The notes beneath the pieces were generated by a model. The model was given only the letters and a program-made list of their open reading frames with translations, did not search any database and had not been told where the DNA came from. A DNA stretch of 64,000 bases from contig NZ_CP050191.1 in NCBI RefSeq assembly GCF_011745145.1, positions 2,900,296 through 2,964,295 on the forward strand, read 5' to 3'. This document shows, piece after piece, positions 1 through 64,000 of this stretch. Position numbers and translations under genes: made by a program. Source of the stretch: Mycobacterium sp. DL440. GTDB taxonomy: Bacteria; Actinomycetota; Actinomycetes; Mycobacteriales; Mycobacteriaceae. Numbering within the stretch: the first letter of the stretch is position 1; every line of letters starts with the position of its first letter.

Positions 1-2
1 GG

Positions 3-2006
3 ATGCGCAAGGACGTCGAGTCCGGACTGAATGACGTCGGCGACGCGATCAAGCGGACACAGAACCGGCTGGATTCCGCACGTGCCCCGCTGCCGAACCG
101 GACAACCAAGGCCCGGAGCAAGATTCGGGGCACATTGACCAATACCCCCGATACCGGCAGCAAGGCCGACGTCGGACAGAAGACCGATACCGCCCGGATC
201 GTCCCGGAAGCCGCGACCACTGCGCCGGATCTGCGGCGCGCGCAGCGGCCCAACACCGTGGTCGTCCGGATGCGGGATACCGCCGAGGACATCGACCAGC
301 GCGGTCGCGACGTCGTCTCCACGCTGCGCACCGGGTCCACCACGTTCGACATCCCCGACGTCGTACCGGAGAAGTCCGTCGTCCCGGCGACGCCGATCAC
401 CGGACCGAAGGTGGTCACCGCAGCGCCGGTCGTCTCGGCATTGTTGAGCGTCGCGGGGTTGTCACCGTTCGGCGCGGGTACCAGCCCGGGCGCACCCGGC
501 CAGTCCCCCGCATTGTGGGCCATGATGGCGTGGACGCGAAGGGAAGTCGAGCGGACGATCAATCCGGTCGGGTCGCGCGTGATGTCGGCCAACGCTGCCG
601 CTTCGGTGGTGGCCGAGGGTGAGATCCAGCCGATGGCGGCCACCCCCAACGCGGCGGTGCAGACCGATGACCTGACGCCCAAACCCCAGGTCCCATCATC
701 CTTGGCGAATTTCACCGACAAGCTCGGGTGGGTCACCGGCCCCGGCGTCACCGACCACTGGTTCGTCGCGGGCACAGACCTGGGCATCATGTGGAACAGC
801 GGTTACACCGACCCCGTGACCGGAAAACCGATCATCTACGCCTTGTTCGGCGATACCTACAGTGAGCCGGGGATGGCCGGCGACTGGCGCAACAACGTGT
901 TGTTCCGCACCGCCGACACCGATCTGTCCAACGGCCTGCAGTTCAGCGATGCCGTGATCAATGCCGGGGCGCAGTTTCCCGGCGACCCCAACGGGGTTCA
1001 TCAGTGGTATGGCACCGGGGGGTCGGCCGCCGGCGCTTCGCAGATCATCTACGATCCGGGCGGCCTCAACGGACTGTTCGGCCAGACCTACACGATGATC
1101 CCGACGTCGGCGATCGCGATCGAAAACCCTGACGCCGACGGCGGCTACCGGCAGTACGCCACGGTGATGTCGATCCGCACCTGGGACAACCCGGGCAGCT
1201 GGACCACGAACTACTCGGGGATCGCCTACTCCGATGACGGCGGCAAGACCTGGACCGTCGACAGTGACACCGTGCGGTCCTCCGGCTGGTTCCGCGCGGG
1301 CCCAGCCTATGTCCCCGGTGACGAGCATTTCCAGCAGAACGCGCTGGTGATGTCGGACGACCCGACCGACCCGTACGTCTATGTGTACGGAACACCTTCG
1401 GGCCGGCAGGGTTCGGCCTACGTGGCCCGGGTGCAAAAGGATCAGATCACCAACCTGGATGCCTACGAGTACTGGTCGGGTGAGGATTCCAGCGGTGCCG
1501 GGAAGTGGGTGACCGGTGACCCGTCGGCCGCCGCTCCCGTGTTCGGCTCCAGCAGTACCGATTTCCTGCCGACCGTGTACCGGGTCGCGGACTTCTTCAC
1601 CTTCGGGTTGTTCACCAAGATCGCGAACGGCATCTGGGTCGGCGGTCTGCCCACGGGCGGCAATGTCAGCGAGATGTCGGTGCAGTACAACGAGTATCTG
1701 GGCAAGTACATCGTGCTCTACACCGACGGCGGTAACAACGTGGTGATGCGGGTGTCGGATTCGCCGCAAGGTCAATGGTCGGATACCACGGCCCTGGTGA
1801 ACAACAACCTGTCGACCAACACCGGCATGTACGCACCCATGGTCCATCCGATGTCGGGCACCGACTACTTCAACACCGTCGATGCCAACGGCAATGTGGT
1901 GCAGGACAACTCGCAATACCTGTATTACAACTTGTCCTACTGGGACGACTACAACGTCCGGCTGATGCGCACCGACCTGTCATCGATGAAGACGGTGTCG
2001 GTGTAG
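3..2006 (+). CDS. DUF4185 domain protein with long N-terminal linker region (probable cell-wall arabinan-active protein), 5' end probably outside window
   Basis: The 667-residue reading frame is open from the window edge, so the true start is probably upstream. Residues 1-150 are charged and Pro/Thr-rich. A hydrophobic Gly/Pro stretch follows, then a segment around 165-185 (PALWAMMAWTRREVERT) of a kind I associate with large exported mycobacterial proteins. The C-terminal 430 residues form the DUF4185 domain, with GTDLG near 258, FGDTYS near 283 and GDWR near 293; the second DUF4185 protein of this window (18203-19288) has matching motifs. From memory, DUF4185 enzymes have been linked to endo-D-arabinanase activity (GH183), so a role in arabinogalactan or lipoarabinomannan remodelling is an inference. 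No signal peptide is visible, as expected if the start lies upstream. The next gene begins 3 bases after the stop and encodes a small exported protein, so the two may be co-transcribed. Confidence 0.8.
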   Translation: MRKDVESGLNDVGDAIKRTQNRLDSARAPLPNRTTKARSKIRGTLTNTPDTGSKADVGQKTDTARIVPEAATTAPDLRRAQRPNTVVVRMRDTAEDIDQRGRDVVSTLRTGSTTFDIPDVVPEKSVVPATPITGPKVVTAAPVVSALLSVAGLSPFGAGTSPGAPGQSPALWAMMAWTRREVERTINPVGSRVMSANAAASVVAEGEIQPMAATPNAAVQTDDLTPKPQVPSSLANFTDKLGWVTGPGVTDHWFVAGTDLGIMWNSGYTDPVTGKPIIYALFGDTYSEPGMAGDWRNNVLFRTADTDLSNGLQFSDAVINAGAQFPGDPNGVHQWYGTGGSAAGASQIIYDPGGLNGLFGQTYTMIPTSAIAIENPDADGGYRQYATVMSIRTWDNPGSWTTNYSGIAYSDDGGKTWTVDSDTVRSSGWFRAGPAYVPGDEHFQQNALVMSDDPTDPYVYVYGTPSGRQGSAYVARVQKDQITNLDAYEYWSGEDSSGAGKWVTGDPSAAAPVFGSSSTDFLPTVYRVADFFTFGLFTKIANGIWVGGLPTGGNVSEMSVQYNEYLGKYIVLYTDGGNNVVMRVSDSPQGQWSDTTALVNNNLSTNTGMYAPMVHPMSGTDYFNTVDANGNVVQDNSQYLYYNLSYWDDYNVRLMRTDLSSMKTVSV

Positions 2007-2009
2007 GCC

Positions 2010-2534
2010 ATGTACCGGGTGTTCGCGTCGATTGCGGCGGCCCTCATCGCGGCTGCCGCGCTCAGCACCACTGCGTGCGCGCACGCCGATCCGGAGCCGG
2101 CACCACCCGGTCCCGCCGACACCACGGCACCGCAACCGGACGCGTCGTGCACCGAAAGCCTCGCCGGCGCACTGACTCCGGCCGACCCAGGACAACTCGG
2201 CAACAACCGGCGCCTGCTGATGTGCGATGGCGTGATCTGGCAGGCATTCGGTGGTCCCTATCCGTCGTCGGACCGCTGGCTGACCACCGGGCCCCAATTG
2301 ATCCTGCACGGACAGGGCCGGCGGAATCCGGAAGCAGCGGCGGGTACCTGGTTGGCGATCCCAGAGACCGCCGAGGCACGGTGCAGCGTCGAGGTTGTCG
2401 ACGTCCTGGGTGCCGGCAAGACGTCGGAGCCCGAGACGTTCAGCGCCGGACCGGGCCAATCGCTGACCTTCGAGGTCAGCGACCACATGTTCACAGCGAA
2501 GCTCAGCGGCTACTGCCTCTGGACGCGTAGCTGA
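2010..2534 (+). CDS. small exported hypothetical protein (possible lipoprotein)
   Basis: The 174-residue product begins with a basic residue and a 20-residue Ala-rich hydrophobic segment ending in STTAC-A, so it is either a lipoprotein (Cys23) or cleaved nearby. A Pro/Ala-rich linker follows. The mature part has four cysteines (near 47, 72, 125 and 170) that could form two disulfides, and no catalytic motif I recognise. It starts 3 bases after the DUF4185 stop and is probably in that operon. The other DUF4185 gene in this window also sits beside a small secreted Cys-containing protein, which hints at a recurring partnership. Its function is unknown. Confidence 0.7.
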   Translation: MYRVFASIAAALIAAAALSTTACAHADPEPAPPGPADTTAPQPDASCTESLAGALTPADPGQLGNNRRLLMCDGVIWQAFGGPYPSSDRWLTTGPQLILHGQGRRNPEAAAGTWLAIPETAEARCSVEVVDVLGAGKTSEPETFSAGPGQSLTFEVSDHMFTAKLSGYCLWTRS

Positions 2535-2538
2535 CGAG

Positions 2539-3051
2539 CTACCCCACGCCCCGATTCAGCCACGACACCTCGGCGCCGTCACCGCCGTTGCGGTAGGGCT
2601 CTAGGGACTCGTCCCACGCGGTACCCAGCACGGTGTCGAGTTCGGCGGCCAACATGTCGGCACCGCCGGCCATCAGGGACCGCAGCCGCATCTCGCCGAC
2701 CATCACGTCGCCGTTGGCACTCATCGCGCCGCTCCACAGACCGAGGTGGGGGGTGTGGCACCAGCGGTGTCCGTCCACTCCGGCGCTGGGATCCTCGGTC
2801 ACCTCGAAGCGCAGCACTGACCAGGAACGCAGGGCATTGGCCAACTGCGCCCCGGTGCCGACGGGCCCAACCCAGTTGGTCACCGCGCGCAACTGGCCGG
2901 GCATGGCCGCTTGCGGGGTCCACTTCAGGTTGGCCCGCGCCGACAGGGTCGACGACAACGCCCACTCAACATGTGGGCAAACCGCCGCGGGTGAGGCATG
3001 GACATACACCACGCCTGTCGCCGCGTCGGCGAACTGGTTCGACGCACGCAT
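2539..3051 (-). CDS. DUF3145 family protein
   Basis: The 170-residue protein has the family's usual features: the N-terminal TGVVYVHASPAAVCPHVEWAL segment type, a WTPQ motif, and a HRWCHTPHLGLWSG-type core near 95-110. The family is an actinobacterial conserved protein of unknown function, about this length. No signal peptide or membrane span is visible, so it is probably cytoplasmic. It converges on the small secreted gene with only 4 bases between the stops. Upstream is a 113-base gap before the beta-lactamase-fold gene's 3' end, so it probably has its own promoter. I assign the family from recall of the sequence pattern. Confidence 0.8.
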   Translation of the reverse strand: MRASNQFADAATGVVYVHASPAAVCPHVEWALSSTLSARANLKWTPQAAMPGQLRAVTNWVGPVGTGAQLANALRSWSVLRFEVTEDPSAGVDGHRWCHTPHLGLWSGAMSANGDVMVGEMRLRSLMAGGADMLAAELDTVLGTAWDESLEPYRNGGDGAEVSWLNRGVG

Positions 3052-3164
3052 CTGCTACTCCTTCGGATACGAGGGACGTCTTCCCCAACGGCCTGGTATT
3101 CCGATCGAGCATGCAGTTGTGTGTGCCGCGCGTGTCTATTGTGCCCTGTGTGGCCAGTGTTGCG

Positions 3165-3998
3165 CTAGTCTGTCCCGCTTTCTCTCAGGACACCATCAGA
3201 TATTGCCGGCCATAGCGGGTAGGTCCAGTCCCCGAAGTCGCGGTCGGTGAGCACCACCAAGGCCAGGTCAGCGGCCGGATCGACCCACAGAAACGTCCCC
3301 GACTGACCGAAATGCCCGAACGTGCGCGCAGAGTTAGCCGAGCCCGTCCAGTGCGGAGATTTGCCGTCCCGGAGCTCGAACCCCAGTCCCCAGTCATTGG
3401 GGCGTTGCACCCCGAACCCCGGCAACACCCCGTCGAGCCCGGGAAACTGCACCGTCACCGCGTCGTCGTGCAGTTCCTGTGACACCAGCGCCGGCCGAAG
3501 CAACTCGGCGGCGAACACCGCGAGGTCGGCGACGGTCGACACACCGCCGAACCCGGCCGCCTGCGTTCCGCCCAACAGCGTGGACGCCGACATCTGCAAC
3601 GGCTCGAACACCGCCTCGGTCAGATAGCTGCCGAACTCGATGCCGGCGGCCTCCTCGACGGCGCGGGCCAACAGTTCGAATCCGTAGTTCGAGTAGATCC
3701 GACGCTGTCCGGGACGCGCCAGCACCTCGGCCGAACGCATGGACACCCCCGACGCGTGCGCCAACAGGTGGCGGATCGTCGAACCCGGCGGGCCGGCTTG
3801 GGTGTCGAGTTCGACCGCGCCCTCTTCGATCGCGATGTGTACGGCCCTCGCCACGAGCGGTTTGGTCACCGAGGCCAACGTGAAGGGCTTGCTCGTGTCG
3901 CCGTGATCGGCCAACACCCCGGACGGGCCGACCACCGCAGCCGCCGCCGAGTCGACGGGCCAGGTATCGATTACACGGAGGACTTCGGCGACACTCAT
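3165..3998 (-). CDS. beta-lactamase/serine hydrolase (class C-like fold) family protein
   Basis: This protein of about 277 residues has the penicillin-recognition fold signatures: SVTK (catalytic Ser43 and Lys46 counted from the ATG at 3998), YSN near residue 104, and HFGQSG near 230 in the place of the KTG/HxG triad. It has no signal peptide, so it is more likely a cytoplasmic esterase or peptidase than a secreted beta-lactamase. A TTG codon 9 bases upstream of the ATG is an alternative start. It lies in the same direction as, and just downstream of, the helical-repeat gene at 4010-4894, and the two are probably one transcript. The substrate cannot be inferred. Confidence 0.8.
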   Translation of the reverse strand: MSVAEVLRVIDTWPVDSAAAAVVGPSGVLADHGDTSKPFTLASVTKPLVARAVHIAIEEGAVELDTQAGPPGSTIRHLLAHASGVSMRSAEVLARPGQRRIYSNYGFELLARAVEEAAGIEFGSYLTEAVFEPLQMSASTLLGGTQAAGFGGVSTVADLAVFAAELLRPALVSQELHDDAVTVQFPGLDGVLPGFGVQRPNDWGLGFELRDGKSPHWTGSANSARTFGHFGQSGTFLWVDPAADLALVVLTDRDFGDWTYPLWPAISDGVLRESGTD

Positions 3999-4009
3999 CG
4001 TCGCCAAAT

Positions 4010-4894
4010 CTATCGGGCGGTCCCCAGGCTCCGCGAAAGCAATTCCTCGACCATGCCGGCCGCCACCGCATCCACCTCGGCGACCAGGCGCCGCAGCCCG
4101 ACCACCCGCCGAACCAACTCCCCCGGATCGCCGTCGGTGACTGCCGAGAGCCGATGCACATCCAAGACCGCGCGGTAGGCCGACTCAGTGGATTCCGGTT
4201 CCGTGGCTTCACACCACCGCTGCATCGACTGTGTCCAGGACGACACCCGATCACCGGCGCCCCGGCGGTGCACCAGGTTCAACGCGCGGCGGTACACGTC
4301 TGCTGCCCATTCCACTGGCAGCGGTTCGTCGAGCACCGGAAGCAGCACCTGATCGAGGACGCGGTACCCGGCAGGGTCGCCGGCGGCGACCGCAGCCGTG
4401 CCGGCCAGCGTCTGCGCCAGTGTGACCAGGGCCGCGTCATTCAAGTTCTCCGCGATGGCGGCCAACTGCCGTGTCACGGTATCGAATTGCGTGTGATCGC
4501 CGGCGTCGGCGGCCGTGACGGCGAGCAGGTATGCCAGGTAGCCGTGCGCGGTGGTCTCCGGGACGCCGTCGAGCAGTACCTGCGCTCGTTGCCCCCAATT
4601 AGCGGCCGGCGCCACGTGCCCACGGGCCAACCAGGCCAGGCCGAGTTCGGCGGCCTTCATCGCCGCCTGCACCGGGTCGGTGCGCAGCAGGCGCGTGTGC
4701 ACCTGTTCGTTGATCCGCACGGATTCGCGGCCGTGCCCCTGACGCCAGGCCGCGGCGGCGTATACGGCAAGATCGTCGGTGTCGAGGGCCTGCACCCCGT
4801 CGACACGGCTGAAGGATTCGTAGCTGGCACGCCAGTCATTTCGCCGATATGCCGAGCGTGCGACCACCAGCAGTTGGGTTCGATCGTCGACCAC
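4010..4894 (-). CDS. helical-repeat (TPR-like) hypothetical protein
   Basis: This is a 294-residue, Ala/Leu-rich, all-helical protein with a GTG start. Successive helical pairs such as LAVYAAAAWRQGHGRESV and AELGLAWLARGHV resemble the TPR-like sensor region found in large LuxR-type regulators (an N-terminal ARSAYRRNDW motif is common there). No helix-turn-helix or ATPase segment is present, so it is not itself a complete regulator of that type. It has no signal peptide. It is immediately upstream of, and co-directional with, the beta-lactamase-fold gene. It may be a protein-interaction scaffold, but the function is unknown. Confidence 0.7.
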   Translation of the reverse strand: MVDDRTQLLVVARSAYRRNDWRASYESFSRVDGVQALDTDDLAVYAAAAWRQGHGRESVRINEQVHTRLLRTDPVQAAMKAAELGLAWLARGHVAPAANWGQRAQVLLDGVPETTAHGYLAYLLAVTAADAGDHTQFDTVTRQLAAIAENLNDAALVTLAQTLAGTAAVAAGDPAGYRVLDQVLLPVLDEPLPVEWAADVYRRALNLVHRRGAGDRVSSWTQSMQRWCEATEPESTESAYRAVLDVHRLSAVTDGDPGELVRRVVGLRRLVAEVDAVAAGMVEELLSRSLGTAR

Positions 4895-4961
4895 AACCCA
4901 CCGTAACGCGCAGCTGCACCGCCGGGCCGAGATTCAGCGGACGACGGGATCCCGCCAGTAA

Positions 4962-4990
4962 TTGGACACCTGTCCGGTTTGCATTAAGTT
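4962..4990 (+). promoter_or_regulatory. candidate sigma-70-type promoter of mscR, probably leaderless
   Basis: TTGGAC (4962-4967) and TAAGTT (4985-4990) are separated by 17 bases, and the ATG at 4997 lies 6 bases after the -10 element, so the transcript would start at or next to the start codon. There is no purine-rich ribosome site before the ATG, which agrees with a leaderless message. A short inverted repeat GGACA-CC-TGTCC (4964-4975) overlaps the -35 element and could bind a regulator. Confidence 0.45.
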
Positions 4991-4996
4991 ATAGGC

Positions 4997-6085
4997 ATGC
5001 CTCAGACAGTGCGTGGTGTGATTTCTCGGAGTAAGAAGCAGCCGGTCGAATTGGTCGACATCGTCATCCCCGATCCGGGTCCCGGCGAGGTGGTGGTCGA
5101 CATCATCGCCTGCGGGGTATGCCACACCGACCTGACCTACCGTGAGGGCGGCATCAACGACGAATACCCGTTCCTGTTGGGGCATGAGGCCGCGGGCACG
5201 GTCGAGTCGGTCGGCGAGGGTATCACCCACGTCGAACCCGGCGACTTCGTGATCCTGAACTGGCGCGCAGTGTGCGGTGAATGCCGCGCCTGCAAGCGCG
5301 GTCGCCCCCATTTGTGCTTCGACACCCACAACGCCGCCCAGAAGATGACGCTGACCGACGGCACCGAACTGACCCCAGCTCTGGGCATCGGCGCCTTTGC
5401 CGACAAGACCCTGGTCCACGAAGGTCAGTGCACCAAGGTCGATTCGGCGGCCGACCCGGCGGTGGCCGGCCTGCTGGGCTGCGGGGTGATGGCCGGCCTC
5501 GGCGCGGCGATCAACACCGGCGCTGTGACCCGTGACGACACGGTCGCCGTGATCGGCTGCGGCGGTGTGGGTGATGCCGCGATCGCCGGTGCCGCCCTCG
5601 TCGGGGCGAAGAAGATCATCGCCGTCGACACCGACAACAAGAAGCTGGACTGGGCCCGCGATTTCGGGGCCACCCACACGATCAACGCCCGTGAGCTCGA
5701 CGCGGTCACGACCATCCAGGATCTCACCGACGGCTTCGGCGCCGACGTCGTGATCGACGCGGTCGGAAGGCCGGAAACCTGGAAGCAGGCGTTCTACGCG
5801 CGCGACCTGGCCGGCACCGTGGTGCTGGTCGGTGTCCCCACCCCCGACATGACCCTTGAGATGCCGTTGGTCGACTTCTTCTCCCGCGGTGGATCTTTGA
5901 AATCGTCCTGGTACGGCGACTGCCTGCCCGAGCGCGACTTCCCCACCCTGATCTCGCTCTACCTGCAGGGTCGGCTGCCGTTGGAGAAGTTCGTCTCCGA
6001 GCGCATCGGACTGGACGCCATCGAGGATGCGTTCCACAAGATGCACTCCGGTGAGGTGCTGCGGTCCGTGGTGGTGCTGAAGTGA
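4997..6085 (+). CDS. mscR: S-(hydroxymethyl)mycothiol dehydrogenase (MscR/AdhE2 type)
   Basis: The 362-residue zinc-dependent medium-chain dehydrogenase is the actinobacterial counterpart of glutathione-dependent formaldehyde dehydrogenase. It oxidises the formaldehyde-mycothiol adduct with NAD+ and also reduces S-nitrosomycothiol. Visible motifs are catalytic zinc ligands Cys39/Cys42 (CGVCHTD) and LGHEAAG, the structural-zinc loop [15 protein letters not shown], and the Rossmann motif GCGGVG near 190. Length matches the family, whose members are about 360 residues. The stop overlaps the start of the metallo-beta-lactamase-fold gene by 4 bases (ATG within GTGA context), as in the conserved mycobacterial pair, so the two act together in formaldehyde/NO detoxification. 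Confidence 0.93.
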
Positions 6086-6714
6086 CCGGACCGGGAGAGA
6101 TCCAGCGGGTGGTGACCAGCGGCAAGTTCGAACTCGACGGCGGCAGCTGGGATGTCGACAACAACATCTGGCTGGTCGGTGACGACAAAGATGTCGTGGT
6201 GTTCGACGCGGCCCACACCGCCGCCCCGATCATCGAGGCCGTGGGCGGGCGCAACGTCGTCGCGGTCATCTGCACCCACGGCCACAACGACCACATCACC
6301 GTCGCGCCCGAACTAGGCAAGGCGCTCGACGCCCCGGTGTTCCTGCACCCGGCCGATGAGATGTTGTGGCGAGCCGTCCACCCCGACGCTGAATTTCACA
6401 GTGTTCCGGACGATTTCGTCCTGCGCGCCGGCGGCATCGAACTGCATGCCCTGCACACCCCGGGGCACTCCCCCGGGTCGGTCTGCTGGTCGATCCCCGA
6501 GCTGAACGCCGTGGTCTCCGGCGACACCCTGTTCCAGGGCGGGCCGGGCGCCACCGGACGGTCCTACTCCGACTTCCCGACAATCCTCGACTCGATCTCG
6601 AAGCGACTGGGCCTGCTGCCCGGAGAGACCGTCGTCTACACCGGCCACGGCGACACCACCACCATCGGCGACGAGATCGTCCACTACGACGAATGGGTCG
6701 CCCGCGGGCACTGA
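6082..6714 (+). CDS. metallo-beta-lactamase-fold hydrolase partner of mscR
   Basis: The 210-residue protein has the di-metal motif HGHNDH near residues 73-78, HTPGHSPGS near 130, SGDTLF near 150 and the C-terminal TGHGD, in the spacing of glyoxalase-II-like hydrolases. It is translationally coupled to mscR by a 4-base overlap, and this pair is conserved in mycobacteria. By analogy with S-formylglutathione hydrolases, it may hydrolyse S-formylmycothiol, the product of MscR, or another mycothiol thioester. That substrate is inference from context only. Confidence 0.88.
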
Positions 6715-6781
6715 CACCAGGTTGCGATCACGCTGAGCCAGTTCCTTACCGGCAGTCCGCGGCGCGCCCATAGTGGCACCC

Positions 6782-8155
6782 ATGACGAGTTCGGATGGGC
6801 GCACCGCGGCAGTGATCGGCGCCGGACAGACCGGTGTGACCGCAGCTCTCGGGCTGTTGGACAACGGCTTTGAGGTCACCCTGTACAGCGACCGGGACCA
6901 GCGCAGCCTGCGCGACGATGTTGCGGCCACCGGCACTGCCCTGATCTTCGGGGAGGCGCAGCGGGCCGAGGAGTCGCTGGGGCTCAACACCTATCTGGCC
7001 ACCGCCCCGACGTCGACCGGTGAAAGTGTTCGCGTGGTCGACGGCTCCGGCCCGGACCGGTCGGAAGCGATTGCCTTCGATGTCGACTTCGACGGGTTCG
7101 TCGGGGTGGCAGTGGACACCCGACTGAAGGCCCACGATCGGCTCACGCTGTTCCAGCAGCGAGGTGGGCGGTTCGTGGTCGAAGCCGTCGATCCGGTGCG
7201 ACTGGACGGGATCGCCGCGGGTGTCGACCTGACGTTGATTGCCACCGGGCGCGGCGGGTTGTCCGCTCTGTTTCCTGTCGATGCCGAGCGCTCCGCCTAT
7301 GACCGGCCCCAACGCAGCTTGTTGACCGTGACGCTGGCCGGGTTACCTTACGGGCCTGAGGTTTTCGCCCATCGCAGCAGCGCCGGTGGACGCCACAGCG
7401 CCTTGACGGTGGTTTCCGATCAGGGCGAGGCGTGGTGGGGTGGGTACCTGCACAAGGATGCCGGGCCGACCTGGGCGTTTCTGGGCTGGGCCCGACCTGG
7501 CAGCGAGTGGGAGCGCCGCTTCGCCGGCGCCGAGGACGCGCAATCCGCGCTCGACATCGTCACCGCGTTGCACCGTGACTACATCGATTGGGACCTGCCA
7601 GAGGTCGGTGAGCTCAAGACCCTCGAGGCCGATCCGCACTCATGGCTCAAGGGTGCGGTCACTCAGGTGGTACGGGCCGGGGTTGGCCGTACCGCGAACG
7701 GCCATCCGGTGGCCGCCCTGGGCGATACCGCAGTCACCTACGATCCGATCGCCGGCCAGGGCGCCCAGGGTGGGCTGCTGCAGGCCGCGGCCCTGGTACG
7801 CAGGGCAGTCGCACACAATGGACCGTTCGACGAGGCCTGGCTGCGCAACGCATTCGAGGATTTCTATGTCGACCGGGCACGGGCCGCACAACTGGTGACC
7901 CGCTTGTTCCTGTCCGATCCGGCGCTGTCCGAGTACGGCAACCTGTTCTTCGCGGCGGCGCAGGGAAGCCCCCGATTCGCCTCGAAACTCTATGGCCTGC
8001 TTGATGATCCGAGGCCCATCGAATCGCTCCGCTCCGTGGCGGCTGCCAAGCAGCTGATCACCGAGTTCTCCGGCGAACCTGCCGACGCCTTACTGGAGCG
8101 GTTCGTCCCGGCCGGAACTTTCCAACGGTCCGGCTTGGCAACGCACGCCGCGTAG
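6782..8155 (+). CDS. styrene/indole monooxygenase-like FAD-dependent oxygenase (StyA type)
   Basis: This is a flavoprotein of about 457 residues with the N-terminal FAD motif GAGQTG and a domain pattern typical of StyA/SmoA group E monooxygenases (GYLHKDAGPTWAFLGWA region; DTAVTYDPIAGQGAQGG near 320 as the second FAD-contact motif). Such enzymes epoxidise styrene or indole with FADH2 supplied by a separate reductase (StyB). No flavin reductase lies in the window, so it must draw reduced flavin from elsewhere or have another role. A GTG at 6773 is an alternative start 3 codons upstream; I prefer the ATG. The gene stands alone after the mscR pair. Confidence 0.82.
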   Translation: MTSSDGRTAAVIGAGQTGVTAALGLLDNGFEVTLYSDRDQRSLRDDVAATGTALIFGEAQRAEESLGLNTYLATAPTSTGESVRVVDGSGPDRSEAIAFDVDFDGFVGVAVDTRLKAHDRLTLFQQRGGRFVVEAVDPVRLDGIAAGVDLTLIATGRGGLSALFPVDAERSAYDRPQRSLLTVTLAGLPYGPEVFAHRSSAGGRHSALTVVSDQGEAWWGGYLHKDAGPTWAFLGWARPGSEWERRFAGAEDAQSALDIVTALHRDYIDWDLPEVGELKTLEADPHSWLKGAVTQVVRAGVGRTANGHPVAALGDTAVTYDPIAGQGAQGGLLQAAALVRRAVAHNGPFDEAWLRNAFEDFYVDRARAAQLVTRLFLSDPALSEYGNLFFAAAQGSPRFASKLYGLLDDPRPIESLRSVAAAKQLITEFSGEPADALLERFVPAGTFQRSGLATHAA

Positions 8156-8161
8156 CGGCGT
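8145..8161. terminator. short hairpin between convergent genes
   Basis: A perfect 7-bp stem ACGCCGC/GCGGCGT with loop GTA spans the stop codon of the StyA-like gene and the end of the convergent SHOCT gene. There is no T-tract, as is common for mycobacterial terminators. Short, so only suggestive. Confidence 0.3.
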
Positions 8162-8898
8162 CAGCTTCCCAGGATCCGGCGCTTCTCCGCTTCGAACTCC
8201 GACTCCGTCAACGCACCGGTATCACGCAGGGCAGCAATAGTTTTGAGCTGCTCTAACCTGACCGCCTGGTCGTTGGGAACCTGAGACCCGGAATACGTCG
8301 GGATGTATGTCGGCGTGTCGGTCGGTGTGTACGTCGGCGTGTATGTCGGATACGTCCTCTTGCCAGAACGCTGCGCCCACACGATCGACAGGCCGAGCGC
8401 GACAGCGGCCAGGACCGCCATCCCGATGAACGGCCACATCACCCAGTAGTAGGGACTGCTGTGCCCGAAGACCAGCTGGGGATTCTGAGACGCGAAGACT
8501 GACGCCTTGGCGTCGATGCGGTAGGTACCGGCCTGCTTGATGTGGACCGTGAAGACCCGCACTGTGACTTCCCGGTTGGTCTTCGATGAACTGCTCATCG
8601 AATCGGTGATGAGGGGTTTGGCCACGCCGGACGGCGGAATGATGTCCAGCTGGATCGGCGGGACCATCACCCCCTTGCCGCCCACGGTCAGAGTGGTGGC
8701 GCGGTAGGCGATGTCCACGTCGCCGGCGGGCAGTTCCAGACTGGCCGAGCCCGGGATCGGCACCTCGCCGTAGGCGTCGTCATCCGCGATGACGAACGCG
8801 TTCACCATCACTGACCCGATGATGCCGAGAACGCCGATGGCCAAGGCGATGACGGACACGATGATCGCCGTCCGCGGGGCGCCCCCTCCGTTACTCAT
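8161..8898 (-). CDS. two-span membrane protein with C-terminal SHOCT domain
   Basis: The 245-residue protein has a transmembrane segment at residues 10-35, an external domain of about 110 residues, and a second span near 150-172. A low-complexity Thr/Pro/Tyr repeat (PTYTP units, about 180-200) leads to a C-terminal SHOCT motif (LEQLKTIAALRDTGALTESEFEAEKRRIL). SHOCT tails are short helical oligomerisation or regulatory modules found on many bacterial membrane proteins. The repeat arises from tandem near-identical codons around 8290-8350. The function is unknown. It is transcribed divergently from the LapA-like gene at 8944, with 45 bases between the start codons. Confidence 0.8.
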   Translation of the reverse strand: MSNGGGAPRTAIIVSVIALAIGVLGIIGSVMVNAFVIADDDAYGEVPIPGSASLELPAGDVDIAYRATTLTVGGKGVMVPPIQLDIIPPSGVAKPLITDSMSSSSKTNREVTVRVFTVHIKQAGTYRIDAKASVFASQNPQLVFGHSSPYYWVMWPFIGMAVLAAVALGLSIVWAQRSGKRTYPTYTPTYTPTDTPTYIPTYSGSQVPNDQAVRLEQLKTIAALRDTGALTESEFEAEKRRILGS

Positions 8899-8943
8899 GG
8901 CCGAAGTGTGTCATAGCCGGCCGGAAGCGAGTTACCGTCGGGT

Positions 8944-9186
8944 ATGCCTCGCGACGAGACGGAGACCGCCGAGACCACCGGACCGGCACGCCGGCCGGCG
9001 CTGCGTTACTGGGCGGCCCTGATCTTGGTCGCCCTGGCTGCGATCTTCGTCGCGCAGAACCGTGATCGGGTGGGTGTACACGTGCTGTGGGTGACCGTCG
9101 AGTCGCCGATGTGGTTCATCTTGGTCATCATTTTCGTCATGGGCCTACTCATCGGACTGCTGCTGCGCCGACGGCGGCGACCCTAG
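8944..9186 (+). CDS. small LapA/DUF1049-like membrane protein
   Basis: The 80-residue protein has two hydrophobic segments (residues 23-42 and 53-74). They are separated by QNRDRVGVHVLWVTVESP, the characteristic pattern of the LapA/DUF1049 family, and it ends in an Arg-rich cytoplasmic tail. Members assist assembly of envelope components in other bacteria, but the mycobacterial role is not known. The methyltransferase gene starts 2 bases after its stop, so the two probably share a transcript. Confidence 0.8.
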   Translation: MPRDETETAETTGPARRPALRYWAALILVALAAIFVAQNRDRVGVHVLWVTVESPMWFILVIIFVMGLLIGLLLRRRRRP

Positions 9187-9188
9187 CC

Positions 9189-10232
9189 ATGGCAAGGCCG
9201 CGCCGGGCCACACCCCGCCCGCATGCCGCCGGAATGAGTTCGGCGATCAAGCTTCTTGAACTGGCGGCGCAGACAGTGCCGATCCCGACACCGCCACAGC
9301 CCATCGTCATCGCTGATTACGGGGCCGGCACCGCGCACAACTCGATGCAACCGATCAGCGCCGCAATCGCGACCGTGCGCAGCCGCACCCGCCCCGAGCA
9401 CTCCATTCTGGTGACGCACACCGATGTCGCCGACAATGACTTCTCCACGATGTTCCGGACCCTGGAGGAGGATCCACAGTCCTACCGGCACCGGGATCCG
9501 GCCACCTTCAGTTCGGCGATCGGCCGGTCGTTCTACAGCCAGATCCTGCCGTCCAACAGCGTGCACCTGGGATGGTCGGCCTGGGCGGTAGCGAGACTGA
9601 GCAAGGTGCCGATGCCGGTAGCCGATCACGTCGTCGCGGCCTACACCAACGACGAGCGGGTGCGCGCGGCCTATGCCAGGCAGGCCGCGCACGATTGGCA
9701 CGAGTTCATCGCTTTCCGCGGCCGCGAGCTCCATCCGGGCGGCCGCCTGGTGGTGTTGACGACCGCACTGGACGATGCCGGCGACTTGGGCTATCGCCCG
9801 TTGTTCCGCGCTGTCGTCGGCGCATTGACCGAGCTGATCACCAGCGGTGTGGTGAGCGCCGAGGAGGTGACGCGGATGTCGCTGCCGATCGCCGGACGGC
9901 GCGCCGTGGATTTCACCGCACCGTTCGCCCCGTCGGGCCGGTTCGAGCGGCTGGAGATCCAGCACGTGGAGGTGGTCGACGCGGAGGATCGGATCTTCAA
10001 CGCCTACCGTAGTGACAGGGACGCAAGCGCTTTCGGCACCCGCTGGGCCGATTTCCTCTGGTTCACCGCGTTTGCCGATCTGGGCGCAGCGCTCGAGGGT
10101 GCCCCGGACCGGTTGCCGGGCTTCTACGACCGGCTGCATGCGGGCATTGCGGAGCGGCTGTCCGCCGAGCCCGAGGAGATGCGCATTCCGATCGCAGCAG
10201 TGGTATTGGAGAAGCGCCGCCCGAGCCAGTGA
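9189..10232 (+). CDS. SABATH-like S-adenosylmethionine-dependent carboxyl methyltransferase
   Basis: This is a 347-residue protein starting at ATG 9189. An in-frame extension to 9087 runs through the upstream gene and is rejected. The ADYGAGTAHNSM segment (SAM-binding), the SNSVHLGWSAWAVARLS motif and HEFIAFRGRELHPGGRLVV match the salicylate/jasmonate-type SABATH methyltransferases, which methylate carboxyl groups of small molecules. The family is best known from plants, with scattered actinobacterial members. It has no signal peptide and is cytosolic. Substrate unknown; neighbours (a LapA-like protein upstream, a convergent ThDP enzyme) do not identify a pathway. Confidence 0.8.
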   Translation: MARPRRATPRPHAAGMSSAIKLLELAAQTVPIPTPPQPIVIADYGAGTAHNSMQPISAAIATVRSRTRPEHSILVTHTDVADNDFSTMFRTLEEDPQSYRHRDPATFSSAIGRSFYSQILPSNSVHLGWSAWAVARLSKVPMPVADHVVAAYTNDERVRAAYARQAAHDWHEFIAFRGRELHPGGRLVVLTTALDDAGDLGYRPLFRAVVGALTELITSGVVSAEEVTRMSLPIAGRRAVDFTAPFAPSGRFERLEIQHVEVVDAEDRIFNAYRSDRDASAFGTRWADFLWFTAFADLGAALEGAPDRLPGFYDRLHAGIAERLSAEPEEMRIPIAAVVLEKRRPSQ

Positions 10233-10245
10233 TCGACGCATCCGG

Positions 10246-11805
10246 TCATGCGGGCGACCAGGTCGGCAATGCGGCGTCGATCAGGTGTGGCCCCGGCTCG
10301 GCCAGGGCCGCCCGGAACTGATCGGCAAGCTCTTCCGCGGTGGTGGCCCGGGTGGCCGGAACACCGAATCCCTGTGCTATCAAAGAGAAGTCGATGTCGG
10401 GCCGGCTCAAGTCGAGCAGTGAGCGCGACCGCTCCCCATTGGCTTCCGTGCCCACCCGCAACAACTCAAGCTGCAGGATGGCGTAGGCGTGGTTGTTCAG
10501 GATCACCACGGTGACGTCGAGTTGCTCGCGGGCCATCGTCCACAGCGCCGAAATGGTGTATGCGGCACTGCCGTCGGATTGCAGGGCGATGACCGGGCGG
10601 TCCGGCGCGGCGATCGCGGCTCCCACCGCCACCGGCAGGCCCTGCCCGATCGCCCCACCGGTCAGGGTGAGGACATCGTGACGCGGGGCAGACGCGGTGG
10701 CGGCCGGCAGGAACACGCCGCTGGTGTTGGCCTCATCGGAGACGATCGCGTTCTCGGGCAGCAGTGCTGCGATCACCTGTGCCAGGTTCTGCGGGTTGAG
10801 CTCACCCGTGGGCAACTCGACCGGGCTGGGTTGCGATGGGCCGGGTAGTGCGCCACCCAATTCGTCTGCCAATGCGGCCAATTCATCCGCGGCCAGTGCA
10901 CAGACGTCGGCGCCTTCGGGCACCAGGACACTCGGTTTGCCCGGGTAAGCGAAGAACGACACCGGCGACTTGGTTCCGACCAGCACCAGATGCGTTGCCC
11001 CGGAGAGCTGTTGGGTGGCCTGCTCGGCCAGGTAGCCGAGGCGTTCGATGGCGGGCACGCCCTGCCCACGGGCCAGCCGGGCCGGAAACGTCTCGACCAG
11101 CACGCGCGCCCCGGTGGCCGCGCCGATCCGCGCTGCCGCCCGCAGACCGTCGGCGTGCGTGGCGGCACCGCCGAGCAACACCACTGCACGCTCCCCCTCG
11201 GTGCGCAACAGTTCGGCCGCTTCCGCGACGTCCAGTTTCACGGCGGGATCGTCGCCGGTGTCCGAATGCCCAATACCTGGGTCCGGCAAAGGGTTCTGCG
11301 GTGCGCTGCCCCAGGAATAGTCGGCGGGCAAGATCACGGTGGCGACCCGCCCGGGCGTACCGGTCGCACTCTGCACGGCGCTGTGGACGGCGACGTCCAG
11401 GTCGGCGGCCGATTCGGGCCGGTGCACCGAACCGTGCGTCCAGCGCCCGAGCGCGTCGATGTCGGATTCCAGCGGCGCGTCGAGCGGTTGATGGTAGGTC
11501 GCATGATCGCCGACGACGTTGACCACCGGGGTGAACGCGCGCCGGGCATTGTGCAGATTGGCCAGACCGTTCGCCATTCCGGGGCCGAGGTGCAGCAGGG
11601 TCGCCGCGGGGGTGCCGGCGATGCGGGCGTACCCGTCTGCGGCTCCGGTGGCGACTCCTTCGAACAGGCACAGCACCGGACGCATGGCCGGAGTGGCATC
11701 CAGCGCGGCGACGAAGTGCATCTCCGAGGTGCCCGGGTTGGCGAAGCACACGTCGACACCTTCGGCGAGCAGGCGGTTCACCACCACTTCGGCGCCGGTG
11801 CTCAT
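10246..11805 (-). CDS. ilvX: thiamine-diphosphate enzyme of the acetolactate synthase large-subunit family (IlvX-like)
   Basis: The 519-residue protein has the three-domain ThDP architecture. The N-terminal pyrimidine-binding domain carries the conserved cofactor-activating Glu in LFEGVATGAADGYAR (about 49). The C-terminal pyrophosphate domain has SDGSAAY followed by VILNNHAY, the metal-ThDP motif. It is shorter than catabolic or biosynthetic AHAS (about 600) and matches mycobacterial IlvX (about 515). The exact reaction is uncertain and could be acetohydroxyacid synthesis or a benzoylformate-decarboxylase-like step. No small regulatory subunit is adjacent. It is divergent from the SDR-TetR operon across a 158-base region that holds a strong palindrome. 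Confidence 0.75.
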   Translation of the reverse strand: MSTGAEVVVNRLLAEGVDVCFANPGTSEMHFVAALDATPAMRPVLCLFEGVATGAADGYARIAGTPAATLLHLGPGMANGLANLHNARRAFTPVVNVVGDHATYHQPLDAPLESDIDALGRWTHGSVHRPESAADLDVAVHSAVQSATGTPGRVATVILPADYSWGSAPQNPLPDPGIGHSDTGDDPAVKLDVAEAAELLRTEGERAVVLLGGAATHADGLRAAARIGAATGARVLVETFPARLARGQGVPAIERLGYLAEQATQQLSGATHLVLVGTKSPVSFFAYPGKPSVLVPEGADVCALAADELAALADELGGALPGPSQPSPVELPTGELNPQNLAQVIAALLPENAIVSDEANTSGVFLPAATASAPRHDVLTLTGGAIGQGLPVAVGAAIAAPDRPVIALQSDGSAAYTISALWTMAREQLDVTVVILNNHAYAILQLELLRVGTEANGERSRSLLDLSRPDIDFSLIAQGFGVPATRATTAEELADQFRAALAEPGPHLIDAALPTWSPA

Positions 11806-11898
11806 GAGACGCCTCCGGCGCCATTTTCACTTATCTGCCAGCCGTTGTGCACCCGTCCATATTGATCGGCCACCGGGCCGGATGCCAGTACCCGGCCT

Positions 11899-11915
11899 TG
11901 ACTGATTATCAGTCA
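11899..11915. promoter_or_regulatory. 17-bp palindromic operator, probably bound by the TetR regulator encoded at 12788-13435
   Basis: TGACTGATTATCAGTCA is a perfect inverted repeat with 8-bp arms around one central base. It lies in the divergent region between the ThDP enzyme gene and the SDR-TetR operon, 49 bases before the SDR start. Size and symmetry fit a TetR-dimer site, and autoregulation by the operon's own TetR is the simplest reading. Confidence 0.6.
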
Positions 11916-11963
11916 GTCTGTCACGGTGGGGTCTACATCCCAATGGGCTGAGCGGAGCCAGAC

Positions 11964-12791
11964 ATGCGACACCGTGGAATCGACCTCTCCGGCAAGAAGG
12001 CGCTGATCACCGGCGCATCCAGCGGGATCGGGCGCGAGCTGGCCCTAATCCTGGCGCAGCGAGGAGCGACGCTGGCGCTCGCAGCACGCCGCAAGGATCT
12101 GCTCGACGGCCTGGCCGACGAGATCGCCGGCCAGCGGGCACACCGACCGGTCGTGCTCCCCGTCGATCTGGCCGTGCCCGGTTCGGCGGCCGATCTCGGG
12201 CGCCGGGCCCTGGTCGCGCTCGGCGGGGTGGACATCGCGATCAACAATGCCGGCGCCAACCTGACCGGATCACAATCGCTCGTGGCCGACTCCACGGCTG
12301 CCCGCGCGGTCTTCGAGGTCAATGTCTGGTCCCCGGTGGCGCTCACCTCAGCATTGTTGCCGGCCATGCGGGCGGCCGGTTCCGGCGTGATCGTCAATGT
12401 CACCTCCACGGTTCAGGCGGTACCTCTCCCCCTGCTCGGCTACTACGCCGCCTCGAAAGCCGCGCTGGCCCAGGCCACGAAATCGCTTCGACTGGAGCTG
12501 GCCGGAACCGGCATCCGGGTGTTGGAGGTGGTGCCAGGTGCGACCGATACTGCGCTGCGCGACATCGATGAGCTGCCGTGGAAGACCACGCCGCCACCGA
12601 CGTTTCCCCCGGTGACCCCCGCATCCACCGCGGCGGCCATCGTCCGCGGGCTGGAGCGTGGCGCAACGCGCGTCGTTCACCCGCGCTATTCACTTCTCCC
12701 CCTGGAGGTTCCGGTGCTCGGACGAACGATCGCCGCGGTCGGCGGCCGACGGGTCGATACCCTCGGCGCACTGGCCGAACCGGGCCGATGA
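11964..12791 (+). CDS. short-chain dehydrogenase/reductase (SDR)
   Basis: The 275-residue classical SDR has the cofactor motif TGASSGIG (about 19), NNAG near 94, a catalytic Ser in VNVTST near 143 and YYAASK (Tyr/Lys) near 157. The basic residues after the glycine motif (AARRKD) suggest NADP(H). The C-terminal segment GLERGATRVVHPRYSLLPLEVP resembles the membrane-tethered tail of DltE/YqjQ-like SDRs. It overlaps the TetR gene by 4 bases (ATGA), so the pair is translationally coupled. It is probably repressed through the palindrome at 11899-11915. The substrate is unknown. Confidence 0.85.
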   Translation: MRHRGIDLSGKKALITGASSGIGRELALILAQRGATLALAARRKDLLDGLADEIAGQRAHRPVVLPVDLAVPGSAADLGRRALVALGGVDIAINNAGANLTGSQSLVADSTAARAVFEVNVWSPVALTSALLPAMRAAGSGVIVNVTSTVQAVPLPLLGYYAASKAALAQATKSLRLELAGTGIRVLEVVPGATDTALRDIDELPWKTTPPPTFPPVTPASTAAAIVRGLERGATRVVHPRYSLLPLEVPVLGRTIAAVGGRRVDTLGALAEPGR

Positions 12792-13435
12792 GCACTCGCA
12801 TCAGGCCGACCGATCGGCGTCAGCTCATCGTCGATGCGGCCCGAAAGCAGTTCGCGACGCGGCCATACGATCAGGTCACCACCGCACAGGTCGCCAAGGA
12901 CGCCGGTGTGGCCTACGGCTTGATCGCCCACCACTTCGTCAACAAGCGTGGCCTGTATCTGGCCGTGATGAAGGAGATCGCGGAAGAGATCGCCGCGGCG
13001 CAGACGGCCGCCGCGCCGCCGGGTTCGAGCCTGGCAGATCGGCTACGCCATGCCCTGCGCAGCCATATCGCCCACATCGATTCGTACTCGGAAAGTTTCG
13101 TTGCGCTACTACGTGGTGCGCTGGGCGCCGATCCCGAACACCAGTCGGCCGTCGAACAGCTCCGCTGGTTGGGTGCTCAACGAATTCTGTTGGCGCTGGG
13201 CATCGTTGATCCCATCGCTCCTATCCTGCGCACCGCCATGCACGGCTGGATCGGTTTCCTCGACGAGATGATGATCGACCGCATCACCCACCGCGATGTG
13301 GACATCGATACCCTGGCCGACCTCGCCGCCGCCACATTGGCCGTTACGTTGCGCACCACTGCCACCCTCGACCCCTCGATCACCTACACCTCCGAGGCAG
13401 CGGCAGCCATCGACGCCATCACGTCCGGGTTCTGA
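12788..13435 (+). CDS. TetR-family transcriptional regulator
   Basis: The 215-residue protein starts at ATG 12788 within the SDR stop. An N-terminal helix-turn-helix of TetR type covers residues 10-56 (RRQLIVDAARKQF, TTAQVAKDAGVAYGLIAHHF, NKRGLY), and an all-helical ligand-binding domain follows. It forms an operon with the SDR and is predicted to bind the perfect palindrome upstream. The ligand is presumably the SDR substrate or product. A longer in-frame reading from 12578 overlaps the SDR and is rejected. Confidence 0.88.
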   Translation: MSTRIRPTDRRQLIVDAARKQFATRPYDQVTTAQVAKDAGVAYGLIAHHFVNKRGLYLAVMKEIAEEIAAAQTAAAPPGSSLADRLRHALRSHIAHIDSYSESFVALLRGALGADPEHQSAVEQLRWLGAQRILLALGIVDPIAPILRTAMHGWIGFLDEMMIDRITHRDVDIDTLADLAAATLAVTLRTTATLDPSITYTSEAAAAIDAITSGF

Positions 13436-13570
13436 CCCAGCCATCCGCAGGTCAAGGTCTTGCCGGATGCAATTGACAAGATTCCTCAACAAACGTGCAC
13501 CCTACGGGTTGCGCGTACTACGATGCGCTTACTTACGATTCCGTCAATTCAAGATCACAAGGGGGTTCAC

Positions 13571-13771
13571 ATGTTTCGTGCCTTCGTCGTCGCGGCAGCT
13601 CTGGTTGCCGGCGCCATCGGTGTGGCCCCCATGGCACAGGCCGACCCGCCCTATCGGTACTGCAAAGACGCGTACGCCGACGGCAGGTCCAACATGACCA
13701 AAGACGATCCCGGTTATGCCGACCACCTCGACAGAGACGGCGACGGCATCGCCTGCGAGAACAAGTCCTGA
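13571..13771 (+). CDS. small secreted Excalibur-domain protein
   Basis: This 66-residue protein has a clear signal peptide (about residues 1-24, cleavage near AQA-DP). The mature part is essentially one Excalibur calcium-binding motif: YCKDAYADG, then HLDRDGDGIACE, with the DxDxDGxxCE loop and two cysteines. The start at 13571 is chosen because the signal peptide follows directly. The next gene, a secreted SNase-type nuclease, begins 6 bases after its stop. Excalibur domains are found fused to SNase domains in other bacteria, so the two products probably act together outside the membrane, perhaps as a Ca2+-dependent nuclease system. Confidence 0.8.
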   Translation: MFRAFVVAAALVAGAIGVAPMAQADPPYRYCKDAYADGRSNMTKDDPGYADHLDRDGDGIACENKS

Positions 13772-13777
13772 CCAACC

Positions 13778-14311
13778 GTGACATCGACGATCGCGATCCG
13801 CGTTGTCGGTGTCGTGGTGTTTCTGATCGCCTTCATCACCCCTCCGGCGGTCGGGGCCGACCCCACCGCTACGACGGCAGAAGTACTGCGAGTGGTCGAC
13901 GGCGACACCATCGACATCCGTGACGATGCCCGGGGCCGACTCCGCGTGCGAATCTTAGGAATCGACACGCCTGAGACGAAGAAGCCCGGTTACACCATCG
14001 GCTGCTGGGGTCCGCAGGCTACGGAGTTCGCGAGGTCGAACATGGCCGGACAACGGGTAGCCCTCCAGACCGATCCGACTCAAGATCGGACCGATCGCTA
14101 TGGGCGCACCCTGGCGTACCTGGTCCGGGCCGACGGCTGGGATTACGCAGTGGAAGCAGCGAGGGCCGGGATGGCCCACGCATATGTCTACCGTGGCCAC
14201 CCCGTCGCCCGTTACGACGCCATCGCGGCTGCCGAAAACGAAGCGAGACAAGCTCATCGCGGGCTGTGGGGTCCGCCGTGCGACGGCAACACCGAGTCCG
14301 TTCCGCGCTGA
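13778..14311 (+). CDS. secreted staphylococcal-nuclease-like (thermonuclease) protein
   Basis: The 177-residue protein has a GTG start and an N-terminal signal segment (about 1-27, ending VGA). The SNase fold is visible with all active-site residues in the right spacing: Asp43 (VVDGDTID), Arg58, Asp63 and Glu66 (RILGIDTPET) and Arg110 (DRYGR). These correspond to Asp21, Arg35, Asp40, Glu43 and Arg87 of the staphylococcal enzyme, so it should be an active Ca2+-dependent extracellular nuclease. It follows the Excalibur gene by 6 bases, evidently in one operon. It converges on the Hsp70-like gene with 3 bases between stops. Confidence 0.9.
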   Translation: MTSTIAIRVVGVVVFLIAFITPPAVGADPTATTAEVLRVVDGDTIDIRDDARGRLRVRILGIDTPETKKPGYTIGCWGPQATEFARSNMAGQRVALQTDPTQDRTDRYGRTLAYLVRADGWDYAVEAARAGMAHAYVYRGHPVARYDAIAAAENEARQAHRGLWGPPCDGNTESVPR

Positions 14312-14314
14312 ACG

Positions 14315-16144
14315 TCAACCCCCGGTATGACCGCCACCGGGCGCCGGCACCCACGGCAGGCCGGGGATCGTCGGATACGGGGCGGTGGGACTCCATGGCG
14401 CCTGCGTGGTGGTGGGCACCTGCGTGGTGGTGGTGGGCACCTGGGTGGTGGTCGGCGCCGGTGTGGTCGTGGGCGGCGCTTCCGTCGTCGTCGGCGGCGG
14501 CGGCGTCTCGGCCGGCGGCGGGTCCTCCGTCACCGGCGGAGCCTCTGGAGCGGGCTGCTCCACCGTCTGCGTCACGGTGTGCGGGGCCGGCGCCTCGTGC
14601 GTAACGGTCTGCGGCGCCTGGTCGGTGGCGGGTTCGTCGACCGGCACGGCAGGCGCCTGCTCGTCCGGAGCCGCGGTGGTCGACGTGACCGCCTTGGAGG
14701 TCGACGCCGGACGGGTGGGCTCGTCGCTCCCCATGACGGCCACCAATGCCGCCAGGACGGCAACCAGCACAACGGCGGCGCCGGCACCCAGAATCACGGG
14801 CGGCCGGAGATACCAGGGCCTAGCTGCGATCTCGTCGCGCTCGGTCAGCTCACGCTCACCGAACTCGAGTTGAGGTCGCGCCGTGGTCCGTCCACCCGCG
14901 GGGTCCAATCCGGTATCGAAGTCGGCCCCGTAATCGTCGCCGTAATTCTCGGCCCGGTAGTCCTCGACCGGCGCGACGTCGGGCACGTTCTCGGCATCGG
15001 ACCAGGCCAGCGCCTGCGACGCGGCCGGAGGCTCGGGCGCCACCAATGCCGCGGCTTGCGTCGGCGGGGCTGCTGCCATGGAGGCCGGGGCCATGGCCGT
15101 CCTGCCGTCCTCCACGGTGCCACGCACCGCGATCAAACCACCACCGATGGCCGGGGTCAGCTCTGGTTGGGGCGCGGTGATCACCGGCAGACCGAGATGT
15201 TCGGACAACGTCGTCGTGATCGCGGGGATCCGGGCGCCCCCGCCGGTGGAGGCCACCGCCACCAGCTCCCCGGGGCGCAACCCGGTGCGTTCTATCGCGC
15301 CCTGCAGGACAGACATGAACTCGCGCAGCGGTTCGGCGATCACGTCATCGAGTTCATTGCGGTTCAGCCGCACGTCGCTGCGATGCCCCGGAAGTTCGGC
15401 GACCAGCGCCGTGACGGATTCGGTGGACAGACGTTCCTTGGCGCGCCGGCATTCGGCGCGCAGACGACCGAGCGAGCCGATGGCCGAGGTGCTGGCCAGG
15501 TCGATCGTTCCGGCCGCGGACAGGTCGTTCACCACGTGGGTGAGCAGTCCCTGGTCGATCAGGTCACCCGACAAGTCGGGATGCCGGATCGTCGGTGCGA
15601 TCGGCTGAAAGCCGCGGTCGGCGTCGGCCAAAGTGATGCTGGTGCCGCTGCCCCCGAAGTCGCACACGGCGATCACACCGCGCGTCGGCACCCCGGGGTT
15701 GTCCTGCAGTGCGACCAGCGCCGCCACCGCGTCGGGCACCAGCACCGGATCACCGAAGCCTCCGATGGCAGCCAGTTCGGTGCGCAGCGCCTCCACCTGG
15801 TTGGGCCGCCAATGCGCGGGATGGGTGACGGTGATCGGGTCGGCGGGCGGACGTCCCCCGGTCAGGGTGCGGAGCAGCGCCGCCAGGGCGTCGGCCAGCA
15901 CGGCCTCGCCCCGGTGCGAAGAGCCGTCAGGGGCCAGCATCCCGACCGGGTCTCCCACCCGCTCCACGAAGTCGGTGAGGATCAGGCCGCGCTCGTTCAG
16001 GTTGGGGTTCTCGCTGGGTACCCCCACTTCGGGAGCTCGGTGCGGGAACAGCGTCAGCACCGGCGACCGCGTCACCGCGGTGCGGCCCACCACTACCGCT
16101 GTGAGGTCCGTCGATCCGATCGACAACCCGATACCCTCAGCCAT
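14315..16144 (-). CDS. membrane-anchored Hsp70-family (actin-like ATPase) protein with Thr/Pro-rich extracellular tail
   Basis: The 609-residue protein has an N-terminal Hsp70-like ATPase domain (about 1-345). Its motifs are GLSIGSTDLTAVV (phosphate 1), VCDFGGSGTSITLAD (phosphate 2 region) and ASTGGGARIPAI (adenosine motif). The C-terminal substrate-binding domain of DnaK is absent. Instead there is an acidic/Ala-rich linker, one transmembrane segment (about 449-470) and a long Thr/Pro/Val-rich external tail. Mycobacteria carry several such unusual DnaK relatives of unknown function, and a link to cell-envelope processes is inferred. I chose ATG 16144 because the ATPase motif follows at once; an ATG at 16183 would add 13 residues. 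Confidence 0.75.
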   Translation of the reverse strand: MAEGIGLSIGSTDLTAVVVGRTAVTRSPVLTLFPHRAPEVGVPSENPNLNERGLILTDFVERVGDPVGMLAPDGSSHRGEAVLADALAALLRTLTGGRPPADPITVTHPAHWRPNQVEALRTELAAIGGFGDPVLVPDAVAALVALQDNPGVPTRGVIAVCDFGGSGTSITLADADRGFQPIAPTIRHPDLSGDLIDQGLLTHVVNDLSAAGTIDLASTSAIGSLGRLRAECRRAKERLSTESVTALVAELPGHRSDVRLNRNELDDVIAEPLREFMSVLQGAIERTGLRPGELVAVASTGGGARIPAITTTLSEHLGLPVITAPQPELTPAIGGGLIAVRGTVEDGRTAMAPASMAAAPPTQAAALVAPEPPAASQALAWSDAENVPDVAPVEDYRAENYGDDYGADFDTGLDPAGGRTTARPQLEFGERELTERDEIAARPWYLRPPVILGAGAAVVLVAVLAALVAVMGSDEPTRPASTSKAVTSTTAAPDEQAPAVPVDEPATDQAPQTVTHEAPAPHTVTQTVEQPAPEAPPVTEDPPPAETPPPPTTTEAPPTTTPAPTTTQVPTTTTQVPTTTQAPWSPTAPYPTIPGLPWVPAPGGGHTGG

Positions 16145-16207
16145 GTCACCCCGTTTCGAGAAGAACCCTATCCGGTAGTCCATCTCGATTGACGCGGCCG
16201 GCGTTAC

Positions 16208-17290
16208 CTAGCGAATGGTGCCAAACCCGGGAATCAGAGGTAGATCCAGGGGCGTCACCCAGCCAGGCAAATGTTCGTTGACCGCGGGCACGGCGTTGAG
16301 CGCGCGCAGCCCGGTGGCCAGGCAGCCCGCGGCGGCGGCATCGCGTCCGGAACCGTCGGTGAACCGGAACGCGGTCTCCTGAGCGATGCTCGGGGTGCCT
16401 TCGATGTCGACGCGGTAGACGTCGTTGTCGTTTCCGGACGGCCAGTCCGGTGCGGCGTCCAGGCCGATCCGGTTGACGTGCTCGAGCTGGATCCGTGTCT
16501 CGCCACGGTAGACACCGTTGATCGTGAATCGCACCGCGGCGACGTTGCCGGCCGGGATGATGCCCTTGGCCGACTTGCGTTCGTCGGGGGTGATCCACTT
16601 GTCCCACGTGGTGGTGATCTCGTCGAGCTCGATACCCGCGGCGTGCGCGATCATCGGAACCGTTGCGCCCCAGGCGAAGATGAGGATGTCCGGGGTTTCG
16701 AGCAGGGCGCGGTGCTCAGGCGGTTTGCCGATGCCCATCTCGAATTCGTAGTCGCCGGTGTAGTTGGTGTAGTCGAGCAGTTCCGATGCCTGCACCCGAC
16801 GCACCTCCGAGCACAGGCCCATCAGGGTCATCGGGAACAGGTCGTTGGCGAAGCCGGGGTCGATTCCGGTGGTGAAACAGGACGCCCCGCCGACCTCGCA
16901 CGCCTCGGTGATGGGCTCGATCCAGTTGGGCGGGTTGAGGTGCATCTTGGGCCACACCCACGGGGTCATCGCGGTGGAACAGACGTCGATGCCGGCGCGC
17001 AGGAACCGGGTGATGACGTCGATGTTGGCGTCTGCGTGGGCTGCTGTCGGTCCGTAGTGGACCAGCGCGTCGGGCTTCAACGCGATCAGTGCGTCGATGT
17101 CGTCGGTGGCGGTGATGCCGATCGGGGCGCCCAGTCCGCAGATCTCGCCGACGTCGCGGCCCACCTTCTCCGGATTGCTGACACCCACGCCCACCAGCTC
17201 GAACAGCGGATGCCGCATGATCTCGGCGATCACCATGCCGCCTACAAAACCGGTGCCCCAGACCACAACTCGTTTCGTCACGGCGTTCAC
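16208..17290 (-). CDS. NAD(P)-dependent oxidoreductase of the diaminopentanoate/dihydrodipicolinate-reductase-like family
   Basis: This is a 360-residue protein starting at GTG 17290. Further upstream codons in this frame lack a family match. The N-terminal Rossmann motif RVVVWGTGFVGG is followed by a long C-terminal domain with FTTGIDPGFANDL and a conserved QLEHVNRIG segment. It is a paralogue of the protein at 40381-41454, which has the same order of motifs. Such proteins are abundant in mycobacteria, often in lipid or steroid catabolic loci, and their substrates are mostly unknown. It is divergent from an SDR gene (17452) across a region with a 24-bp inverted repeat. Confidence 0.8.
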   Translation of the reverse strand: MNAVTKRVVVWGTGFVGGMVIAEIMRHPLFELVGVGVSNPEKVGRDVGEICGLGAPIGITATDDIDALIALKPDALVHYGPTAAHADANIDVITRFLRAGIDVCSTAMTPWVWPKMHLNPPNWIEPITEACEVGGASCFTTGIDPGFANDLFPMTLMGLCSEVRRVQASELLDYTNYTGDYEFEMGIGKPPEHRALLETPDILIFAWGATVPMIAHAAGIELDEITTTWDKWITPDERKSAKGIIPAGNVAAVRFTINGVYRGETRIQLEHVNRIGLDAAPDWPSGNDNDVYRVDIEGTPSIAQETAFRFTDGSGRDAAAAGCLATGLRALNAVPAVNEHLPGWVTPLDLPLIPGFGTIR

Positions 17291-17354
17291 ATTAGGTGTA
17301 CTACCTACCTCCCCGTGGCGGTTCCGGCCAGCCCGCCGGCAGATGTTCGCGTAG

Positions 17355-17378
17355 TGATACCGGTCACAACCGGCATCA
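17355..17378. promoter_or_regulatory. 24-bp inverted repeat in divergent promoter
   Basis: Arms TGATACCGGT and ACCGGCATCA (9 of 10 positions complementary) are separated by CACA. The repeat lies 65 bases from the start of the oxidoreductase gene and 73 bases from the SDR gene, between the two divergent starts. It is a candidate operator for a dimeric regulator that is not encoded next to it. Confidence 0.45.
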
Positions 17379-17451
17379 ATATCGTGCGGCCGCATGTCCT
17401 TAGTAATCGATCGGTTCGCACAGCTTCGAACTCAGCATGAGAAGGACTCCG

Positions 17452-18198
17452 ATGAGCACAAACACACTGACCGGACGACGCGCACTGGTGACCGGCGGAT
17501 CCCGCGGAATCGGCGCCGGAATCGTGCGACGGCTCGCCGCCGACGGCGCCGCGGTGGCGTTCACCTACGGGGCCTCTGCCGCCGAGGCCGACAAGCTGGT
17601 CGCCGAGTTGAGTGCGGACGGCGCGAAGGTCGTCGCAATCCAGGCTGACAGCGCCGATCCAGCGCAGGTAGCGAACGCCGTCGAAGAGGCGGTGGGCGCG
17701 CTCGGCGGATTGAACGTATTGGTCAACAACGCCGGAACCGCCTACATGGCACCGATCGATGAGTTCCCGCAGGAGCAGTTCGACCGACTGGTCGCCATCA
17801 ACATCGGCGGGGTGTACTCGGCCATCCGCAGTGCGGTCGGCCATCTCGGGGAGGGATCCCGCATCATCAACATCGGCAGCATCAACGCCGACCGCGTCCC
17901 GACTGGCGGAACCGCCGTATACGCGATGACCAAGGGAGCGGTGTCCTCCCTGACGCGCGCGCTGGCCCGCGACCTTGGACCCCGGGGTATCACCGTCAAC
18001 AATGTGCAACCCGGTCCGATCGCGACCGATCTGAACCCCGACGAAGGTGAATTCGCCGATGTCGTAAGGCAAACCACCGCGCTGGGCCGCTACGGGCACA
18101 CCAGCGACATCGCCGCCGTGGTGAGCTTCCTGGCCGGCCCGGAGTCGGGCTACGTCACCGGGGCGAACTGGAACGTCGACGGTGGCTTCACCGCCTGA
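17452..18198 (+). CDS. short-chain dehydrogenase/reductase (FabG-like SDR)
   Basis: The 248-residue classical SDR starts at ATG 17452, preceded by AGAAGGA; an upstream ATG at 17437 lacks such a site. Motifs are GGSRGIG (about 16), NNAG near 91, the catalytic Ser in INIGSI and YAMTK near 155. The C-terminus GYVTGANWNVDGG is typical of FabG-like reductases. Its length and fold suggest a 3-oxoacyl- or ketone-reductase role, but the substrate is unknown. It converges on the DUF4185 gene with 4 bases between stops. Confidence 0.85.
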   Translation: MSTNTLTGRRALVTGGSRGIGAGIVRRLAADGAAVAFTYGASAAEADKLVAELSADGAKVVAIQADSADPAQVANAVEEAVGALGGLNVLVNNAGTAYMAPIDEFPQEQFDRLVAINIGGVYSAIRSAVGHLGEGSRIINIGSINADRVPTGGTAVYAMTKGAVSSLTRALARDLGPRGITVNNVQPGPIATDLNPDEGEFADVVRQTTALGRYGHTSDIAAVVSFLAGPESGYVTGANWNVDGGFTA

Positions 18199-18202
18199 TC
18201 GC

Positions 18203-19288
18203 TCACAGGTTGATCGGGTCGGGCCGTTGCGGTTTCCTGGATGTGTCCTTCAGCGTGGACTTGAATTGCATTGCGCGGTATGGCCATCCGGTGTCGGTGC
18301 GCCACTGCGAGACCACCAGCCCGACACCGCCGGTGACGCCGAAGCGCGAACCCGGCAGCAGATAGCCGCCGTATAGCTGGGCGACCTTGCTGTCCGCCTG
18401 GTCCTCGGCGTCCCACGGCGATCCGGTGATCGGTGTCTGAATCGGGGTGGTGTACATGTTGGCCACTGGCGAGGACACCACCCGGTAGCCCAACGCATAT
18501 GAGGACGCGAGGAATCCGCCGAGGACCCATCGGCCGGGGGCGGTGCGGCGGAAGGTCAGCTCGCCCCAGTGCTCGTCGGGTGGGGTGATCGGGGTGGCCT
18601 GGGTTCCCCACTGCCAGCGCCCGTTGACGAAGCCCCAGCTGGAATACTGCGACCGTCGGCCGATCTGATCGGGCCGGACCCGCATCAGGATGATGCCCTT
18701 GTCGCGCTGAAACCCGGTCGCCACCACGTACACCCAGCCGTCGTGGGGGTCGTAGTCCCACGACCAGCATTGGGCATGGCCGTCGTGCAGGTCCGCCGGA
18801 AACTTCGCCTGCTCGCCCAGGTGGGTCCAGGACACCCCGCTATCGTCGGAGCGCCAGATCTCGGTCCAGATGACCGTGCCGAAGCCGTGATTGACGATCG
18901 CGTGCAGGTACAGCGAGTCACCGACGCGCAGCAGATCCGACGGGATCACGGTGCTGATGCCGCCGCGCCGCCATCCGGATGCCTCGTCGTCGTGGAGGTA
19001 ATCCCACAGTTGCCGCGCGTAGGCGGGGTCGGGCCCACCGGCGTATTCGTAGACGATCTCGTGGTTGGCGTCGCCGGTGCCGATCAGTACCACCGGTGAA
19101 CGCCAGTCGCCCTGCCCGACGCGGCTGCCGGAGAACGTGTCACCGAACACCGACACCAACTTGCCGTTGGGGGCGATGATCGACGCGCCGAGATCGGTGG
19201 CGGTGACCCCGAACCGGTCGGTGCGTCCCGGCCCGGTGATGTCGACGACCTTGCCGTCGATCAACGGGACGGCACCGCTCACATGCAC
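18203..19288 (-). CDS. DUF4185 domain protein, short form (probable arabinan-active enzyme)
   Basis: The 361-residue protein consists of a single DUF4185 domain. It shares with the 667-residue protein at the window start the motifs ATDLG, FGDTFS and GDWR in the same order, and has HAQCWSWDYDPHDG and GELTFRRTAPGRW later. No signal peptide is seen at its start. DUF4185 proteins have been associated, to my recollection, with endo-D-arabinanase activity on mycobacterial arabinan. The gene overlaps the secreted-protein gene upstream by 10 bases, so the two are translationally coupled. Confidence 0.8.
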   Translation of the reverse strand: MHVSGAVPLIDGKVVDITGPGRTDRFGVTATDLGASIIAPNGKLVSVFGDTFSGSRVGQGDWRSPVVLIGTGDANHEIVYEYAGGPDPAYARQLWDYLHDDEASGWRRGGISTVIPSDLLRVGDSLYLHAIVNHGFGTVIWTEIWRSDDSGVSWTHLGEQAKFPADLHDGHAQCWSWDYDPHDGWVYVVATGFQRDKGIILMRVRPDQIGRRSQYSSWGFVNGRWQWGTQATPITPPDEHWGELTFRRTAPGRWVLGGFLASSYALGYRVVSSPVANMYTTPIQTPITGSPWDAEDQADSKVAQLYGGYLLPGSRFGVTGGVGLVVSQWRTDTGWPYRAMQFKSTLKDTSRKPQRPDPINL

Positions 19289-19818
19289 AAGCGCAGGCCC
19301 CAGGTCTGACAGTTCAGCGGATAGGTGTCAACCGGAATCTGCAGCGGCCGATCGTATTTCAAGGTGAACGGAAAGGTGTGGATCGCCGGCGCCAACGTGC
19401 CGCCACACGCCTCGTTGTTCGCGACGCTGCGGGTGCCGGTGAGTGCGATGTCGTCGAACTTGTAGGTCTCGTTGGTCGGCGCCCAACTGCCATCCGAGCA
19501 CTGGATGCCCTCGAGCACCGCAGTTGAATAGACCCACTGTCCGCCGGTCAGCCGGGCATCGCCGCCCTTGGTGCCGCGGGTGGTTTCCACGTGCAGTCGG
19601 CACGCCACCGCCAACTCCAGAGGCTCGCGCAGATCTCCGACGGTCGGGACACAGGACGGCCAGACCGACCAGGACTCGTGCGCGAGGCCCTCCTGCGAGT
19701 AGTTGTAGATGCCCTGCATGAGCGGCTCGGCCTGTGCAGGAGCTGCAACCCCCAGGCTGAGTCCGATTCCCAGGGCCGACATCAGGGCGGTCGCGGCCGC
19801 CGTGCGCTTGAAGGTCAC
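19279..19818 (-). CDS. secreted hypothetical protein coupled to DUF4185 gene
   Basis: The 179-residue protein has a textbook signal peptide (MTFKRTAAATAL to PAQA, cleavage about residue 30). The mature part is rich in Trp, Tyr and Thr with six cysteines and reads like a small secreted beta-rich domain (TGGQWVYSTAVLEGIQCSDG). No catalytic motif is recognised. Its last 10 bases overlap the start of the DUF4185 gene. The first DUF4185 gene in the window also has a small exported neighbour, so these may be partner or substrate-targeting proteins; that is inference. Confidence 0.75.
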   Translation of the reverse strand: MTFKRTAAATALMSALGIGLSLGVAAPAQAEPLMQGIYNYSQEGLAHESWSVWPSCVPTVGDLREPLELAVACRLHVETTRGTKGGDARLTGGQWVYSTAVLEGIQCSDGSWAPTNETYKFDDIALTGTRSVANNEACGGTLAPAIHTFPFTLKYDRPLQIPVDTYPLNCQTWGLRLCM

Positions 19819-19948
19819 AATGGGTGAGTATCGCAGTCTTCATCAGCGTCGTCACCGGTATGGGCCCATACGCATCAATCCGGACCTGCCTGACGGCCCC
19901 AGCGGGTGAGCGCACTGGCGGATCGCCCGCGGTGATCCTGGAGAAATC

Positions 19949-21490
19949 GTGACCACACGACCAGCGGTGAAAACGTTGGCAGCAGTCCTGGTGTTCGTGC
20001 TGGCTGCCTGTACGACGGCCTGCTCCACCGGCAACGGGGTGAACCTCGGCGACGAATCGTCGGGCAACCTCATCGCCGCCATCGCCGGCGAACCCGATCA
20101 ACTCGACCCGCACCGGACGAGTGCCTACTTCTCGTTCGAAGTCTTGGAGAACGTGTTCGACACGCTCGTCGAACCGGACGAGAACCTGCAGATGCGCCCC
20201 GCGCTGGCCCGGTCGTGGGAGGTCAGCGACGACCAACTGGCCTGGACCTTTCACCTGCGCGACGGTGTGCGCTGGCATGACGGCAGCCCGTTCACCGCCG
20301 ACGACGTGGTGTATTCGTACCGGCGCATCATCGATGAGCAGCTGACCAATGTCGACAAGTTCAGTGCTGTCATCGGTGTCTCGGCGCTCGATCCCTCTAC
20401 CGTCCGGATCACGGTCTGCCAGCCCACCCCGAACCTGCTGACCAATCTCGGCGGCTTCAAAGGCATGGCGATCGTGCAGCGGGCCAATGTCGAGAGCGGG
20501 CAGATCGCAGCCCATCCCATCGGCACGGGCCCGTTCTCGTTCGCCGCACGGCGTAGCGGCGACTCGATCACGCTCAAGGCCAATCCGCACTACTGGGGAG
20601 GCCCTCCCCCGATTTCCGGGGTGACGTTCCGCTTCATCTCCGAGCCGTCGACGGCGTTGTCGGCGCTGCAGGCCGGCGAGGTCGACTGGACGGATTCGGT
20701 GCCGCCGCAGCGCGTGGCCCAGTTGCGCGACGACGACTCCCTCACACTCGCGGTGACGCCGGGCAACGACTACTGGTACCTGGCACTCAACGAGGCCCGG
20801 CCGCCGTGGAACGACCCACGGGTACGCCAGGCCATCGCGTATGGCATCGACCGCGACGCGATCGCGGCGGCCACCAGCTACCGCACCGCCGCGACCAACC
20901 AGCTGGCGATCCCGCAGGGCAGCCCCTGGTTCACCGACTACCACCGCTACCGCTACGACCTCGATGAGGCAAAAAAGCTGCTGAGCCAGGCCGGTGCCGC
21001 ACCACACGACCTGGACATGCTGGTGACCAGCGAGTACCCCGAGACGGTGACGGCGGCCCAGATCATCGCCGACAACCTTGCGCCCCTTGGCATCACGGTG
21101 AACATTCGCACCGTGGACTTCGCCACGTGGCTCGACGAACAGAACACCGGCCACTTCGACATGCTGATGATGGGCTGGCTCGGGAACATCGACCCGGATG
21201 ACTTCTACTACGCTCAGCACCACACGAACGGCACCAGCAATGCCCAGAAGTTCTCCGACCCCGAGGTTGACCGTTTACTGGACGCGGGCCGCACCGAAAC
21301 CGATGTCGCCAAGCGAAAAGACCTCTACGCCAAGGCCGCAACCCGGATCGCGGATGAGGTCAGCTACATCTACCTGTACAACCCGTCGGTGATCCAGGCG
21401 TGGGCCAACAACCTGTCGGGGTATCAGGTGCGCCGCGACGGCGCCGTCCGATTCCGCACCGCCGACCTGGATCGAGGTGAAATCAGGTGA
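19949..21490 (+). CDS. ABC transporter substrate-binding lipoprotein, peptide/nickel type (SBP_bac_5)
   Basis: The 513-residue protein has a GTG start and an N-terminal lipobox LAAC (Cys21). The mature domain is the dipeptide/oligopeptide-binding fold: EPDQLDPHRTSAYFSFEVLENVFDTL, WTFHLRDGVRWHDGSPFTADDVVYSYRR, a DYWYLALNEARPPWNDPRVRQAI motif and YNPSVIQAW near the end. It is anchored outside the membrane and delivers ligand to the permeases. It is the first gene of a five-gene operon whose junctions overlap by 4 bases. Ligands of this family include peptides, nickel complexes and haem; the sequence does not say which. Confidence 0.9.
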   Translation: MTTRPAVKTLAAVLVFVLAACTTACSTGNGVNLGDESSGNLIAAIAGEPDQLDPHRTSAYFSFEVLENVFDTLVEPDENLQMRPALARSWEVSDDQLAWTFHLRDGVRWHDGSPFTADDVVYSYRRIIDEQLTNVDKFSAVIGVSALDPSTVRITVCQPTPNLLTNLGGFKGMAIVQRANVESGQIAAHPIGTGPFSFAARRSGDSITLKANPHYWGGPPPISGVTFRFISEPSTALSALQAGEVDWTDSVPPQRVAQLRDDDSLTLAVTPGNDYWYLALNEARPPWNDPRVRQAIAYGIDRDAIAAATSYRTAATNQLAIPQGSPWFTDYHRYRYDLDEAKKLLSQAGAAPHDLDMLVTSEYPETVTAAQIIADNLAPLGITVNIRTVDFATWLDEQNTGHFDMLMMGWLGNIDPDDFYYAQHHTNGTSNAQKFSDPEVDRLLDAGRTETDVAKRKDLYAKAATRIADEVSYIYLYNPSVIQAWANNLSGYQVRRDGAVRFRTADLDRGEIR

Positions 21491-22473
21491 ACCTGGCCAC
21501 TTTGAACAAGGTCCGTGCGAGCCATCCGATCGTCGAGTTCCTGGCCCGACGGCTGCTGTACTCGGCGGTGGTGCTCATCGGGGTCCTCATCGTGGTATTT
21601 GCCTTGGTGCACCTGGTGCCGGGCGACCCGGTCCGGATCGCGTTGGGCACCCGCTACACCCCGCAGGCCTACGACGCGCTGCGCGCGGCCAGCGGCATGG
21701 ACCGGCCCATCGTCGAGCAGTTCTTCTCGTACCTCGGCTCGGCGCTCACCGGCGACCTCGGGGTCAGTTTCCGCAACGGCGACCCGGTCACGCTGACCCT
21801 GCTCGACCGACTGCCGGCGACGTTGTCCCTCGGGGTGGTCGGCATCCTCATCGCCCTGGTGATCGCACTGCCCGCCGGCATCTTCTCGGCGCTGCGGGAA
21901 GGCCGGGTCAGCGACGCGATCGTGCGGGTCGCCAGCCAGTTCGGCGTATCGGTCCCGGATTTCTGGTTGGGGATCCTGCTGATCGGGCTGTTCGCCTCGA
22001 CGCTGGGCTGGTTGCCGACCTCGGGATACCGCCCCCTGCTTGCGGATCCGGGCGGCTGGTTGCGCCACATCATCCTGCCCGGGCTGACAGTGGGCCTGGT
22101 GGCCGGCGCGATCATGACCCGCTACGTGCGCTCGGCGGTGCTGGAGGTCGCCGCCATGGGCTATGTCCGCACCGCACGGTCGAAGGGCCTGACCCCACCG
22201 GTGGTCACCTTCCGCCACATCGTGCGCAATGCTCTGCTTCCCGTGTTGACCATCACCGGAATCCAGTTGGCCACGATCCTGGGCGGCGTGATCGTGGTCG
22301 AAGTCGTGTTCGCCTGGCCAGGTTTGGGCCGGCTGGTGTTCAATTCCGTTGCCGCCCGAGATTATCCGGTGATCCAGGGCGCGGTGCTGTTGATCGCGGT
22401 GCTGTTCCTGTTGATCAACCTGCTGGTGGATGTGCTGTATGCGATCGTCGACCCGAGGATCCGGCTGTCATGA
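21487..22473 (+). CDS. ABC transporter permease (DppB/OppB type)
   Basis: The 328-residue integral membrane protein has six predicted spans. It has the DppB N-terminal signature (VLIGVLIVVFALVHLVPGDPVRIALG) and the EAA-loop region YVRTARSKGLTPPVVTFRHIVRNALLPV near 226-253, which docks onto the ATPase. Its GTG start overlaps the upstream stop by 4 bases. It pairs with the DppC-type permease that follows. Confidence 0.92.
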   Translation: MNLATLNKVRASHPIVEFLARRLLYSAVVLIGVLIVVFALVHLVPGDPVRIALGTRYTPQAYDALRAASGMDRPIVEQFFSYLGSALTGDLGVSFRNGDPVTLTLLDRLPATLSLGVVGILIALVIALPAGIFSALREGRVSDAIVRVASQFGVSVPDFWLGILLIGLFASTLGWLPTSGYRPLLADPGGWLRHIILPGLTVGLVAGAIMTRYVRSAVLEVAAMGYVRTARSKGLTPPVVTFRHIVRNALLPVLTITGIQLATILGGVIVVEVVFAWPGLGRLVFNSVAARDYPVIQGAVLLIAVLFLLINLLVDVLYAIVDPRIRLS

Positions 22474-23351
22474 CCACTTCTGAGAATTACCGCGTCGCGT
22501 CATGGCGGCTGTTGTTGTCCAATCCGGTGACGGCGATCAGCGCCGCGGTGCTGCTGGCCGTGCTGGTCGTCGCGGTTGCCGCCACCTGGATCACGCCGTA
22601 CGGCATCAACGACATCGACGTGCCCAGCGCGCTGCAGGGCCCCGGCACCGCCCACTGGTTCGGCACCGATGAGCTCGGCCGCGACGTGTTCTCGCGGGTG
22701 CTGGTGGCGATCGCGGCATCGCTGCGGGTCGCGGTGGTCTCGGTGGCGCTGGCCGCGGTGATCGGCGTGATGGTCGGTGTGCTCGCCGGTTACCGGGGCG
22801 GCTGGATCGACACCGTGGTGATGCGCGTCGTCGATGTGATGTTCGCCTTCCCGGTGTTGCTGCTCGCACTCGCGATCGTCGCGGTCCTCGGCCCCGGCAT
22901 CACCACCACCATGCTGGCCATCGGGATCGTGTACATCCCGATCTTCGCGCGGGTGGCCCGGGCATCGGCCTTGGGCGTACGGGTGGAACCGTTCGTCGCG
23001 GTGTCGCGGAGCATGGGCACCGGCGACGGCTACATCCTGATGCGGCACATCCTGCCGAATATTGCCGGGCCGTTGATCGTTCAGCTGTCCCTGTCACTGG
23101 CGTTCGCGATCCTGGCCGAAGCCGCGCTGTCGTTTCTGGGGTTGGGCATCCAGCCGCCGCAGCCGTCGCTGGGCCGGATGATCTTCGACGCCCAGGGGTT
23201 CGTCACGCTGGCCTGGTGGATGGCAGTGTTTCCGGGCGCGGCGATCTTCGTGATGGTGTTGGCGTTCAACCTGTTCGGCGACGGGATGCGCGATGTGCTC
23301 GATCCCAAGCAACGCACCTCGATCGAGGCCAGAAGGGCGGGGCGACGATGA
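22470..23351 (+). CDS. ABC transporter permease (DppC/OppC type)
   Basis: The 293-residue protein starts at ATG 22470, which overlaps the previous stop by 4 bases. Motifs include the N-terminal HWFGTDELGRDVFSRVLVAIAASL signature of DppC proteins and a cytoplasmic loop VEPFVAVSRSMGTGDGYILMRHILPNI that contacts the ATPase, with six membrane spans. Open sequence upstream of 22470 in this frame is not coding. Confidence 0.92.
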   Translation: MTTSENYRVASWRLLLSNPVTAISAAVLLAVLVVAVAATWITPYGINDIDVPSALQGPGTAHWFGTDELGRDVFSRVLVAIAASLRVAVVSVALAAVIGVMVGVLAGYRGGWIDTVVMRVVDVMFAFPVLLLALAIVAVLGPGITTTMLAIGIVYIPIFARVARASALGVRVEPFVAVSRSMGTGDGYILMRHILPNIAGPLIVQLSLSLAFAILAEAALSFLGLGIQPPQPSLGRMIFDAQGFVTLAWWMAVFPGAAIFVMVLAFNLFGDGMRDVLDPKQRTSIEARRAGRR

Positions 23352-24913
23352 CGGCACCGGTACTGAAAGTCAACGACCTGAAGGTGGCCATCGGCCGCCG
23401 CGAGATCGTGCAAGGTGTGTCGTTCGAGGTGCACCGCGAGCAGACGATCGGCATCGTCGGCGAGTCCGGATCGGGCAAGTCGATGACGGTGCTGGCCGCC
23501 ACCGGTCTGTTGGACGCGCCGGGTGCGGTGACCTCCGGTGCGAGCACGCTGGCCGGTGGCACCCAACTCATCGGGGCGTCGGCGCGGGCACTGCGGGCCG
23601 TGCACGGTAGCCGGATCGGATTCGTCTTCCAGGATCCGGGGACATCGCTGAATCCACTGCTGACGCTGGAACGTCAGATCACCGAAACCCTTGAGACACA
23701 TCGCAAGATGACCCGACGTCAAGCGCGCACCCGGGCCGGCGAGCTGCTCGACGCTGTCGGACTCCCCCAGGGGCGGCTCGATGCCTACCCGCATCAACTG
23801 TCCGGTGGGCAACGCCAGCGGGTGATGATCGCGATCGCCCTGGCCTGCGATCCGGAACTGCTCATCGCCGACGAGCCGACCACCGCGCTCGATGTCACCA
23901 CCCAGGCCCAGATCATCGATCTGGTCGGCGATCTGCAACGGGATTTCGGCACCGCGGTGGTGTGGATCAGCCACGACCTCGGGGTCATCGGCCAGGTGGC
24001 CGACGAGGTCACGGTGCTGCGCGACGGAGAGGTCGTCGAGCAGGCTCCGATCCTCGATGTGTTCGACCATCCGCAGCGCGCTTACACGCGGGAGTTGCTC
24101 GAGGCCCGTCCATTGGTAGACGGGCCCGGGCCTGACTCCGCCCCCGATGACGCACCAGTTCTGTTGCAGGCCAACGGACTTGAGGTGCGCTACGGCGCGG
24201 TGCAGGCGGTCAAGGACGTGTCGTTCGAGATCCGACGGGCGACGACGTTGGGGATCGTCGGTGAATCCGGCTCGGGCAAGTCGACGGTGGCCGCCGCTCT
24301 GACCGGGCTGGCCGCACCGTCGGCAGGTACCGCAACGCTGGCCGGAGACGACGTATTCGCCGGCGGACGTGAGCTACGCCGGCGAATCAGCCTGGTGTTC
24401 CAGGACCCGTTCGCCTCACTCAATCCGCGAGCCCGGGTCAACTCCGCGATCGGTGAGCCGCTGCGCGTACACCGCTTGGCCACAGGGCGGCGCGGCCGCG
24501 CCGAACGGGTGGCTCAGCTGCTCGAGCTCGTCGGCCTGCCAACAGATTTCGCATCCCGCTATCCGCACGAACTGTCCGGAGGGCAACGTCAGCGCGTCAG
24601 CATCGCCCGGGCTCTGGCCACCGAACCCGACGTGTTGATCCTCGACGAGTCCACGGCATCGCTGGACGTGTCCGTGCAGTCGCGGGTGCTTGACCTGCTG
24701 TCCGAGCTACAGCGTGAGCTGGGCCTGACCTATCTCTTCATCGCACACGACCTGGCGGTGGTGCACCGCATGTGCCACGACGTGCTGGTGATGCGCGCCG
24801 GCGAGGTGGTCGAATACGGCCCCGCCGCCGAGTTGTTCGCCACCCCCCGGCACGAGTACACCCGCACACTGCTGGCCGCGGTTCCGCCGGCCAGGCCGCG
24901 TGAGAAGGTGTGA
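23348..24913 (+). CDS. fused dipeptide-type ABC transporter ATPase (DppD-DppF)
   Basis: The 521-residue protein carries two ATPase domains in one chain. Domain 1 (about 1-255) has [17 protein letters not shown] and [12 protein letters not shown]. Domain 2 (about 275-520) has [18 protein letters not shown] and [11 protein letters not shown]. Both have intact Walker A, signature and Walker B motifs. Actinobacterial importers of this class often carry such fusions, where other bacteria have two separate proteins. The start overlaps the DppC stop by 4 bases. The SDR gene follows after 3 bases. Confidence 0.92.
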
Positions 24914-24916
24914 GCC

Positions 24917-25657
24917 ATGACTGCTCTGGATGGAAAGGTCGCGCTGGTCACCGGTGCCTCATCGGGACTCGGCGCGGCGGTGGCCCAATTGTTCGCCACA
25001 CGTGGCGCGAAGGTGTTCGGTGTGGCCCGAGACGCCGAGCGGATGGCGACGGTGTTCGAGGATGTGCCCGGCGGCGCGTATGCGTCCGTGGACATCTCCT
25101 CCTCGGAGGCGTGCCGCGACGCGGTGGCGCAGTGCGTCGAGAAGTTCGGCCGACTCGACGCGCTGATCAACGTCGCGGGCTTTCACCAGATGCGCCACAC
25201 CGTCTCGGTGACCGACGAGGACTGGGACAAGGATCTCGCCGTCAACCTCAACGGCCCGTTCTTCCTGTGCCGGGCGGCGCTGCCGCATCTGTTGGAGGCC
25301 GGCGGCAACATCGTCAATGTCGCGTCGATCGCCGGCATCGAGGGCGAGGTGTACTCGGCGGGCTACTGCGCAGCCAAGCACGGACTCGTCGGGCTGACCC
25401 GCGCCCTGGCCATCGAGTTCACCTCGGAACGCCTCCGCGTCAACGCGGTGTGTCCGGGCGGCATGCTGACCCCGCAGACCACCGAGTTCGCCGCCCCGGA
25501 GGACGCGGACTGGAATCTGATCATGAGGATCGCCGCGCCCCGCGGAATGATGGACGTGGCCGATGTCGCCAAGACCATCGCGTTCCTCGCCAGTGACGAC
25601 GCCTCCGCCGTGCACGGTGCGGTCTACATCGTCGACGCGGGTAAGACAGCGGGATGA
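24917..25657 (+). CDS. short-chain dehydrogenase/reductase, last gene of the ABC transporter operon
   Basis: The 246-residue classical SDR has TGASSGLG, NVAG near 88, a catalytic Ser in NVASIAG and YCAAK (Tyr/Lys) near 151. It follows the ATPase by 3 bases, so it is co-transcribed with the importer. This suggests that the imported solute or a product derived from it is oxidised or reduced by this enzyme, which makes a hydroxyl- or keto-bearing substrate more likely than simple peptides. That is inference from operon context. Confidence 0.85.
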   Translation: MTALDGKVALVTGASSGLGAAVAQLFATRGAKVFGVARDAERMATVFEDVPGGAYASVDISSSEACRDAVAQCVEKFGRLDALINVAGFHQMRHTVSVTDEDWDKDLAVNLNGPFFLCRAALPHLLEAGGNIVNVASIAGIEGEVYSAGYCAAKHGLVGLTRALAIEFTSERLRVNAVCPGGMLTPQTTEFAAPEDADWNLIMRIAAPRGMMDVADVAKTIAFLASDDASAVHGAVYIVDAGKTAG

Positions 25658-25671
25658 GCACCGCCGTGCTC
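25656..25671. terminator. small hairpin after the ABC transporter-SDR operon
   Basis: The stem GAGCAC/GTGCTC with loop CGCC immediately follows the SDR stop, and a perfect 12-bp palindrome GCGACGCGTCGC lies just after it at 25678-25689. Both are in the 40-base gap between convergent genes. No T-tract is present, so termination is only suggested. Confidence 0.35.
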
Positions 25672-25697
25672 TCGCGCGCGACGCGTCGCAGCGGGAC

Positions 25698-26525
25698 CTA
25701 GCCGCCCGGCACCACCAGGACCGGCCGGTACGTGCGCTGCAATGTCGCCGCCGCCACGCTGCCCAGCAGCACCTTCTTCAGCGCGGACCGCCCGCGCGAG
25801 CCCACCACCACAACACCGGCCCGTTGATCGTCGGCGAAAGCCACCAGCGCGTCGGCCGTCGCACCGGCACCCGATCCGCGGAACCGGGGTACGAGATGCG
25901 CAGCCTGGGCGGCGGCGACGTCGACCGCACCACCGTCGTCCACGCCGACCGAGACCACCTCACGGTCGGGGAATAGGGCGCCGGCCGCGGCCAGCGCCCG
26001 ATCGGAACCCTTTGAACCGTCGACACCGACCACGACCGGCCCGTCGGCCACCGCGTCGTATTCAGCCGAGATCATGTTCTGGGACACCACGAGCACGGCG
26101 CGGGGTGCATGGTGCACCACCAGATCCGAGACGCTGCCCAGCTTCGAGTCACTCGCGCCCGCGCCGCGCGCACCGACGATCAGCACGTCGGGTTCGAGGT
26201 GTTCGGCCACCTGTGCCAGCCCGAGGCCTTCCCCCGCCCAGGTGCGCTTGACCAGCGCCTCGGGATTCCAGCCGGCGGCCCGGGCCAGGATCATGCCGGT
26301 GTCGACCAGCCGCGCGGCCTCACCCTCGCTCTCACTGTCGACGAGATCGATCAACTCGTCGACGTTGCGCGCCGAGTGCCGCAACCGGGCCCGCAGCCCC
26401 TTACTGCCGAACGGTGGCGTGCACAGATAGACGATTACCGCATCGGCCGCCGGGAACAGTGCAGCACCGTTGTTGATCGCCGCGTTGGCCGCCAGCGACC
26501 CGTCATAACCGAGCACTACCTTCAT
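25698..26525 (-). CDS. tandem universal stress protein (two Usp domains)
   Basis: The 275-residue protein starts at ATG 26525 (MKVVLGYDGS). Residues 1-140 and 145-275 are two Usp domains. Each begins with the V-GxDGS type strand (VVLGYDGSLAANAAI; VVGVDGSKGSDRAL) and ends with the ATP-binding GxRGxG/GSRGRS pattern (VGARGAGASDSKLGSVSDLVVHHA; VVGSRGRSALKKVLLGSVAAA). Mycobacterial tandem Usp proteins are commonly induced under hypoxia and NO through DosR. A DosR-box-like sequence lies 47 bases upstream (26572-26591). It is divergent from the adenylyl cyclase gene. Confidence 0.9.
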   Translation of the reverse strand: MKVVLGYDGSLAANAAINNGAALFPAADAVIVYLCTPPFGSKGLRARLRHSARNVDELIDLVDSESEGEAARLVDTGMILARAAGWNPEALVKRTWAGEGLGLAQVAEHLEPDVLIVGARGAGASDSKLGSVSDLVVHHAPRAVLVVSQNMISAEYDAVADGPVVVGVDGSKGSDRALAAAGALFPDREVVSVGVDDGGAVDVAAAQAAHLVPRFRGSGAGATADALVAFADDQRAGVVVVGSRGRSALKKVLLGSVAAATLQRTYRPVLVVPGG

Positions 26526-26571
26526 CTGCGTCCCCTGGTTCCGTTCGTGCGGCCGGAGTTCGTGTATCCGA

Positions 26572-26591
26572 TTCCAGACTAAAGGGCCGAT
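26572..26591 (-). promoter_or_regulatory. candidate DosR (dormancy) box upstream of the universal stress protein gene
   Basis: TTCCAGACTAAAGGGCCGAT matches the palindromic consensus TTSGGGACTWWAGTCCCSAA at 15 of 20 positions, including the central GACTAAAG. Its distance of 47 bases from the Usp start codon and the gene type are what one expects for a DosR target. It has not been tested, and the mismatches fall in the conserved G and C triplets. Confidence 0.4.
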
Positions 26592-26691
26592 GGCAGTGTC
26601 CATAGGCTCCGGATCGACTTGGGACACCGACCGGAACACAGGTAGCCGACTACCCTATCGGCCGTTCGGGTTACGCGCGCAAGCTCAGCTC

Positions 26692-28263
26692 ATGGACGCC
26701 ACCGTCACCGGCTTGTCCCGCTACGCCGGAGCCGAACTGCGTGATCAGACCTTCAAGCGCTGGGTGCGCAGTGCGGCCGTGGTCAGCGCCGGTGGCGGCG
26801 GGATAGTCGGCGCCTTCCTGGCCTTCGCGGCCCCCATCGTGTTGAGCCCGGCCGACACTCAGCGCCTGTTGATGCGCGGCGGCACCGTACTCATCGTGTT
26901 CCTGGCTGTCGCGGTCCCGGTGATGATGCGGGTACGGCGTCACCGGTTCGCCGCCGGCACCGCCTGGCTCAGTGAGAACCGTCCACCCACTCCACGGGAA
27001 CAGCGGATGACGCTGGGCGCCTCCGGGGAGGCGGTGCGGTTGTCGGCCGCGGTGTGGGGTGTCGGTGCGGTGGTCTTCGGGTCTCTGGCGCTGAGTCAGC
27101 AGGTGTCCACCGCGGTGTACATCTTCAGCGTGGTGGCGCTTGGCGGCATCTCGACGAGCGCGGTCTGGTATCTGATCGTCGAGCGGGTCATGCGGCCGGT
27201 GTCGGCTCGTGCCCTCGACGGCATCGCCTCGGACCGGCGATTCGGGCCGACGGTCGGGCGCAGGCTCGTGATGGCCTGGCTGCTGGCCACCGGGGTTCCG
27301 CTGTTCGGCGTCGCCGTATTGGCGGTCGGCTACCTCGCCGACGTCGGCTTCCGGGCTCAACGCACCTTCGCGGCCATCCTGATTCTGGTGGCGGTGGCAA
27401 TCGTGGTGGGACTGTTCGCGATCCTGATCGCCATCCGGTCGGTCACCGAACGGGTCACCGCGCTGCGCCGCGCCCTGGCCCAGGTTCAGGCCGGTGACTT
27501 CCGTGCACGGGTCGAGGTCGACGACGCCAGCGAGATCGGGCGGCTGCAAGCCGGTTTCAACACGATGACGGCAGGCCTGGCCGAACGGGAGCGCATCCGC
27601 GACGCCTTCGGAACCTATGTGGATCGCGATGTGGCCGAACACATTCTGTGTGCCGCCGGGTCGGTGGAGGCTCAGGAGGTAGACGTCACCCTGATGTTCG
27701 TCGACGTCCGGGGATTCACCACGCTCGCCGAGCGGTTGCGGCCCACCGAGGTGGTCACCACGCTGAACCGGCTGTTCGAGCGGATCGTGCCGATCGTGCA
27801 CGACCACGGCGGCCATGTCGACAAGTACGCGGGCGACGGCCTGATGGCCGTGTTCGGCGCGCCCCGGCACCAGGACCGTCACGCTGACGACGCGCTGGGC
27901 GCCGCATTGCAGATCGCCGCCGCCGTGCACGACGAGTTCAGCGGCACGCTATCGGTGGGCGTCGGACTGAACTCCGGGCCGGTCGTGGCCGGAAATGTCG
28001 GTGGCGCAGGCCGTTTGGAGTTCTCCGTGATCGGCGACGCGGTGAACATCGCCGCCCGGGTGGAAACCGCGACCCGCCAGACCGGCGACACGGTGCTGCT
28101 CACGGCTGCCACATTGAGTCAACTCACCAGGGACCAAGGCGATTTCGAGGCGCGCCCGGGGCTGGCCCTCAAGGGCAAGACCAATCCGGTGGCCGTGTAC
28201 GCCCCGGCGTTTCAGCGCGCGCCGTACTCCAGGGGCGGTTCCGACGAATCGACTTTGCCGTAA
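26692..28263 (+). CDS. membrane-bound HAMP-type class IIIb adenylyl cyclase
   Basis: The 523-residue protein starts at ATG 26692. It has about six transmembrane segments (to about 245), a HAMP domain (about 245-300) ending in a linker GTYVDRDVAEHIL, and a class III cyclase domain (about 330-500). Catalytic residues are present: Asp338 and Asp382 for metals, Lys378 for adenine, and Asn452 and Arg456 for the transition state. The second purine-specifying position is Ser445, seven residues before Asn452. This Thr/Ser instead of Asp marks class IIIb, so ATP is the expected substrate. The architecture is that of mycobacterial Rv1318c-Rv1320c/Rv3645-type cyclases. Its 3' end overlaps the convergent kinase C-terminal fragment by 52 bases. 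Confidence 0.9.
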   Translation: MDATVTGLSRYAGAELRDQTFKRWVRSAAVVSAGGGGIVGAFLAFAAPIVLSPADTQRLLMRGGTVLIVFLAVAVPVMMRVRRHRFAAGTAWLSENRPPTPREQRMTLGASGEAVRLSAAVWGVGAVVFGSLALSQQVSTAVYIFSVVALGGISTSAVWYLIVERVMRPVSARALDGIASDRRFGPTVGRRLVMAWLLATGVPLFGVAVLAVGYLADVGFRAQRTFAAILILVAVAIVVGLFAILIAIRSVTERVTALRRALAQVQAGDFRARVEVDDASEIGRLQAGFNTMTAGLAERERIRDAFGTYVDRDVAEHILCAAGSVEAQEVDVTLMFVDVRGFTTLAERLRPTEVVTTLNRLFERIVPIVHDHGGHVDKYAGDGLMAVFGAPRHQDRHADDALGAALQIAAAVHDEFSGTLSVGVGLNSGPVVAGNVGGAGRLEFSVIGDAVNIAARVETATRQTGDTVLLTAATLSQLTRDQGDFEARPGLALKGKTNPVAVYAPAFQRAPYSRGGSDESTLP

Positions 28264-28858
28264 CTGCTGATGGTGAGTCCGTCGGGCCCAACCTCATAGC
28301 GTGCACCGTCGGCGGGGTTGGTGGCCACGAAGCCGTTGCCGGACCGTTCGGCGGTGGGGATCTGGAGATTGGCGCCGTCGCTGAGGCGCTCACCGCGGTA
28401 GGAGAAGGAGTCAGGGCCGCTCTGGCAGATCACCGCCAGTGAGGACGCGGTCCGGATCACCGCGGCGGGGGTGGTTCCCTCGAGGCAGCGCGCGGTGTGG
28501 TCGACGAAGCCCTGCTCGTCGGTGCCGCTGACGTCGGCCGTCGCCGAACCGGCCTTGGTGGTGCTCGTCGGCGCTTCGGATGTCGAGCTCGGCGGGGACG
28601 GTACGGCCAGCGTCTCGCGGGTGGAGGCACCATCGCCGCCACTCGCCAGAACTGCGGCCAGCACGGCGGCGATCCCGAACAGCCCCACCGACACCACGAT
28701 CAGGATGAGCTGGGCCCGGCTGAACCGCGGCTTGCGGGCCGGGGCCTGCGGTACCTGAGGTGGGGGCGGCGCCGGCGGATACGGGGTGAATCCGGTGTGC
28801 TCCGGGTTCGGGTAGATCGAGGAGAACTCGCGGGTGCCCGGCGGGTGCGGATGTGGTG
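28212..28858 (-). CDS. C-terminal part of a receptor Ser/Thr kinase: Pro-rich juxtamembrane, one membrane span, extracellular domain
   Basis: The frame reads without interruption from the adapter junction at 28858. A Pro-rich juxtamembrane segment (TPYPPAPPPPQVPQAP), a basic stop-transfer RKPRF and a transmembrane helix (LILIVVSVGLFGIAAVLAAVL) come first. Then come a Ser/Thr linker and an extracellular domain of about 115 residues with two cysteines (in TARCLEG and AVICQSG). This is the organisation of PknE/PknF-like mycobacterial kinases downstream of the kinase domain, and the kinase domain itself lies just across the adapter sequence on the same strand. A GTG at 28697 would be an artificial start of this fragment. 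It lacks its N-terminus only because of the assembly artefact. The stop overlaps the cyclase gene's 3' end by 52 bases. Confidence 0.75.
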
Positions 28859-29012
28859 CTGTGGCTTATACACATTTGAAGGTGCCGACGAAGAGGATAG
28901 TGTAGTTCACGGTGGGCGTAGTGTATGTGATGTCTCGCTGTATGTTGATGACGGACTGTAGTGTACTAGACTACGTGTATGTGTGTGTGTTAGTTATGTG
29001 TATAAGGGACAG
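28859..29012. other. Illumina Nextera adapter sequence embedded in the assembly (not genomic)
   Basis: Positions 28859-28877 match the Tn5 mosaic end CTGTCTCTTATACACATCT at 16 of 19 bases. The next 14 bases match the i5 adapter GACGCTGCCGACGA at 12 of 14. Bases 28892-28899 are AGAGGATA, exactly the reverse complement of the Nextera i5 index TATCCTCT (S503). GTGTAG and a degraded P5 sequence follow. At the other end, 28994-29012 match the inverted mosaic end AGATGTGTATAAGAGACAG at 16 of 19. The middle is TG-rich, low-complexity sequence unlike the GC-rich flanks. The block separates two parts of one kinase gene. The adapter sequences are recalled from general knowledge. Confidence 0.93.
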
Positions 29013-29858
29013 GGGGCGGGCGGCACCACCCGCCGCGCGGGCAGCCTTGGCCAGTTCACCAGCACTGGAATAGCGGTCCACGGCGTCCTTGGCCATCCCC
29101 TTGGCGACGACCTCGTCGAATGCGCGCGGTATGCCGCGGCGCATGATGCTGGGCCGCGGCGCCGGAGTGAACATGTGCGCACTCATCAGTTGGCGCAGAT
29201 CACCGGTCTCGAACGGTGGCCGGCCGATCATCATCTCGTAGAGCAGGCAGGTCAGCGCATAGACGTCGGCGGCCGGTCCGACCGGGCCACCGGAGAACCG
29301 CTCGGGTGCCATGTAGGCGCTCGACCCGATCAGCACGCCCGTCATCGTGACGCTGGCCTCACCCCCGACGTGAGCGATACCGAAATCCACCAGGTAGGCG
29401 AAGTCGTCCGGGGTGAGCAGCACGTTCTCCGGTTTGATGTCGCGGTGCACCAGGCCGTCGGCGTGCGCGGCGTCCAGCGCCGCGGCCACCTGCGTGACGA
29501 TGGCGGTGGCACGTCCCGGAGTGAGCGGGCCGTTGGTCCGCAGCAGTTCCTTGACGCTGGCGCCGTCGACCAGGCGCATGTCGATGTACAGGACGCCGTC
29601 GATCTCGCCGAAATCGTGCACCGGGATGACGTGGGGTTCCTGCAGCCGCGCCGCGACCCGGGATTCACGCCGGAACCGCGCCTGAAAGCTCGCGTCGGCG
29701 GCGATCTCGGTGCGCAGCAGCTTGACCGCCACCATGCGTTCCTTGACCGTGTCGTAGGCGCGGTACACCTCACCCATTCCACCGACACCGATGAGCGATT
29801 TCAGCTCATACGGCCCGAACCGGGTGCCGAGGCGCGAGGCACCGGGAGGCGGCGTCAT
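28971..29858 (-). CDS. Ser/Thr protein kinase, N-terminal kinase domain (gene broken by adapter insertion)
   Basis: Residues 1-282 are genuine; the last 14 codons (from about 29012 down) are adapter-derived. The kinase domain is complete in its key motifs: glycine loop GVGGMGEVY (24-32), Lys46 in VAVKLL, HRDIKPEN with catalytic Asp140, DFG at 158-160, activation segment ending in MAPERF, and the C-lobe Arg in DAVDRYSSAGEL. It belongs to the mycobacterial Pkn family (PknE/PknF-like). A ribosome-site-like AAAGGA precedes the ATG. The continuation of the gene, with membrane span and external sensor domain, is at 28212-28858. Part of the linker between the two may be missing from the assembly. 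Confidence 0.88.
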   Translation of the reverse strand: MTPPPGASRLGTRFGPYELKSLIGVGGMGEVYRAYDTVKERMVAVKLLRTEIAADASFQARFRRESRVAARLQEPHVIPVHDFGEIDGVLYIDMRLVDGASVKELLRTNGPLTPGRATAIVTQVAAALDAAHADGLVHRDIKPENVLLTPDDFAYLVDFGIAHVGGEASVTMTGVLIGSSAYMAPERFSGGPVGPAADVYALTCLLYEMMIGRPPFETGDLRQLMSAHMFTPAPRPSIMRRGIPRAFDEVVAKGMAKDAVDRYSSAGELAKAARAAGGAARPLSLIHITNTHTYT

Positions 29859-29958
29859 TGCACGATCCTTTCAGCCCTCCCCGACTGTCGACGGTCCGCC
29901 GACCGTGCCGCACCGGCGCGGCGCATCGGGGTCCGGTGACGAGGATATACGTGCGCCG

Positions 29959-31215
29959 TCAGCCGAACGACGAGTGCGGGGCCCCCATGCCCGGGTCGAT
30001 CTTCGTCGGCCCCGAGACCGACGGCGCGATCGGGAAATCGAAGATCGCCGTCGGGATGTACACCGTCGCACAGGCATTCGGGATATCGACCACGCCGGAC
30101 AGGCGCCCCTCGATGGGTGCCGCACCCAACAGCAGGTACGCCTGCTCGGGGCTGTAGCCGAATTTCGTCAGATACTCGATCGCGTGCAGGCAGGCCCGCT
30201 GGTAGGACAGGTGCGAGTCCAGGTAGCGCTGCTCACCGTCGAGGGTGACAGAGGTGCCGGAGAAGGCGATCCATTCGGAGTACTGCGGATCGGTATTGCC
30301 GGGCATGAATATCGCGTTCTCGCTCACCCCGTAGGTCTCCATGCCGCCGGGGATGACGTCGACGCGCAGGTCGATGAAGCCGCCCATCTCGATGGCACCG
30401 CAGAAAGTGATCTCACCGTCGCCCTGCGAGAAATGCAGGTCGCCGACCGAGAGGTTCGCCCCGTCGACGTACACCGGATAGAACACCCGACTGCCCTTGG
30501 TGAGGTTCTTGATGTCCTGGTTGCCGCCGTTCTCCCGCGGCGGCGCGGTGCGGGCGGCCTCGGCCGCGGCCAAGGTGGCGGCGTCCCCGGTCAGCCCGCC
30601 GAGGATCGCGTCGCGCGGCTCCGGCGGCAGGGCCAACGGCGGCACCCGGTCGGGGTCGGTGGCGATCAGTGCCGCCTCACGGGTGTTCCACTTCGCCAGC
30701 AGGCCGGTCGAGGGTGCGGTGCCCATCAGCCCGGGGTGCACGATGCCGGTGAACTCCACGTGCGGGACATGGCGTGAGGTGGCCTTCTGACCGGAGAAGT
30801 CCCAGATCGCCTTGTAGGCGTCGGGGAACTGATCGGTGAGGAACCCGCCGCCGTTGAGCTTGGGAAAGATGCCCGTGTAGCCCCAGCCCTGGCCGGCCAG
30901 CGGCCCGGAGTCCTCTTGCGGGATGGGGCCGACGTCGAGGATGTCGACGATGAGTAGATCGCCCGGTTTGGCGCCCTCGACGGCGATCGGGCCGGAGAGC
31001 ACGTGCACCGTCGTCAGCGGTGCGTTGAGGATGTCGTCGGCCGAATCGTCGTTGACGATGGCACCGTCGAACCACTCACGACAGTGCACCCGGAACGAGT
31101 CACCCTGCTTGACCGTCACCGCCGCCGGGATGTCGGGGTGCCACCGGTTGTGGCCCAGCTTCTCCTGATCGGTGAACTTCTTGGTCGAGTCGAGGGGAAA
31201 TACGAGTTCAGGCAT
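29959..31215 (-). CDS. fmdA: formamidase (FmdA/acetamidase family)
   Basis: The 418-residue protein starts at ATG 31215, which has a strong GGAGGA site 6 bases upstream; the frame can be extended upstream but without support. Family motifs include PELVFPLDSTKKFTDQEKLGHNRWHPDIP at the start (a hallmark of formamidases), the HCREWFDGAIVNDDSADDI segment, GVVHPG-like TGIVHPGLMGTAPS near 195, and GDLHFSQGDGEITFCGAIEMGG near 290. The enzyme hydrolyses formamide (or acetamide) to ammonia and the acid, so it serves nitrogen assimilation. It is 19 bases downstream of fmdB in the same direction; the two form an operon. Confidence 0.93.
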   Translation of the reverse strand: MPELVFPLDSTKKFTDQEKLGHNRWHPDIPAAVTVKQGDSFRVHCREWFDGAIVNDDSADDILNAPLTTVHVLSGPIAVEGAKPGDLLIVDILDVGPIPQEDSGPLAGQGWGYTGIFPKLNGGGFLTDQFPDAYKAIWDFSGQKATSRHVPHVEFTGIVHPGLMGTAPSTGLLAKWNTREAALIATDPDRVPPLALPPEPRDAILGGLTGDAATLAAAEAARTAPPRENGGNQDIKNLTKGSRVFYPVYVDGANLSVGDLHFSQGDGEITFCGAIEMGGFIDLRVDVIPGGMETYGVSENAIFMPGNTDPQYSEWIAFSGTSVTLDGEQRYLDSHLSYQRACLHAIEYLTKFGYSPEQAYLLLGAAPIEGRLSGVVDIPNACATVYIPTAIFDFPIAPSVSGPTKIDPGMGAPHSSFG

Positions 31216-31234
31216 TGATCCTCCTTCACAGAAT

Positions 31235-31519
31235 TCAGGGACGGGGCAACTTCTGATGGAGCGGGTTGGTGGTGACTTTCTGCCCCCGGCCACCGGATGG
31301 CGGTGCGGCCACCACTGCGGGACGGTCGGCCGACGTGCGTGTCGCGTCCTGAAGCGCCATGGCGGTCGAGGCGCCGCGGCCCAGGTTCGGCGAGGAGATC
31401 ATTCGGCGGGCGGCCGCGCCGCAACTGGGGCAGTCGATGACGTCCGGACGCCCGCTCATCGAATACATCTTTTTCGTCACGCCGCAACCGGACGCACAAC
31501 GAAATTCGTAGAGAACCAA
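31235..31519 (-). CDS. fmdB: FmdB-family zinc-ribbon protein
   Basis: The 94-residue protein has a TTG start preceded by GAGGAA and begins VLYEFRC, very close to the MPLYEYRC start of FmdB proteins. Four cysteines (residues 8, 12, 29, 32) in CxxxC and CPSC form the zinc ribbon, and the Gly/Pro/Ser-rich tail is disordered. FmdB has been proposed to regulate formamidase expression. It directly precedes fmdA, as in other bacteria. Confidence 0.88.
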   Translation of the reverse strand: MVLYEFRCASGCGVTKKMYSMSGRPDVIDCPSCGAAARRMISSPNLGRGASTAMALQDATRTSADRPAVVAAPPSGGRGQKVTTNPLHQKLPRP

Positions 31520-31728
31520 CAGATTTCCTCACGGGTCCGAAGGCGGAAACGACATATGCGACGTTACCCATACGTGCCGATCTTGGCGCGCCGATTCGGG
31601 GACATTCGGCACCGGACGCAGGAACGCCGGCCGACCCTTCCCTGCCGCATCCGACTGGGGCAGCGCGTCCTGCGGTAGCTTCACGCAGACGTGCCCGAAA
31701 ACCAGTCGGCAGATCCTGAGGATGTCTC

Positions 31729-33663
31729 GTGAATGACGTCAAACCGTTCTCACCCTCGATCGACTGGAGTTCGGAGCTACTGCACTCGCTGTGGTGGCTG
31801 GCGCAGGCCTGGACCATCACCGCGGTCTGCACGCTGGCCGTGCTGGTCTTGCTCGCCCGTTTCACCACGTGGGGTCGGCAGTTCTGGGCCGTCACCGGTG
31901 CCTACTTCACCGGGCGCCACAGTCTCAAGCCGTGGCTGATCTTGTCCGCGATGTTGCTGTCGGTGATCATCGGCGTCCGGTTGTCGGTGTTGTTCAGCTA
32001 CCAGACCAACGACCTGTTCACCTCCGCGCAGATCGCGGTCCAGGGTTTGGCCACCGGCAACGACGAGGTGAGAGACTCTGGCATCAGGGGGTTCTGGATC
32101 GCGCTGCTCACCTTCTCGGTGCTGGCCGCGATCCTCGTCACCCGAGTGATGGTCGACCTGTTCATGACGCAGCGCTTCATGCTGGCCTGGCGCACCTGGC
32201 TGACCGACCGGCTCACCGGTGACTGGCTCGACGGCCGCGCCTACTACCGGTCCCGGTTCATCGACCAGACCATCGACAACCCGGATCAGCGCATCCAGTC
32301 CGACGTCGACGTGTTCACCGCACTGTCGGGCCCACAGCCCAATACCCCGCACCAGACGAGCAACGGCACGCTGCCCTTCGGCGCGATCTCGGCGATCGTC
32401 TCGGTCGTGTCGTTCACCTCGATCCTGTGGAACCTCTCGGGTGACCTCAATGTCTTCGGCGTCGACGTACCGCGGGCGATGTTCTGGTCGGTGTTCGTCT
32501 ACGTCGCATTCGCCACCGTGATCGCGTTCGCGCTCGGCCGACCACTGATCCGGCTGTCGTTCAACAACGAAAAGTTCAACGCTGCATTCCGTTACGCATT
32601 GGTACGCCTGCGCGACGCCGCCGAGTCCGTCGCGCTCTACCGCGGCGAGAAGGTCGAGCGGTCACAGCTGCGGGAACGCTTTGCCGCCGTCGTCACCAAC
32701 TACAAGCACTTCGTCAACCGGACCATGGCCTTCACCGGCTGGAATCTGTCGATGAACAACATCATCATTCCGCTGCCGTGGATGCTGCAGGCCCCGCGGT
32801 TGTTCACCGGTCAGATCCAGCTCGGAACCGTCAGCCAGTCGGTGTCCGCCTTCGGTGCCATCCAGGACGCGTTGTCGTTCTTCCGCAACTCGTACGACAC
32901 CTTCGCGGGCTACCGGGCGTCGATCATCCGTCTGCATGGGCTGGTTGCCGCCGACGAGCAGAGCCGGGAACTGCCCAAGCTGGATGTCGCGGATCTCGCC
33001 ACGGACACCGACAGCCTCGTCGAGCTCGGCGACGTCGAGGTACGCAACCCGGCCGGCGAGCAGTTGATCGACGATCTCAGCCTGTCCCTGGCCGCCGGCG
33101 AGGCGATGATCATCACCGGCAAGTCGGGCACCGGCAAGACCACGCTGCTGCGCAGCATCGCCCAGTTGTGGCCGTACGCCTCAGGTTCGGTGCGTTGCCC
33201 GCAGGGCGACAACGAGACGCTGTATCTGTCGCAGGTTCCCTACATTCCGTTGGGTGATCTACGGACCGTGGTGTCCTACCCGCACCAGCCCGGGGAGTTG
33301 CCCGACACGGCGCTACAGGATGCGCTGCTCGCGGTCGCGCTGCCGCGCTATGTCGACCGGCTCGACGAGGACGCCGATTGGGCCAAGGTGCTCTCCCCCG
33401 GCGAGCAGCAACGCGTCGCGTTCGCCCGGGTACTGCTGACCAAACCCAAGGTGACGTTTCTCGACGAGGCGACCTCGGCGCTCGACGAACCGCTGGAGTT
33501 CATGATCTACAGCCTGATCCGCCGCGAACTGCCCGACACCGTGCTGGTCAGCGTCACCCACCGCTCCACGGTCCATCGCCACCACAACACCCACCTGGAA
33601 CTGCTCGGTGACGGCCAGTGGCGCCTGGGCCGCGTCGACGACATCGAACCAGTCGGCGTGTAG
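31729..33663 (+). CDS. bacA: BacA/SbmA-type ABC transporter with fused ATPase (vitamin B12/hydrophilic solute type)
   Basis: The 644-residue protein has a GTG start. The N-terminal 400 residues are the SbmA/BacA-type membrane domain (ABC_membrane_2 family) with [24 protein letters not shown] and [12 protein letters not shown] motifs. The C-terminal ATPase has Walker [10 protein letters not shown] (464-472), signature LSPGEQQR (555-562) and Walker B VTFLDE (575-580). Length and organisation match M. tuberculosis Rv1819c (639 residues), which imports vitamin B12 and other hydrophilic compounds. It stands alone upstream of an mmpL gene in the same direction, 143 bases apart. Confidence 0.9.
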
Positions 33664-33737
33664 CGCCTGTTGGCGGCGGCTGGCGGCCTATCGCCATACC
33701 TCCGTCTGGTAAGACGGGTGGGAACGACACCACGTAG

Positions 33738-33756
33738 TAAGGTAAGCCTTCGCACA
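33738..33756 (+). promoter_or_regulatory. candidate IdeR/DtxR iron box upstream of mmpL
   Basis: TAAGGTAAGCCTTCGCACA matches the DtxR/IdeR consensus TWAGGTWAGSCTWACCTWA at 15 of 19 positions. The first 13 are all matched, while the right half is degenerate. It is 50 bases before the mmpL start codon. Siderophore exporters MmpL4/MmpL5 are iron-responsive in mycobacteria, so the position makes sense, but the weak right arm leaves doubt. Confidence 0.4.
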
Positions 33757-33806
33757 ATGCCCGACCGCTGCATCGTGCTCACCCCACCGACCACCAAGGG
33801 TTCCTG

Positions 33807-36662
33807 ATGGCCGATTCCAGAGCCCCCCACACCGGGGTTGCTCGATGGATCCGTCGACTCGCCATTCCGGTGATTGTCGGCTGGATCGCCCTCCTCGCGT
33901 TTCTGAGCGTGACCGTTCCCCCGCTCGAGGTGGTCGGCCAGATGCGCTCGGTGTCGATGAGCCCCGACGAGGCACCGTCGGTGATCGCGATGAAGCGCGT
34001 CGGCAAGGTGTTCGACGAGTTCCACTCCGACAGCTCGGCGATGATCGTGCTGGAGGCCCAAGGGGACGGGGCCAAGCTCGACGCTGATGCCCACCGGTTC
34101 TACAACGACATGGTCGACCGGCTCGAGGCCGACAAGAAGCACGTCGAGCATGTCCAGGATTTCTGGGGCGACCCGCTGACCGAGGCCGGCGCCCAGAGCA
34201 ATGACGGCAAAGCCGCTTACGTGCAGGTGTATCTCGCCGGCAACATGGGCGAGTTGCTGGCCAATGAATCGGTGGAAGCCGTCCAGAAGCTGATCGCGGA
34301 GCTGTCGCCGCCGCCGGGCCTCAAGGTGTACGTCACCGGACCCACCGCCCTGGCGGCCGATCAGCAGATCTCCGGCGACCGCAGCGTCAAGATCATCGAA
34401 GGCGTCACGTTCCTCGTCATCATCACGATGCTGCTGCTGGTGTACCGGTCGATCATCACGGTGCTCCTGGTGCTGGCGATGGTCGTGATCGAGCTGTCGG
34501 TGGCCCGCGGGTTCGTCGCATTCCTGGGCTATCACAACCTGATCGGCCTCTCGACCTTCGCGACACAGCTTCTGGTCACGCTCGCGATCGCCGCGGCCAC
34601 CGACTACGCAATCTTCTTGATAGGCCGATATCAGGAAGCCCGCAGTGTGGGCGAGGACCGCGAACAGGCCTATTACACGATGTTCCATGGCACCGCCCAC
34701 GTGGTGCTCGGCTCCGGTATGACAATCGCCGGGGCGACATTGTGTCTGCATTTCACCCGGTTGCCCTATTTCCAGACCCTCGGTATCCCGATGGCCGTCG
34801 GTATGACCGTCACGGTGCTGGCGGCGTTGACGCTGGGACCCGCGGTCATCACGGTGGCCAGCCGGTTCGGCAAGGTGCTCGAGCCCAAACGTGCCATGCG
34901 CATCCGTTTCTGGCGTCGGCTGGGAGCCTTCGTGGTCCGCTGGCCGGGTCCGGTGCTGCTGGGCACCATCCTGCTGTCCTTGGTCGGTCTGCTGACCCTG
35001 CCGGGCTACCGGACCAATTACAACGACCGCAACTATCTGCCGACCGATCTGCCTGCGCAGGAGGGTTACGCCGCGGCCGACCGGCACTTCTCGGCGGCGA
35101 AGATGAACCCCGAGCTGTTGCTCATCGAAACCGATCACGACGTCCGCAATTCCGCGGACTTCCTGGTGATCGACAGGATCGCCAAGAAGATCTTCGAGGT
35201 GCCCGGGGTCGGGAGCGTGCAGGCCATCACCCGCCCGCAGGGTGAACCGCTGGAGTTCAGCACCATTCCCGCTCAGATGAGCATGGGTGGGGTCATGCAG
35301 ACCATGAACCGCAAGTACCTCACCGACCGCGCCGACGACATGTTGCTGCAGGCCGACGAGATGCAGAAGACCATCAACACGATGGATCAGATGATCACGC
35401 TGATGGTGGAGATGAGCTCCATCACGCACAACATGGTCGGCAAGATGGACACGATGGTCGTCGACGTCAAGGAACTCCGGGACCACATCTCCGATTTCGA
35501 CGACTTCCTGCGCCCGCTGCGCAATTACCTGTACTGGGAACCGCACTGCTACGACATCCCGGTCTGCTGGTCGATGCGCTCGGTGTTCGACGGCCTCGAC
35601 GGTGTCGACGCCCTGACCGACAGCATCCAGGAACTGATGCCGGACATGCACCGGCTCGACGCCCTGATGCCGCAGATGGCCACGATGATGCAGCCGCAGA
35701 TCGAGACGATGCGGACGATGAAGACGATGATGCTGACCATGTACCAGACCCAGAAGGGTCTGCAGGATCAAATGGCAGCGATGCAGGACAACCAGACCGC
35801 CATGGGCACGGCGTTCAACGACTCCAAGAACGACGACACTTTCTATCTGCCGCCGGAGATCTTCAACAACGCCGACTTCAAACGCGGTATGAAGAGCTTC
35901 ATCTCCCCCGACGGAAAAGCGGTGCGCTTCATCATCTCTCACGAGGGTGACCCGCTGACGCCCGAAGGCATCGGACTCATCGACGGGATCAAGCTGGCCG
36001 CCAAGGAGGCCATGAAGAACACGCCGTTCGAGGGTTCCAAGATCTACATGGGCGGTACCGCGTCGGCCTTCAAGGACATGCAGGAGGGCAACAACTACGA
36101 CCTGATCATCGCCGGGATCTCGGCGATGTGCCTGATCTTCATCATCATGCTGATCATCACGCGCAGCCTGGTAGCCGCCGCGGTGATCGTCGGTACCGTA
36201 CTGGTGTCGCTGGGAACCTCGTTCGGATTGTCGGTTCTGGTGTGGCAGCACCTGTTGGGTATCGAACTGCACTTCATGGTGATGGCGATGGCGGTGATCG
36301 TGCTGTTGGCCGTCGGCGCGGATTACAACCTGCTGCTGGTGGCGCGACTCAAAGAGGAATTGCCCGCGGGTATCAACACCGGCATCATCCGGGCCATGGG
36401 CGGCAGCGGATCGGTGGTGACCGCGGCGGGACTGGTGTTCGCGTTCACCATGATGTCGATGGTCGTCAGCGAGATGATCGTGGTCGCCCAGGTGGGCTCG
36501 ACGATCGGGCTCGGCCTGCTGTTCGACACCCTGGTGATCCGGTCGTTCATGACACCGTCGATCGCGGCCCTGATGGGCCGCTGGTTCTGGTGGCCGCAAC
36601 TGGTGCGTCAGCGCCCGGCGCGCGGTGTGGTGGCGCGAGCGATGGAGCGCACCGGCCGCTGA
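33807..36662 (+). CDS. mmpL: MmpL-family RND transporter (MmpL4/MmpL5-like, with methionine-rich coiled-coil insertion)
   Basis: The 951-residue membrane protein has 12 predicted spans and two large periplasmic parts. The proton-relay Asp-Tyr pairs are present in both halves: Asp266-Tyr267 ([11 protein letters not shown]) and Asp839-Tyr840 ([12 protein letters not shown]). Residues of about 490-690 in the second periplasmic loop form long Met-rich helices ([48 protein letters not shown]). This is the extended coiled-coil domain found in MmpL4/5 siderophore exporters. No mmpS gene precedes it; the neighbour is the BacA-like gene. Substrate (siderophore or lipid) cannot be told. An IdeR-like site upstream supports an iron-related role. 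Confidence 0.9.
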
Positions 36663-36751
36663 TGGTTCTGGCGGCCCTCCGCGCCGCGTAGTGTCTACGA
36701 CATCGGGACCACACCAAGGTGGCTCAGGCTCACTCCATCGAGGTGTCACGC

Positions 36752-37918
36752 ATGACCAGAAGTACTGAGGCAAAACAGCTTTCGTTAGGCGTGCTGGCGC
36801 ACTCCCGGAAGCCCAACGAGCGCAGGCTGCCCATTCACCCGGCTCATTTCAGCCGGATCGATCCACCGATGCGGCAACGGATCTTCCTTGAGCGCGGCTA
36901 TGGCGAGGAGTTCGGCGCCACCGATGACGTACTGGCCGAGTTGGTCGGCGGCATCAGGACCCGCGAGGAGATCATCGCGGACTGCGACATCATCCTGCTG
37001 CCCAAGGTGCAGGCGGAGGATCTGGCGGAGCTGAGGGTGGGACAAGTCGTCTGGGGGTGGCCGCACTGTGTGCAGGATGCCGCCCTCACGCAGATCGCGA
37101 TCGACCGGCGGCTGACGCTGATCGCCTTCGAGGCGATGAACCACTGGCAGGCCGACGGTGGATTCGGTCTGCACGTCTTCCACAAGAACAACGAGCTCGC
37201 GGGTTACTGCTCCGTGCTGCACGCGATGCAACTGGCCGGAATCACCGGCAGCTACGGTCGTCGGCTCCGCGCCGCCGTCATCGGATTCGGTGCCACGGCC
37301 CGCGGCGCGGTCACCGCTCTCAATGCCCACGGCGTCGATGATGTCCATGTCCTGACGAACCGTGAGGTGGCGGCCGTCGGATCACCCATCCACTCGACGC
37401 AGATCGTGCAGATGGGACGCGACAAGGAAACTCCTGAGCGGACGTGGGCCGACACCCCAGCGGACGGCGTGGTGCCGGTGGCTCGTTTCCTTGCCGAGAA
37501 CGACATCGTCGTCAACTGTGTCTTGCAAGATCCCAACGCTCCGCTCATCTTCGTCACCGAAGACGATCTGCCCATGTTCAGCCCAGGCAGCTTGCTCGTC
37601 GACGTCTCCTGCGATGCCGGCATGGGCTTCAGCTGGGCGCGCCCGAGCTCGTTCACCGACCCGGTCTGCATGGTGGCCAACGACGTCTACTACTACGCCG
37701 TGGACCACAGCCCGTCCTACCTATGGAACTCCGCGACATGGGAGATCAGCGAGGCGCTGATGCCGCACATCGAGACTGTGCTCGACGGCCCGGCAGCGTG
37801 GGATGCGGACAACACGATCTCGCGGGCCATCGAGATCCGCGAAGGCACCGTACGGAACCCCGACATCCTGAAATTTCAGCACCGTCAGGACGCCTACCCG
37901 CATCACGTCTTCCGGTAG
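36752..37918 (+). CDS. alanine dehydrogenase/PNT-family enzyme (N5-carboxyethyl-ornithine synthase-like)
   Basis: The 388-residue protein starts at ATG 36752, preceded by GAGGTG; a GTG at 36719 is possible. The N-terminal domain begins GVLAHSRKPNERRLPIHPAHF, the pattern of the AlaDH/PNT N-domain (with conserved Lys and Arg). The second half has the Rossmann motif VIGFGATARGAV and a conserved VDVSCDAGMGFSWARPSSF segment. Relatives include alanine dehydrogenase, saccharopine-type enzymes and N5-(carboxyethyl)ornithine synthase. It is not a typical mycobacterial Ald (about 371 residues with different motifs). The reaction is probably reductive amination joining a keto acid to an amine; the substrate is unknown. 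Confidence 0.7.
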   Translation: MTRSTEAKQLSLGVLAHSRKPNERRLPIHPAHFSRIDPPMRQRIFLERGYGEEFGATDDVLAELVGGIRTREEIIADCDIILLPKVQAEDLAELRVGQVVWGWPHCVQDAALTQIAIDRRLTLIAFEAMNHWQADGGFGLHVFHKNNELAGYCSVLHAMQLAGITGSYGRRLRAAVIGFGATARGAVTALNAHGVDDVHVLTNREVAAVGSPIHSTQIVQMGRDKETPERTWADTPADGVVPVARFLAENDIVVNCVLQDPNAPLIFVTEDDLPMFSPGSLLVDVSCDAGMGFSWARPSSFTDPVCMVANDVYYYAVDHSPSYLWNSATWEISEALMPHIETVLDGPAAWDADNTISRAIEIREGTVRNPDILKFQHRQDAYPHHVFR

Positions 37919-37922
37919 ATCC

Positions 37923-38495
37923 TCAGCTGACGGGTTCGGTGACAGCCGCGGTGATCAACAGGTCCGCGGCCGCGTCGACCCGCGCCCGGTCGGTGGTCAC
38001 CAACCCGTCCTGGCACAGGCCACGCAAACCGGAGACCACCAGTGTCGCGCGCGCACGCGCGTCATCGGGGCCGTAACCGATCGCTGACAACGCCTCGGAG
38101 ATGGGGGCGATCATGACCTCGACGGCCGTCCGGGCGGCCTCGCCATAGGTCTCGGGGTCGGTGATCGCCAGGCTGAGGACCTGAAGCAGCAACCGCACAT
38201 TGCGACGGTCACCGCCGCGGGTCAGCGCCCGCCACAACTTCTGTGCGGAATCGACGAACTCGCCCGGGTTGGTGACACCGCTGAACATCTCCCCCAGCTG
38301 CGGGCGGCTCGCGTCCAGCGCCTGAACCAGTAACTGGGCACGATCACCGAAGTAGTACAGCAACATGCGCTTGCTGGTGCCCAGGGCCAGCGCCATCGGC
38401 GCCAGCGACATCTCGCCGATGCCGTGTTGTTCGAGGTAGCCCACAACGCCCTTCAGCAACTCTTCACGTTTGGCGGGGTCTGCGGTTCGGGGCAC
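37923..38495 (-). CDS. TetR-family regulator controlling the divergent FAD monooxygenase
   Basis: The 190-residue protein has a GTG start. The N-terminal HTH (KREELLKGVVGYLEQHG, SLAPMALALGTSKRMLLYYFGDRAQLL) and helical C-domain are typical of TetR. It is divergent from the FAD monooxygenase gene. Between them lie two near-identical palindromes (38504-38519 and 38534-38549), the first of which begins 8 bases from its own start codon. It is therefore predicted to repress both itself and the monooxygenase. Confidence 0.88.
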   Translation of the reverse strand: MPRTADPAKREELLKGVVGYLEQHGIGEMSLAPMALALGTSKRMLLYYFGDRAQLLVQALDASRPQLGEMFSGVTNPGEFVDSAQKLWRALTRGGDRRNVRLLLQVLSLAITDPETYGEAARTAVEVMIAPISEALSAIGYGPDDARARATLVVSGLRGLCQDGLVTTDRARVDAAADLLITAAVTEPVS

Positions 38496-38503
38496 CCCTT
38501 GAC

Positions 38504-38549
38504 TGTACCGATCGGTACATTTATAGTCAATAGCGTACCGGTCGGTACA
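38504..38549. promoter_or_regulatory. paired TetR operators in divergent promoter
   Basis: TGTACCGATCGGTACA (38504-38519) is a perfect 16-bp palindrome, and CGTACCGGTCGGTACA (38534-38549) is a second copy matching it at 14 of 16 bases. Their centres are 30 bp apart, about three helical turns, so two dimers could bind on one face. They fill most of the 77-base gap between the TetR gene and the monooxygenase gene. Confidence 0.8.
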
Positions 38550-38572
38550 TTTTAGTGATTGAGGAGAAACTC

Positions 38573-39748
38573 ATGACTGGGCTCCGAGTTGCCATTGTGG
38601 GCGCCGGCATCGGCGGTCTGACCGCTGCGATCGCCATGCGCGCCAACGGAATCGATGCGACCGTGTACGAGCAGGCGCACGAACTCAAGGCGCTCGGCGC
38701 GGGCGTCTCCATCGCGACGAACGGGTCGCGCATCCTCACCCGCCTCGGGGTGGGCGACGCGTTGGCAGCGATCGCCGGGCCGGTCACGCACTACCAGTTC
38801 CGTACCTGGCAGGCCGAACCGATCGCAGGCGAGCCCTCGACTCTCGGCTTCGGGGACCCCGCGAGCACCTGGTGCCTGCACCGCGGCGAGTTCCAGAGGG
38901 CGCTTGCCGACGCACTGCCCGCGGGGGCCCTGCGGTTGGGTCGCTCCTGCGTCGGGGCCACCGAGCATCGCGACGGGGTCCGTGTCGAATTCTCGGACGG
39001 CACAACGGTCGACGCGGACCTGCTCGTCGGCGCCGACGGTATCCACTCCCGCCTTCAGGGCAAAGTCACGCCCGCGGCCGCACCCGTGAGCGAGGGAATC
39101 ATGGCCTACCGCGGGCTCATTCCCGCCGACCGGCTGCGCGGCGTCGCAGATATGACTGCCAGCTCCATGTGGCTGGGCCCCCGCCAGAGCTTCCTGGCCT
39201 ACCCGGTATCCGCCGGCGAACTCCTCAACATCGTGGCGTTCGTCCCCACCAATCTCACCATCGCCGAATCCTGGACTGCCCCTGGTGAAGTCGCCGAGCT
39301 CGCCACTGCATATCACGGCTGGGATCCCCGGGTGCCGGCGATCATCGACGCGATGGATTCCACCTTCCGGTGGGGAATCTACGACCGCGAACCGTTGGAT
39401 CGGTGGGCCACCGAACGGATCACCCTGCTGGGCGACAGTGCCCATGCGGTCACTCCGCACCTCGGACAAGGAGCCAATCAAGCCATCGAAGACGCAATGA
39501 CGTTGGCCGTGCTCCTGCGTGGCGCGAAGCCCGGCGAGATCAGCGCGCGTCTGCGGCGGTACGAGGACCTACGGATGGACCGCACCGGCCATGTGCGCCG
39601 GCAGGCGCGGCACGCCGGGCGCATCTACCGCTCCACCGATCTCACCCCGCGGGCACAGGCTGACCAACTGCACGCGATCCTGGACAGCGTCGCCATCAAC
39701 ACCTACGACGCCGAGCGGGTCGCCGAGAACGCGGGGCTGGCCGCCTGA
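38573..39748 (+). CDS. FAD-dependent aromatic-ring monooxygenase (salicylate-hydroxylase-like)
   Basis: The 391-residue group A flavoprotein monooxygenase starts at ATG 38573, preceded by GAGGAGAAA. Motifs are the FAD dinucleotide fold GAGIGG (residues 10-15), the DG motif GADGIHS near 155, and GDSAHAVTPHLGQGANQAIEDA near 285-306. The family hydroxylates phenolic or related ring substrates using NAD(P)H. It is controlled by the divergent TetR through the two palindromes upstream. The substrate is unknown. Confidence 0.88.
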   Translation: MTGLRVAIVGAGIGGLTAAIAMRANGIDATVYEQAHELKALGAGVSIATNGSRILTRLGVGDALAAIAGPVTHYQFRTWQAEPIAGEPSTLGFGDPASTWCLHRGEFQRALADALPAGALRLGRSCVGATEHRDGVRVEFSDGTTVDADLLVGADGIHSRLQGKVTPAAAPVSEGIMAYRGLIPADRLRGVADMTASSMWLGPRQSFLAYPVSAGELLNIVAFVPTNLTIAESWTAPGEVAELATAYHGWDPRVPAIIDAMDSTFRWGIYDREPLDRWATERITLLGDSAHAVTPHLGQGANQAIEDAMTLAVLLRGAKPGEISARLRRYEDLRMDRTGHVRRQARHAGRIYRSTDLTPRAQADQLHAILDSVAINTYDAERVAENAGLAA

Positions 39749-39752
39749 GGGG

Positions 39753-40370
39753 TCAAGTCCGCCGTTCGGCCTCGATGTAGGCCGCGAGGACGTCGGCCAG
39801 GGTCTCCAGCTCTCTCGACGAATCGATCGGTGTCGGCCAGACCATCTGGGCCACGACCAGACCGCGCAGTGTCGCCCAGATCAGGTTTCCGATCCCGGCG
39901 CCCTGCGGCGCGGACAGCCCTTCGGCCAGGTAGGAGCCCAGCCGGTTCAGGTGCTCCATCAGCTCGGCCAGGTGGGTGTTGGCCGAACTGTCCCGCATCC
40001 CCCGCGTCGAGATCAGGATCTCCAGGGCCGCCATCGACACCGGGCTGGAGAACGCCCGCCAGACGATATCGACGATTACCGCGGTGCGGGCCCGGGTCGT
40101 CATGTCCTCGTCGAAGGCGGGTAGGTCGGCCAGCGTTTCGGCCAAATCACCGAATCCGTTGTCCACCACGGCCATCAGCAGTCCATCGAGGTCGCCGAAG
40201 TGGTACTGAACGACACCCCATGTCACCCCGGCCCGGCCGGTGATGTGCCGGACACTGGGCGGGGTGAACCCTTCGTCCAGGATGCAGCGCACCGTTTCGG
40301 CGATGACTGCCTCACGGGTGCGTTCGGCACGAGCCTGGCTTCCGGTGGCAGGCCGACGACGTGCGGTCAT
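39753..40370 (-). CDS. TetR-family transcriptional regulator
   Basis: The 205-residue protein has an N-terminal HTH (RTREAVIAETVRCILDEG, SVRHITGRAGVTWGVVQYHFGDLDGLL) and helical ligand domain. It is the last gene of a three-gene operon (SDR, oxidoreductase, TetR) with gaps of 9-10 bases and presumably autoregulates it. A near-palindrome at 42332-42345, just before the first gene, is a candidate site. It converges on the FAD monooxygenase gene with 4 bases between stops. Confidence 0.87.
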   Translation of the reverse strand: MTARRRPATGSQARAERTREAVIAETVRCILDEGFTPPSVRHITGRAGVTWGVVQYHFGDLDGLLMAVVDNGFGDLAETLADLPAFDEDMTTRARTAVIVDIVWRAFSSPVSMAALEILISTRGMRDSSANTHLAELMEHLNRLGSYLAEGLSAPQGAGIGNLIWATLRGLVVAQMVWPTPIDSSRELETLADVLAAYIEAERRT

Positions 40371-40380
40371 GGTCGCGATA

Positions 40381-41454
40381 TCACCACATCACCCCGCGGA
40401 GGTGATCCAGCGGGCGCAGGTCATGGGCGGCCAGGATGCCGCTGGGCGCGGAGCACGCCACGTCGATCGCGTTGATGGCGCGCGCGGCCGTGGCGATCAC
40501 GCCGCCCTCGTTGTGGTCGACGCCTGACCCACCGACGTGGGTGTTGATCTCGACGCCGGGGCTCCCCTCGACGACAACGCGGTGCACACCGGGGTGGCCG
40601 TCTGGCGGGTACGGCCATTCCGGGGCGGCCACCTCGGTCAATCTGTTGACATGTTCCATCGTGATGACCGCCGCGCCGTCGCGTATCCCCTCGACACCAA
40701 ACCGGACCGCCGCCACCTGCCCGGGGTCGACGTTCATCATGGTGCACTCGATGGGTACGGCGGTGACCCAGGGCTCCCAACGCTCACGCACCTCGTCGAG
40801 TGTCACTCCCAGGTCGTCAGCCAGGCTGCGAACTTGCGCACCCCACATCGAGGCCAGCACACCGGGCAGGGACATCACCGGCCGGTGATCGGCGGGCGTG
40901 CCGAAACCGAAACTGGCACCGGTGAATTCGGCGTCGTCATAGGACCCGTAGTCAAAGACCTCCTGCACCGTGATCGCGGTGGCGCGCGCTGCCAGGCTCA
41001 GCGCGGCGTAGACCAGCGTGTCCCCGGAGAAACCCGGGTCGATCCCGTTGATGTACAGCGTGGAATTCCCGGCGGCACAGGCGTGCCGCAGTGGTCCGCT
41101 CAACCACTCCTCGGCCTGATCGGGTGCGACCATCCACACGAAGGAGGTACCGACGACGTTGGTACCGGCCCGCAGAAAGCGGGTGATGTCGGACAGTGCC
41201 TCGGTTGGGCGGGTTTCGGCTTGCGATGTGTAGACGACGCAGTCGGCGTTCAGGCCGACCAGTTGATCGATGTCGTCCGTGGCAATCACCCCGGTCGCTC
41301 CGTCGATGCCGCACAATTCTGCCGCGTCGCGCCCGATCTTGCCGGGGCTGGACGCATGCACCCCGACGAGCTCGAGGTCGGGGCGCTCGATGAGGCTGCG
41401 TAGTGCGTGCCGGCCCACGTTGCCGGTGGAGAACTGGATGACACGACGGGACAA
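40381..41454 (-). CDS. NAD(P)-dependent oxidoreductase, paralogue of the 16208-17290 protein
   Basis: The 357-residue protein starts with TTG 41454, preceded by GAGGAGAT. It has the Rossmann motif FSTGNVGRHAL, the segment INGIDPGFSGD, and TMEHVNRLTEVAAPEWP, which match its paralogue (GIDPGFAND, QLEHVNRIG). The family is related to dihydrodipicolinate reductase and diaminopentanoate dehydrogenase. The gene lies between the SDR and the TetR in a compact operon. The operon is probably a small catabolic module acting on a hydroxyl- or amine-containing compound; the substrate is not known. Confidence 0.8.
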   Translation of the reverse strand: MSRRVIQFSTGNVGRHALRSLIERPDLELVGVHASSPGKIGRDAAELCGIDGATGVIATDDIDQLVGLNADCVVYTSQAETRPTEALSDITRFLRAGTNVVGTSFVWMVAPDQAEEWLSGPLRHACAAGNSTLYINGIDPGFSGDTLVYAALSLAARATAITVQEVFDYGSYDDAEFTGASFGFGTPADHRPVMSLPGVLASMWGAQVRSLADDLGVTLDEVRERWEPWVTAVPIECTMMNVDPGQVAAVRFGVEGIRDGAAVITMEHVNRLTEVAAPEWPYPPDGHPGVHRVVVEGSPGVEINTHVGGSGVDHNEGGVIATAARAINAIDVACSAPSGILAAHDLRPLDHLRGVMW

Positions 41455-41463
41455 GGGATCTCC

Positions 41464-42321
41464 TCAGAGCAGGTCGGTGATGGTCTTGAGGCCCGCCTCG
41501 TAGAGGACGCCGGGCAGCATGCCACCGTCGATCTCAATGGTGGTTCCGTTGATGAAATCGGCTGCTCCGGAGGCGAGAAACACGCACGTGCGGCCGACCT
41601 CGGCCGGCTCTCCGCCCCGCTTCATGGGGACGGCGCCGAAGTACTTCGAGCCCGTCGGATCGTCCTTGGGCAGGACGAAGGACCGGAAGTTCTCGGTGAT
41701 CGTCGGCCCGAGCGCGACACAGTTGACCCGCGCCTTGGGGCCCCACTCCTCGGCCAGCGAGCGGGTCAGTTGGTTGAGGCCAGATTTGGCCGCACCGTAG
41801 GACACCAAGGTCGGGGAACCGGCCGGGTGCCCCGCCCCGCTGGAGACATTGATGATGCACCCGGTGCCGTCCTGGGTCTTCATCTCACGAAACACGCGGA
41901 CCGCGAACCACAGTGGACTGATCAGGTTCATCTGGACGGCGAACGCGTGGAACAGCGCGGTGCGCTCGAAGTCGTCGCCGGAGGACGGCGCACCCTGGAT
42001 CCGCGACACCAGGGCTGGAATGTCTTCGGCGTGCGGGGCAGGAACGGTGCCACCGGCGTTGTTGATCAGAATGTCGATGCGGCCGTAGGTGTCGGCCACC
42101 TGCTGCACGAATGCATCGATCGCGCGGTAATCACCTTGGTCACAGACCAATTGGGCAGCGCGATCCCGCCAACCGTCCTCGATTCCCGGAATCTGCGGCA
42201 GCGCCGATCGCGAGCACCCGACGACGGTTGCCCCGGCGCGAAGCAGTTCATGCGCGATGCCCACGCCCACACCGCGGCTGGTTCCGGTGACGACGGCGAC
42301 TTTGCCTTCGAGTGATGCCAC
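41464..42321 (-). CDS. short-chain dehydrogenase/reductase, first gene of TetR-controlled operon
   Basis: The 285-residue classical SDR has a GTG start. Motifs are TGTSRGVG (about 12-19), NNAG near 90, the catalytic Ser in NVSSGAG and SYGAAK near 170. It is the first gene of the SDR-oxidoreductase-TetR operon; the downstream gene starts 9 bases after its stop. The length and the C-terminal INGTTIEIDGG motif are typical of catabolic alcohol dehydrogenases. Confidence 0.86.
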   Translation of the reverse strand: MASLEGKVAVVTGTSRGVGVGIAHELLRAGATVVGCSRSALPQIPGIEDGWRDRAAQLVCDQGDYRAIDAFVQQVADTYGRIDILINNAGGTVPAPHAEDIPALVSRIQGAPSSGDDFERTALFHAFAVQMNLISPLWFAVRVFREMKTQDGTGCIINVSSGAGHPAGSPTLVSYGAAKSGLNQLTRSLAEEWGPKARVNCVALGPTITENFRSFVLPKDDPTGSKYFGAVPMKRGGEPAEVGRTCVFLASGAADFINGTTIEIDGGMLPGVLYEAGLKTITDLL

Positions 42322-42331
42322 GAACTAGAAA

Positions 42332-42345
42332 ATTACACGTTTAAT
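42332..42345. promoter_or_regulatory. candidate operator of the SDR-oxidoreductase-TetR operon
   Basis: ATTACACGTTTAAT is symmetric at 12 of 14 positions and lies 11 bases upstream of the GTG start of the SDR gene, in an AT-rich patch (42327-42350) that stands out from the surrounding GC-rich sequence. It is a possible TetR or promoter element. Confidence 0.35.
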
Positions 42346-42365
42346 GTTTTGGCGGCAATGGTGCG

Positions 42366-42512
42366 CTATCTGCCGTTGACCAGCAGCGCCGCTTCCTGCG
42401 GGGTGAGCAAGCGTTCCTGCTTGGCGGGATACCGCCGGCTCTTGATGGGGCACCGGATCAGCGAGAGGGCGATCCGTGCGGGTCGCGCGTCAACGGTTCG
42501 GCTGATGTACAT
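42366..42512 (-). CDS. small basic protein, coupled to the secreted-protein gene
   Basis: This is a 48-residue ORF starting at ATG 42512, 9 bases after the stop of the secreted-protein gene. An AAGGAG ribosome site overlaps that stop. The product is Arg/Lys-rich, with a Cys-Pro and a Pro-Gln-Glu motif (RCPIKSRRYPAKQERLLTPQEAALLVNGR is its second half in part). It has no membrane segment and no known domain that I recognise. The good ribosome site and tight spacing argue it is real. Confidence 0.5.
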   Translation of the reverse strand: MYISRTVDARPARIALSLIRCPIKSRRYPAKQERLLTPQEAALLVNGR

Positions 42513-42521
42513 GACGGCTCC

Positions 42522-42845
42522 TTACACCCCGGGCAGCATCGGGTAGGCGCCGGTGGGTTGTTCAACGGTGCCGACCGGTTGTCGAACAGCGGCGCCCGGC
42601 CCGCCGAAGCTCGGCGAAGTACCGCCGCCACCGGTCAGTATCGACAACAGGGACGCGTAGTCGTCGATGGCATTGACCAACGCGCCGGGGTCGAACGGCA
42701 CCGCGGGTGCCTGATCATCGGACGGCAGCGGTGCCCGGGGCGTGGCGGCCGCCAGACCGCTGCTCACCGTCACTGCCGCCAGCGCGCCGGCGATGCTCAG
42801 CGCCGTATACCCGAACAATCGGCCGAAGGTGGTGTGCGCTGTCAT
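42522..42845 (-). CDS. small exported hypothetical protein
   Basis: The 107-residue protein has a signal peptide (MTAHTTFGRLFGYTAL to GLAAA, cleavage near residue 35). Its short mature region is Pro/Gly/Ala-rich and contains FDPGALVNAIDDYASLLSILTGGGG. There are no cysteines and no catalytic motif. It is followed by the 48-residue ORF. The function is unknown. Confidence 0.65.
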   Translation of the reverse strand: MTAHTTFGRLFGYTALSIAGALAAVTVSSGLAAATPRAPLPSDDQAPAVPFDPGALVNAIDDYASLLSILTGGGGTSPSFGGPGAAVRQPVGTVEQPTGAYPMLPGV

Positions 42846-43014
42846 GGTGTTCTCCCCGATCTGACGTGGCGTGCATCAGTGCACTTGTGTCACTCGGGCA
42901 ACACTGGTCCGCAATGGTCACATTCAGGCCACGGCACCATCACAAATCGCACGCTATGGCGTGGCTTTACCTTTGCCCGCAACCTGCTGTGAGAAGGTGC
43001 CGCGCTCCGCGAGG

Positions 43015-44526
43015 TCAGTTGTCGTTCAATCCCAAGGCGCGGGTCATCGTGAAGAACAGGTCGGTCTGATCCGTCAGCCCGACGACGTTGGCCGCACTCG
43101 GACCGTAGGCCGCGATGCGCAACTGGGATCCGGTGTGGCCCTGGTCCATGGCGTCGAGGTTGTCCGACGTGCCGTAGGAGATGGTCAGGTCCTGTCCGTC
43201 CTTGCTGTGGAGCACGCGGGTCAGACCCGGGTAGATGGCGTCGCGGGTGACCTCGAACGGCAGCTTGGCCTCGGCCGCGGCATCGCGGACGTCGTCAAGG
43301 TTGATGGTCTCGACGATCTGGCTGCTGTGGGCATGATCGGCGGTGACGATGACCAGGGTGTCCTTGTTCTCCTTGGCGAAGTCGAGAGCCACCTTGGCGG
43401 CCTCGTCGAGGTCGACGGTCTCGCCGATCTGCCCGCAGGGGTTGGCGGCATGGTCCTGCTTGTCGATCGAGGCTCCCTCGATTTGCAGGAAGAATCCGTT
43501 CTCATTGCCCTTCAGCAAGTCGATGGACTTCCCGGTCATGGCAGCCAGCGTCGGCACCGATGCGCCACGGTCCGCGTTGTCCTTGCACTCGACGGCCGGC
43601 TCCAGGTAGCCGCCCTTGCTCGCGACCGGGCCGGTCCAACGGGTCGGCATGTTGCCCTCGGCGAACAGACCGAGCAACGGAGCATCCTGGTCCGCCTTGT
43701 CGGCCTTCCCGAGTTCGTCGGCGTTGCGCACGATGGTGAAGCCACGCTCCTTGGCCTGGACCTCGAGCGTCTTTCCTTCGTAGTCACCGGCTTTGGCGAC
43801 CTGCTGGAAGGTTTCGGCGCCGCCGCCCATCACGAGGTCGGCGCGCGTGGTGAGCAGCTGTTCGGTGATCGACCCGTTGCCGCCCTTCTCCAGAGCATTG
43901 GTCGTGCATTTCGCGGTCGTCTCATCCGGCCCGTAGCACTTGCGCCCGGTGACGTGCGCGAGTTGCACTGCCGGCGTGGCGTCCTGGATCTCGGAGGTGG
44001 AGATGTCACCCGTCGCCTTGCCCGCGTCCTTGGCGAGCTGCAGCAGCGTCTTCTGATCCTTGCCGTGGATGTCGACCGAGACGGCACCGTTGTAGGTCTT
44101 GGTGCCGGTGGCCCAGGCCGATCCACTGGCGGCCGAATCGGTCACGTAGGTGGGCTTGCCGTCCTTGTTCAGGGAGTAGTGGGTGTACTGGCCGGTCAGC
44201 GGGAAGGCGTCGAGACCCGGGAAGGCACCGCCCGCTCCATGGGCATAGTTGCGGGCAACCGTGATCTCGGAGTCACCCATCCCGTCGCCGATCAACAAGA
44301 TGACGTTCTTGGCGCCGGTGTTCTTGATGGAGTCGGCGATCAGCGTGCTGCGGTCGTCACCGGCGCGGGTCGCGCCGCCGTGCTCGGACAGGGCGCCCTT
44401 GGCGGTGGGATCGAGTAGCGGAAAGGAGGAGTTGCCAGCCGTGCGGTCAGCGCCGCCGCCGCACGCGGCGGCCAAGCTCGCCGTACACGCCACCGCCACC
44501 GCCACCGCGAACCGCTTGCGCCTCAT
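43015..44526 (-). CDS. phoA: alkaline phosphatase (PhoA family), lipoprotein
   Basis: The 503-residue protein starts at ATG 44526. A signal sequence with lipobox LAAAC (Cys22) anchors it outside the membrane. Alkaline phosphatase motifs are [11 protein letters not shown] (metal ligand Asp), [13 protein letters not shown] with the nucleophilic Ser, [20 protein letters not shown] (metal ligands) and VTADHAHSS. It hydrolyses phosphate monoesters for phosphate scavenging. A Pho-box-like direct repeat lies at 44569-44589, about 45 bases upstream. The long open frame on the opposite strand is a shadow of this gene. Confidence 0.92.
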
Positions 44527-44568
44527 CCGAGTCTCCGTATCGTCGTCATCTCCACCAAGCCCACACAT

Positions 44569-44589
44569 GGTTGAAGCCACAGGTGAACC
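44569..44589 (-). promoter_or_regulatory. candidate Pho box upstream of alkaline phosphatase gene
   Basis: On the minus strand this 21-base region reads GGTTCACCTGTGGCTTCAACC, a GTTCACC unit followed after about one helical turn by a CTTCAACC unit. It resembles the GTTCAC-type direct repeats bound by PhoP/RegX3 regulators of phosphate starvation. The second unit is degenerate. The position, 43 bases before the start codon, is suitable. Confidence 0.35.
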
Positions 44590-44779
44590 GATGTTTGCCC
44601 GACAGTCGACACCCGGGTAACGGCAATCAAACAGATAGCCGGCCTATCGGCGTCGACGGCTGCGACAACGGGTACGACGCGTTGTTGCAATCGGAACTAC
44701 CTGGCCATTTCTGACGTCAATATTGTCCAAACGCCTTTGCCCGCATTGGTACCGTGCGGCGAGACGAACGGGGATGCCC

Positions 44780-45271
44780 ATGACCAAGCACATCACCACC
44801 TGCCTCATCGGAGCGATGGCGATCGGCCTGGCCGCCACGGCGTGCAGCCCGGTGACCGAGAAGGCCGAAGCCACGACCACCACGACTGCGCCGCCGGACA
44901 CTAATGTCACGACGACCGCGGCTGCGGGCGCTGGATCGCTGACGTCACTGTTGCCGACACCGGCCGACGTGCAGCAGACCAACGGACCCGACGACATCGC
45001 CGACGGCGGAATCCACCTGCACTACCAGGTCAACGGGGCGCCGGATGCCGTGATGACCGCGTACAAGAACGCGCTGCAGGACAAGGGCTGGGCCCTTACC
45101 ACGATCATCTCCTCCAGCGGTGGCGGAGGCGGCGGGGCCACCTATACCGGCACTCACGGTGACGCCTACGGCGTATTCGACGGCGGTGGGTATGCCAACA
45201 CCACCTACATCGACGTGTGCAGCTGGCCCGCCAAGCCGGCGAATCCCAACTGCAGTCGCGGCGATCGTTAG
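44780..45271 (+). CDS. exported hypothetical lipoprotein
   Basis: The 163-residue protein starts at ATG 44780. It has an N-terminal lipoprotein signal ending AATAC (Cys22), a Thr-rich linker, and a domain containing HLHYQVNGAPDAVMTAYKNALQDKGWAL and GGGGGGATYTGTH with a late Cys pair (CSWPAKPANPNC). The arrangement resembles small mycobacterial lipoproteins of unknown function. An upstream in-frame start at 44723 would precede the signal and is rejected. It is divergent from phoA across 253 bases. Confidence 0.7.
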   Translation: MTKHITTCLIGAMAIGLAATACSPVTEKAEATTTTTAPPDTNVTTTAAAGAGSLTSLLPTPADVQQTNGPDDIADGGIHLHYQVNGAPDAVMTAYKNALQDKGWALTTIISSSGGGGGGATYTGTHGDAYGVFDGGGYANTTYIDVCSWPAKPANPNCSRGDR

Positions 45272-45445
45272 CGACGCTTCGCCTGGCCAGTTGCGCACCC
45301 GCTCGCCAAAGCAGCGCGGGCAGCAGCCGTCACCCGCAGGCAACTCATCAGATTCGACATTACGGGCTTCTGAAATCACAACGTAGCCAACGTGTTGCGT
45401 GCGATCTATCTATCGCCGACCGCTAACCCCTTTACGCTTGAGGGC

Positions 45446-48193
45446 ATGTCGGGCCCGCCACCGCGGTCGCGGTCTACGGTTGCCAAGTTGGCCATGCACT
45501 GTGTGCTGGCCGGATTACTCGCGGCGGTGTTGATGTTCCCCGTCGTCGGCGGCATCGGCATCATGACGGCGCGGCTATCCGACACGGTGGCACAAGATTC
45601 CGCGGAGGTGCTCAAAGGTGACGCACCGATCGTCACCACCATGGTCGACATCTCGGGCAAACCGATCGCCTGGCTGTACGAGCAGCGTCGATGGGTAGTC
45701 CCCCCAGATCGGATCGCCGACACCATGAAGCTGGCAATCGTCTCGGTCGAAGACAAGCGCTTCGTCGAACACAACGGTGTGGATGTCCAGGGAACTCTGA
45801 ACGGACTCTTCGGTTATCTGCGGGGTATCGACGCGGTCCGCGGTGGGTCCACCATCGAGCAGCAGTACGTCAAGAACTACAACCTTCTGGTCAAGGCGAA
45901 CACCAACGCCGAGCGCCTGGCCGCGGTCGAGGTCAGCCCCGCACGCAAGCTACGCGAGATCCGGATCGCGCTGGCGATGGACAAGACCCTCCCGAAAAGC
46001 GAGATCCTCGCCCGGTACCTGAACCTGGTGTCGTTCGGCAACGGGTCCTTCGGAGTCCAGGCCGCGGCACGCACCTACTTCGGCGTCGACGCCGCCGATC
46101 TCAACTGGTCGCAAGCCGCGTTGTTGGCCGGCGTGGTGCGGTCCACCAGCGCGCTGGACCCCTACACCAACCCCGACGGTGCCCTGGCTCGGCGCAACCT
46201 CGTGCTCGACACGTTGATCGACTATCTGCCGGACCGTGCCGAGGAGTTGCGCGCCGCCAAGGCGGCACCGCTGGGGATACTCCCCCAGGCCGATCCGCTT
46301 CCGCAGGGCTGCATCGCCGCCGGGAATCGCGCTTTCTTCTGCGAGTACGTCCTGCAATACCTGGCACGCGCCGGGCTCACCATGGAGGACGTCGCGCGCA
46401 ACGGGTACCTGATCCGCACCACGCTGGACCCCAACGTGCAGGACAGCGTCCAGTCGGCGATCGAGAAGTACGCAGACCCCAACGCCGCCGGTGTGGCGAG
46501 CGTGATGAGCGTGATCACGCCCGGCAAGAACACTCATCGATTGATCGCGATGGGCGACAGCCGCACCTACGGACTCGATCTCGATGCCAACCAGACCGTG
46601 CAGCCGCAGCCCTTCTTGCTCGTCGGTGACGGCGCCGGGTCGATCTTCAAAATCTTCACCACGGCCGCCGCACTGGAGATGGGCATGGGCATCAACTCCC
46701 CGCTCGATGTCCCCGGAACGTTTCTGGGCAAGGGGCTGGGCAGCAGCGACACCCCTGGGTGTCCGAAGGAAACCTGGTGTGTGCGCAACGTGCACGGTTT
46801 CCGCAGCCCGCTGAGTGTCACCGACGCCCTGTCACAATCACCCAATACCGCTTTCGCCAAACTCATCTCACAGATCGGGGTACCGCGCGCGGTGGACATG
46901 GCCGTCCGCCTCGGCCTGAGGTCCTACGCCGACCCCGGCAGCGCCCGCGACTACAACCCCGATTCCGACGAGAGCATCGCCGATTACGTGAAGCGGCAGA
47001 ACATCGGATCCTTCACGCTTGGCCCGTTCGAGCTCAACGCGCTGGAGTTGGCGAATGTCGGAGCCACCCTGGCCTCAGGCGGCACCTGGTGCCCACCCAG
47101 CCCGATCGACAAGATGTTCGATCGCAACGGGCATGAAGTGGGCGTGGAGACCGTTCCGTGCGATCAGGCGGTGCCCGAAGGCCTCGCCAACACGTTGGCC
47201 AACGCTCTGAGCAAGGATGCCCAGAGCGGAACCGCCGCCGGCGCTGCGAGTTCGGTCGGTTGGAAGCTGCCGATGTCGGGCAAGACGGGCACCACCGAGG
47301 CCCACCGGTCATCGGGATTTCTCGGCTTCACCAACCGGTACGCCGCCGCGAACTACGTCTTCGACGACTCCTCGTCACCGTCGGGACTGTGCTCGTACCC
47401 GCTGCGCAAATGCGGCGACGGCACCCTGTTCGGCGGCACGGAGCCGGCGCTGACCTGGTATGCCGCAATGAGTCCCATCGCCGACGACTTCGGCTCCGTC
47501 GCCCTGCCTCCGACCGACCCGCGCTACGTCGACGGGGGTCCCGGTGGTCAGGTGCCGAGCGTGACCGGTCTGAAAGTCGAAGACGCGCGTAAACGCCTGC
47601 TGGACTCCGGTTTCCGGGTTGAGGACAAACCCACCGCCGTCAACAGCAACGCGTCGAAGGGTTCGGTGGTCGGGACAACCCCGAGCGGCAGGACCATTCC
47701 CGGCTCGATCATCACGATCAACACCAGTACGGGATATGTGCCTCCGCCGGTCTACATCCCCCCGCCAGAGGCGCCGCCTCCTCCGCCCGGGGACCTCCCC
47801 CCGCGTGACGGCCGACGTGCCCGCACGTTTGAAAATCGACGGAACTGGCAATTATTAGGTCCGACAGACCCGCAAGGTTCCTTCGTCGAATGGATTGACC
47901 ATGATCGTGCTCGGCATCATCCTTCTGTTGATCGGCTATTTTGCCGGAATCTCCATCTTGTACACGATCGGCGGAATCCTACTGGTGATCGGCATCATCC
48001 TGTGGATTCTCGGCGCCGTCGGCCGTCCGGTCGGCGGGCGAAAAGTCTGGTTCTAGTTACGCCCGAACCACTGGCCGCGATGGGCTTCTGCCCGTCGCGG
48101 CCGGTGGTATCTGAGCCGGCCCGATCGCTCCGATACGCTTGCGGCTATCCGGGTCTGACGGCTCAACGGTGGCGTTCGAAATACTTCTGGTAA
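45446..48193 (+). CDS. PonA2-like bifunctional penicillin-binding protein with PASTA domain (possible PonA3; 3' end probably frameshifted)
   Basis: Starting at ATG 45446, the order is: one membrane span (about 15-40), GT51 glycosyltransferase domain (catalytic Glu102 in SVEDKRFVEH, then GGSTIEQQYVKNY), and transpeptidase domain with SIFK (Ser399, Lys402), SPN in SQSPNTAFAKL and KTG at 613. A C-terminal PASTA domain (about 705-770) and a Pro-rich end follow. It synthesises peptidoglycan strands and cross-links. Sequence agreement with mycobacterial PonA2 (about 810 residues) is extensive. The gene is not in the usual ponA2 neighbourhood, so it may be the paralogue PonA3 known from fast growers. 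The frame as read is 915 residues, with a final basic 130 residues that look non-coding. Adding one C to the run at 47797-47802 gives a stop at 47806-47808 and a 787-residue protein. Confidence 0.88.
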   Translation: MSGPPPRSRSTVAKLAMHCVLAGLLAAVLMFPVVGGIGIMTARLSDTVAQDSAEVLKGDAPIVTTMVDISGKPIAWLYEQRRWVVPPDRIADTMKLAIVSVEDKRFVEHNGVDVQGTLNGLFGYLRGIDAVRGGSTIEQQYVKNYNLLVKANTNAERLAAVEVSPARKLREIRIALAMDKTLPKSEILARYLNLVSFGNGSFGVQAAARTYFGVDAADLNWSQAALLAGVVRSTSALDPYTNPDGALARRNLVLDTLIDYLPDRAEELRAAKAAPLGILPQADPLPQGCIAAGNRAFFCEYVLQYLARAGLTMEDVARNGYLIRTTLDPNVQDSVQSAIEKYADPNAAGVASVMSVITPGKNTHRLIAMGDSRTYGLDLDANQTVQPQPFLLVGDGAGSIFKIFTTAAALEMGMGINSPLDVPGTFLGKGLGSSDTPGCPKETWCVRNVHGFRSPLSVTDALSQSPNTAFAKLISQIGVPRAVDMAVRLGLRSYADPGSARDYNPDSDESIADYVKRQNIGSFTLGPFELNALELANVGATLASGGTWCPPSPIDKMFDRNGHEVGVETVPCDQAVPEGLANTLANALSKDAQSGTAAGAASSVGWKLPMSGKTGTTEAHRSSGFLGFTNRYAAANYVFDDSSSPSGLCSYPLRKCGDGTLFGGTEPALTWYAAMSPIADDFGSVALPPTDPRYVDGGPGGQVPSVTGLKVEDARKRLLDSGFRVEDKPTAVNSNASKGSVVGTTPSGRTIPGSIITINTSTGYVPPPVYIPPPEAPPPPPGDLPPRDGRRARTFENRRNWQLLGPTDPQGSFVEWIDHDRARHHPSVDRLFCRNLHLVHDRRNPTGDRHHPVDSRRRRPSGRRAKSLVLVTPEPLAAMGFCPSRPVVSEPARSLRYACGYPGLTAQRWRSKYFW
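47797..47802 (+). other. homopolymer C6 at probable frameshift site
   Basis: Restoring one C to the C6 run moves the frame so that the PonA2-like protein ends GDLPPA-stop at 47806-47808, immediately after its Pro-rich tail. Without it, the frame reads 128 further codons across the 51-residue membrane-protein gene and the terminator. This could be a sequencing error or a real lesion. Confidence 0.6.
47901..48056 (+). CDS. small two-span membrane protein (DUF6131-like)
   Basis: This is a 51-residue ORF starting at ATG 47901, about 92 bases after the corrected ponA-like stop. It is almost entirely hydrophobic: two helices (IVLGIILLLIGYFAGIS, then ILLVIGIILWILGAV) end in GRPVGGRKVWF, the conserved C-terminus of small mycobacterial membrane proteins that I recall as DUF6131. 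A strong terminator hairpin follows 12 bases after the stop. The sequence lies inside the over-long PonA-like reading frame in a different frame, which supports the frameshift explanation. Confidence 0.75.
   Translation: MIVLGIILLLIGYFAGISILYTIGGILLVIGIILWILGAVGRPVGGRKVWF
48068..48107. terminator. strong bidirectional terminator hairpin
   Basis: Left arm 48068-48085 and right arm 48090-48107 form an 18-bp stem around a TTCT loop. Sixteen pairs are Watson-Crick and two are G-U-type. It lies between the small membrane-protein gene and the convergent acyl-CoA dehydrogenase gene. Confidence 0.75.
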
Positions 48194-49443
48194 GCCTCGG
48201 CGGAAGCGGCCAGATCCGGTCTGGCGGCCAGCACGGGCTGCATCTTCTGTCGGGCCGCTTCGCGCTTGTACGGGATGAACTCGGTCGGGAAATTTCCCTC
48301 GTGCGGCTCGTAGTCCCGCAGCACCCGGCGCGCCACCGTGGCTTTGTGGACCTCGTCGACGCCGTCGGCGATGCCCATGGTCGGGGCGCCGGCGTACATC
48401 GCCTGAATGGGCGTGAGATCGGTGGTGCCAAGCGATCCGAGAATGTGCAAGGCGTTGAACGACACCTCGCGAAGCACCTTCGCCATGGTGAACTTGACCG
48501 CTGCGATCTCAGTGCGCGCTTCCTGAGTCGAGGTGTTGTCGATCTTCCACGCCGTCTCGAGGACGAACAGCCGCAACATCTTGATCGTCGCGTAGGACTC
48601 GGCGATCTTCTCCTGCACCATCTGATGTTCAGAGATGATCTTGCCGTGGGATTGCCGGCTCAATGCCCGCTCGCACATCATGTCGAACGCCAGGTTGCAC
48701 TGAGCGATCGTGCGCATGGCGTGGTGAATCCGTCCACCGCCAAGGCGCCGCTGCGCCAACACCTTTGCCCCGTCCTCCGGGCCGAGCAGGTGGTCGAGCG
48801 GCACCCGAACGTCGCGGTAGACGATGTGGTTGTGGTTTCGCGGCTCGGGCATGATCTCCACCCCCGGCGTGGTACGCGGCACCACGAACATGCCGTTGGT
48901 ACACATCACGAACAAAATGTCGGCGACCCGGCCCGCCGAGGTGAACCATTTCTCACCGTTGATCACCCACTCACCACCGTTACGCACGGCGTGCGTCTTG
49001 AAGAGGCTGGGGTCGCTACCGCCCTGCGGTTCGGTCATCGAATACGCCGAGAACAGGTCTTGGTTGAGAAGAGGCCCCAGCCAGCGTTCTTTTTGTTCGT
49101 CGGTGCCGTAGGCGGCGAGCATCTCCATGTTCCCGGTGTCCGGAGCCGATGCTCCGAACATGTGCGGTGCCCCCGCGTAGCGTCCGATGATCTCGTTGAG
49201 CAAGCCGAGCTTGAGCTGTCCGAAGCCGGGACCACCTAGCTCCCGGTCCAGGAAGATGGCCCACAGGCCCTGGCCCTTGACCTCCTGTTGCAGCTCGCGG
49301 ACATACGATTTCACCACCGGATCGGGTGAACGCACCGCGTACGGGAAGACGTGGTCCAGCGGCTCGACCTTGTCCTCACAGAACTGCTTGACCCAGTCGA
49401 GCTTTTCCTGGAACTCCGGTTCAGTGCTGAAATCCCATGCCAT
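48163..49443 (-). CDS. acyl-CoA dehydrogenase (ACAD10/11-like)
   Basis: The 426-residue protein has the acyl-CoA dehydrogenase domain order. The FAD/acyl-CoA-binding middle segment is SAYSMTEPQGGSDPSLF, and GEWVINGEKWFTSAGRVADILFVM and the C-terminal helical domain include RRLGGGRIHHAMRTI and LGTTDLTPIQAMYAGAPTMGIADGVDEVHKATVARRVL. The sequence is closest to the ACAD10/11-type enzymes found in many mycobacterial fatty-acid catabolic loci. It has no signal and is cytosolic. No partner (enoyl-CoA hydratase, thiolase or electron-transfer flavoprotein) is adjacent, so the acyl substrate cannot be inferred. Confidence 0.9.
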   Translation of the reverse strand: MAWDFSTEPEFQEKLDWVKQFCEDKVEPLDHVFPYAVRSPDPVVKSYVRELQQEVKGQGLWAIFLDRELGGPGFGQLKLGLLNEIIGRYAGAPHMFGASAPDTGNMEMLAAYGTDEQKERWLGPLLNQDLFSAYSMTEPQGGSDPSLFKTHAVRNGGEWVINGEKWFTSAGRVADILFVMCTNGMFVVPRTTPGVEIMPEPRNHNHIVYRDVRVPLDHLLGPEDGAKVLAQRRLGGGRIHHAMRTIAQCNLAFDMMCERALSRQSHGKIISEHQMVQEKIAESYATIKMLRLFVLETAWKIDNTSTQEARTEIAAVKFTMAKVLREVSFNALHILGSLGTTDLTPIQAMYAGAPTMGIADGVDEVHKATVARRVLRDYEPHEGNFPTEFIPYKREAARQKMQPVLAARPDLAASAEAYQKYFERHR

Positions 49444-49488
49444 ACAGGCCTCCTCGACTGATGCCCTGACCGTCAGGCATGGCGGTGA

Positions 49489-50196
49489 CTACCCGCGCGG
49501 TGATGGTGGGTCCACCTTCGAGGCGATCTGACCCGCGATCGTGGCGGCCGAGTCCGCCGGGTTGGCACTGCAGGTGTTGACGTCGACGACGACGTTGACG
49601 TTGGCGGTCAATGCCCGCCCGCACGCCCATCCGCCTTCCTTTGCCTGCAATTGGGTGGTGATGACGCTCAGCATGCCTGCCTTGTTCGAGATGGGACCGA
49701 CCTCCCACTGGGTGCCGGACTGTGTGTGGCGGTAGTGGTGGCACTGGGACCACTGTTGTGCCGATGCGTCGTAGAAGGCCTTGGCCTTCTCGGCGTCGGG
49801 GAACAACACCACCGCCTGATGGGCGTAATGGGTGAAGTTGTCACCGTTTCGGAGCGACACATCACGCACATCGGTAAAACCGCTGTCGGCGTACACCGGA
49901 GCCTGCGCGGCACCGTCGATGGCCAGGCATTCCCGCGGTTCCATGGTGGCGCTGTCGTCCGGCAACTCGGATTGGGTACTGGTCACGGTCATATCCGGCG
50001 CCCCCGACACCGCACCGATCTGCTCAGGGGTGAGCAACAGTTTCGGCAGCGCTTTGTTCAACACCGGCGCCGGGGCGAATGACGTGATCATCGGCCTGTT
50101 CGGAGTGCTGGCGGCGGTCGGTTCTGGTGTCTCGCCGCAGCCCGCGGCAAGGGCACAGGTGGCAGCGATGATGATCACGGTTGTCGCAAAGCGCAT
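49489..50196 (-). CDS. PknH-type sensor-domain lipoprotein (LppH-like)
   Basis: The 235-residue protein has a signal peptide with lipobox ALAAGC (Cys20), a short Pro/Thr linker, and a PknH C-terminal-like sensor domain. Its features are LLLTPEQIGAVSGAPDM, ATMEPRECLAIDGAAQ, AVVLFPDAEKAKAFYDASAQQWSQCH, and ACGRALTANVNVVVDVNTC, with four spaced cysteines expected to form two disulfides. This domain occurs on the outside of PknH kinases and on free lipoproteins in mycobacteria. It is exported and membrane-anchored. It may bind an envelope ligand or modulate a kinase; no kinase is adjacent. Confidence 0.85.
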   Translation of the reverse strand: MRFATTVIIIAATCALAAGCGETPEPTAASTPNRPMITSFAPAPVLNKALPKLLLTPEQIGAVSGAPDMTVTSTQSELPDDSATMEPRECLAIDGAAQAPVYADSGFTDVRDVSLRNGDNFTHYAHQAVVLFPDAEKAKAFYDASAQQWSQCHHYRHTQSGTQWEVGPISNKAGMLSVITTQLQAKEGGWACGRALTANVNVVVDVNTCSANPADSAATIAGQIASKVDPPSPRG

Positions 50197-50440
50197 TCGT
50201 CATTCCCCCATTTCTGCGCTCATACATCTGGTCCGCGGCGACTTTGGCCATGGTGGACACATCCAGAGAAACAGCAAGGTCGTATTCAATACAGAACATC
50301 ACTCGTAACGTGTGAAGACTTTTCGAAACCGTAACCGAATCACCATCTGGCTGGTCACCGAACGTGGCGAGGGGCGCGCTCGTCAAACTCATCGGCGAAG
50401 GCATGCCGACACGGCACCGCTGCCGGTTCGGGGTGTTGAG

Positions 50441-50514
50441 TGGGGCGGGCGGGGCTCGAACCCGCGACCAATGGATTATGAGTCCACGGCTCTAACCGAC
50501 TGAGCTACCGCCCC
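50441..50514 (-). tRNA. tRNA-Met (anticodon CAT), elongator type
   Basis: On the minus strand the 74 nt fold as a cloverleaf. The acceptor stem is GGGGCGG/CCGCCCC, the D-arm GCTCAGTCGGTTAGAGC, the anticodon stem GTGGA/TCCAT with loop CTCATAA (anticodon CAT at 50478-50480), and the T-arm GCGGGTTCGAGCCCCGC. The D-loop and non-initiator acceptor favour an elongator Met tRNA; a lysidine-modified Ile tRNA cannot be excluded by sequence. No CCA is encoded. Confidence 0.93.
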
Positions 50515-50608
50515 CGGGCGCGTCTGCGCCGCAATATGGTCGCACACAGCGCGGACGCAGACGCCAATGAGGGGCCGCAGGCAGGCCCGTCGCGGTTACG
50601 CTCACCGC

Positions 50609-50989
50609 ATGGTCCGTTTTCTGCTGCGCATTGCGATCTTCCTGGGCTCATCGGCCATTGGCTTGCTCGTCGCTGCGTGGCTGGTTCCCGGTGTCGCGGT
50701 GTCGGCGTGGGGCTTCGTCACTGCGGTGGTGATCTTCGCCGTCGCACAGGGGATCCTTTCGCCGTTCTTCCTCAAGATGGCCAACCGCTACGCGTCGGCG
50801 TTCCTCGGCGGGATCGGGCTGGTCTCGACCCTGGTCGCGCTGGTGCTGGCCTCGGTGCTCACCCATGGGCTCAGCATCCGCGGAGTCGGCTCCTGGATCG
50901 CCGCGACCGTGGTGGTCTGGCTGGTGACGGCCGTCGCCACGGTGGTGCTGCCGGCGTTGTTCATCAAGAAGAAGGTTGCCTCGAAGTAG
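50609..50989 (+). CDS. small membrane protein of the phage-holin-4-like (YvlD) family
   Basis: The 126-residue protein starts at ATG 50609 and has four predicted transmembrane helices: IAIFLGSSAIGLLVAAWLVPGV, VTAVVIFAVAQGILSPFF, FLGGIGLVSTLVALVLASVL and WIAATVVVWLVTAVATVVLPALF. It has a Lys-rich C-terminus. The family is widespread in bacteria and named for similarity to a phage holin, but no phage genes are near. It ends 2 bases before the threonine aldolase gene and is likely co-transcribed with it. Confidence 0.82.
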   Translation: MVRFLLRIAIFLGSSAIGLLVAAWLVPGVAVSAWGFVTAVVIFAVAQGILSPFFLKMANRYASAFLGGIGLVSTLVALVLASVLTHGLSIRGVGSWIAATVVVWLVTAVATVVLPALFIKKKVASK

Positions 50990-50991
50990 CC

Positions 50992-52038
50992 ATGGGCGGT
51001 GGGATCATGGCGGGCGTGCCTTCACACGCGTTCGCCTCCGACAACGCCGCGCCCGCTCATCCGCAGGTGATGGACGCGATCGTCGCGGCAAACACCGACG
51101 CCGTCGCGTCCTACGGGAACGACCCTGTGACGCCGCGCGCGGCCGAGGCCATCAAGGCCGTCTTCGACTCCCCTGACGCCGAGGTGCTGTTCGCCCTCAC
51201 CGGCACGGCCGCCAACGTCATCGCGCTGGCCTCCGCGGTGCGGCCGTGGCAGGAGATCCTGTGCAGCGATATCGCGCATTCACTCGTCGACGAAGCCGGC
51301 GGGCCGGTGCGGCTCTCCGGCGCCCCATTGACCGTGCTGCCCAGCGATGACGGCCTGATCGACCCGGCCGCGCTCGACGCCGCGGTGGCCCGCCGCGGGC
51401 CGGTGCACCACTCGCAGCCGCGCATCGTCAGCATCACCCAATCCACCGAGAACGGCCGCGTCTGGACCCCGCAGGCGATCAAGGACTTCATCGACCACGC
51501 CCACGATCTCGACCTGCTCGTCCACATCGACGGCTCGCGTATCGCCAATGCGATTGCCGCCCGGGATATCTCTCCCGCGGAGGCCGTCGCCGACGCCGAC
51601 ATCGTCACCGTGGGCGGCACCAAGAACGGCATGCTGATGGGCGATGCGATCCTGGTGCGCCGTCCCGAGTTGTTCGACGGAATTCACTTCGTGCAGAAGC
51701 AGATCGGTCAGCTGGCGAGCAAGCAACGCTTCGTCGCGGCCCAGTTCGAGGCGATGCTGCACGACGGACTCTGGCTGCAGACCGCGGTCCACGCCAACCG
51801 GATGGCAGCTCTACTCAGCAGCGGCTTTCGCGCTCTCGGGTTGACGCTGGCCGCCCCCACCGAGGCCAACGAGGTGTTCGTCGACCTCGAACCCGTGGCC
51901 TTCGCCGCGGTCTCGGCCGGCTACGCCGTGCACCGTCCCGACGCGCTGCGGCCCACGGTGCGGTTGGTCTGTTCGTGGGCGACCACCGACGCAGAAGTCG
52001 ACGACGTTCTGCGGCTCGTGTCGTCGATTTCCACCTGA
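50992..52038 (+). CDS. low-specificity L-threonine aldolase family protein
   Basis: The 348-residue PLP enzyme starts at ATG 50992; ATG 51007 is an alternative. It has HSLVDEAGGP (substrate/cofactor His region), VHIDGSRIANA (Asp interacting with the pyridine ring) and TVGGTKNG with the PLP Lys211. The reaction is reversible cleavage of L-threonine or allo-threonine to glycine and acetaldehyde. The start lies 2 bases after the membrane-protein stop. Confidence 0.88.
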   Translation: MGGGIMAGVPSHAFASDNAAPAHPQVMDAIVAANTDAVASYGNDPVTPRAAEAIKAVFDSPDAEVLFALTGTAANVIALASAVRPWQEILCSDIAHSLVDEAGGPVRLSGAPLTVLPSDDGLIDPAALDAAVARRGPVHHSQPRIVSITQSTENGRVWTPQAIKDFIDHAHDLDLLVHIDGSRIANAIAARDISPAEAVADADIVTVGGTKNGMLMGDAILVRRPELFDGIHFVQKQIGQLASKQRFVAAQFEAMLHDGLWLQTAVHANRMAALLSSGFRALGLTLAAPTEANEVFVDLEPVAFAAVSAGYAVHRPDALRPTVRLVCSWATTDAEVDDVLRLVSSIST

Positions 52039-52106
52039 GGGCAGTGGTTTCGGCGGCGGGGCAACAACCCGCAGGTAGAAAACGGCGCAAGCCAGGCCCG
52101 AAAATC

Positions 52107-52946
52107 TCAGCTGTAGATCGGCTGCCCGTCGGCGCCCAGCCGGTACTGCTCGGTGCCCTCGTCGATACGTGCCGCGTCGGCACCCAGTGCAACGGCCACC
52201 TTGTTGCAGGCGTTACGCATGACATCGAGCGTCAGCTCGACCGCCTCGTCTTGCGAAAAATGTTGGCGCAGCTCCTCACCCGACACCTGGGTCGGTGTCC
52301 AGATCAGCGCGTCGACGAACCGCAGCGCAGCCTTGTGCCGATCGGACAGGTCGGAGTTCTCGAAGTCGTCGATGCCGTCATAGTCGGACTCGGTGGCGCC
52401 GGCCTCCAACGCCGAGGCCTCCCGCAGCGATTTGCACAGCCGGCAGTTGTGCTGGCGGGCCCCGCGCAGCCGCACGATCTCGGAGGTCACCGGGTCCAGC
52501 TCACGCATGCGCCCCACGGCGGGAATGAACGTGTCGAGCACGTAGTCGGCCGGGTTTGTTTCGTGGTCCCACACGACGGGTTCGGCCGGCCAGTCCACAC
52601 CCAGGGCGGACAACCCGGCACGCATCCGCGGGACGAAGTCTGCCACATAGATCAGCGTCGTCACGGTGAACACGTCGGGCCCGAGCAGATCGGAGAAGGC
52701 GGCCCGCTGGGCGGTGGTGATGCCGGTGACGTCGATGCTGAACTGTTCGGCGAACTCGGTGACCATGGGGTCGACCGCACCACCGGCGGATTCGGCGGGC
52801 AGTGGGGCCAACCCGACGGTCGACGCGCATGCCTCGCGAATGTCGGCGTTGACAGCGGCCAACTGTGGTGGAGACAGCGCAACCAGGTGCGTCAACTCGC
52901 TGAGCAGATCGGCGGACACACCGGCAGTATCCACCACCGTCGGCAT
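52107..52946 (-). CDS. carboxymuconolactone decarboxylase (AhpD-fold) family protein
   Basis: The 279-residue protein starts at ATG 52946. It is an AhpD-like helical fold with the motif HNCRLCKSLREA (CxxC with preceding His) near 168-180 and a second region DRHKAALRFVDALIWTPTQVS typical of the family, with an N-terminal extension of about 120 residues. CxxC AhpD proteins act in peroxide or alkyl-hydroperoxide reduction, but many homologues have other or unknown roles. The start overlaps the upstream membrane-protein stop by 1 base (TGATG), so the two are translationally coupled. Confidence 0.8.
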   Translation of the reverse strand: MPTVVDTAGVSADLLSELTHLVALSPPQLAAVNADIREACASTVGLAPLPAESAGGAVDPMVTEFAEQFSIDVTGITTAQRAAFSDLLGPDVFTVTTLIYVADFVPRMRAGLSALGVDWPAEPVVWDHETNPADYVLDTFIPAVGRMRELDPVTSEIVRLRGARQHNCRLCKSLREASALEAGATESDYDGIDDFENSDLSDRHKAALRFVDALIWTPTQVSGEELRQHFSQDEAVELTLDVMRNACNKVAVALGADAARIDEGTEQYRLGADGQPIYS

Positions 52947-53662
52947 CAACGGGGCCGTTTATCCTGCGTCAGTGTCGGGCCTCCAGGCCGTTGTTCCCAT
53001 GGCCACGTCATGAGCGCCCACACCACCGCCACCAAGGCACTGGCGACGAGGACGTAGACCGGCCACGGTCCCATCAGGTCGAGCAGCGACGCAGTGGCGG
53101 GTTTGGCGTTGAGGAAGCCGTAGTTGGTGCCCGCAATGCCGTTGAACGTCATGGTTCCCGCTGCCCACGCCGCGGTCACCACCACCACCCATCGAAAGTC
53201 ACGCCACCGTGGACGCATCCCGCGACCCCAGGTCAAATAGATCGCGGCCCAGACGACGAGCAGGTGGATCGACCAGAACGCCAGGAACTCGTAGTGCGGG
53301 AAATCCGGGCTCTTGAGCACCGGTGAGATGAGCGCCTGCGTGCTCAGCACCAGACCCCAGTAATAGGTGAGCACAAATGCCCAGTGCCGCTGCGACCACA
53401 GCGCGTAGGCGCCGACAACAGTTGCCAGGTCGGTCAATCGCAACGGCACGGAGCGTTCGATGGACGGCGGGATGAGGGTGTAGACGAACATGGCGACGTA
53501 GATCGCGGCCGTCAGTGCGCCGAGACCGCGGCCCAAGATCCGGGATTGATGTTCGGTCTGGCGGCGCCCCAGCCAGACCAACAGCACCGCGCCGGTGACA
53601 AACACGCCGATGACGGTCCAGTGCGACGGACCGTAAACCGTGAATTGCCGCCCCGACAACAC
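52946..53662 (-). CDS. YwaF/TIGR02206-type integral membrane protein
   Basis: The 238-residue protein has a GTG start and about six transmembrane helices. The conserved TMTFNGIAGTNYGFLNAKPATASLLDLMGPWPVYVLV segment near 170-205 is the family signature. The function is unknown. It is translationally coupled to the CMD-family gene, which suggests a joint role. It is separated by 16 bases from the TldE gene upstream. Confidence 0.85.
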   Translation of the reverse strand: MLSGRQFTVYGPSHWTVIGVFVTGAVLLVWLGRRQTEHQSRILGRGLGALTAAIYVAMFVYTLIPPSIERSVPLRLTDLATVVGAYALWSQRHWAFVLTYYWGLVLSTQALISPVLKSPDFPHYEFLAFWSIHLLVVWAAIYLTWGRGMRPRWRDFRWVVVVTAAWAAGTMTFNGIAGTNYGFLNAKPATASLLDLMGPWPVYVLVASALVAVVWALMTWPWEQRPGGPTLTQDKRPR

Positions 53663-53678
53663 GATCGGCCTCCCTAGC

Positions 53679-55040
53679 TCATTGCGCCTGGCTCACCGAG
53701 GACATGTGGAAATCCGGGATCCGTAGCGTCGGCATGGACGCACGGGTGGCCCAGTCGCCCCACTCACGCGGCAGGGTGACCTCGCTGATGCCGGCCTCGG
53801 TGGCGCGCCGCAGAAGGTCCAGCGGGCTCTCGTTGAACCGGAAGTTGTTCACCGCGGCAGTCACCTCACCGTCCTCGATCAGGTAGACGCCGTCCCGCGT
53901 GAGCCCCGTCAGCAGCAGCACGGTCGGGTCGACTTCGCGGATGTACCACAGCGTGGTCAGCAGGAGTCCGCGTTCGGTGCCGGCGATCATGTCGGCCAAT
54001 TCGATTGCGCCACCGGTCATCAGCAGGTTGTCAGCAGGCACCGCGACGGGCGTGCCGTATTCGGCGGCCACCGCCCGTGGATACGCCAACGCGTTGACCA
54101 CACCGTCACGGATCCAATCCACCCTGTCGATGTCCATGCCGTTGTCGAAGATCGACACCCGCTCCGAGGAACTCGGTACCGCCACGAACGGTTGGCAGGC
54201 CAGCGTTTCGGCGAGCGGGTCGGAATACAGCGTCAGCCCCAGATCGGTGAGCCTCTCCCCCACCCGGGTCCCGCCGGGTGCCGACAGTGCGGTGCGCCCT
54301 TCCTGCGCCCCGCGGCCGTCCATGGTCCAGGTCAGGTAGATCATCATGTCCGCCACCGTCGAGGGCGGCATCAGTGTCTCGTACCGGCCGGCCGGAAGTT
54401 CGACGGTCCGCTCCGCCCAGCCCAACTTGAGCGACAACTCGTCGAGCAGCGAATCCACCTGCACATCAACGAAATCCGCGGTGCTCACCCCGGCCCAGGC
54501 GCTCGCCCCATCACGCTTGGCGTTGATCTCCACCGATCCGGTCGGCTGGGTGTAACGACGGCGCAGGCCGGTCGAGGTGGCCACGAACGTGGTCTCCATG
54601 ACGTGGCGGGCATATCCGTAGAGCTGGTCGGAACCGGCGAAACCCTTGGCCAGATCATCGGCGATGCCGGTGAACACCTGCGTACCGGTACCCGCCACCG
54701 GTGCATCCCAGTCGGTCGGCGCCCCGGAACCCGGCAACGGCGATGCGGCATCCCGCGCCTCGGGCGAGGCCAGCGCGGCGCGCTGTGCAGCGGCCACCAA
54801 CTCCGGGATCACTGCGGGGTCGACCTCAGTGGAGCGCACCGACCCGACGTGAGCCTTGTCGCCGCGGCGCACGATCGAGATCACCGTGATGGTGCGGCTG
54901 ACCGTCTCACCGTTGGTGGTCATCGAGTTGCCGGCCCAGCGCAGTGACGCGTCGGCCCGGTCGGTCACCAACACCGTGGTTTCCGTGCCGGGATCGGCAG
55001 CGCGCAAAGCGATGTCGATGACCTGCTGTGCGCCGATCAT
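53679..55040 (-). CDS. tldE: TldE/PmbA-family protease subunit
   Basis: The 453-residue protein belongs to the U62 family and lacks the HExxxH zinc motif that is in its partner. Its conserved features include VGSVRSTEVDP-type and GVYLIEDGEVTAAVNNFRFNESPLDLL. TldD/TldE form a heterodimer that degrades unfolded or modified peptides in other bacteria. Its ATG overlaps the tldD stop by 4 bases. Confidence 0.9.
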   Translation of the reverse strand: MIGAQQVIDIALRAADPGTETTVLVTDRADASLRWAGNSMTTNGETVSRTITVISIVRRGDKAHVGSVRSTEVDPAVIPELVAAAQRAALASPEARDAASPLPGSGAPTDWDAPVAGTGTQVFTGIADDLAKGFAGSDQLYGYARHVMETTFVATSTGLRRRYTQPTGSVEINAKRDGASAWAGVSTADFVDVQVDSLLDELSLKLGWAERTVELPAGRYETLMPPSTVADMMIYLTWTMDGRGAQEGRTALSAPGGTRVGERLTDLGLTLYSDPLAETLACQPFVAVPSSSERVSIFDNGMDIDRVDWIRDGVVNALAYPRAVAAEYGTPVAVPADNLLMTGGAIELADMIAGTERGLLLTTLWYIREVDPTVLLLTGLTRDGVYLIEDGEVTAAVNNFRFNESPLDLLRRATEAGISEVTLPREWGDWATRASMPTLRIPDFHMSSVSQAQ

Positions 55041-56554
55041 CGGCCGCCCTCCGTCCGGGTGTTCAGTACGCTGATGCCGCGGAACAGCGCGCTCGGGCAG
55101 CCGTGGCTGACCGGCGCCACCTGCCCGGGCTGGGCTTTACCGCAGTTGAATGCCCCGCCGAGGCGCCAGGTGGACGGCCCGCCGACGGCTTCCATCGCAC
55201 CCCAGAAATCGGTGGTGGTGGCCTGGTACGCCACGTCGCGTAGCTGTCCATCCAGCCGCCCGTCGCGGATCCGGTAGAACCGCTGGCCGGTGAACTGGAA
55301 GTTATACCGCTGCATGTCGATTGACCAGGATTTGTCGCCGACGACATAGATGCCGTCGGACACCCGCGAGATCAGGTCCTGCGTGGTCAGATCCTCGCGA
55401 CCTGGCTGCAGTGACACGTTCGCCATCCGCTGGATCGGCACGTGGTGTGGCGAGTCGGCATAGGAGCAGCCGTTCGAGCGGGCTTGCCCGAGCCGTGGCG
55501 CGAACACCCGGTCCAGCTGATAGCCCACGAAGATGCCGTCGCGCACCAGGTCCCAGCTCTGCGAGCGCACCCCTTCGTCGTCGAAACCGACTGTGGCCAA
55601 GCCGAATTCCACAGTGCGGTCGGCGGTCACGTTCATCGCCGGTGAGCCATAGCGCATGGTGCCGAGTTTGTCCGGGGTGGCGAACGACGTCCCGGCGTAG
55701 GCCGCCTCGTAACCGATGGCCCGGTCGTATTCGGTGGCGTGCCCGATGGATTCGTGGATGGTGAGCCACAGATTGGAGGGGTCGATCACCAGGTCGGTGG
55801 GGCCGGCCATGACCGACGGCGCTTTGGTCTTCTCGGCCAGCAGCGTGGGCAGCTCGGCCAGCTCAGAGGTCCAGTCCCACACCTCATCACCGGCGAGCGC
55901 CTCCCAGCCCCGCGCGGTCGGCGGTGCCAGCGTACGCATGGTCTCGAACGACCCGGCAGCGGAGTCGACGGCCACCACCTCCATCGTCGGCATCACCCGC
56001 ACCCGCTGCTGGGTGACAGACGATCCGAAGGTGTCGGCGTAGAACGTCTGTTCCTTGACGGCATTCACCCCGGCCGACACATGGTCGACGCCGTCGGACG
56101 CCAGCAGCCGGCCCGAGTACTCGGCGAGCAGCGCGATCTTGTCCGAGGCGGGGACGGCGAACGGGTCGACGCCGTAATCGGAGACCCAGGTCACATCGTT
56201 GTAGACCGGTTCGGCAGCCAACTCGATGCGCTCGGCGTTCAGCGGAGCCAGCGTCGTGGCCACCCGCACAGCGCGGCGTGCCGTCTCGACCGCCACCTTC
56301 GGTGCCAGTTCGGCGTGGGAGGCAAACCCCCACGCGCCGTCGACAATCACCCGCACCGCCAGCCCGACCTCGCGGTTGACCACCGACATCTCCAGCTCGC
56401 CGTCGCGTAGTTGGACGATCTCGGTGGTGATGCGGTGAATCCGCAGATCGGCGTAGCTCGCACCGGCCGCGGCTGCCGCGGCCAGCGCCGCGTCAGCCAA
56501 CTCGGACCGGGGCAGCTCCAGGAAATCGGCGTCCACACGTCGTTGAGCTGTCAC
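55037..56554 (-). CDS. tldD: TldD-family metalloprotease subunit
   Basis: The 505-residue protein has a GTG start and carries the zinc-binding active site HESIGH (His267, Glu268, His272). It also has conserved C-terminal segments (LIQD-like QDLISRVSDGIYV, and GKAQPGQVAPVSHGCPSALFR). It should form the catalytic half of the TldD-TldE peptidase with the next gene, with which it overlaps by 4 bases. Confidence 0.93.
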   Translation of the reverse strand: MTAQRRVDADFLELPRSELADAALAAAAAAGASYADLRIHRITTEIVQLRDGELEMSVVNREVGLAVRVIVDGAWGFASHAELAPKVAVETARRAVRVATTLAPLNAERIELAAEPVYNDVTWVSDYGVDPFAVPASDKIALLAEYSGRLLASDGVDHVSAGVNAVKEQTFYADTFGSSVTQQRVRVMPTMEVVAVDSAAGSFETMRTLAPPTARGWEALAGDEVWDWTSELAELPTLLAEKTKAPSVMAGPTDLVIDPSNLWLTIHESIGHATEYDRAIGYEAAYAGTSFATPDKLGTMRYGSPAMNVTADRTVEFGLATVGFDDEGVRSQSWDLVRDGIFVGYQLDRVFAPRLGQARSNGCSYADSPHHVPIQRMANVSLQPGREDLTTQDLISRVSDGIYVVGDKSWSIDMQRYNFQFTGQRFYRIRDGRLDGQLRDVAYQATTTDFWGAMEAVGGPSTWRLGGAFNCGKAQPGQVAPVSHGCPSALFRGISVLNTRTEGGR

Positions 56555-56589
56555 GCCCCCACGGTAGCGGCGCCGCGGGGTGACTTGGT

Positions 56590-57144
56590 TCAGGTGGGAG
56601 CAACGCGGCTCAGCCAGGCCTCGACGTCGCGGTGGCGTGTGAAGCGGACGATGTGCAGGTGGGGCACCTGCGATCCCAGCGCAGGAACGGTGACGCGGAG
56701 CTTGTTTCGGGTGCGGAAACCCCAGCGCAAGATGTGGTCACGGTCGGTGAAAATCGTGCGCAGCGGCGGTTCGGCATTGCCGTTCCACAATTCGAGGCGG
56801 CCGAGGCGTCGGCGAAGGGTGCGACGCGTCAACTGGCGCAGGGCCAGCGGGGTCGGCAGGTCCAGCCACAGCAGTGTGTCTGCGCGCGTCACGATCTGGC
56901 TGCGCACGGCGCGGTACTGCCATTCGATCACCCATGAATCGCCCGCGATGAACTGCTCGACGTCGCTGATGAACGTGGGTCGGGGTTCCCACCCGGGCCC
57001 GTGATAGAGACTGTCGATCTCGACGTACGGGAGGTCGAACTCATGCGACAGTCGCGTCGCGAGAGTCGTCTTTCCCGACCCTGCCACCCCGGCGACGGCG
57101 ATGCGCCGCGGCTCCCAGGTCACTGGATCTTGAGCCGTCAACAC
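56590..57144 (-). CDS. P-loop kinase (topology-modulation/adenylate-kinase-like)
   Basis: The 184-residue protein has a GTG start. It has Walker A GVAGSGKTT near 19-27, the LYHGPGWEPR segment, and a late RTIFTDRDHILRW region that matches the FlaR-like small kinases. These are nucleotide-binding proteins of unknown substrate. It lies 35 bases upstream of tldD in the same direction and 33 bases from the divergent sulfatase start. Confidence 0.75.
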   Translation of the reverse strand: MLTAQDPVTWEPRRIAVAGVAGSGKTTLATRLSHEFDLPYVEIDSLYHGPGWEPRPTFISDVEQFIAGDSWVIEWQYRAVRSQIVTRADTLLWLDLPTPLALRQLTRRTLRRRLGRLELWNGNAEPPLRTIFTDRDHILRWGFRTRNKLRVTVPALGSQVPHLHIVRFTRHRDVEAWLSRVAPT

Positions 57145-57177
57145 CCGACCGATCGTAGCGAGGCCTACCGTGAGGAC

Positions 57178-58845
57178 ATGGCGGAGCTCAGCAGGCGGAC
57201 AGTCCTAGGTGGTGCGGCAGTGGCCGCCGGCGCGGCCGCGGTCGGATTCGGCGGCTACGAACTGCTGGGCAGACGCGGCGCGGGAGTGGCCGGCCAGCCC
57301 AACATCCTGGTGGTCATCGTCGACCAGATGCGGGCCCCGCAATGGTTCCCCGATACCCAGCAGCTCGGCGCACTGCTGCCGAACCTCGACCGGTTGCGGA
57401 CGCGCAGCACGTCGTTCGGCTCGCACTACAGCGCGTCGAACATGTGCACCCCGTCGCGTGGGGTGCTGACCACCGGGCTGTACTCACACCAGACCGGATG
57501 CCTGTACACCGGCGAAGGACCCACCGAGTCGACGCTGGCCGCCCGCTTCCCCACCTGGGGGACGATGCTGCGTGATGCCGGTTACCGCACCTGGTGGTGG
57601 GGTAAATGGCACCTGGGCAGCGCGGCCGACAACACCCCCGACGGCCTGGATGTCCACGGCTTCTCCGGCGGCACCTACCCCTCCCCCAACGGCGCACCGA
57701 ATCAGGGCCTGCAGCAGGACCCGTCGATCGTCGACCAGTTCGCCGGGTGGTTCGATGCCCACGCGAACGAGGGTCCGTGGTGCACCACCGTGTCTCTGGT
57801 CAACCCGCACGACATCTGCTGGTGGCCGAAAAACCCTCTGCCAGACGATGTTCCGCACGTGTTCAGCGCGAAGCCGGCGAATTTCGAGACCGCTGATGAT
57901 CTGCGCCGCCGCGGCAAGCCGCAACTGCAGATCGACTACATGAACTTCATGTCGCCCTTGATGACCGGCGCGATGGACTACACCGGGCCCGACGCGGCCG
58001 CACAGTGGGCACGCTGCCTGGACATGTACCTGTGGCTGCATCAACAGGTGGACACCCAGATCGGCCGGGTGCTCGACACCCTGGCAGCCCGGCCTGACAT
58101 CGACGAGAACACCGTCGTCGTCTTCACCTCCGACCACGGCGAGTACGCCGGGTCGCACGGCCTGCGCGGTAAGGGCGCCGCGGTGTACGAGGAGAGCATC
58201 CGGGTGCCGCTCTACATCCGTGACCCGTCAGGTCATCTCACGCCGAACGTGGGTGAGACACGCAGGCAGCTCACCTCCAGCGCCGACCTGGCGCCATTGC
58301 TGTTGACCATCGCGCACAGCGGGGCCGGTTGGCGCTCCGACTCCCGCTACTCCTACCTGGCGGACCGCGGCGACATCGCCGGTATCGCTGCCGACGGCGC
58401 GGCGCCCGGCCGGCCGTGGATCGCGCACGCCACCGACGACATGTCGGTGGAAGAAATGGCCGCCTTGATGAAATCCCCACTGGCAAAGAAGCTTTTCGGC
58501 ACGGCCGGCCCACCGACCGAGATCCCGACGTCCGCGCCCAGCCACATCGTGGCCGTGCGTACCCCGGAGGCCAAGCTCGGCATGTACACCTACTGGAAGC
58601 CCGGCACCATGGATATCGACACCTCGCGGCCCATCCACCACGAGTTGTATGACTACACAACCGATTCAGGCGTTCAGGAGCTCGACAACCAGGCGGGCCA
58701 CAGCGCCAAGCAGGCCGACCTGCAGGCACTGCTCGATCACGAGGTGCTGCCCGAACTGCGGGCCCCGCTGCCGAGTTTCCTCGATGAGGCGCAGGAGCAG
58801 GGGTTGGCGAATATGAAGGAGCTCGCGACTTTGCGCGGAGGCTGA
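57178..58845 (+). CDS. sulfatase (formylglycine-dependent), probably Tat-exported
   Basis: The 555-residue protein starts at ATG 57178; a longer in-frame reading from 57001 lies over the divergent kinase gene and is rejected. The N-terminus SRRTVLGGAAVAAG has a twin-arginine signal motif with a hydrophobic core. The alkaline-phosphatase-superfamily fold has VDQM with the metal ligand Asp, the formylglycine site CTPSR (Cys90-Arg94) and TSDHGEYAGSHG with further metal ligands. It hydrolyses sulfate esters. It needs a formylglycine-generating enzyme, which is not in the window. Substrate unknown. Confidence 0.88.
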   Translation: MAELSRRTVLGGAAVAAGAAAVGFGGYELLGRRGAGVAGQPNILVVIVDQMRAPQWFPDTQQLGALLPNLDRLRTRSTSFGSHYSASNMCTPSRGVLTTGLYSHQTGCLYTGEGPTESTLAARFPTWGTMLRDAGYRTWWWGKWHLGSAADNTPDGLDVHGFSGGTYPSPNGAPNQGLQQDPSIVDQFAGWFDAHANEGPWCTTVSLVNPHDICWWPKNPLPDDVPHVFSAKPANFETADDLRRRGKPQLQIDYMNFMSPLMTGAMDYTGPDAAAQWARCLDMYLWLHQQVDTQIGRVLDTLAARPDIDENTVVVFTSDHGEYAGSHGLRGKGAAVYEESIRVPLYIRDPSGHLTPNVGETRRQLTSSADLAPLLLTIAHSGAGWRSDSRYSYLADRGDIAGIAADGAAPGRPWIAHATDDMSVEEMAALMKSPLAKKLFGTAGPPTEIPTSAPSHIVAVRTPEAKLGMYTYWKPGTMDIDTSRPIHHELYDYTTDSGVQELDNQAGHSAKQADLQALLDHEVLPELRAPLPSFLDEAQEQGLANMKELATLRGG

Positions 58846-58890
58846 GCCGAAACTGCTTCCCGGCACCGCCTGACGTACTAGCTTGAGCGC

Positions 58891-59877
58891 ATGCGCGTAC
58901 TGGTCACCGGCGGTACCGGATTTGTGGGCGGGTGGAGCGCGAAAGCGATTGCCGACGCCGGTCATTCCGTTCGCTTTCTGGTGCGCAATCCGGACCGGCT
59001 GCAAACGAGTGTCGCCAAACTCGGGGTCGATGTCTCTGACCATGCGGTCGGCGATATCACCGACCGCGACTCGGTCATGCGCGCGCTCGAGGGCTGCGAC
59101 GCCGTCCTGCACAGTGCGGCGCTGGTCGCCACCGATCCCAGCCAAACCGCGCAGATGATGAGCACCAACATGGACGGTGCGCGGAACGTTCTCGGCGGCG
59201 CTGCCGAGCACGGCCTCGATCCGATCATCCACGTATCGAGCATCACCGCGCTGTTCAATCCCGACGTGGACACTCTGGAGGCGGACCTGCCGGTGTTCGG
59301 CGGGACGGACGGCTACGGGCGGTCCAAGGCCCAGGTCGAGATCTACGCCCGCGGAATGCAGGACGCCGGCGCGCCGGTGAACATCACCTATCCCGGCATG
59401 GTCATGGGTCCGCCGGTGGGCAACCAGTTCGGGGAAGCCGGCGAGGGGGTGGCTGCCGCGCTGCAACTCGGGGCGATCCCTGGTCGTAGCGCGGCCTGGA
59501 CCATCGTCGACGGTCGCGATCTGGCAGCCCTGCATGTCGCGCTGCTGGAACCTGAACGCGGACCCCGCCGGTACATGGCCGGCGGACATCGCATTCCGGT
59601 GGACGAGCTGGCCAAGCTGCTCACCGAGGTCGGCGACAAGACCATGTTCGCCGTGCCGGTTCCCGACACCGTGCTGCGCGTCGCCGGTCAGGTGCTCGAC
59701 CGGATGGGCCCGTTCCTGCCGTTCCAGACACCGTTCACCGAAGCCGGGATGCAGTACTACACGCAGATGCCGGCGTCCGACGACTCACCGAGCAAACGCG
59801 ATCTGGGCATCACCTACCGTGATCCGCGAATCACCTTGGCCGACACCGTCGCCGGGTTCCGAGGCCTCGAGCGCTGA
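58891..59877 (+). CDS. NAD-dependent epimerase/dehydratase (extended SDR)
   Basis: The 328-residue protein has TGGTGFVGG at the N-terminus, VLHSAALV, an Ser in HVSSITALF and the catalytic YGRSK motif near 151-155. It is an extended SDR with a variable C-terminal substrate domain. Homologues act on nucleotide sugars, flavonoid-type ketones or steroids; no pathway context is given. A strong terminator directly follows the stop. Confidence 0.85.
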   Translation: MRVLVTGGTGFVGGWSAKAIADAGHSVRFLVRNPDRLQTSVAKLGVDVSDHAVGDITDRDSVMRALEGCDAVLHSAALVATDPSQTAQMMSTNMDGARNVLGGAAEHGLDPIIHVSSITALFNPDVDTLEADLPVFGGTDGYGRSKAQVEIYARGMQDAGAPVNITYPGMVMGPPVGNQFGEAGEGVAAALQLGAIPGRSAAWTIVDGRDLAALHVALLEPERGPRRYMAGGHRIPVDELAKLLTEVGDKTMFAVPVPDTVLRVAGQVLDRMGPFLPFQTPFTEAGMQYYTQMPASDDSPSKRDLGITYRDPRITLADTVAGFRGLER

Positions 59878-59909
59878 CGGCCGGAAGCGGAGGACCCGCT
59901 TCCGGCCGT
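59877..59909. terminator. strong terminator hairpin between convergent genes
   Basis: A perfect 14-bp stem (59877-59890 with 59896-59909, ACGGCCGGAAGCGG and its complement) encloses a 5-base loop AGGAC, starting at the last base of the epimerase stop. It ends 20 bases before the cutinase stop on the other strand, so it probably serves both. Confidence 0.8.
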
Positions 59910-59929
59910 CTGAATTGTTCAGTTTGGCG

Positions 59930-60712
59930 TCAGTTGGCGCCGGCCTCGCCTGCGGTCTGCACCATCGTCGCCGCCGGAGCACCGCCGCCCAACTGTCGGG
60001 CCGCGAAATCGGCTGCCTGAATTGCCATTCCGTTGTCCTTGTAGGAGCTGTGGGCCGCACGATTCAGGCCACCGGGAAAGCAGATCGGGTCACCGGGGGC
60101 ACACAACTGGATGGTCTTGGCCACGTACGGCGCACCGACGGCGATCGGTGGTGCGCTGCGGTCGGCCAGTCCCAGAACCCACTCGTCGGGAGTTCCGAAC
60201 AGCGCCACGGCTGCGACGTGTGAGGCGACCGATGCCGGCATCGGGCCGCTGATGCTGGCGGGCAGGACATATCCGGCGGGAACGTTACTGGCGGTGGTGT
60301 AACCGGCCACCGCAGCGCCCTGCGAGTAACCGCCGAGCACGATCTGCGTCGCCGGGCACGTTGCCGCGATCGACTGGATCCGGTTGCTCGCATCGGCGAT
60401 CCCGTCGACGGCCTGGCCGAAGTTCAGTGACGCCGGGTAGTTCACCCCGTACACGTCCACGGACTTGCCGGCCAAACCAGCGCTGAGCGCGTCGACGAAC
60501 GCCTGCCCGGTGGCGCCCACACCGGGTGCCTCGTTGGTTCCGCGGGCGAACACGACCTCGACGTCGGCGCACCCGTCGGCGGCGTTCGCCGAGGCGATGG
60601 GGCCGACGAGCGAACCGAAGACGATCGCGGCCAGCGCGAGTGCCGTGAAGATCGCGGACTGTGCCACCGTCGAAATCACGCTGCCCCTTCGGGCTGGCTG
60701 CGCTTTGCTCAT
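59930..60712 (-). CDS. cutinase-family secreted hydrolase
   Basis: The 260-residue protein has a long N-terminal signal peptide (about 1-44, ending ASANA-AD). The cutinase fold shows FARGTNEAPGVGATGQAFVDAL near 55, the nucleophile Ser130 in GGYSQGAAV, a catalytic Asp in CAPGDPIC and a His in NRAAHSSYKDNG, with four cysteines for two disulfides. Mycobacterial cutinase-like proteins are secreted esterases or phospholipases acting on lipids. It has its own 197-base upstream region, shared divergently with the S9 peptidase gene. Confidence 0.92.
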   Translation of the reverse strand: MSKAQPARRGSVISTVAQSAIFTALALAAIVFGSLVGPIASANAADGCADVEVVFARGTNEAPGVGATGQAFVDALSAGLAGKSVDVYGVNYPASLNFGQAVDGIADASNRIQSIAATCPATQIVLGGYSQGAAVAGYTTASNVPAGYVLPASISGPMPASVASHVAAVALFGTPDEWVLGLADRSAPPIAVGAPYVAKTIQLCAPGDPICFPGGLNRAAHSSYKDNGMAIQAADFAARQLGGGAPAATMVQTAGEAGAN

Positions 60713-60877
60713 GAGTTGACCCCCGGTCCATCTGTCGCTGTCACCAGCTACAAGTGCGCACGCGGGACTTCGATTCCGCAGCAGTCAAGTGATGTACGTC
60801 ATCTGAGCAAAGTGCTGTCATCGGGATTGCCGGGACGGATTCTGGCGTTGGTTAATGCCGCCAGGTCAATTGCGGGC

Positions 60878-60903
60878 TTGACCATGCCGCTACGTCCGGG
60901 TGT
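60878..60903 (+). promoter_or_regulatory. candidate MerR-controlled promoter element, copy 1 (S9 peptidase)
   Basis: This 26-base element begins TTGACC and continues ATGCCG-C-TACGTCCG-G-GTGT. It is 23/26 identical to the element at 63913-63938. It lies directly before the GTG start of the S9 peptidase gene. Taking TTGACC as the -35, a hexamer 19 bases on would be the -10, the long spacer expected of MerR-type promoters. The -10 match is poor here. Confidence 0.5.
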
Positions 60904-60909
60904 TGCACC

Positions 60910-63168
60910 GTGGTCGTGACCGCTGACGACACGACGCTGACCGATTCCGACTACGCCCGCGCCGAGCAGATGCTGGCCCCGTACCGGGCGCGCAAGGTGC
61001 CCGGTGGCGTGCTGCAACCGCAATGGCTGTCCGGCGGCACGCGGTTTTGGTACCTGATCGGAACTCGCTACGTCGTGGTGAATCCCGCCGACGGCAGCCG
61101 TCGCGCGGCATTCGACCACGACCGGTTGGCAGCCGCCCTGTCCGAAACGTCCGGCCACGCCGTCACCGGCGGCGACCTGTCGATCACCGGCGTGGAGATC
61201 CTCGACGACTACACCACGCGGTTCACCGCGTTCGACAAGCAGTGGGAATGGTCGGACGAGGCAGGCCTGACGGAGCGAGCTGACGCACGGCCGGTGCCCG
61301 GTGAGGTGCCGTCACCGGACGGTTCGTGGGTCGCGTTCTGCCGCGACGGCAACATCTGGGTCCGAACCCCCGACGGTGAGCAGGAGTTCGCACTCACCGA
61401 CGACGCCGAGCCACAGTTCGACTACGGCAGCTTGCCCGAGACCACCGGAGCGCGGGCGCTCATGCGGGTCTTTGGTCTGCCACCTTTGACGATCTTCCAC
61501 TGGTCGCCTGATTCCACGCGGATCCTGGTGCAGCGCATCGATCAACGCGACCTACCGGAATTGGTTCTGGTCGAGTCCTCACCTGCCGACGGTGGCCGCC
61601 CCGTGGAACACCGTACGCGCTACACGATGCCCGGCGAGGAGGCCGTGGCGACGATGACGTGGAACGTCCTCGATGTGAACGAGCGCAAGGTGATTCGGCA
61701 GCTGGACGATCCGTTCGTGATCATGCACAACACGGCGTTGGTGTATGCCTGGTGGACTGGAAAGACGGGTGAGGCGGTGCATTTCCTGCGCCACTCCCGC
61801 GACGCCCGCACCCTCGAGCTGCGTCGCCTCGACCCGGCGACGGGCGCAACGACGACTTTGATCAGCGAAACGGGCGAGACGCGCATCGACCCCGCCGTGC
61901 AACTCGGCGACCCGCAGATGGTGCGCGTCCTGGAGTCCGGCGAGATCGTGTGGTGGTCGCAGCGCGATGGTTGGGGACACCTCTACCTCTACTCGGCCGA
62001 CAGACAGCAGGTCACCCGTATCACCAAGGGGCAGTGGCTCGTCCGCTCGCTGTTGTGGGTTGACGAGGACTGCAGGCAGGTATACTTTCTGGCCGGCGGT
62101 CTCAACGATGACGACCCGTACCTCCGGCAGATCTGTCGGATCGATCTCGATGGTTCCGGATTCACCCGACTCACCGACGACGACCTCGACCACGATGCCC
62201 TCAGCCCGTCCGAGGGTGGCTACGTCGTCGACCGCGCGTCCTCATCGAGCCGGCCGGCACGATCGGTGGTGGTCGACGGCAACGGGCAGGAACTGGTCGA
62301 ACTCGAGTCGCCGGGCACCGAGGAGCTGGAAGCTCTCGGTTGGAGCCCGCCGGAACGATTCTGCGTCACGGCCGCCGACGGGAAGACGCCGATCTACGGT
62401 CTGCTCTGGCGCCCACACGGATTCGACCCGCAGAAGCGGTATCCGATCGTCGAGCACATCTACCCGGGTCCGCAGATCTACCGGGCCGGACCGTCGTTCG
62501 ACCCGCCGCACCAGGGCGAGCCGGAGGCCTTCGCCGCACTGGGATTTGCGGTGGTCGCAGTCGACGGGCGCGGTAGTGCCGGGCGCGGCAAGGCCTTTCA
62601 CGATCACTCCTATGGCGATCTCGGCAACGCCGGCGCTCTGGACGACCACGTCGCCGCGATCCGCGAATTGGGGCACCGGTATGCGTGGCTGGACACCAGC
62701 CGCGTCGGGATCACCGGCCAGTCCGCCGGTGCGTACGCCGCCGCCCGCGCGGTGCTGGTGTATCCCGACTTCTATCACGTAGCGGTCGCGACGTCAGGCA
62801 ACCACGACAACGCCGTGAACCTGGCGATGTGGGTCGAGCATTACCACGGTGACGTCAGCGCCGAGAGCATGCAGGCGATCTCCAACTCCGCGTTGGCCGC
62901 CAACTTGACGGGCAAGCTGCTCCTCATCCACGGGGAGCTCGACGACAATGCGCACCCGTACATGACCTTGCGGTTAGCCGACGCACTCATCAAGGAAGAC
63001 AAGGACTTCGACCTGATCATGATCCCCGGGGCCGAACATGCCCTGATCGGTCGCCAGCATTACTTTCTCCGACGCACCTGGGATTACTTCGTACGACATT
63101 TGCACGGCACCGAGCCACCGAGCTACCGACTCTCACCGCCGCCGCTGCCCGCTGCCTTCTCGGACTGA
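60910..63168 (+). CDS. S9-family prolyl-oligopeptidase-like serine peptidase (DPP IV-type)
   Basis: The 752-residue protein has a GTG start; a GTG at 60916 would be equally possible if the message is leaderless. The N-terminal 450 residues form a beta-propeller-like domain. The C-terminal alpha/beta hydrolase has the nucleophile Ser605 in GQSAGAYAA, Asp679 in DDNAHPY and His710 in AEHAL, which complete a Ser-Asp-His triad. The nucleophile motif is unusual, since DPP IV relatives generally have GWSYGG. No signal peptide is seen, so it is probably cytoplasmic. Its last 46 bases overlap the convergent MerR gene. Confidence 0.85.
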   Translation: MVVTADDTTLTDSDYARAEQMLAPYRARKVPGGVLQPQWLSGGTRFWYLIGTRYVVVNPADGSRRAAFDHDRLAAALSETSGHAVTGGDLSITGVEILDDYTTRFTAFDKQWEWSDEAGLTERADARPVPGEVPSPDGSWVAFCRDGNIWVRTPDGEQEFALTDDAEPQFDYGSLPETTGARALMRVFGLPPLTIFHWSPDSTRILVQRIDQRDLPELVLVESSPADGGRPVEHRTRYTMPGEEAVATMTWNVLDVNERKVIRQLDDPFVIMHNTALVYAWWTGKTGEAVHFLRHSRDARTLELRRLDPATGATTTLISETGETRIDPAVQLGDPQMVRVLESGEIVWWSQRDGWGHLYLYSADRQQVTRITKGQWLVRSLLWVDEDCRQVYFLAGGLNDDDPYLRQICRIDLDGSGFTRLTDDDLDHDALSPSEGGYVVDRASSSSRPARSVVVDGNGQELVELESPGTEELEALGWSPPERFCVTAADGKTPIYGLLWRPHGFDPQKRYPIVEHIYPGPQIYRAGPSFDPPHQGEPEAFAALGFAVVAVDGRGSAGRGKAFHDHSYGDLGNAGALDDHVAAIRELGHRYAWLDTSRVGITGQSAGAYAAARAVLVYPDFYHVAVATSGNHDNAVNLAMWVEHYHGDVSAESMQAISNSALAANLTGKLLLIHGELDDNAHPYMTLRLADALIKEDKDFDLIMIPGAEHALIGRQHYFLRRTWDYFVRHLHGTEPPSYRLSPPPLPAAFSD

Positions 63169-63887
63169 GAACGCAGGATCTCCCCCGCCCGGCGCAGCAC
63201 GTCGAGCTGCGCCGGGTTGTACAAGTCGGCCATCGCGCCGCTGATCGTCTTGTCCGCGAAGCGTTTCCCTCGCGGAGCGTCCGATCGGGACTGCGCAATC
63301 CCGGGATGAGCCTGGTTCACCGCCCGGATGTAGGGCGCAAGCCGTTGCGCGAGATCTTTCCTCGTTGCCTCATCGGCGTCGGCCGGCAGATTGTCGAACT
63401 CAGCCGACGCGGGGTCGTCGGGTGCATCCCTCATCATCTCGGCGTAGACCTGCATCCCGCGAGGCCCCAGAACCCGGCTCAGCACGACGACAAGGGAGCG
63501 ATCGGCGTCACTCATCTTGGCCACCGCGGCCGGCGGAACGAAGTCGTGCGGCAGGTCCGTCGGCGCCGCGTGCTCCAGCAGCACCGCGAGCTCGTCGCGG
63601 GCGCGCTGCAGCCGTTCGATCGTCGTGGCGAGTTCGGCGTCGAGCTCTTGTAAGGCCTGTTCGGGGTGGTCGTCCGAATCACCCATCGTGGCGATCTGCG
63701 GGAGCGAAAACCCGAGCTCGGTCAGCCTTTTGATGCGCACCAACTTCACCAGATGTGCCACGCCGTACTGCTTGTAACCGTTGGAGCGACGCTGGGGCTC
63801 GGGCAACAGGCCGACGGCGTGATAATGCCGCACGGCGCGCAGGCTGGTGCCCGCAAGTTCGGCGATTTCACGCGTACTCCACGCCAT
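63123..63887 (-). CDS. MerR-family transcriptional regulator with large effector domain
   Basis: The 254-residue protein has an N-terminal MerR winged helix (STREIAELAGTSLRAVRHYHAVGLLPEPQRRSNGYKQYG) and a coiled-coil dimerisation helix (about 75-110). A large helical C-terminal domain resembles those that bind organic ligands or peptides rather than metals (no conserved Cys set). It lies between two copies of a near-identical 26-bp promoter element, one before the S9 peptidase and one before the next + strand gene. It probably controls both. Its 3' end overlaps the S9 gene by 46 bases. Confidence 0.88.
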   Translation of the reverse strand: MAWSTREIAELAGTSLRAVRHYHAVGLLPEPQRRSNGYKQYGVAHLVKLVRIKRLTELGFSLPQIATMGDSDDHPEQALQELDAELATTIERLQRARDELAVLLEHAAPTDLPHDFVPPAAVAKMSDADRSLVVVLSRVLGPRGMQVYAEMMRDAPDDPASAEFDNLPADADEATRKDLAQRLAPYIRAVNQAHPGIAQSRSDAPRGKRFADKTISGAMADLYNPAQLDVLRRAGEILRSQSEKAAGSGGGESR

Positions 63888-63912
63888 GATCCCCTACTCT
63901 GCCACGGCTGGA

Positions 63913-63938
63913 TTGACTATGCCGTTACGTCCGAGTGT
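63913..63938 (+). promoter_or_regulatory. candidate MerR-controlled promoter element, copy 2
   Basis: This 26-base element, starting TTGACT, differs from that at 60878-60903 at only 3 of 26 positions. It lies in the 62-base gap between the MerR gene and the divergent gene at 63950. A TGCGAT hexamer begins 19 bases after TTGACT, and the next gene's ATG lies about 7 bases further, so a leaderless transcript is plausible. Confidence 0.55.
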
Positions 63939-63949
63939 GCGATGGAGGC

Positions 63950-64000
63950 ATGGCCAGACTTGAGCAGCGGACCCCGGCGATCCTCGAGCGTATGGGCGGC
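63950..64000 (+). CDS. 5' fragment of a gene running off the window
   Basis: The reading frame starts ATG at 63950 and stays open for 17 codons (MARLEQRTPAILERMGG) to the window end. There is a GGAGG immediately upstream, too close to act as a normal ribosome site, and the frame at 63942 is a weaker alternative. It follows the 26-bp element shared with the S9 peptidase gene and is divergent from the MerR gene, so a regulated target of that MerR is likely. The family cannot be told. Confidence 0.45.
   Translation, partial: MARLEQRTPAILERMGG

Follow-up and report, generated by a model that had tools for sequence, protein, structure and literature searches.

The ends of Tn5/IS50 are 19 bases long and inverted, and natural transposons carry, to our knowledge, no i5 core, kit index or P5 sequence. 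Illumina Nextera and Nextera XT read-through is among the closest systems described: the mosaic end followed by the i5 core, which is also the arrangement found here, is printed as a trimming sequence for read 2, alongside the mosaic end followed by the i7 core, in a source which also states that inserts may be shorter than one read and that the sequence following the insert can affect de novo assembly (PMC3906532). The indices S503 (TATCCTCT) and N706 (TAGGCATG) are printed elsewhere, in a source that shows the P5 and P7 ends with a different handle beside the index (PMC7589761). A literature search on adapters in assembled genomes returned no paper on this subject by title, and we make no claim that the subject is unpublished. 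The locus described here is a block of 154 bases at positions 28859-29012 of a window of 64,000 nucleotides, the whole stretch of DNA that was analysed. It is, with near certainty, an assembly artefact, in which Nextera adapter read-through has been built into the contig. The adapter match, the recurrence of the index elsewhere and the uninterrupted coding sequence of the relatives all agree with the original prediction that the block is not biological.

There is an abrupt change in the sequence at 28859 and a second one at 29012. The block has a GC content of 0.45; its 100-base flanks have 0.72 and 0.73, and the window as a whole 0.663. The references used for alignment were the Nextera mosaic end, the i5 and i7 cores, and P5 and P7. 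Entered from the left flank, the block begins on the plus strand with a mosaic end (28859-28877) matching at 16 of 19 positions, with 3 mismatches. Then follow, in read-through orientation and on the same strand, the reverse complements of the i5 transposase adapter core (28878-28891, 12/14; core printed in PMC3906532), of the S503 index (28892-28899, 8/8; printed in PMC7589761) and of a P5 remnant (28900-28928, 20/29), the first 19 bases of which match at 16/19 before the resemblance fades. The right flank leads into an inverted mosaic end on the minus strand (28994-29012, 16/19), the only recognisable adapter part on that side. Block bases 1-60 align without gaps to the mosaic end, i5 core, S503 and start of P5 at 52 of 60 positions, and the genome search gave 87% identity over the same 60 bases. 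The i5 alignment score of the block is 88, whereas 1000 shuffles that kept dinucleotides (with a plain shuffle as fallback) average 17.1 and never exceed 30; reversed adapter controls scored 16 and 19 against the block. The right-hand mosaic end taken alone is less extreme, scoring 30 against a shuffle maximum of 29. This search against Illumina adapter sequences recovers, at the same coordinates and with the same counts, the two inverted mosaic ends that had been predicted, together with the adjoining i5 core, the exact S503 reverse complement and the P5 remnants; order, orientation and index hold as claimed through the i5-side alignment and through the presence of the same indices elsewhere on the contig.

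The TG-rich interior (28919-28993, no strand assigned) overlaps the fading end of P5. It has TG or GT at 32 of 74 dinucleotide steps and alternates between purine and pyrimidine at 55 of 74, and the block contains stops in all three minus frames. Past the fading P5, this 75-base interior matches neither adapter. Both i5 and i7 were tried as a right-hand tail and neither was supported beyond the mosaic end: no adapter is recognisable there, and of 1000 shuffles, 533 equal or exceed the tail's i5 score of 12 and 354 its i7 score of 13. The interior had been described as TG-rich, which stands, and as typical of degraded adapter read-through, which is weaker than stated, the scores behind the right mosaic end being at shuffle level. 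Degraded read-through remains a plausible description; we infer that the interior consists of junk, low-quality base calls made after the end of a fragment.

The block has counterparts elsewhere on the same chromosome. The single contig of 6,381,854 bases contains 12 mosaic-end matches with at most 3 mismatches, at ten sites, and none to the reversed control; 11 of the 12 have two or three mismatches and one has a single mismatch, so that none is exact. The nine further sites (L009-L017) lie at positions 730540, 1094316, 2788251, 4155178, 4225080, 4460626, 5308640, 5472339 and 5965507 of contig G000:C1. Adapter context is found by eye or by alignment at all ten, in some cases as i7 sequence, with little or no adapter following the mosaic end at L009 and L014. 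Four i5 sites have an index slot that aligns ungapped: in the window, at L015 and at L017 it holds the S503 octamer AGAGGATA exactly, and at L012 it is noisy. The slot is gapped at L016 and cut off at L013 by a run of N after the i5 core. N706 is exact at L010 and matches at 6/8 at L011, the two i7 sites with an index slot. The slots agree with a single index pair across the assembly, with S503 in 3/4 of the i5 slots and N706 in 1/2 of the i7 slots. A kit index recurring at unrelated places points to one library and makes other explanations very hard to sustain; the remnants look like those of a single dual-indexed library, S503 with probably N706. At L011 and L017 the adapter runs into poly-A. 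A run of 100 N is a conventional scaffold gap, and the exactly 100 N after the i5 core at L013 are a hint of one, no more, since N may also stand for masked letters.

In the window, the block splits a gene for a Ser/Thr protein kinase on the minus strand. The ORF list and a profile search place an N-terminal piece of 282 codons at 29013-29858; a C-terminal piece of 215 codons including the stop, at 28212-28858, is read after two leftover bases. The kinase domain is on the right flank (PF00069, 155.6 bits against a cut-off of 31.7), and a transmembrane-like stretch can be seen by eye in the translation of the C-terminal piece. The kinase ORF as listed, 28971-29858, ends in adapter-encoded residues: the tail SLIHITNTHTYT (28971-29012, minus strand), which follows the last genomic residues, derives from adapter and junk and could be deposited by a gene caller as if it were protein. 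Next to the kinase gene, and convergent with it, is a HAMP and adenylate/guanylate cyclase gene (26590-28263, plus strand); the two genes overlap at their 3' ends, the cyclase gene ending at 28263 and the kinase gene at 28212. A tRNA scan of the window found one tRNA-Met only, unrelated to the block.

The two flank pieces, searched separately, are covered by one ORF in all 15 of the best-matching named relatives, the first 15 (L132-L146) of 80 named loci, among them M. peregrinum, M. septicum, M. porcinum and M. setense. Each ORF was taken to run from where the tblastn match begins up to the first stop, irrespective of the start codon. The ORFs span 511-530 codons in 14 relatives and 605 in L142, the M. 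houstonense relative, whose ORF is at least 75 codons longer than the other 14 and has a longer stretch between the pieces. Over all 80 loci, the right flank was matched in 80 and the left, often partially, in 71. L142 was omitted from the linker measurement, its left-flank match ending early and leaving 421 bases between the flanks. In the other 14, the aligned flanks are separated by 54-126 bases with a GC content of 0.75-0.84, or by 22-100 bases once unaligned flank ends are subtracted; the linker is rich in proline (8-20 prolines per 19-42 residues). All 14 have this GC-rich linker at the place of the block, and the best match to the mosaic end anywhere in their loci reaches only 11-13 of 19. 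The single ORF in 15/15 relatives, together with a flank GC of 0.72 and 0.73, upholds the view that both flanks are GC-rich coding sequence of one gene. Judging from the uninterrupted linkers of the relatives, the true linker is very probably missing from this assembly, its place being taken by the block. An error in the database, not biology, almost certainly accounts for the apparent break, and the kinase gene should be treated as one of unknown middle rather than as a pseudogene.

How could adapter have come to lie inside a gene? Short fragments of a Nextera-type library (S503, probably N706) would have been read through their inserts into the adapter. Untrimmed, error-rich read ends might then have extended or bridged contig ends at a difficult place, rich in GC and coding for proline; the high GC of the flanks relative to the window is in keeping with this. 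Gap filling or contig-end merging would presumably have joined two such error-rich tails, putting a string of mosaic end, i5, index, P5, junk and inverted mosaic end where the true kinase linker belongs. Two observations sit awkwardly with an artefact of this kind: the adapter copy departs from its reference at 8 of 60 positions, an unusual number for a consensus of many reads, and the interior is left unexplained by any adapter sequence. Alternatively, the artefact might stem from a physical chimera, adapter or adapter dimer having been joined in the library, rather than from read-through and contig bridging. The two close mosaic ends at L010 and at L014 do resemble adapter-adapter products; the one-sided sites with poly-A (L011, L017) or an N gap (L013) instead resemble reads running off fragment ends, and we regard the chimera as improbable. 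These are two mechanisms that only reads would separate cleanly.

Far less credible than either read-through or a chimera is a real insertion of the mini-Tn5 or EZ-Tn5 type, bounded by the two mosaic ends. In its favour, these ends are in inverted orientation and each has its outer tip at an edge of the block, which is how a transposon is laid out. Nevertheless, no 9-base duplication flanks the block (left GATGTGGTG, right GGGGCGGGC), and none was seen at the other nine sites, where several edges are approximate. Only 116 bases separate the two mosaic ends, which leaves no room for cargo such as a transposase or a marker. The absence of a target-site duplication and of cargo room makes such an insertion very unlikely indeed. 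Taken with the i5 core, kit index and P5 beside the left end, as well as the i5 or i7 sequence at the other sites, some of them one-sided, it led us to reject this reading. Native low-complexity DNA of the kinase linker (a TG repeat, Z-DNA or a microsatellite), which the TG-richness and the alternation of the interior might suggest, is dismissed with the same firmness, because the left 60 bases are adapter, the linkers of the 14 measured relatives are GC-rich and, among the matches listed at E <= 0.001 for the other genomes of the 198 sampled in the genus, with at most four candidates scored per genome, none falls in block bases 61-154. The warning that claims of Z-DNA, a microsatellite or a transposon end would be wrong was thus justified.

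The search of the block against the 198 genus genomes, in which at most four candidates per genome were scored, gave a match at E <= 0.001 in four genomes, that of the window included. The matches listed for G053, G121 and G162, and for the other places in the genome of the window, are confined to bases 1-60; these three genomes have 105, 62 and 97 mosaic-end matches, respectively. Five of 50,697 phage records match, all within bases 1-60, and four of the five matches start or end at most 64 bases from one end of the record, H1 being internal. Among 72,556 plasmid records, two match internally, again within bases 1-60. Both are Deinococcus grandis plasmids (H6, AP021851; H7, AP021850), in which the adapter matches lie under annotated hypothetical proteins; these, too, may be adapter remnants. 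In viral contigs, the pattern of i5 core, 8 free bases and P5 occurs in 79 stretches: 76 of 81 matches come after an exact mosaic end, 79 of 81 run out no more than 184 bases before the stretch ends, and 9 different octamers fill the free bases, AGAGGATA being found in one case. This is the behaviour expected of adapter remnants.

The mosaic end, counted with at most 3 mismatches in the 198 genomes, which were drawn evenly from a larger group and include that of the window, gave 540 matches in 34 genomes, and the reversed control 9 matches in 9 genomes. Two or more matches were found in 24 of the 198 genomes and in no control genome; the ten single-match genomes do not exceed the number that the control would give, although one of them (G017) has an exact match. 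In the search of relatives, 4 of 31 genomes, the window's own included, have a mosaic-end match. It was in the genome of the window that matches were read in context. Single-contig genomes are among the carriers, for instance G162. We consider it likely that remnants of this kind are widespread and measurable in the genus, from one genome in eight (24/198) to one in six (34/198), and that they can give rise to false gene breaks and adapter-encoded tails that might be mistaken for biology. The count suggests screening single-contig genomes for the mosaic end; since 11 of the 12 matches on the present contig have two or three mismatches and none is exact, such screening should tolerate errors.

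Biologically, the block is ordinary: an artefact that splits a Ser/Thr kinase gene. Claims of a truncated kinase, a TG repeat or a transposon end based on it would be false, as would similar claims at the nine other remnant sites of the contig. It shares with Tn5/IS50 its 19-base inverted ends and differs in that it is too short to hold cargo, lacks a 9-base duplication and has a kit index next to one end. PhiX control sequence in microbial isolate genomes, as reported in PMC4511556, is likewise sequencing reagent DNA deposited as genome, the difference being that here an adapter fragment lies inside a gene, in place of a control phage genome. Compared with the read-through for which PMC3906532 prints its trimming sequences, the adapter at this locus has been built, with errors, into a single-contig chromosome.
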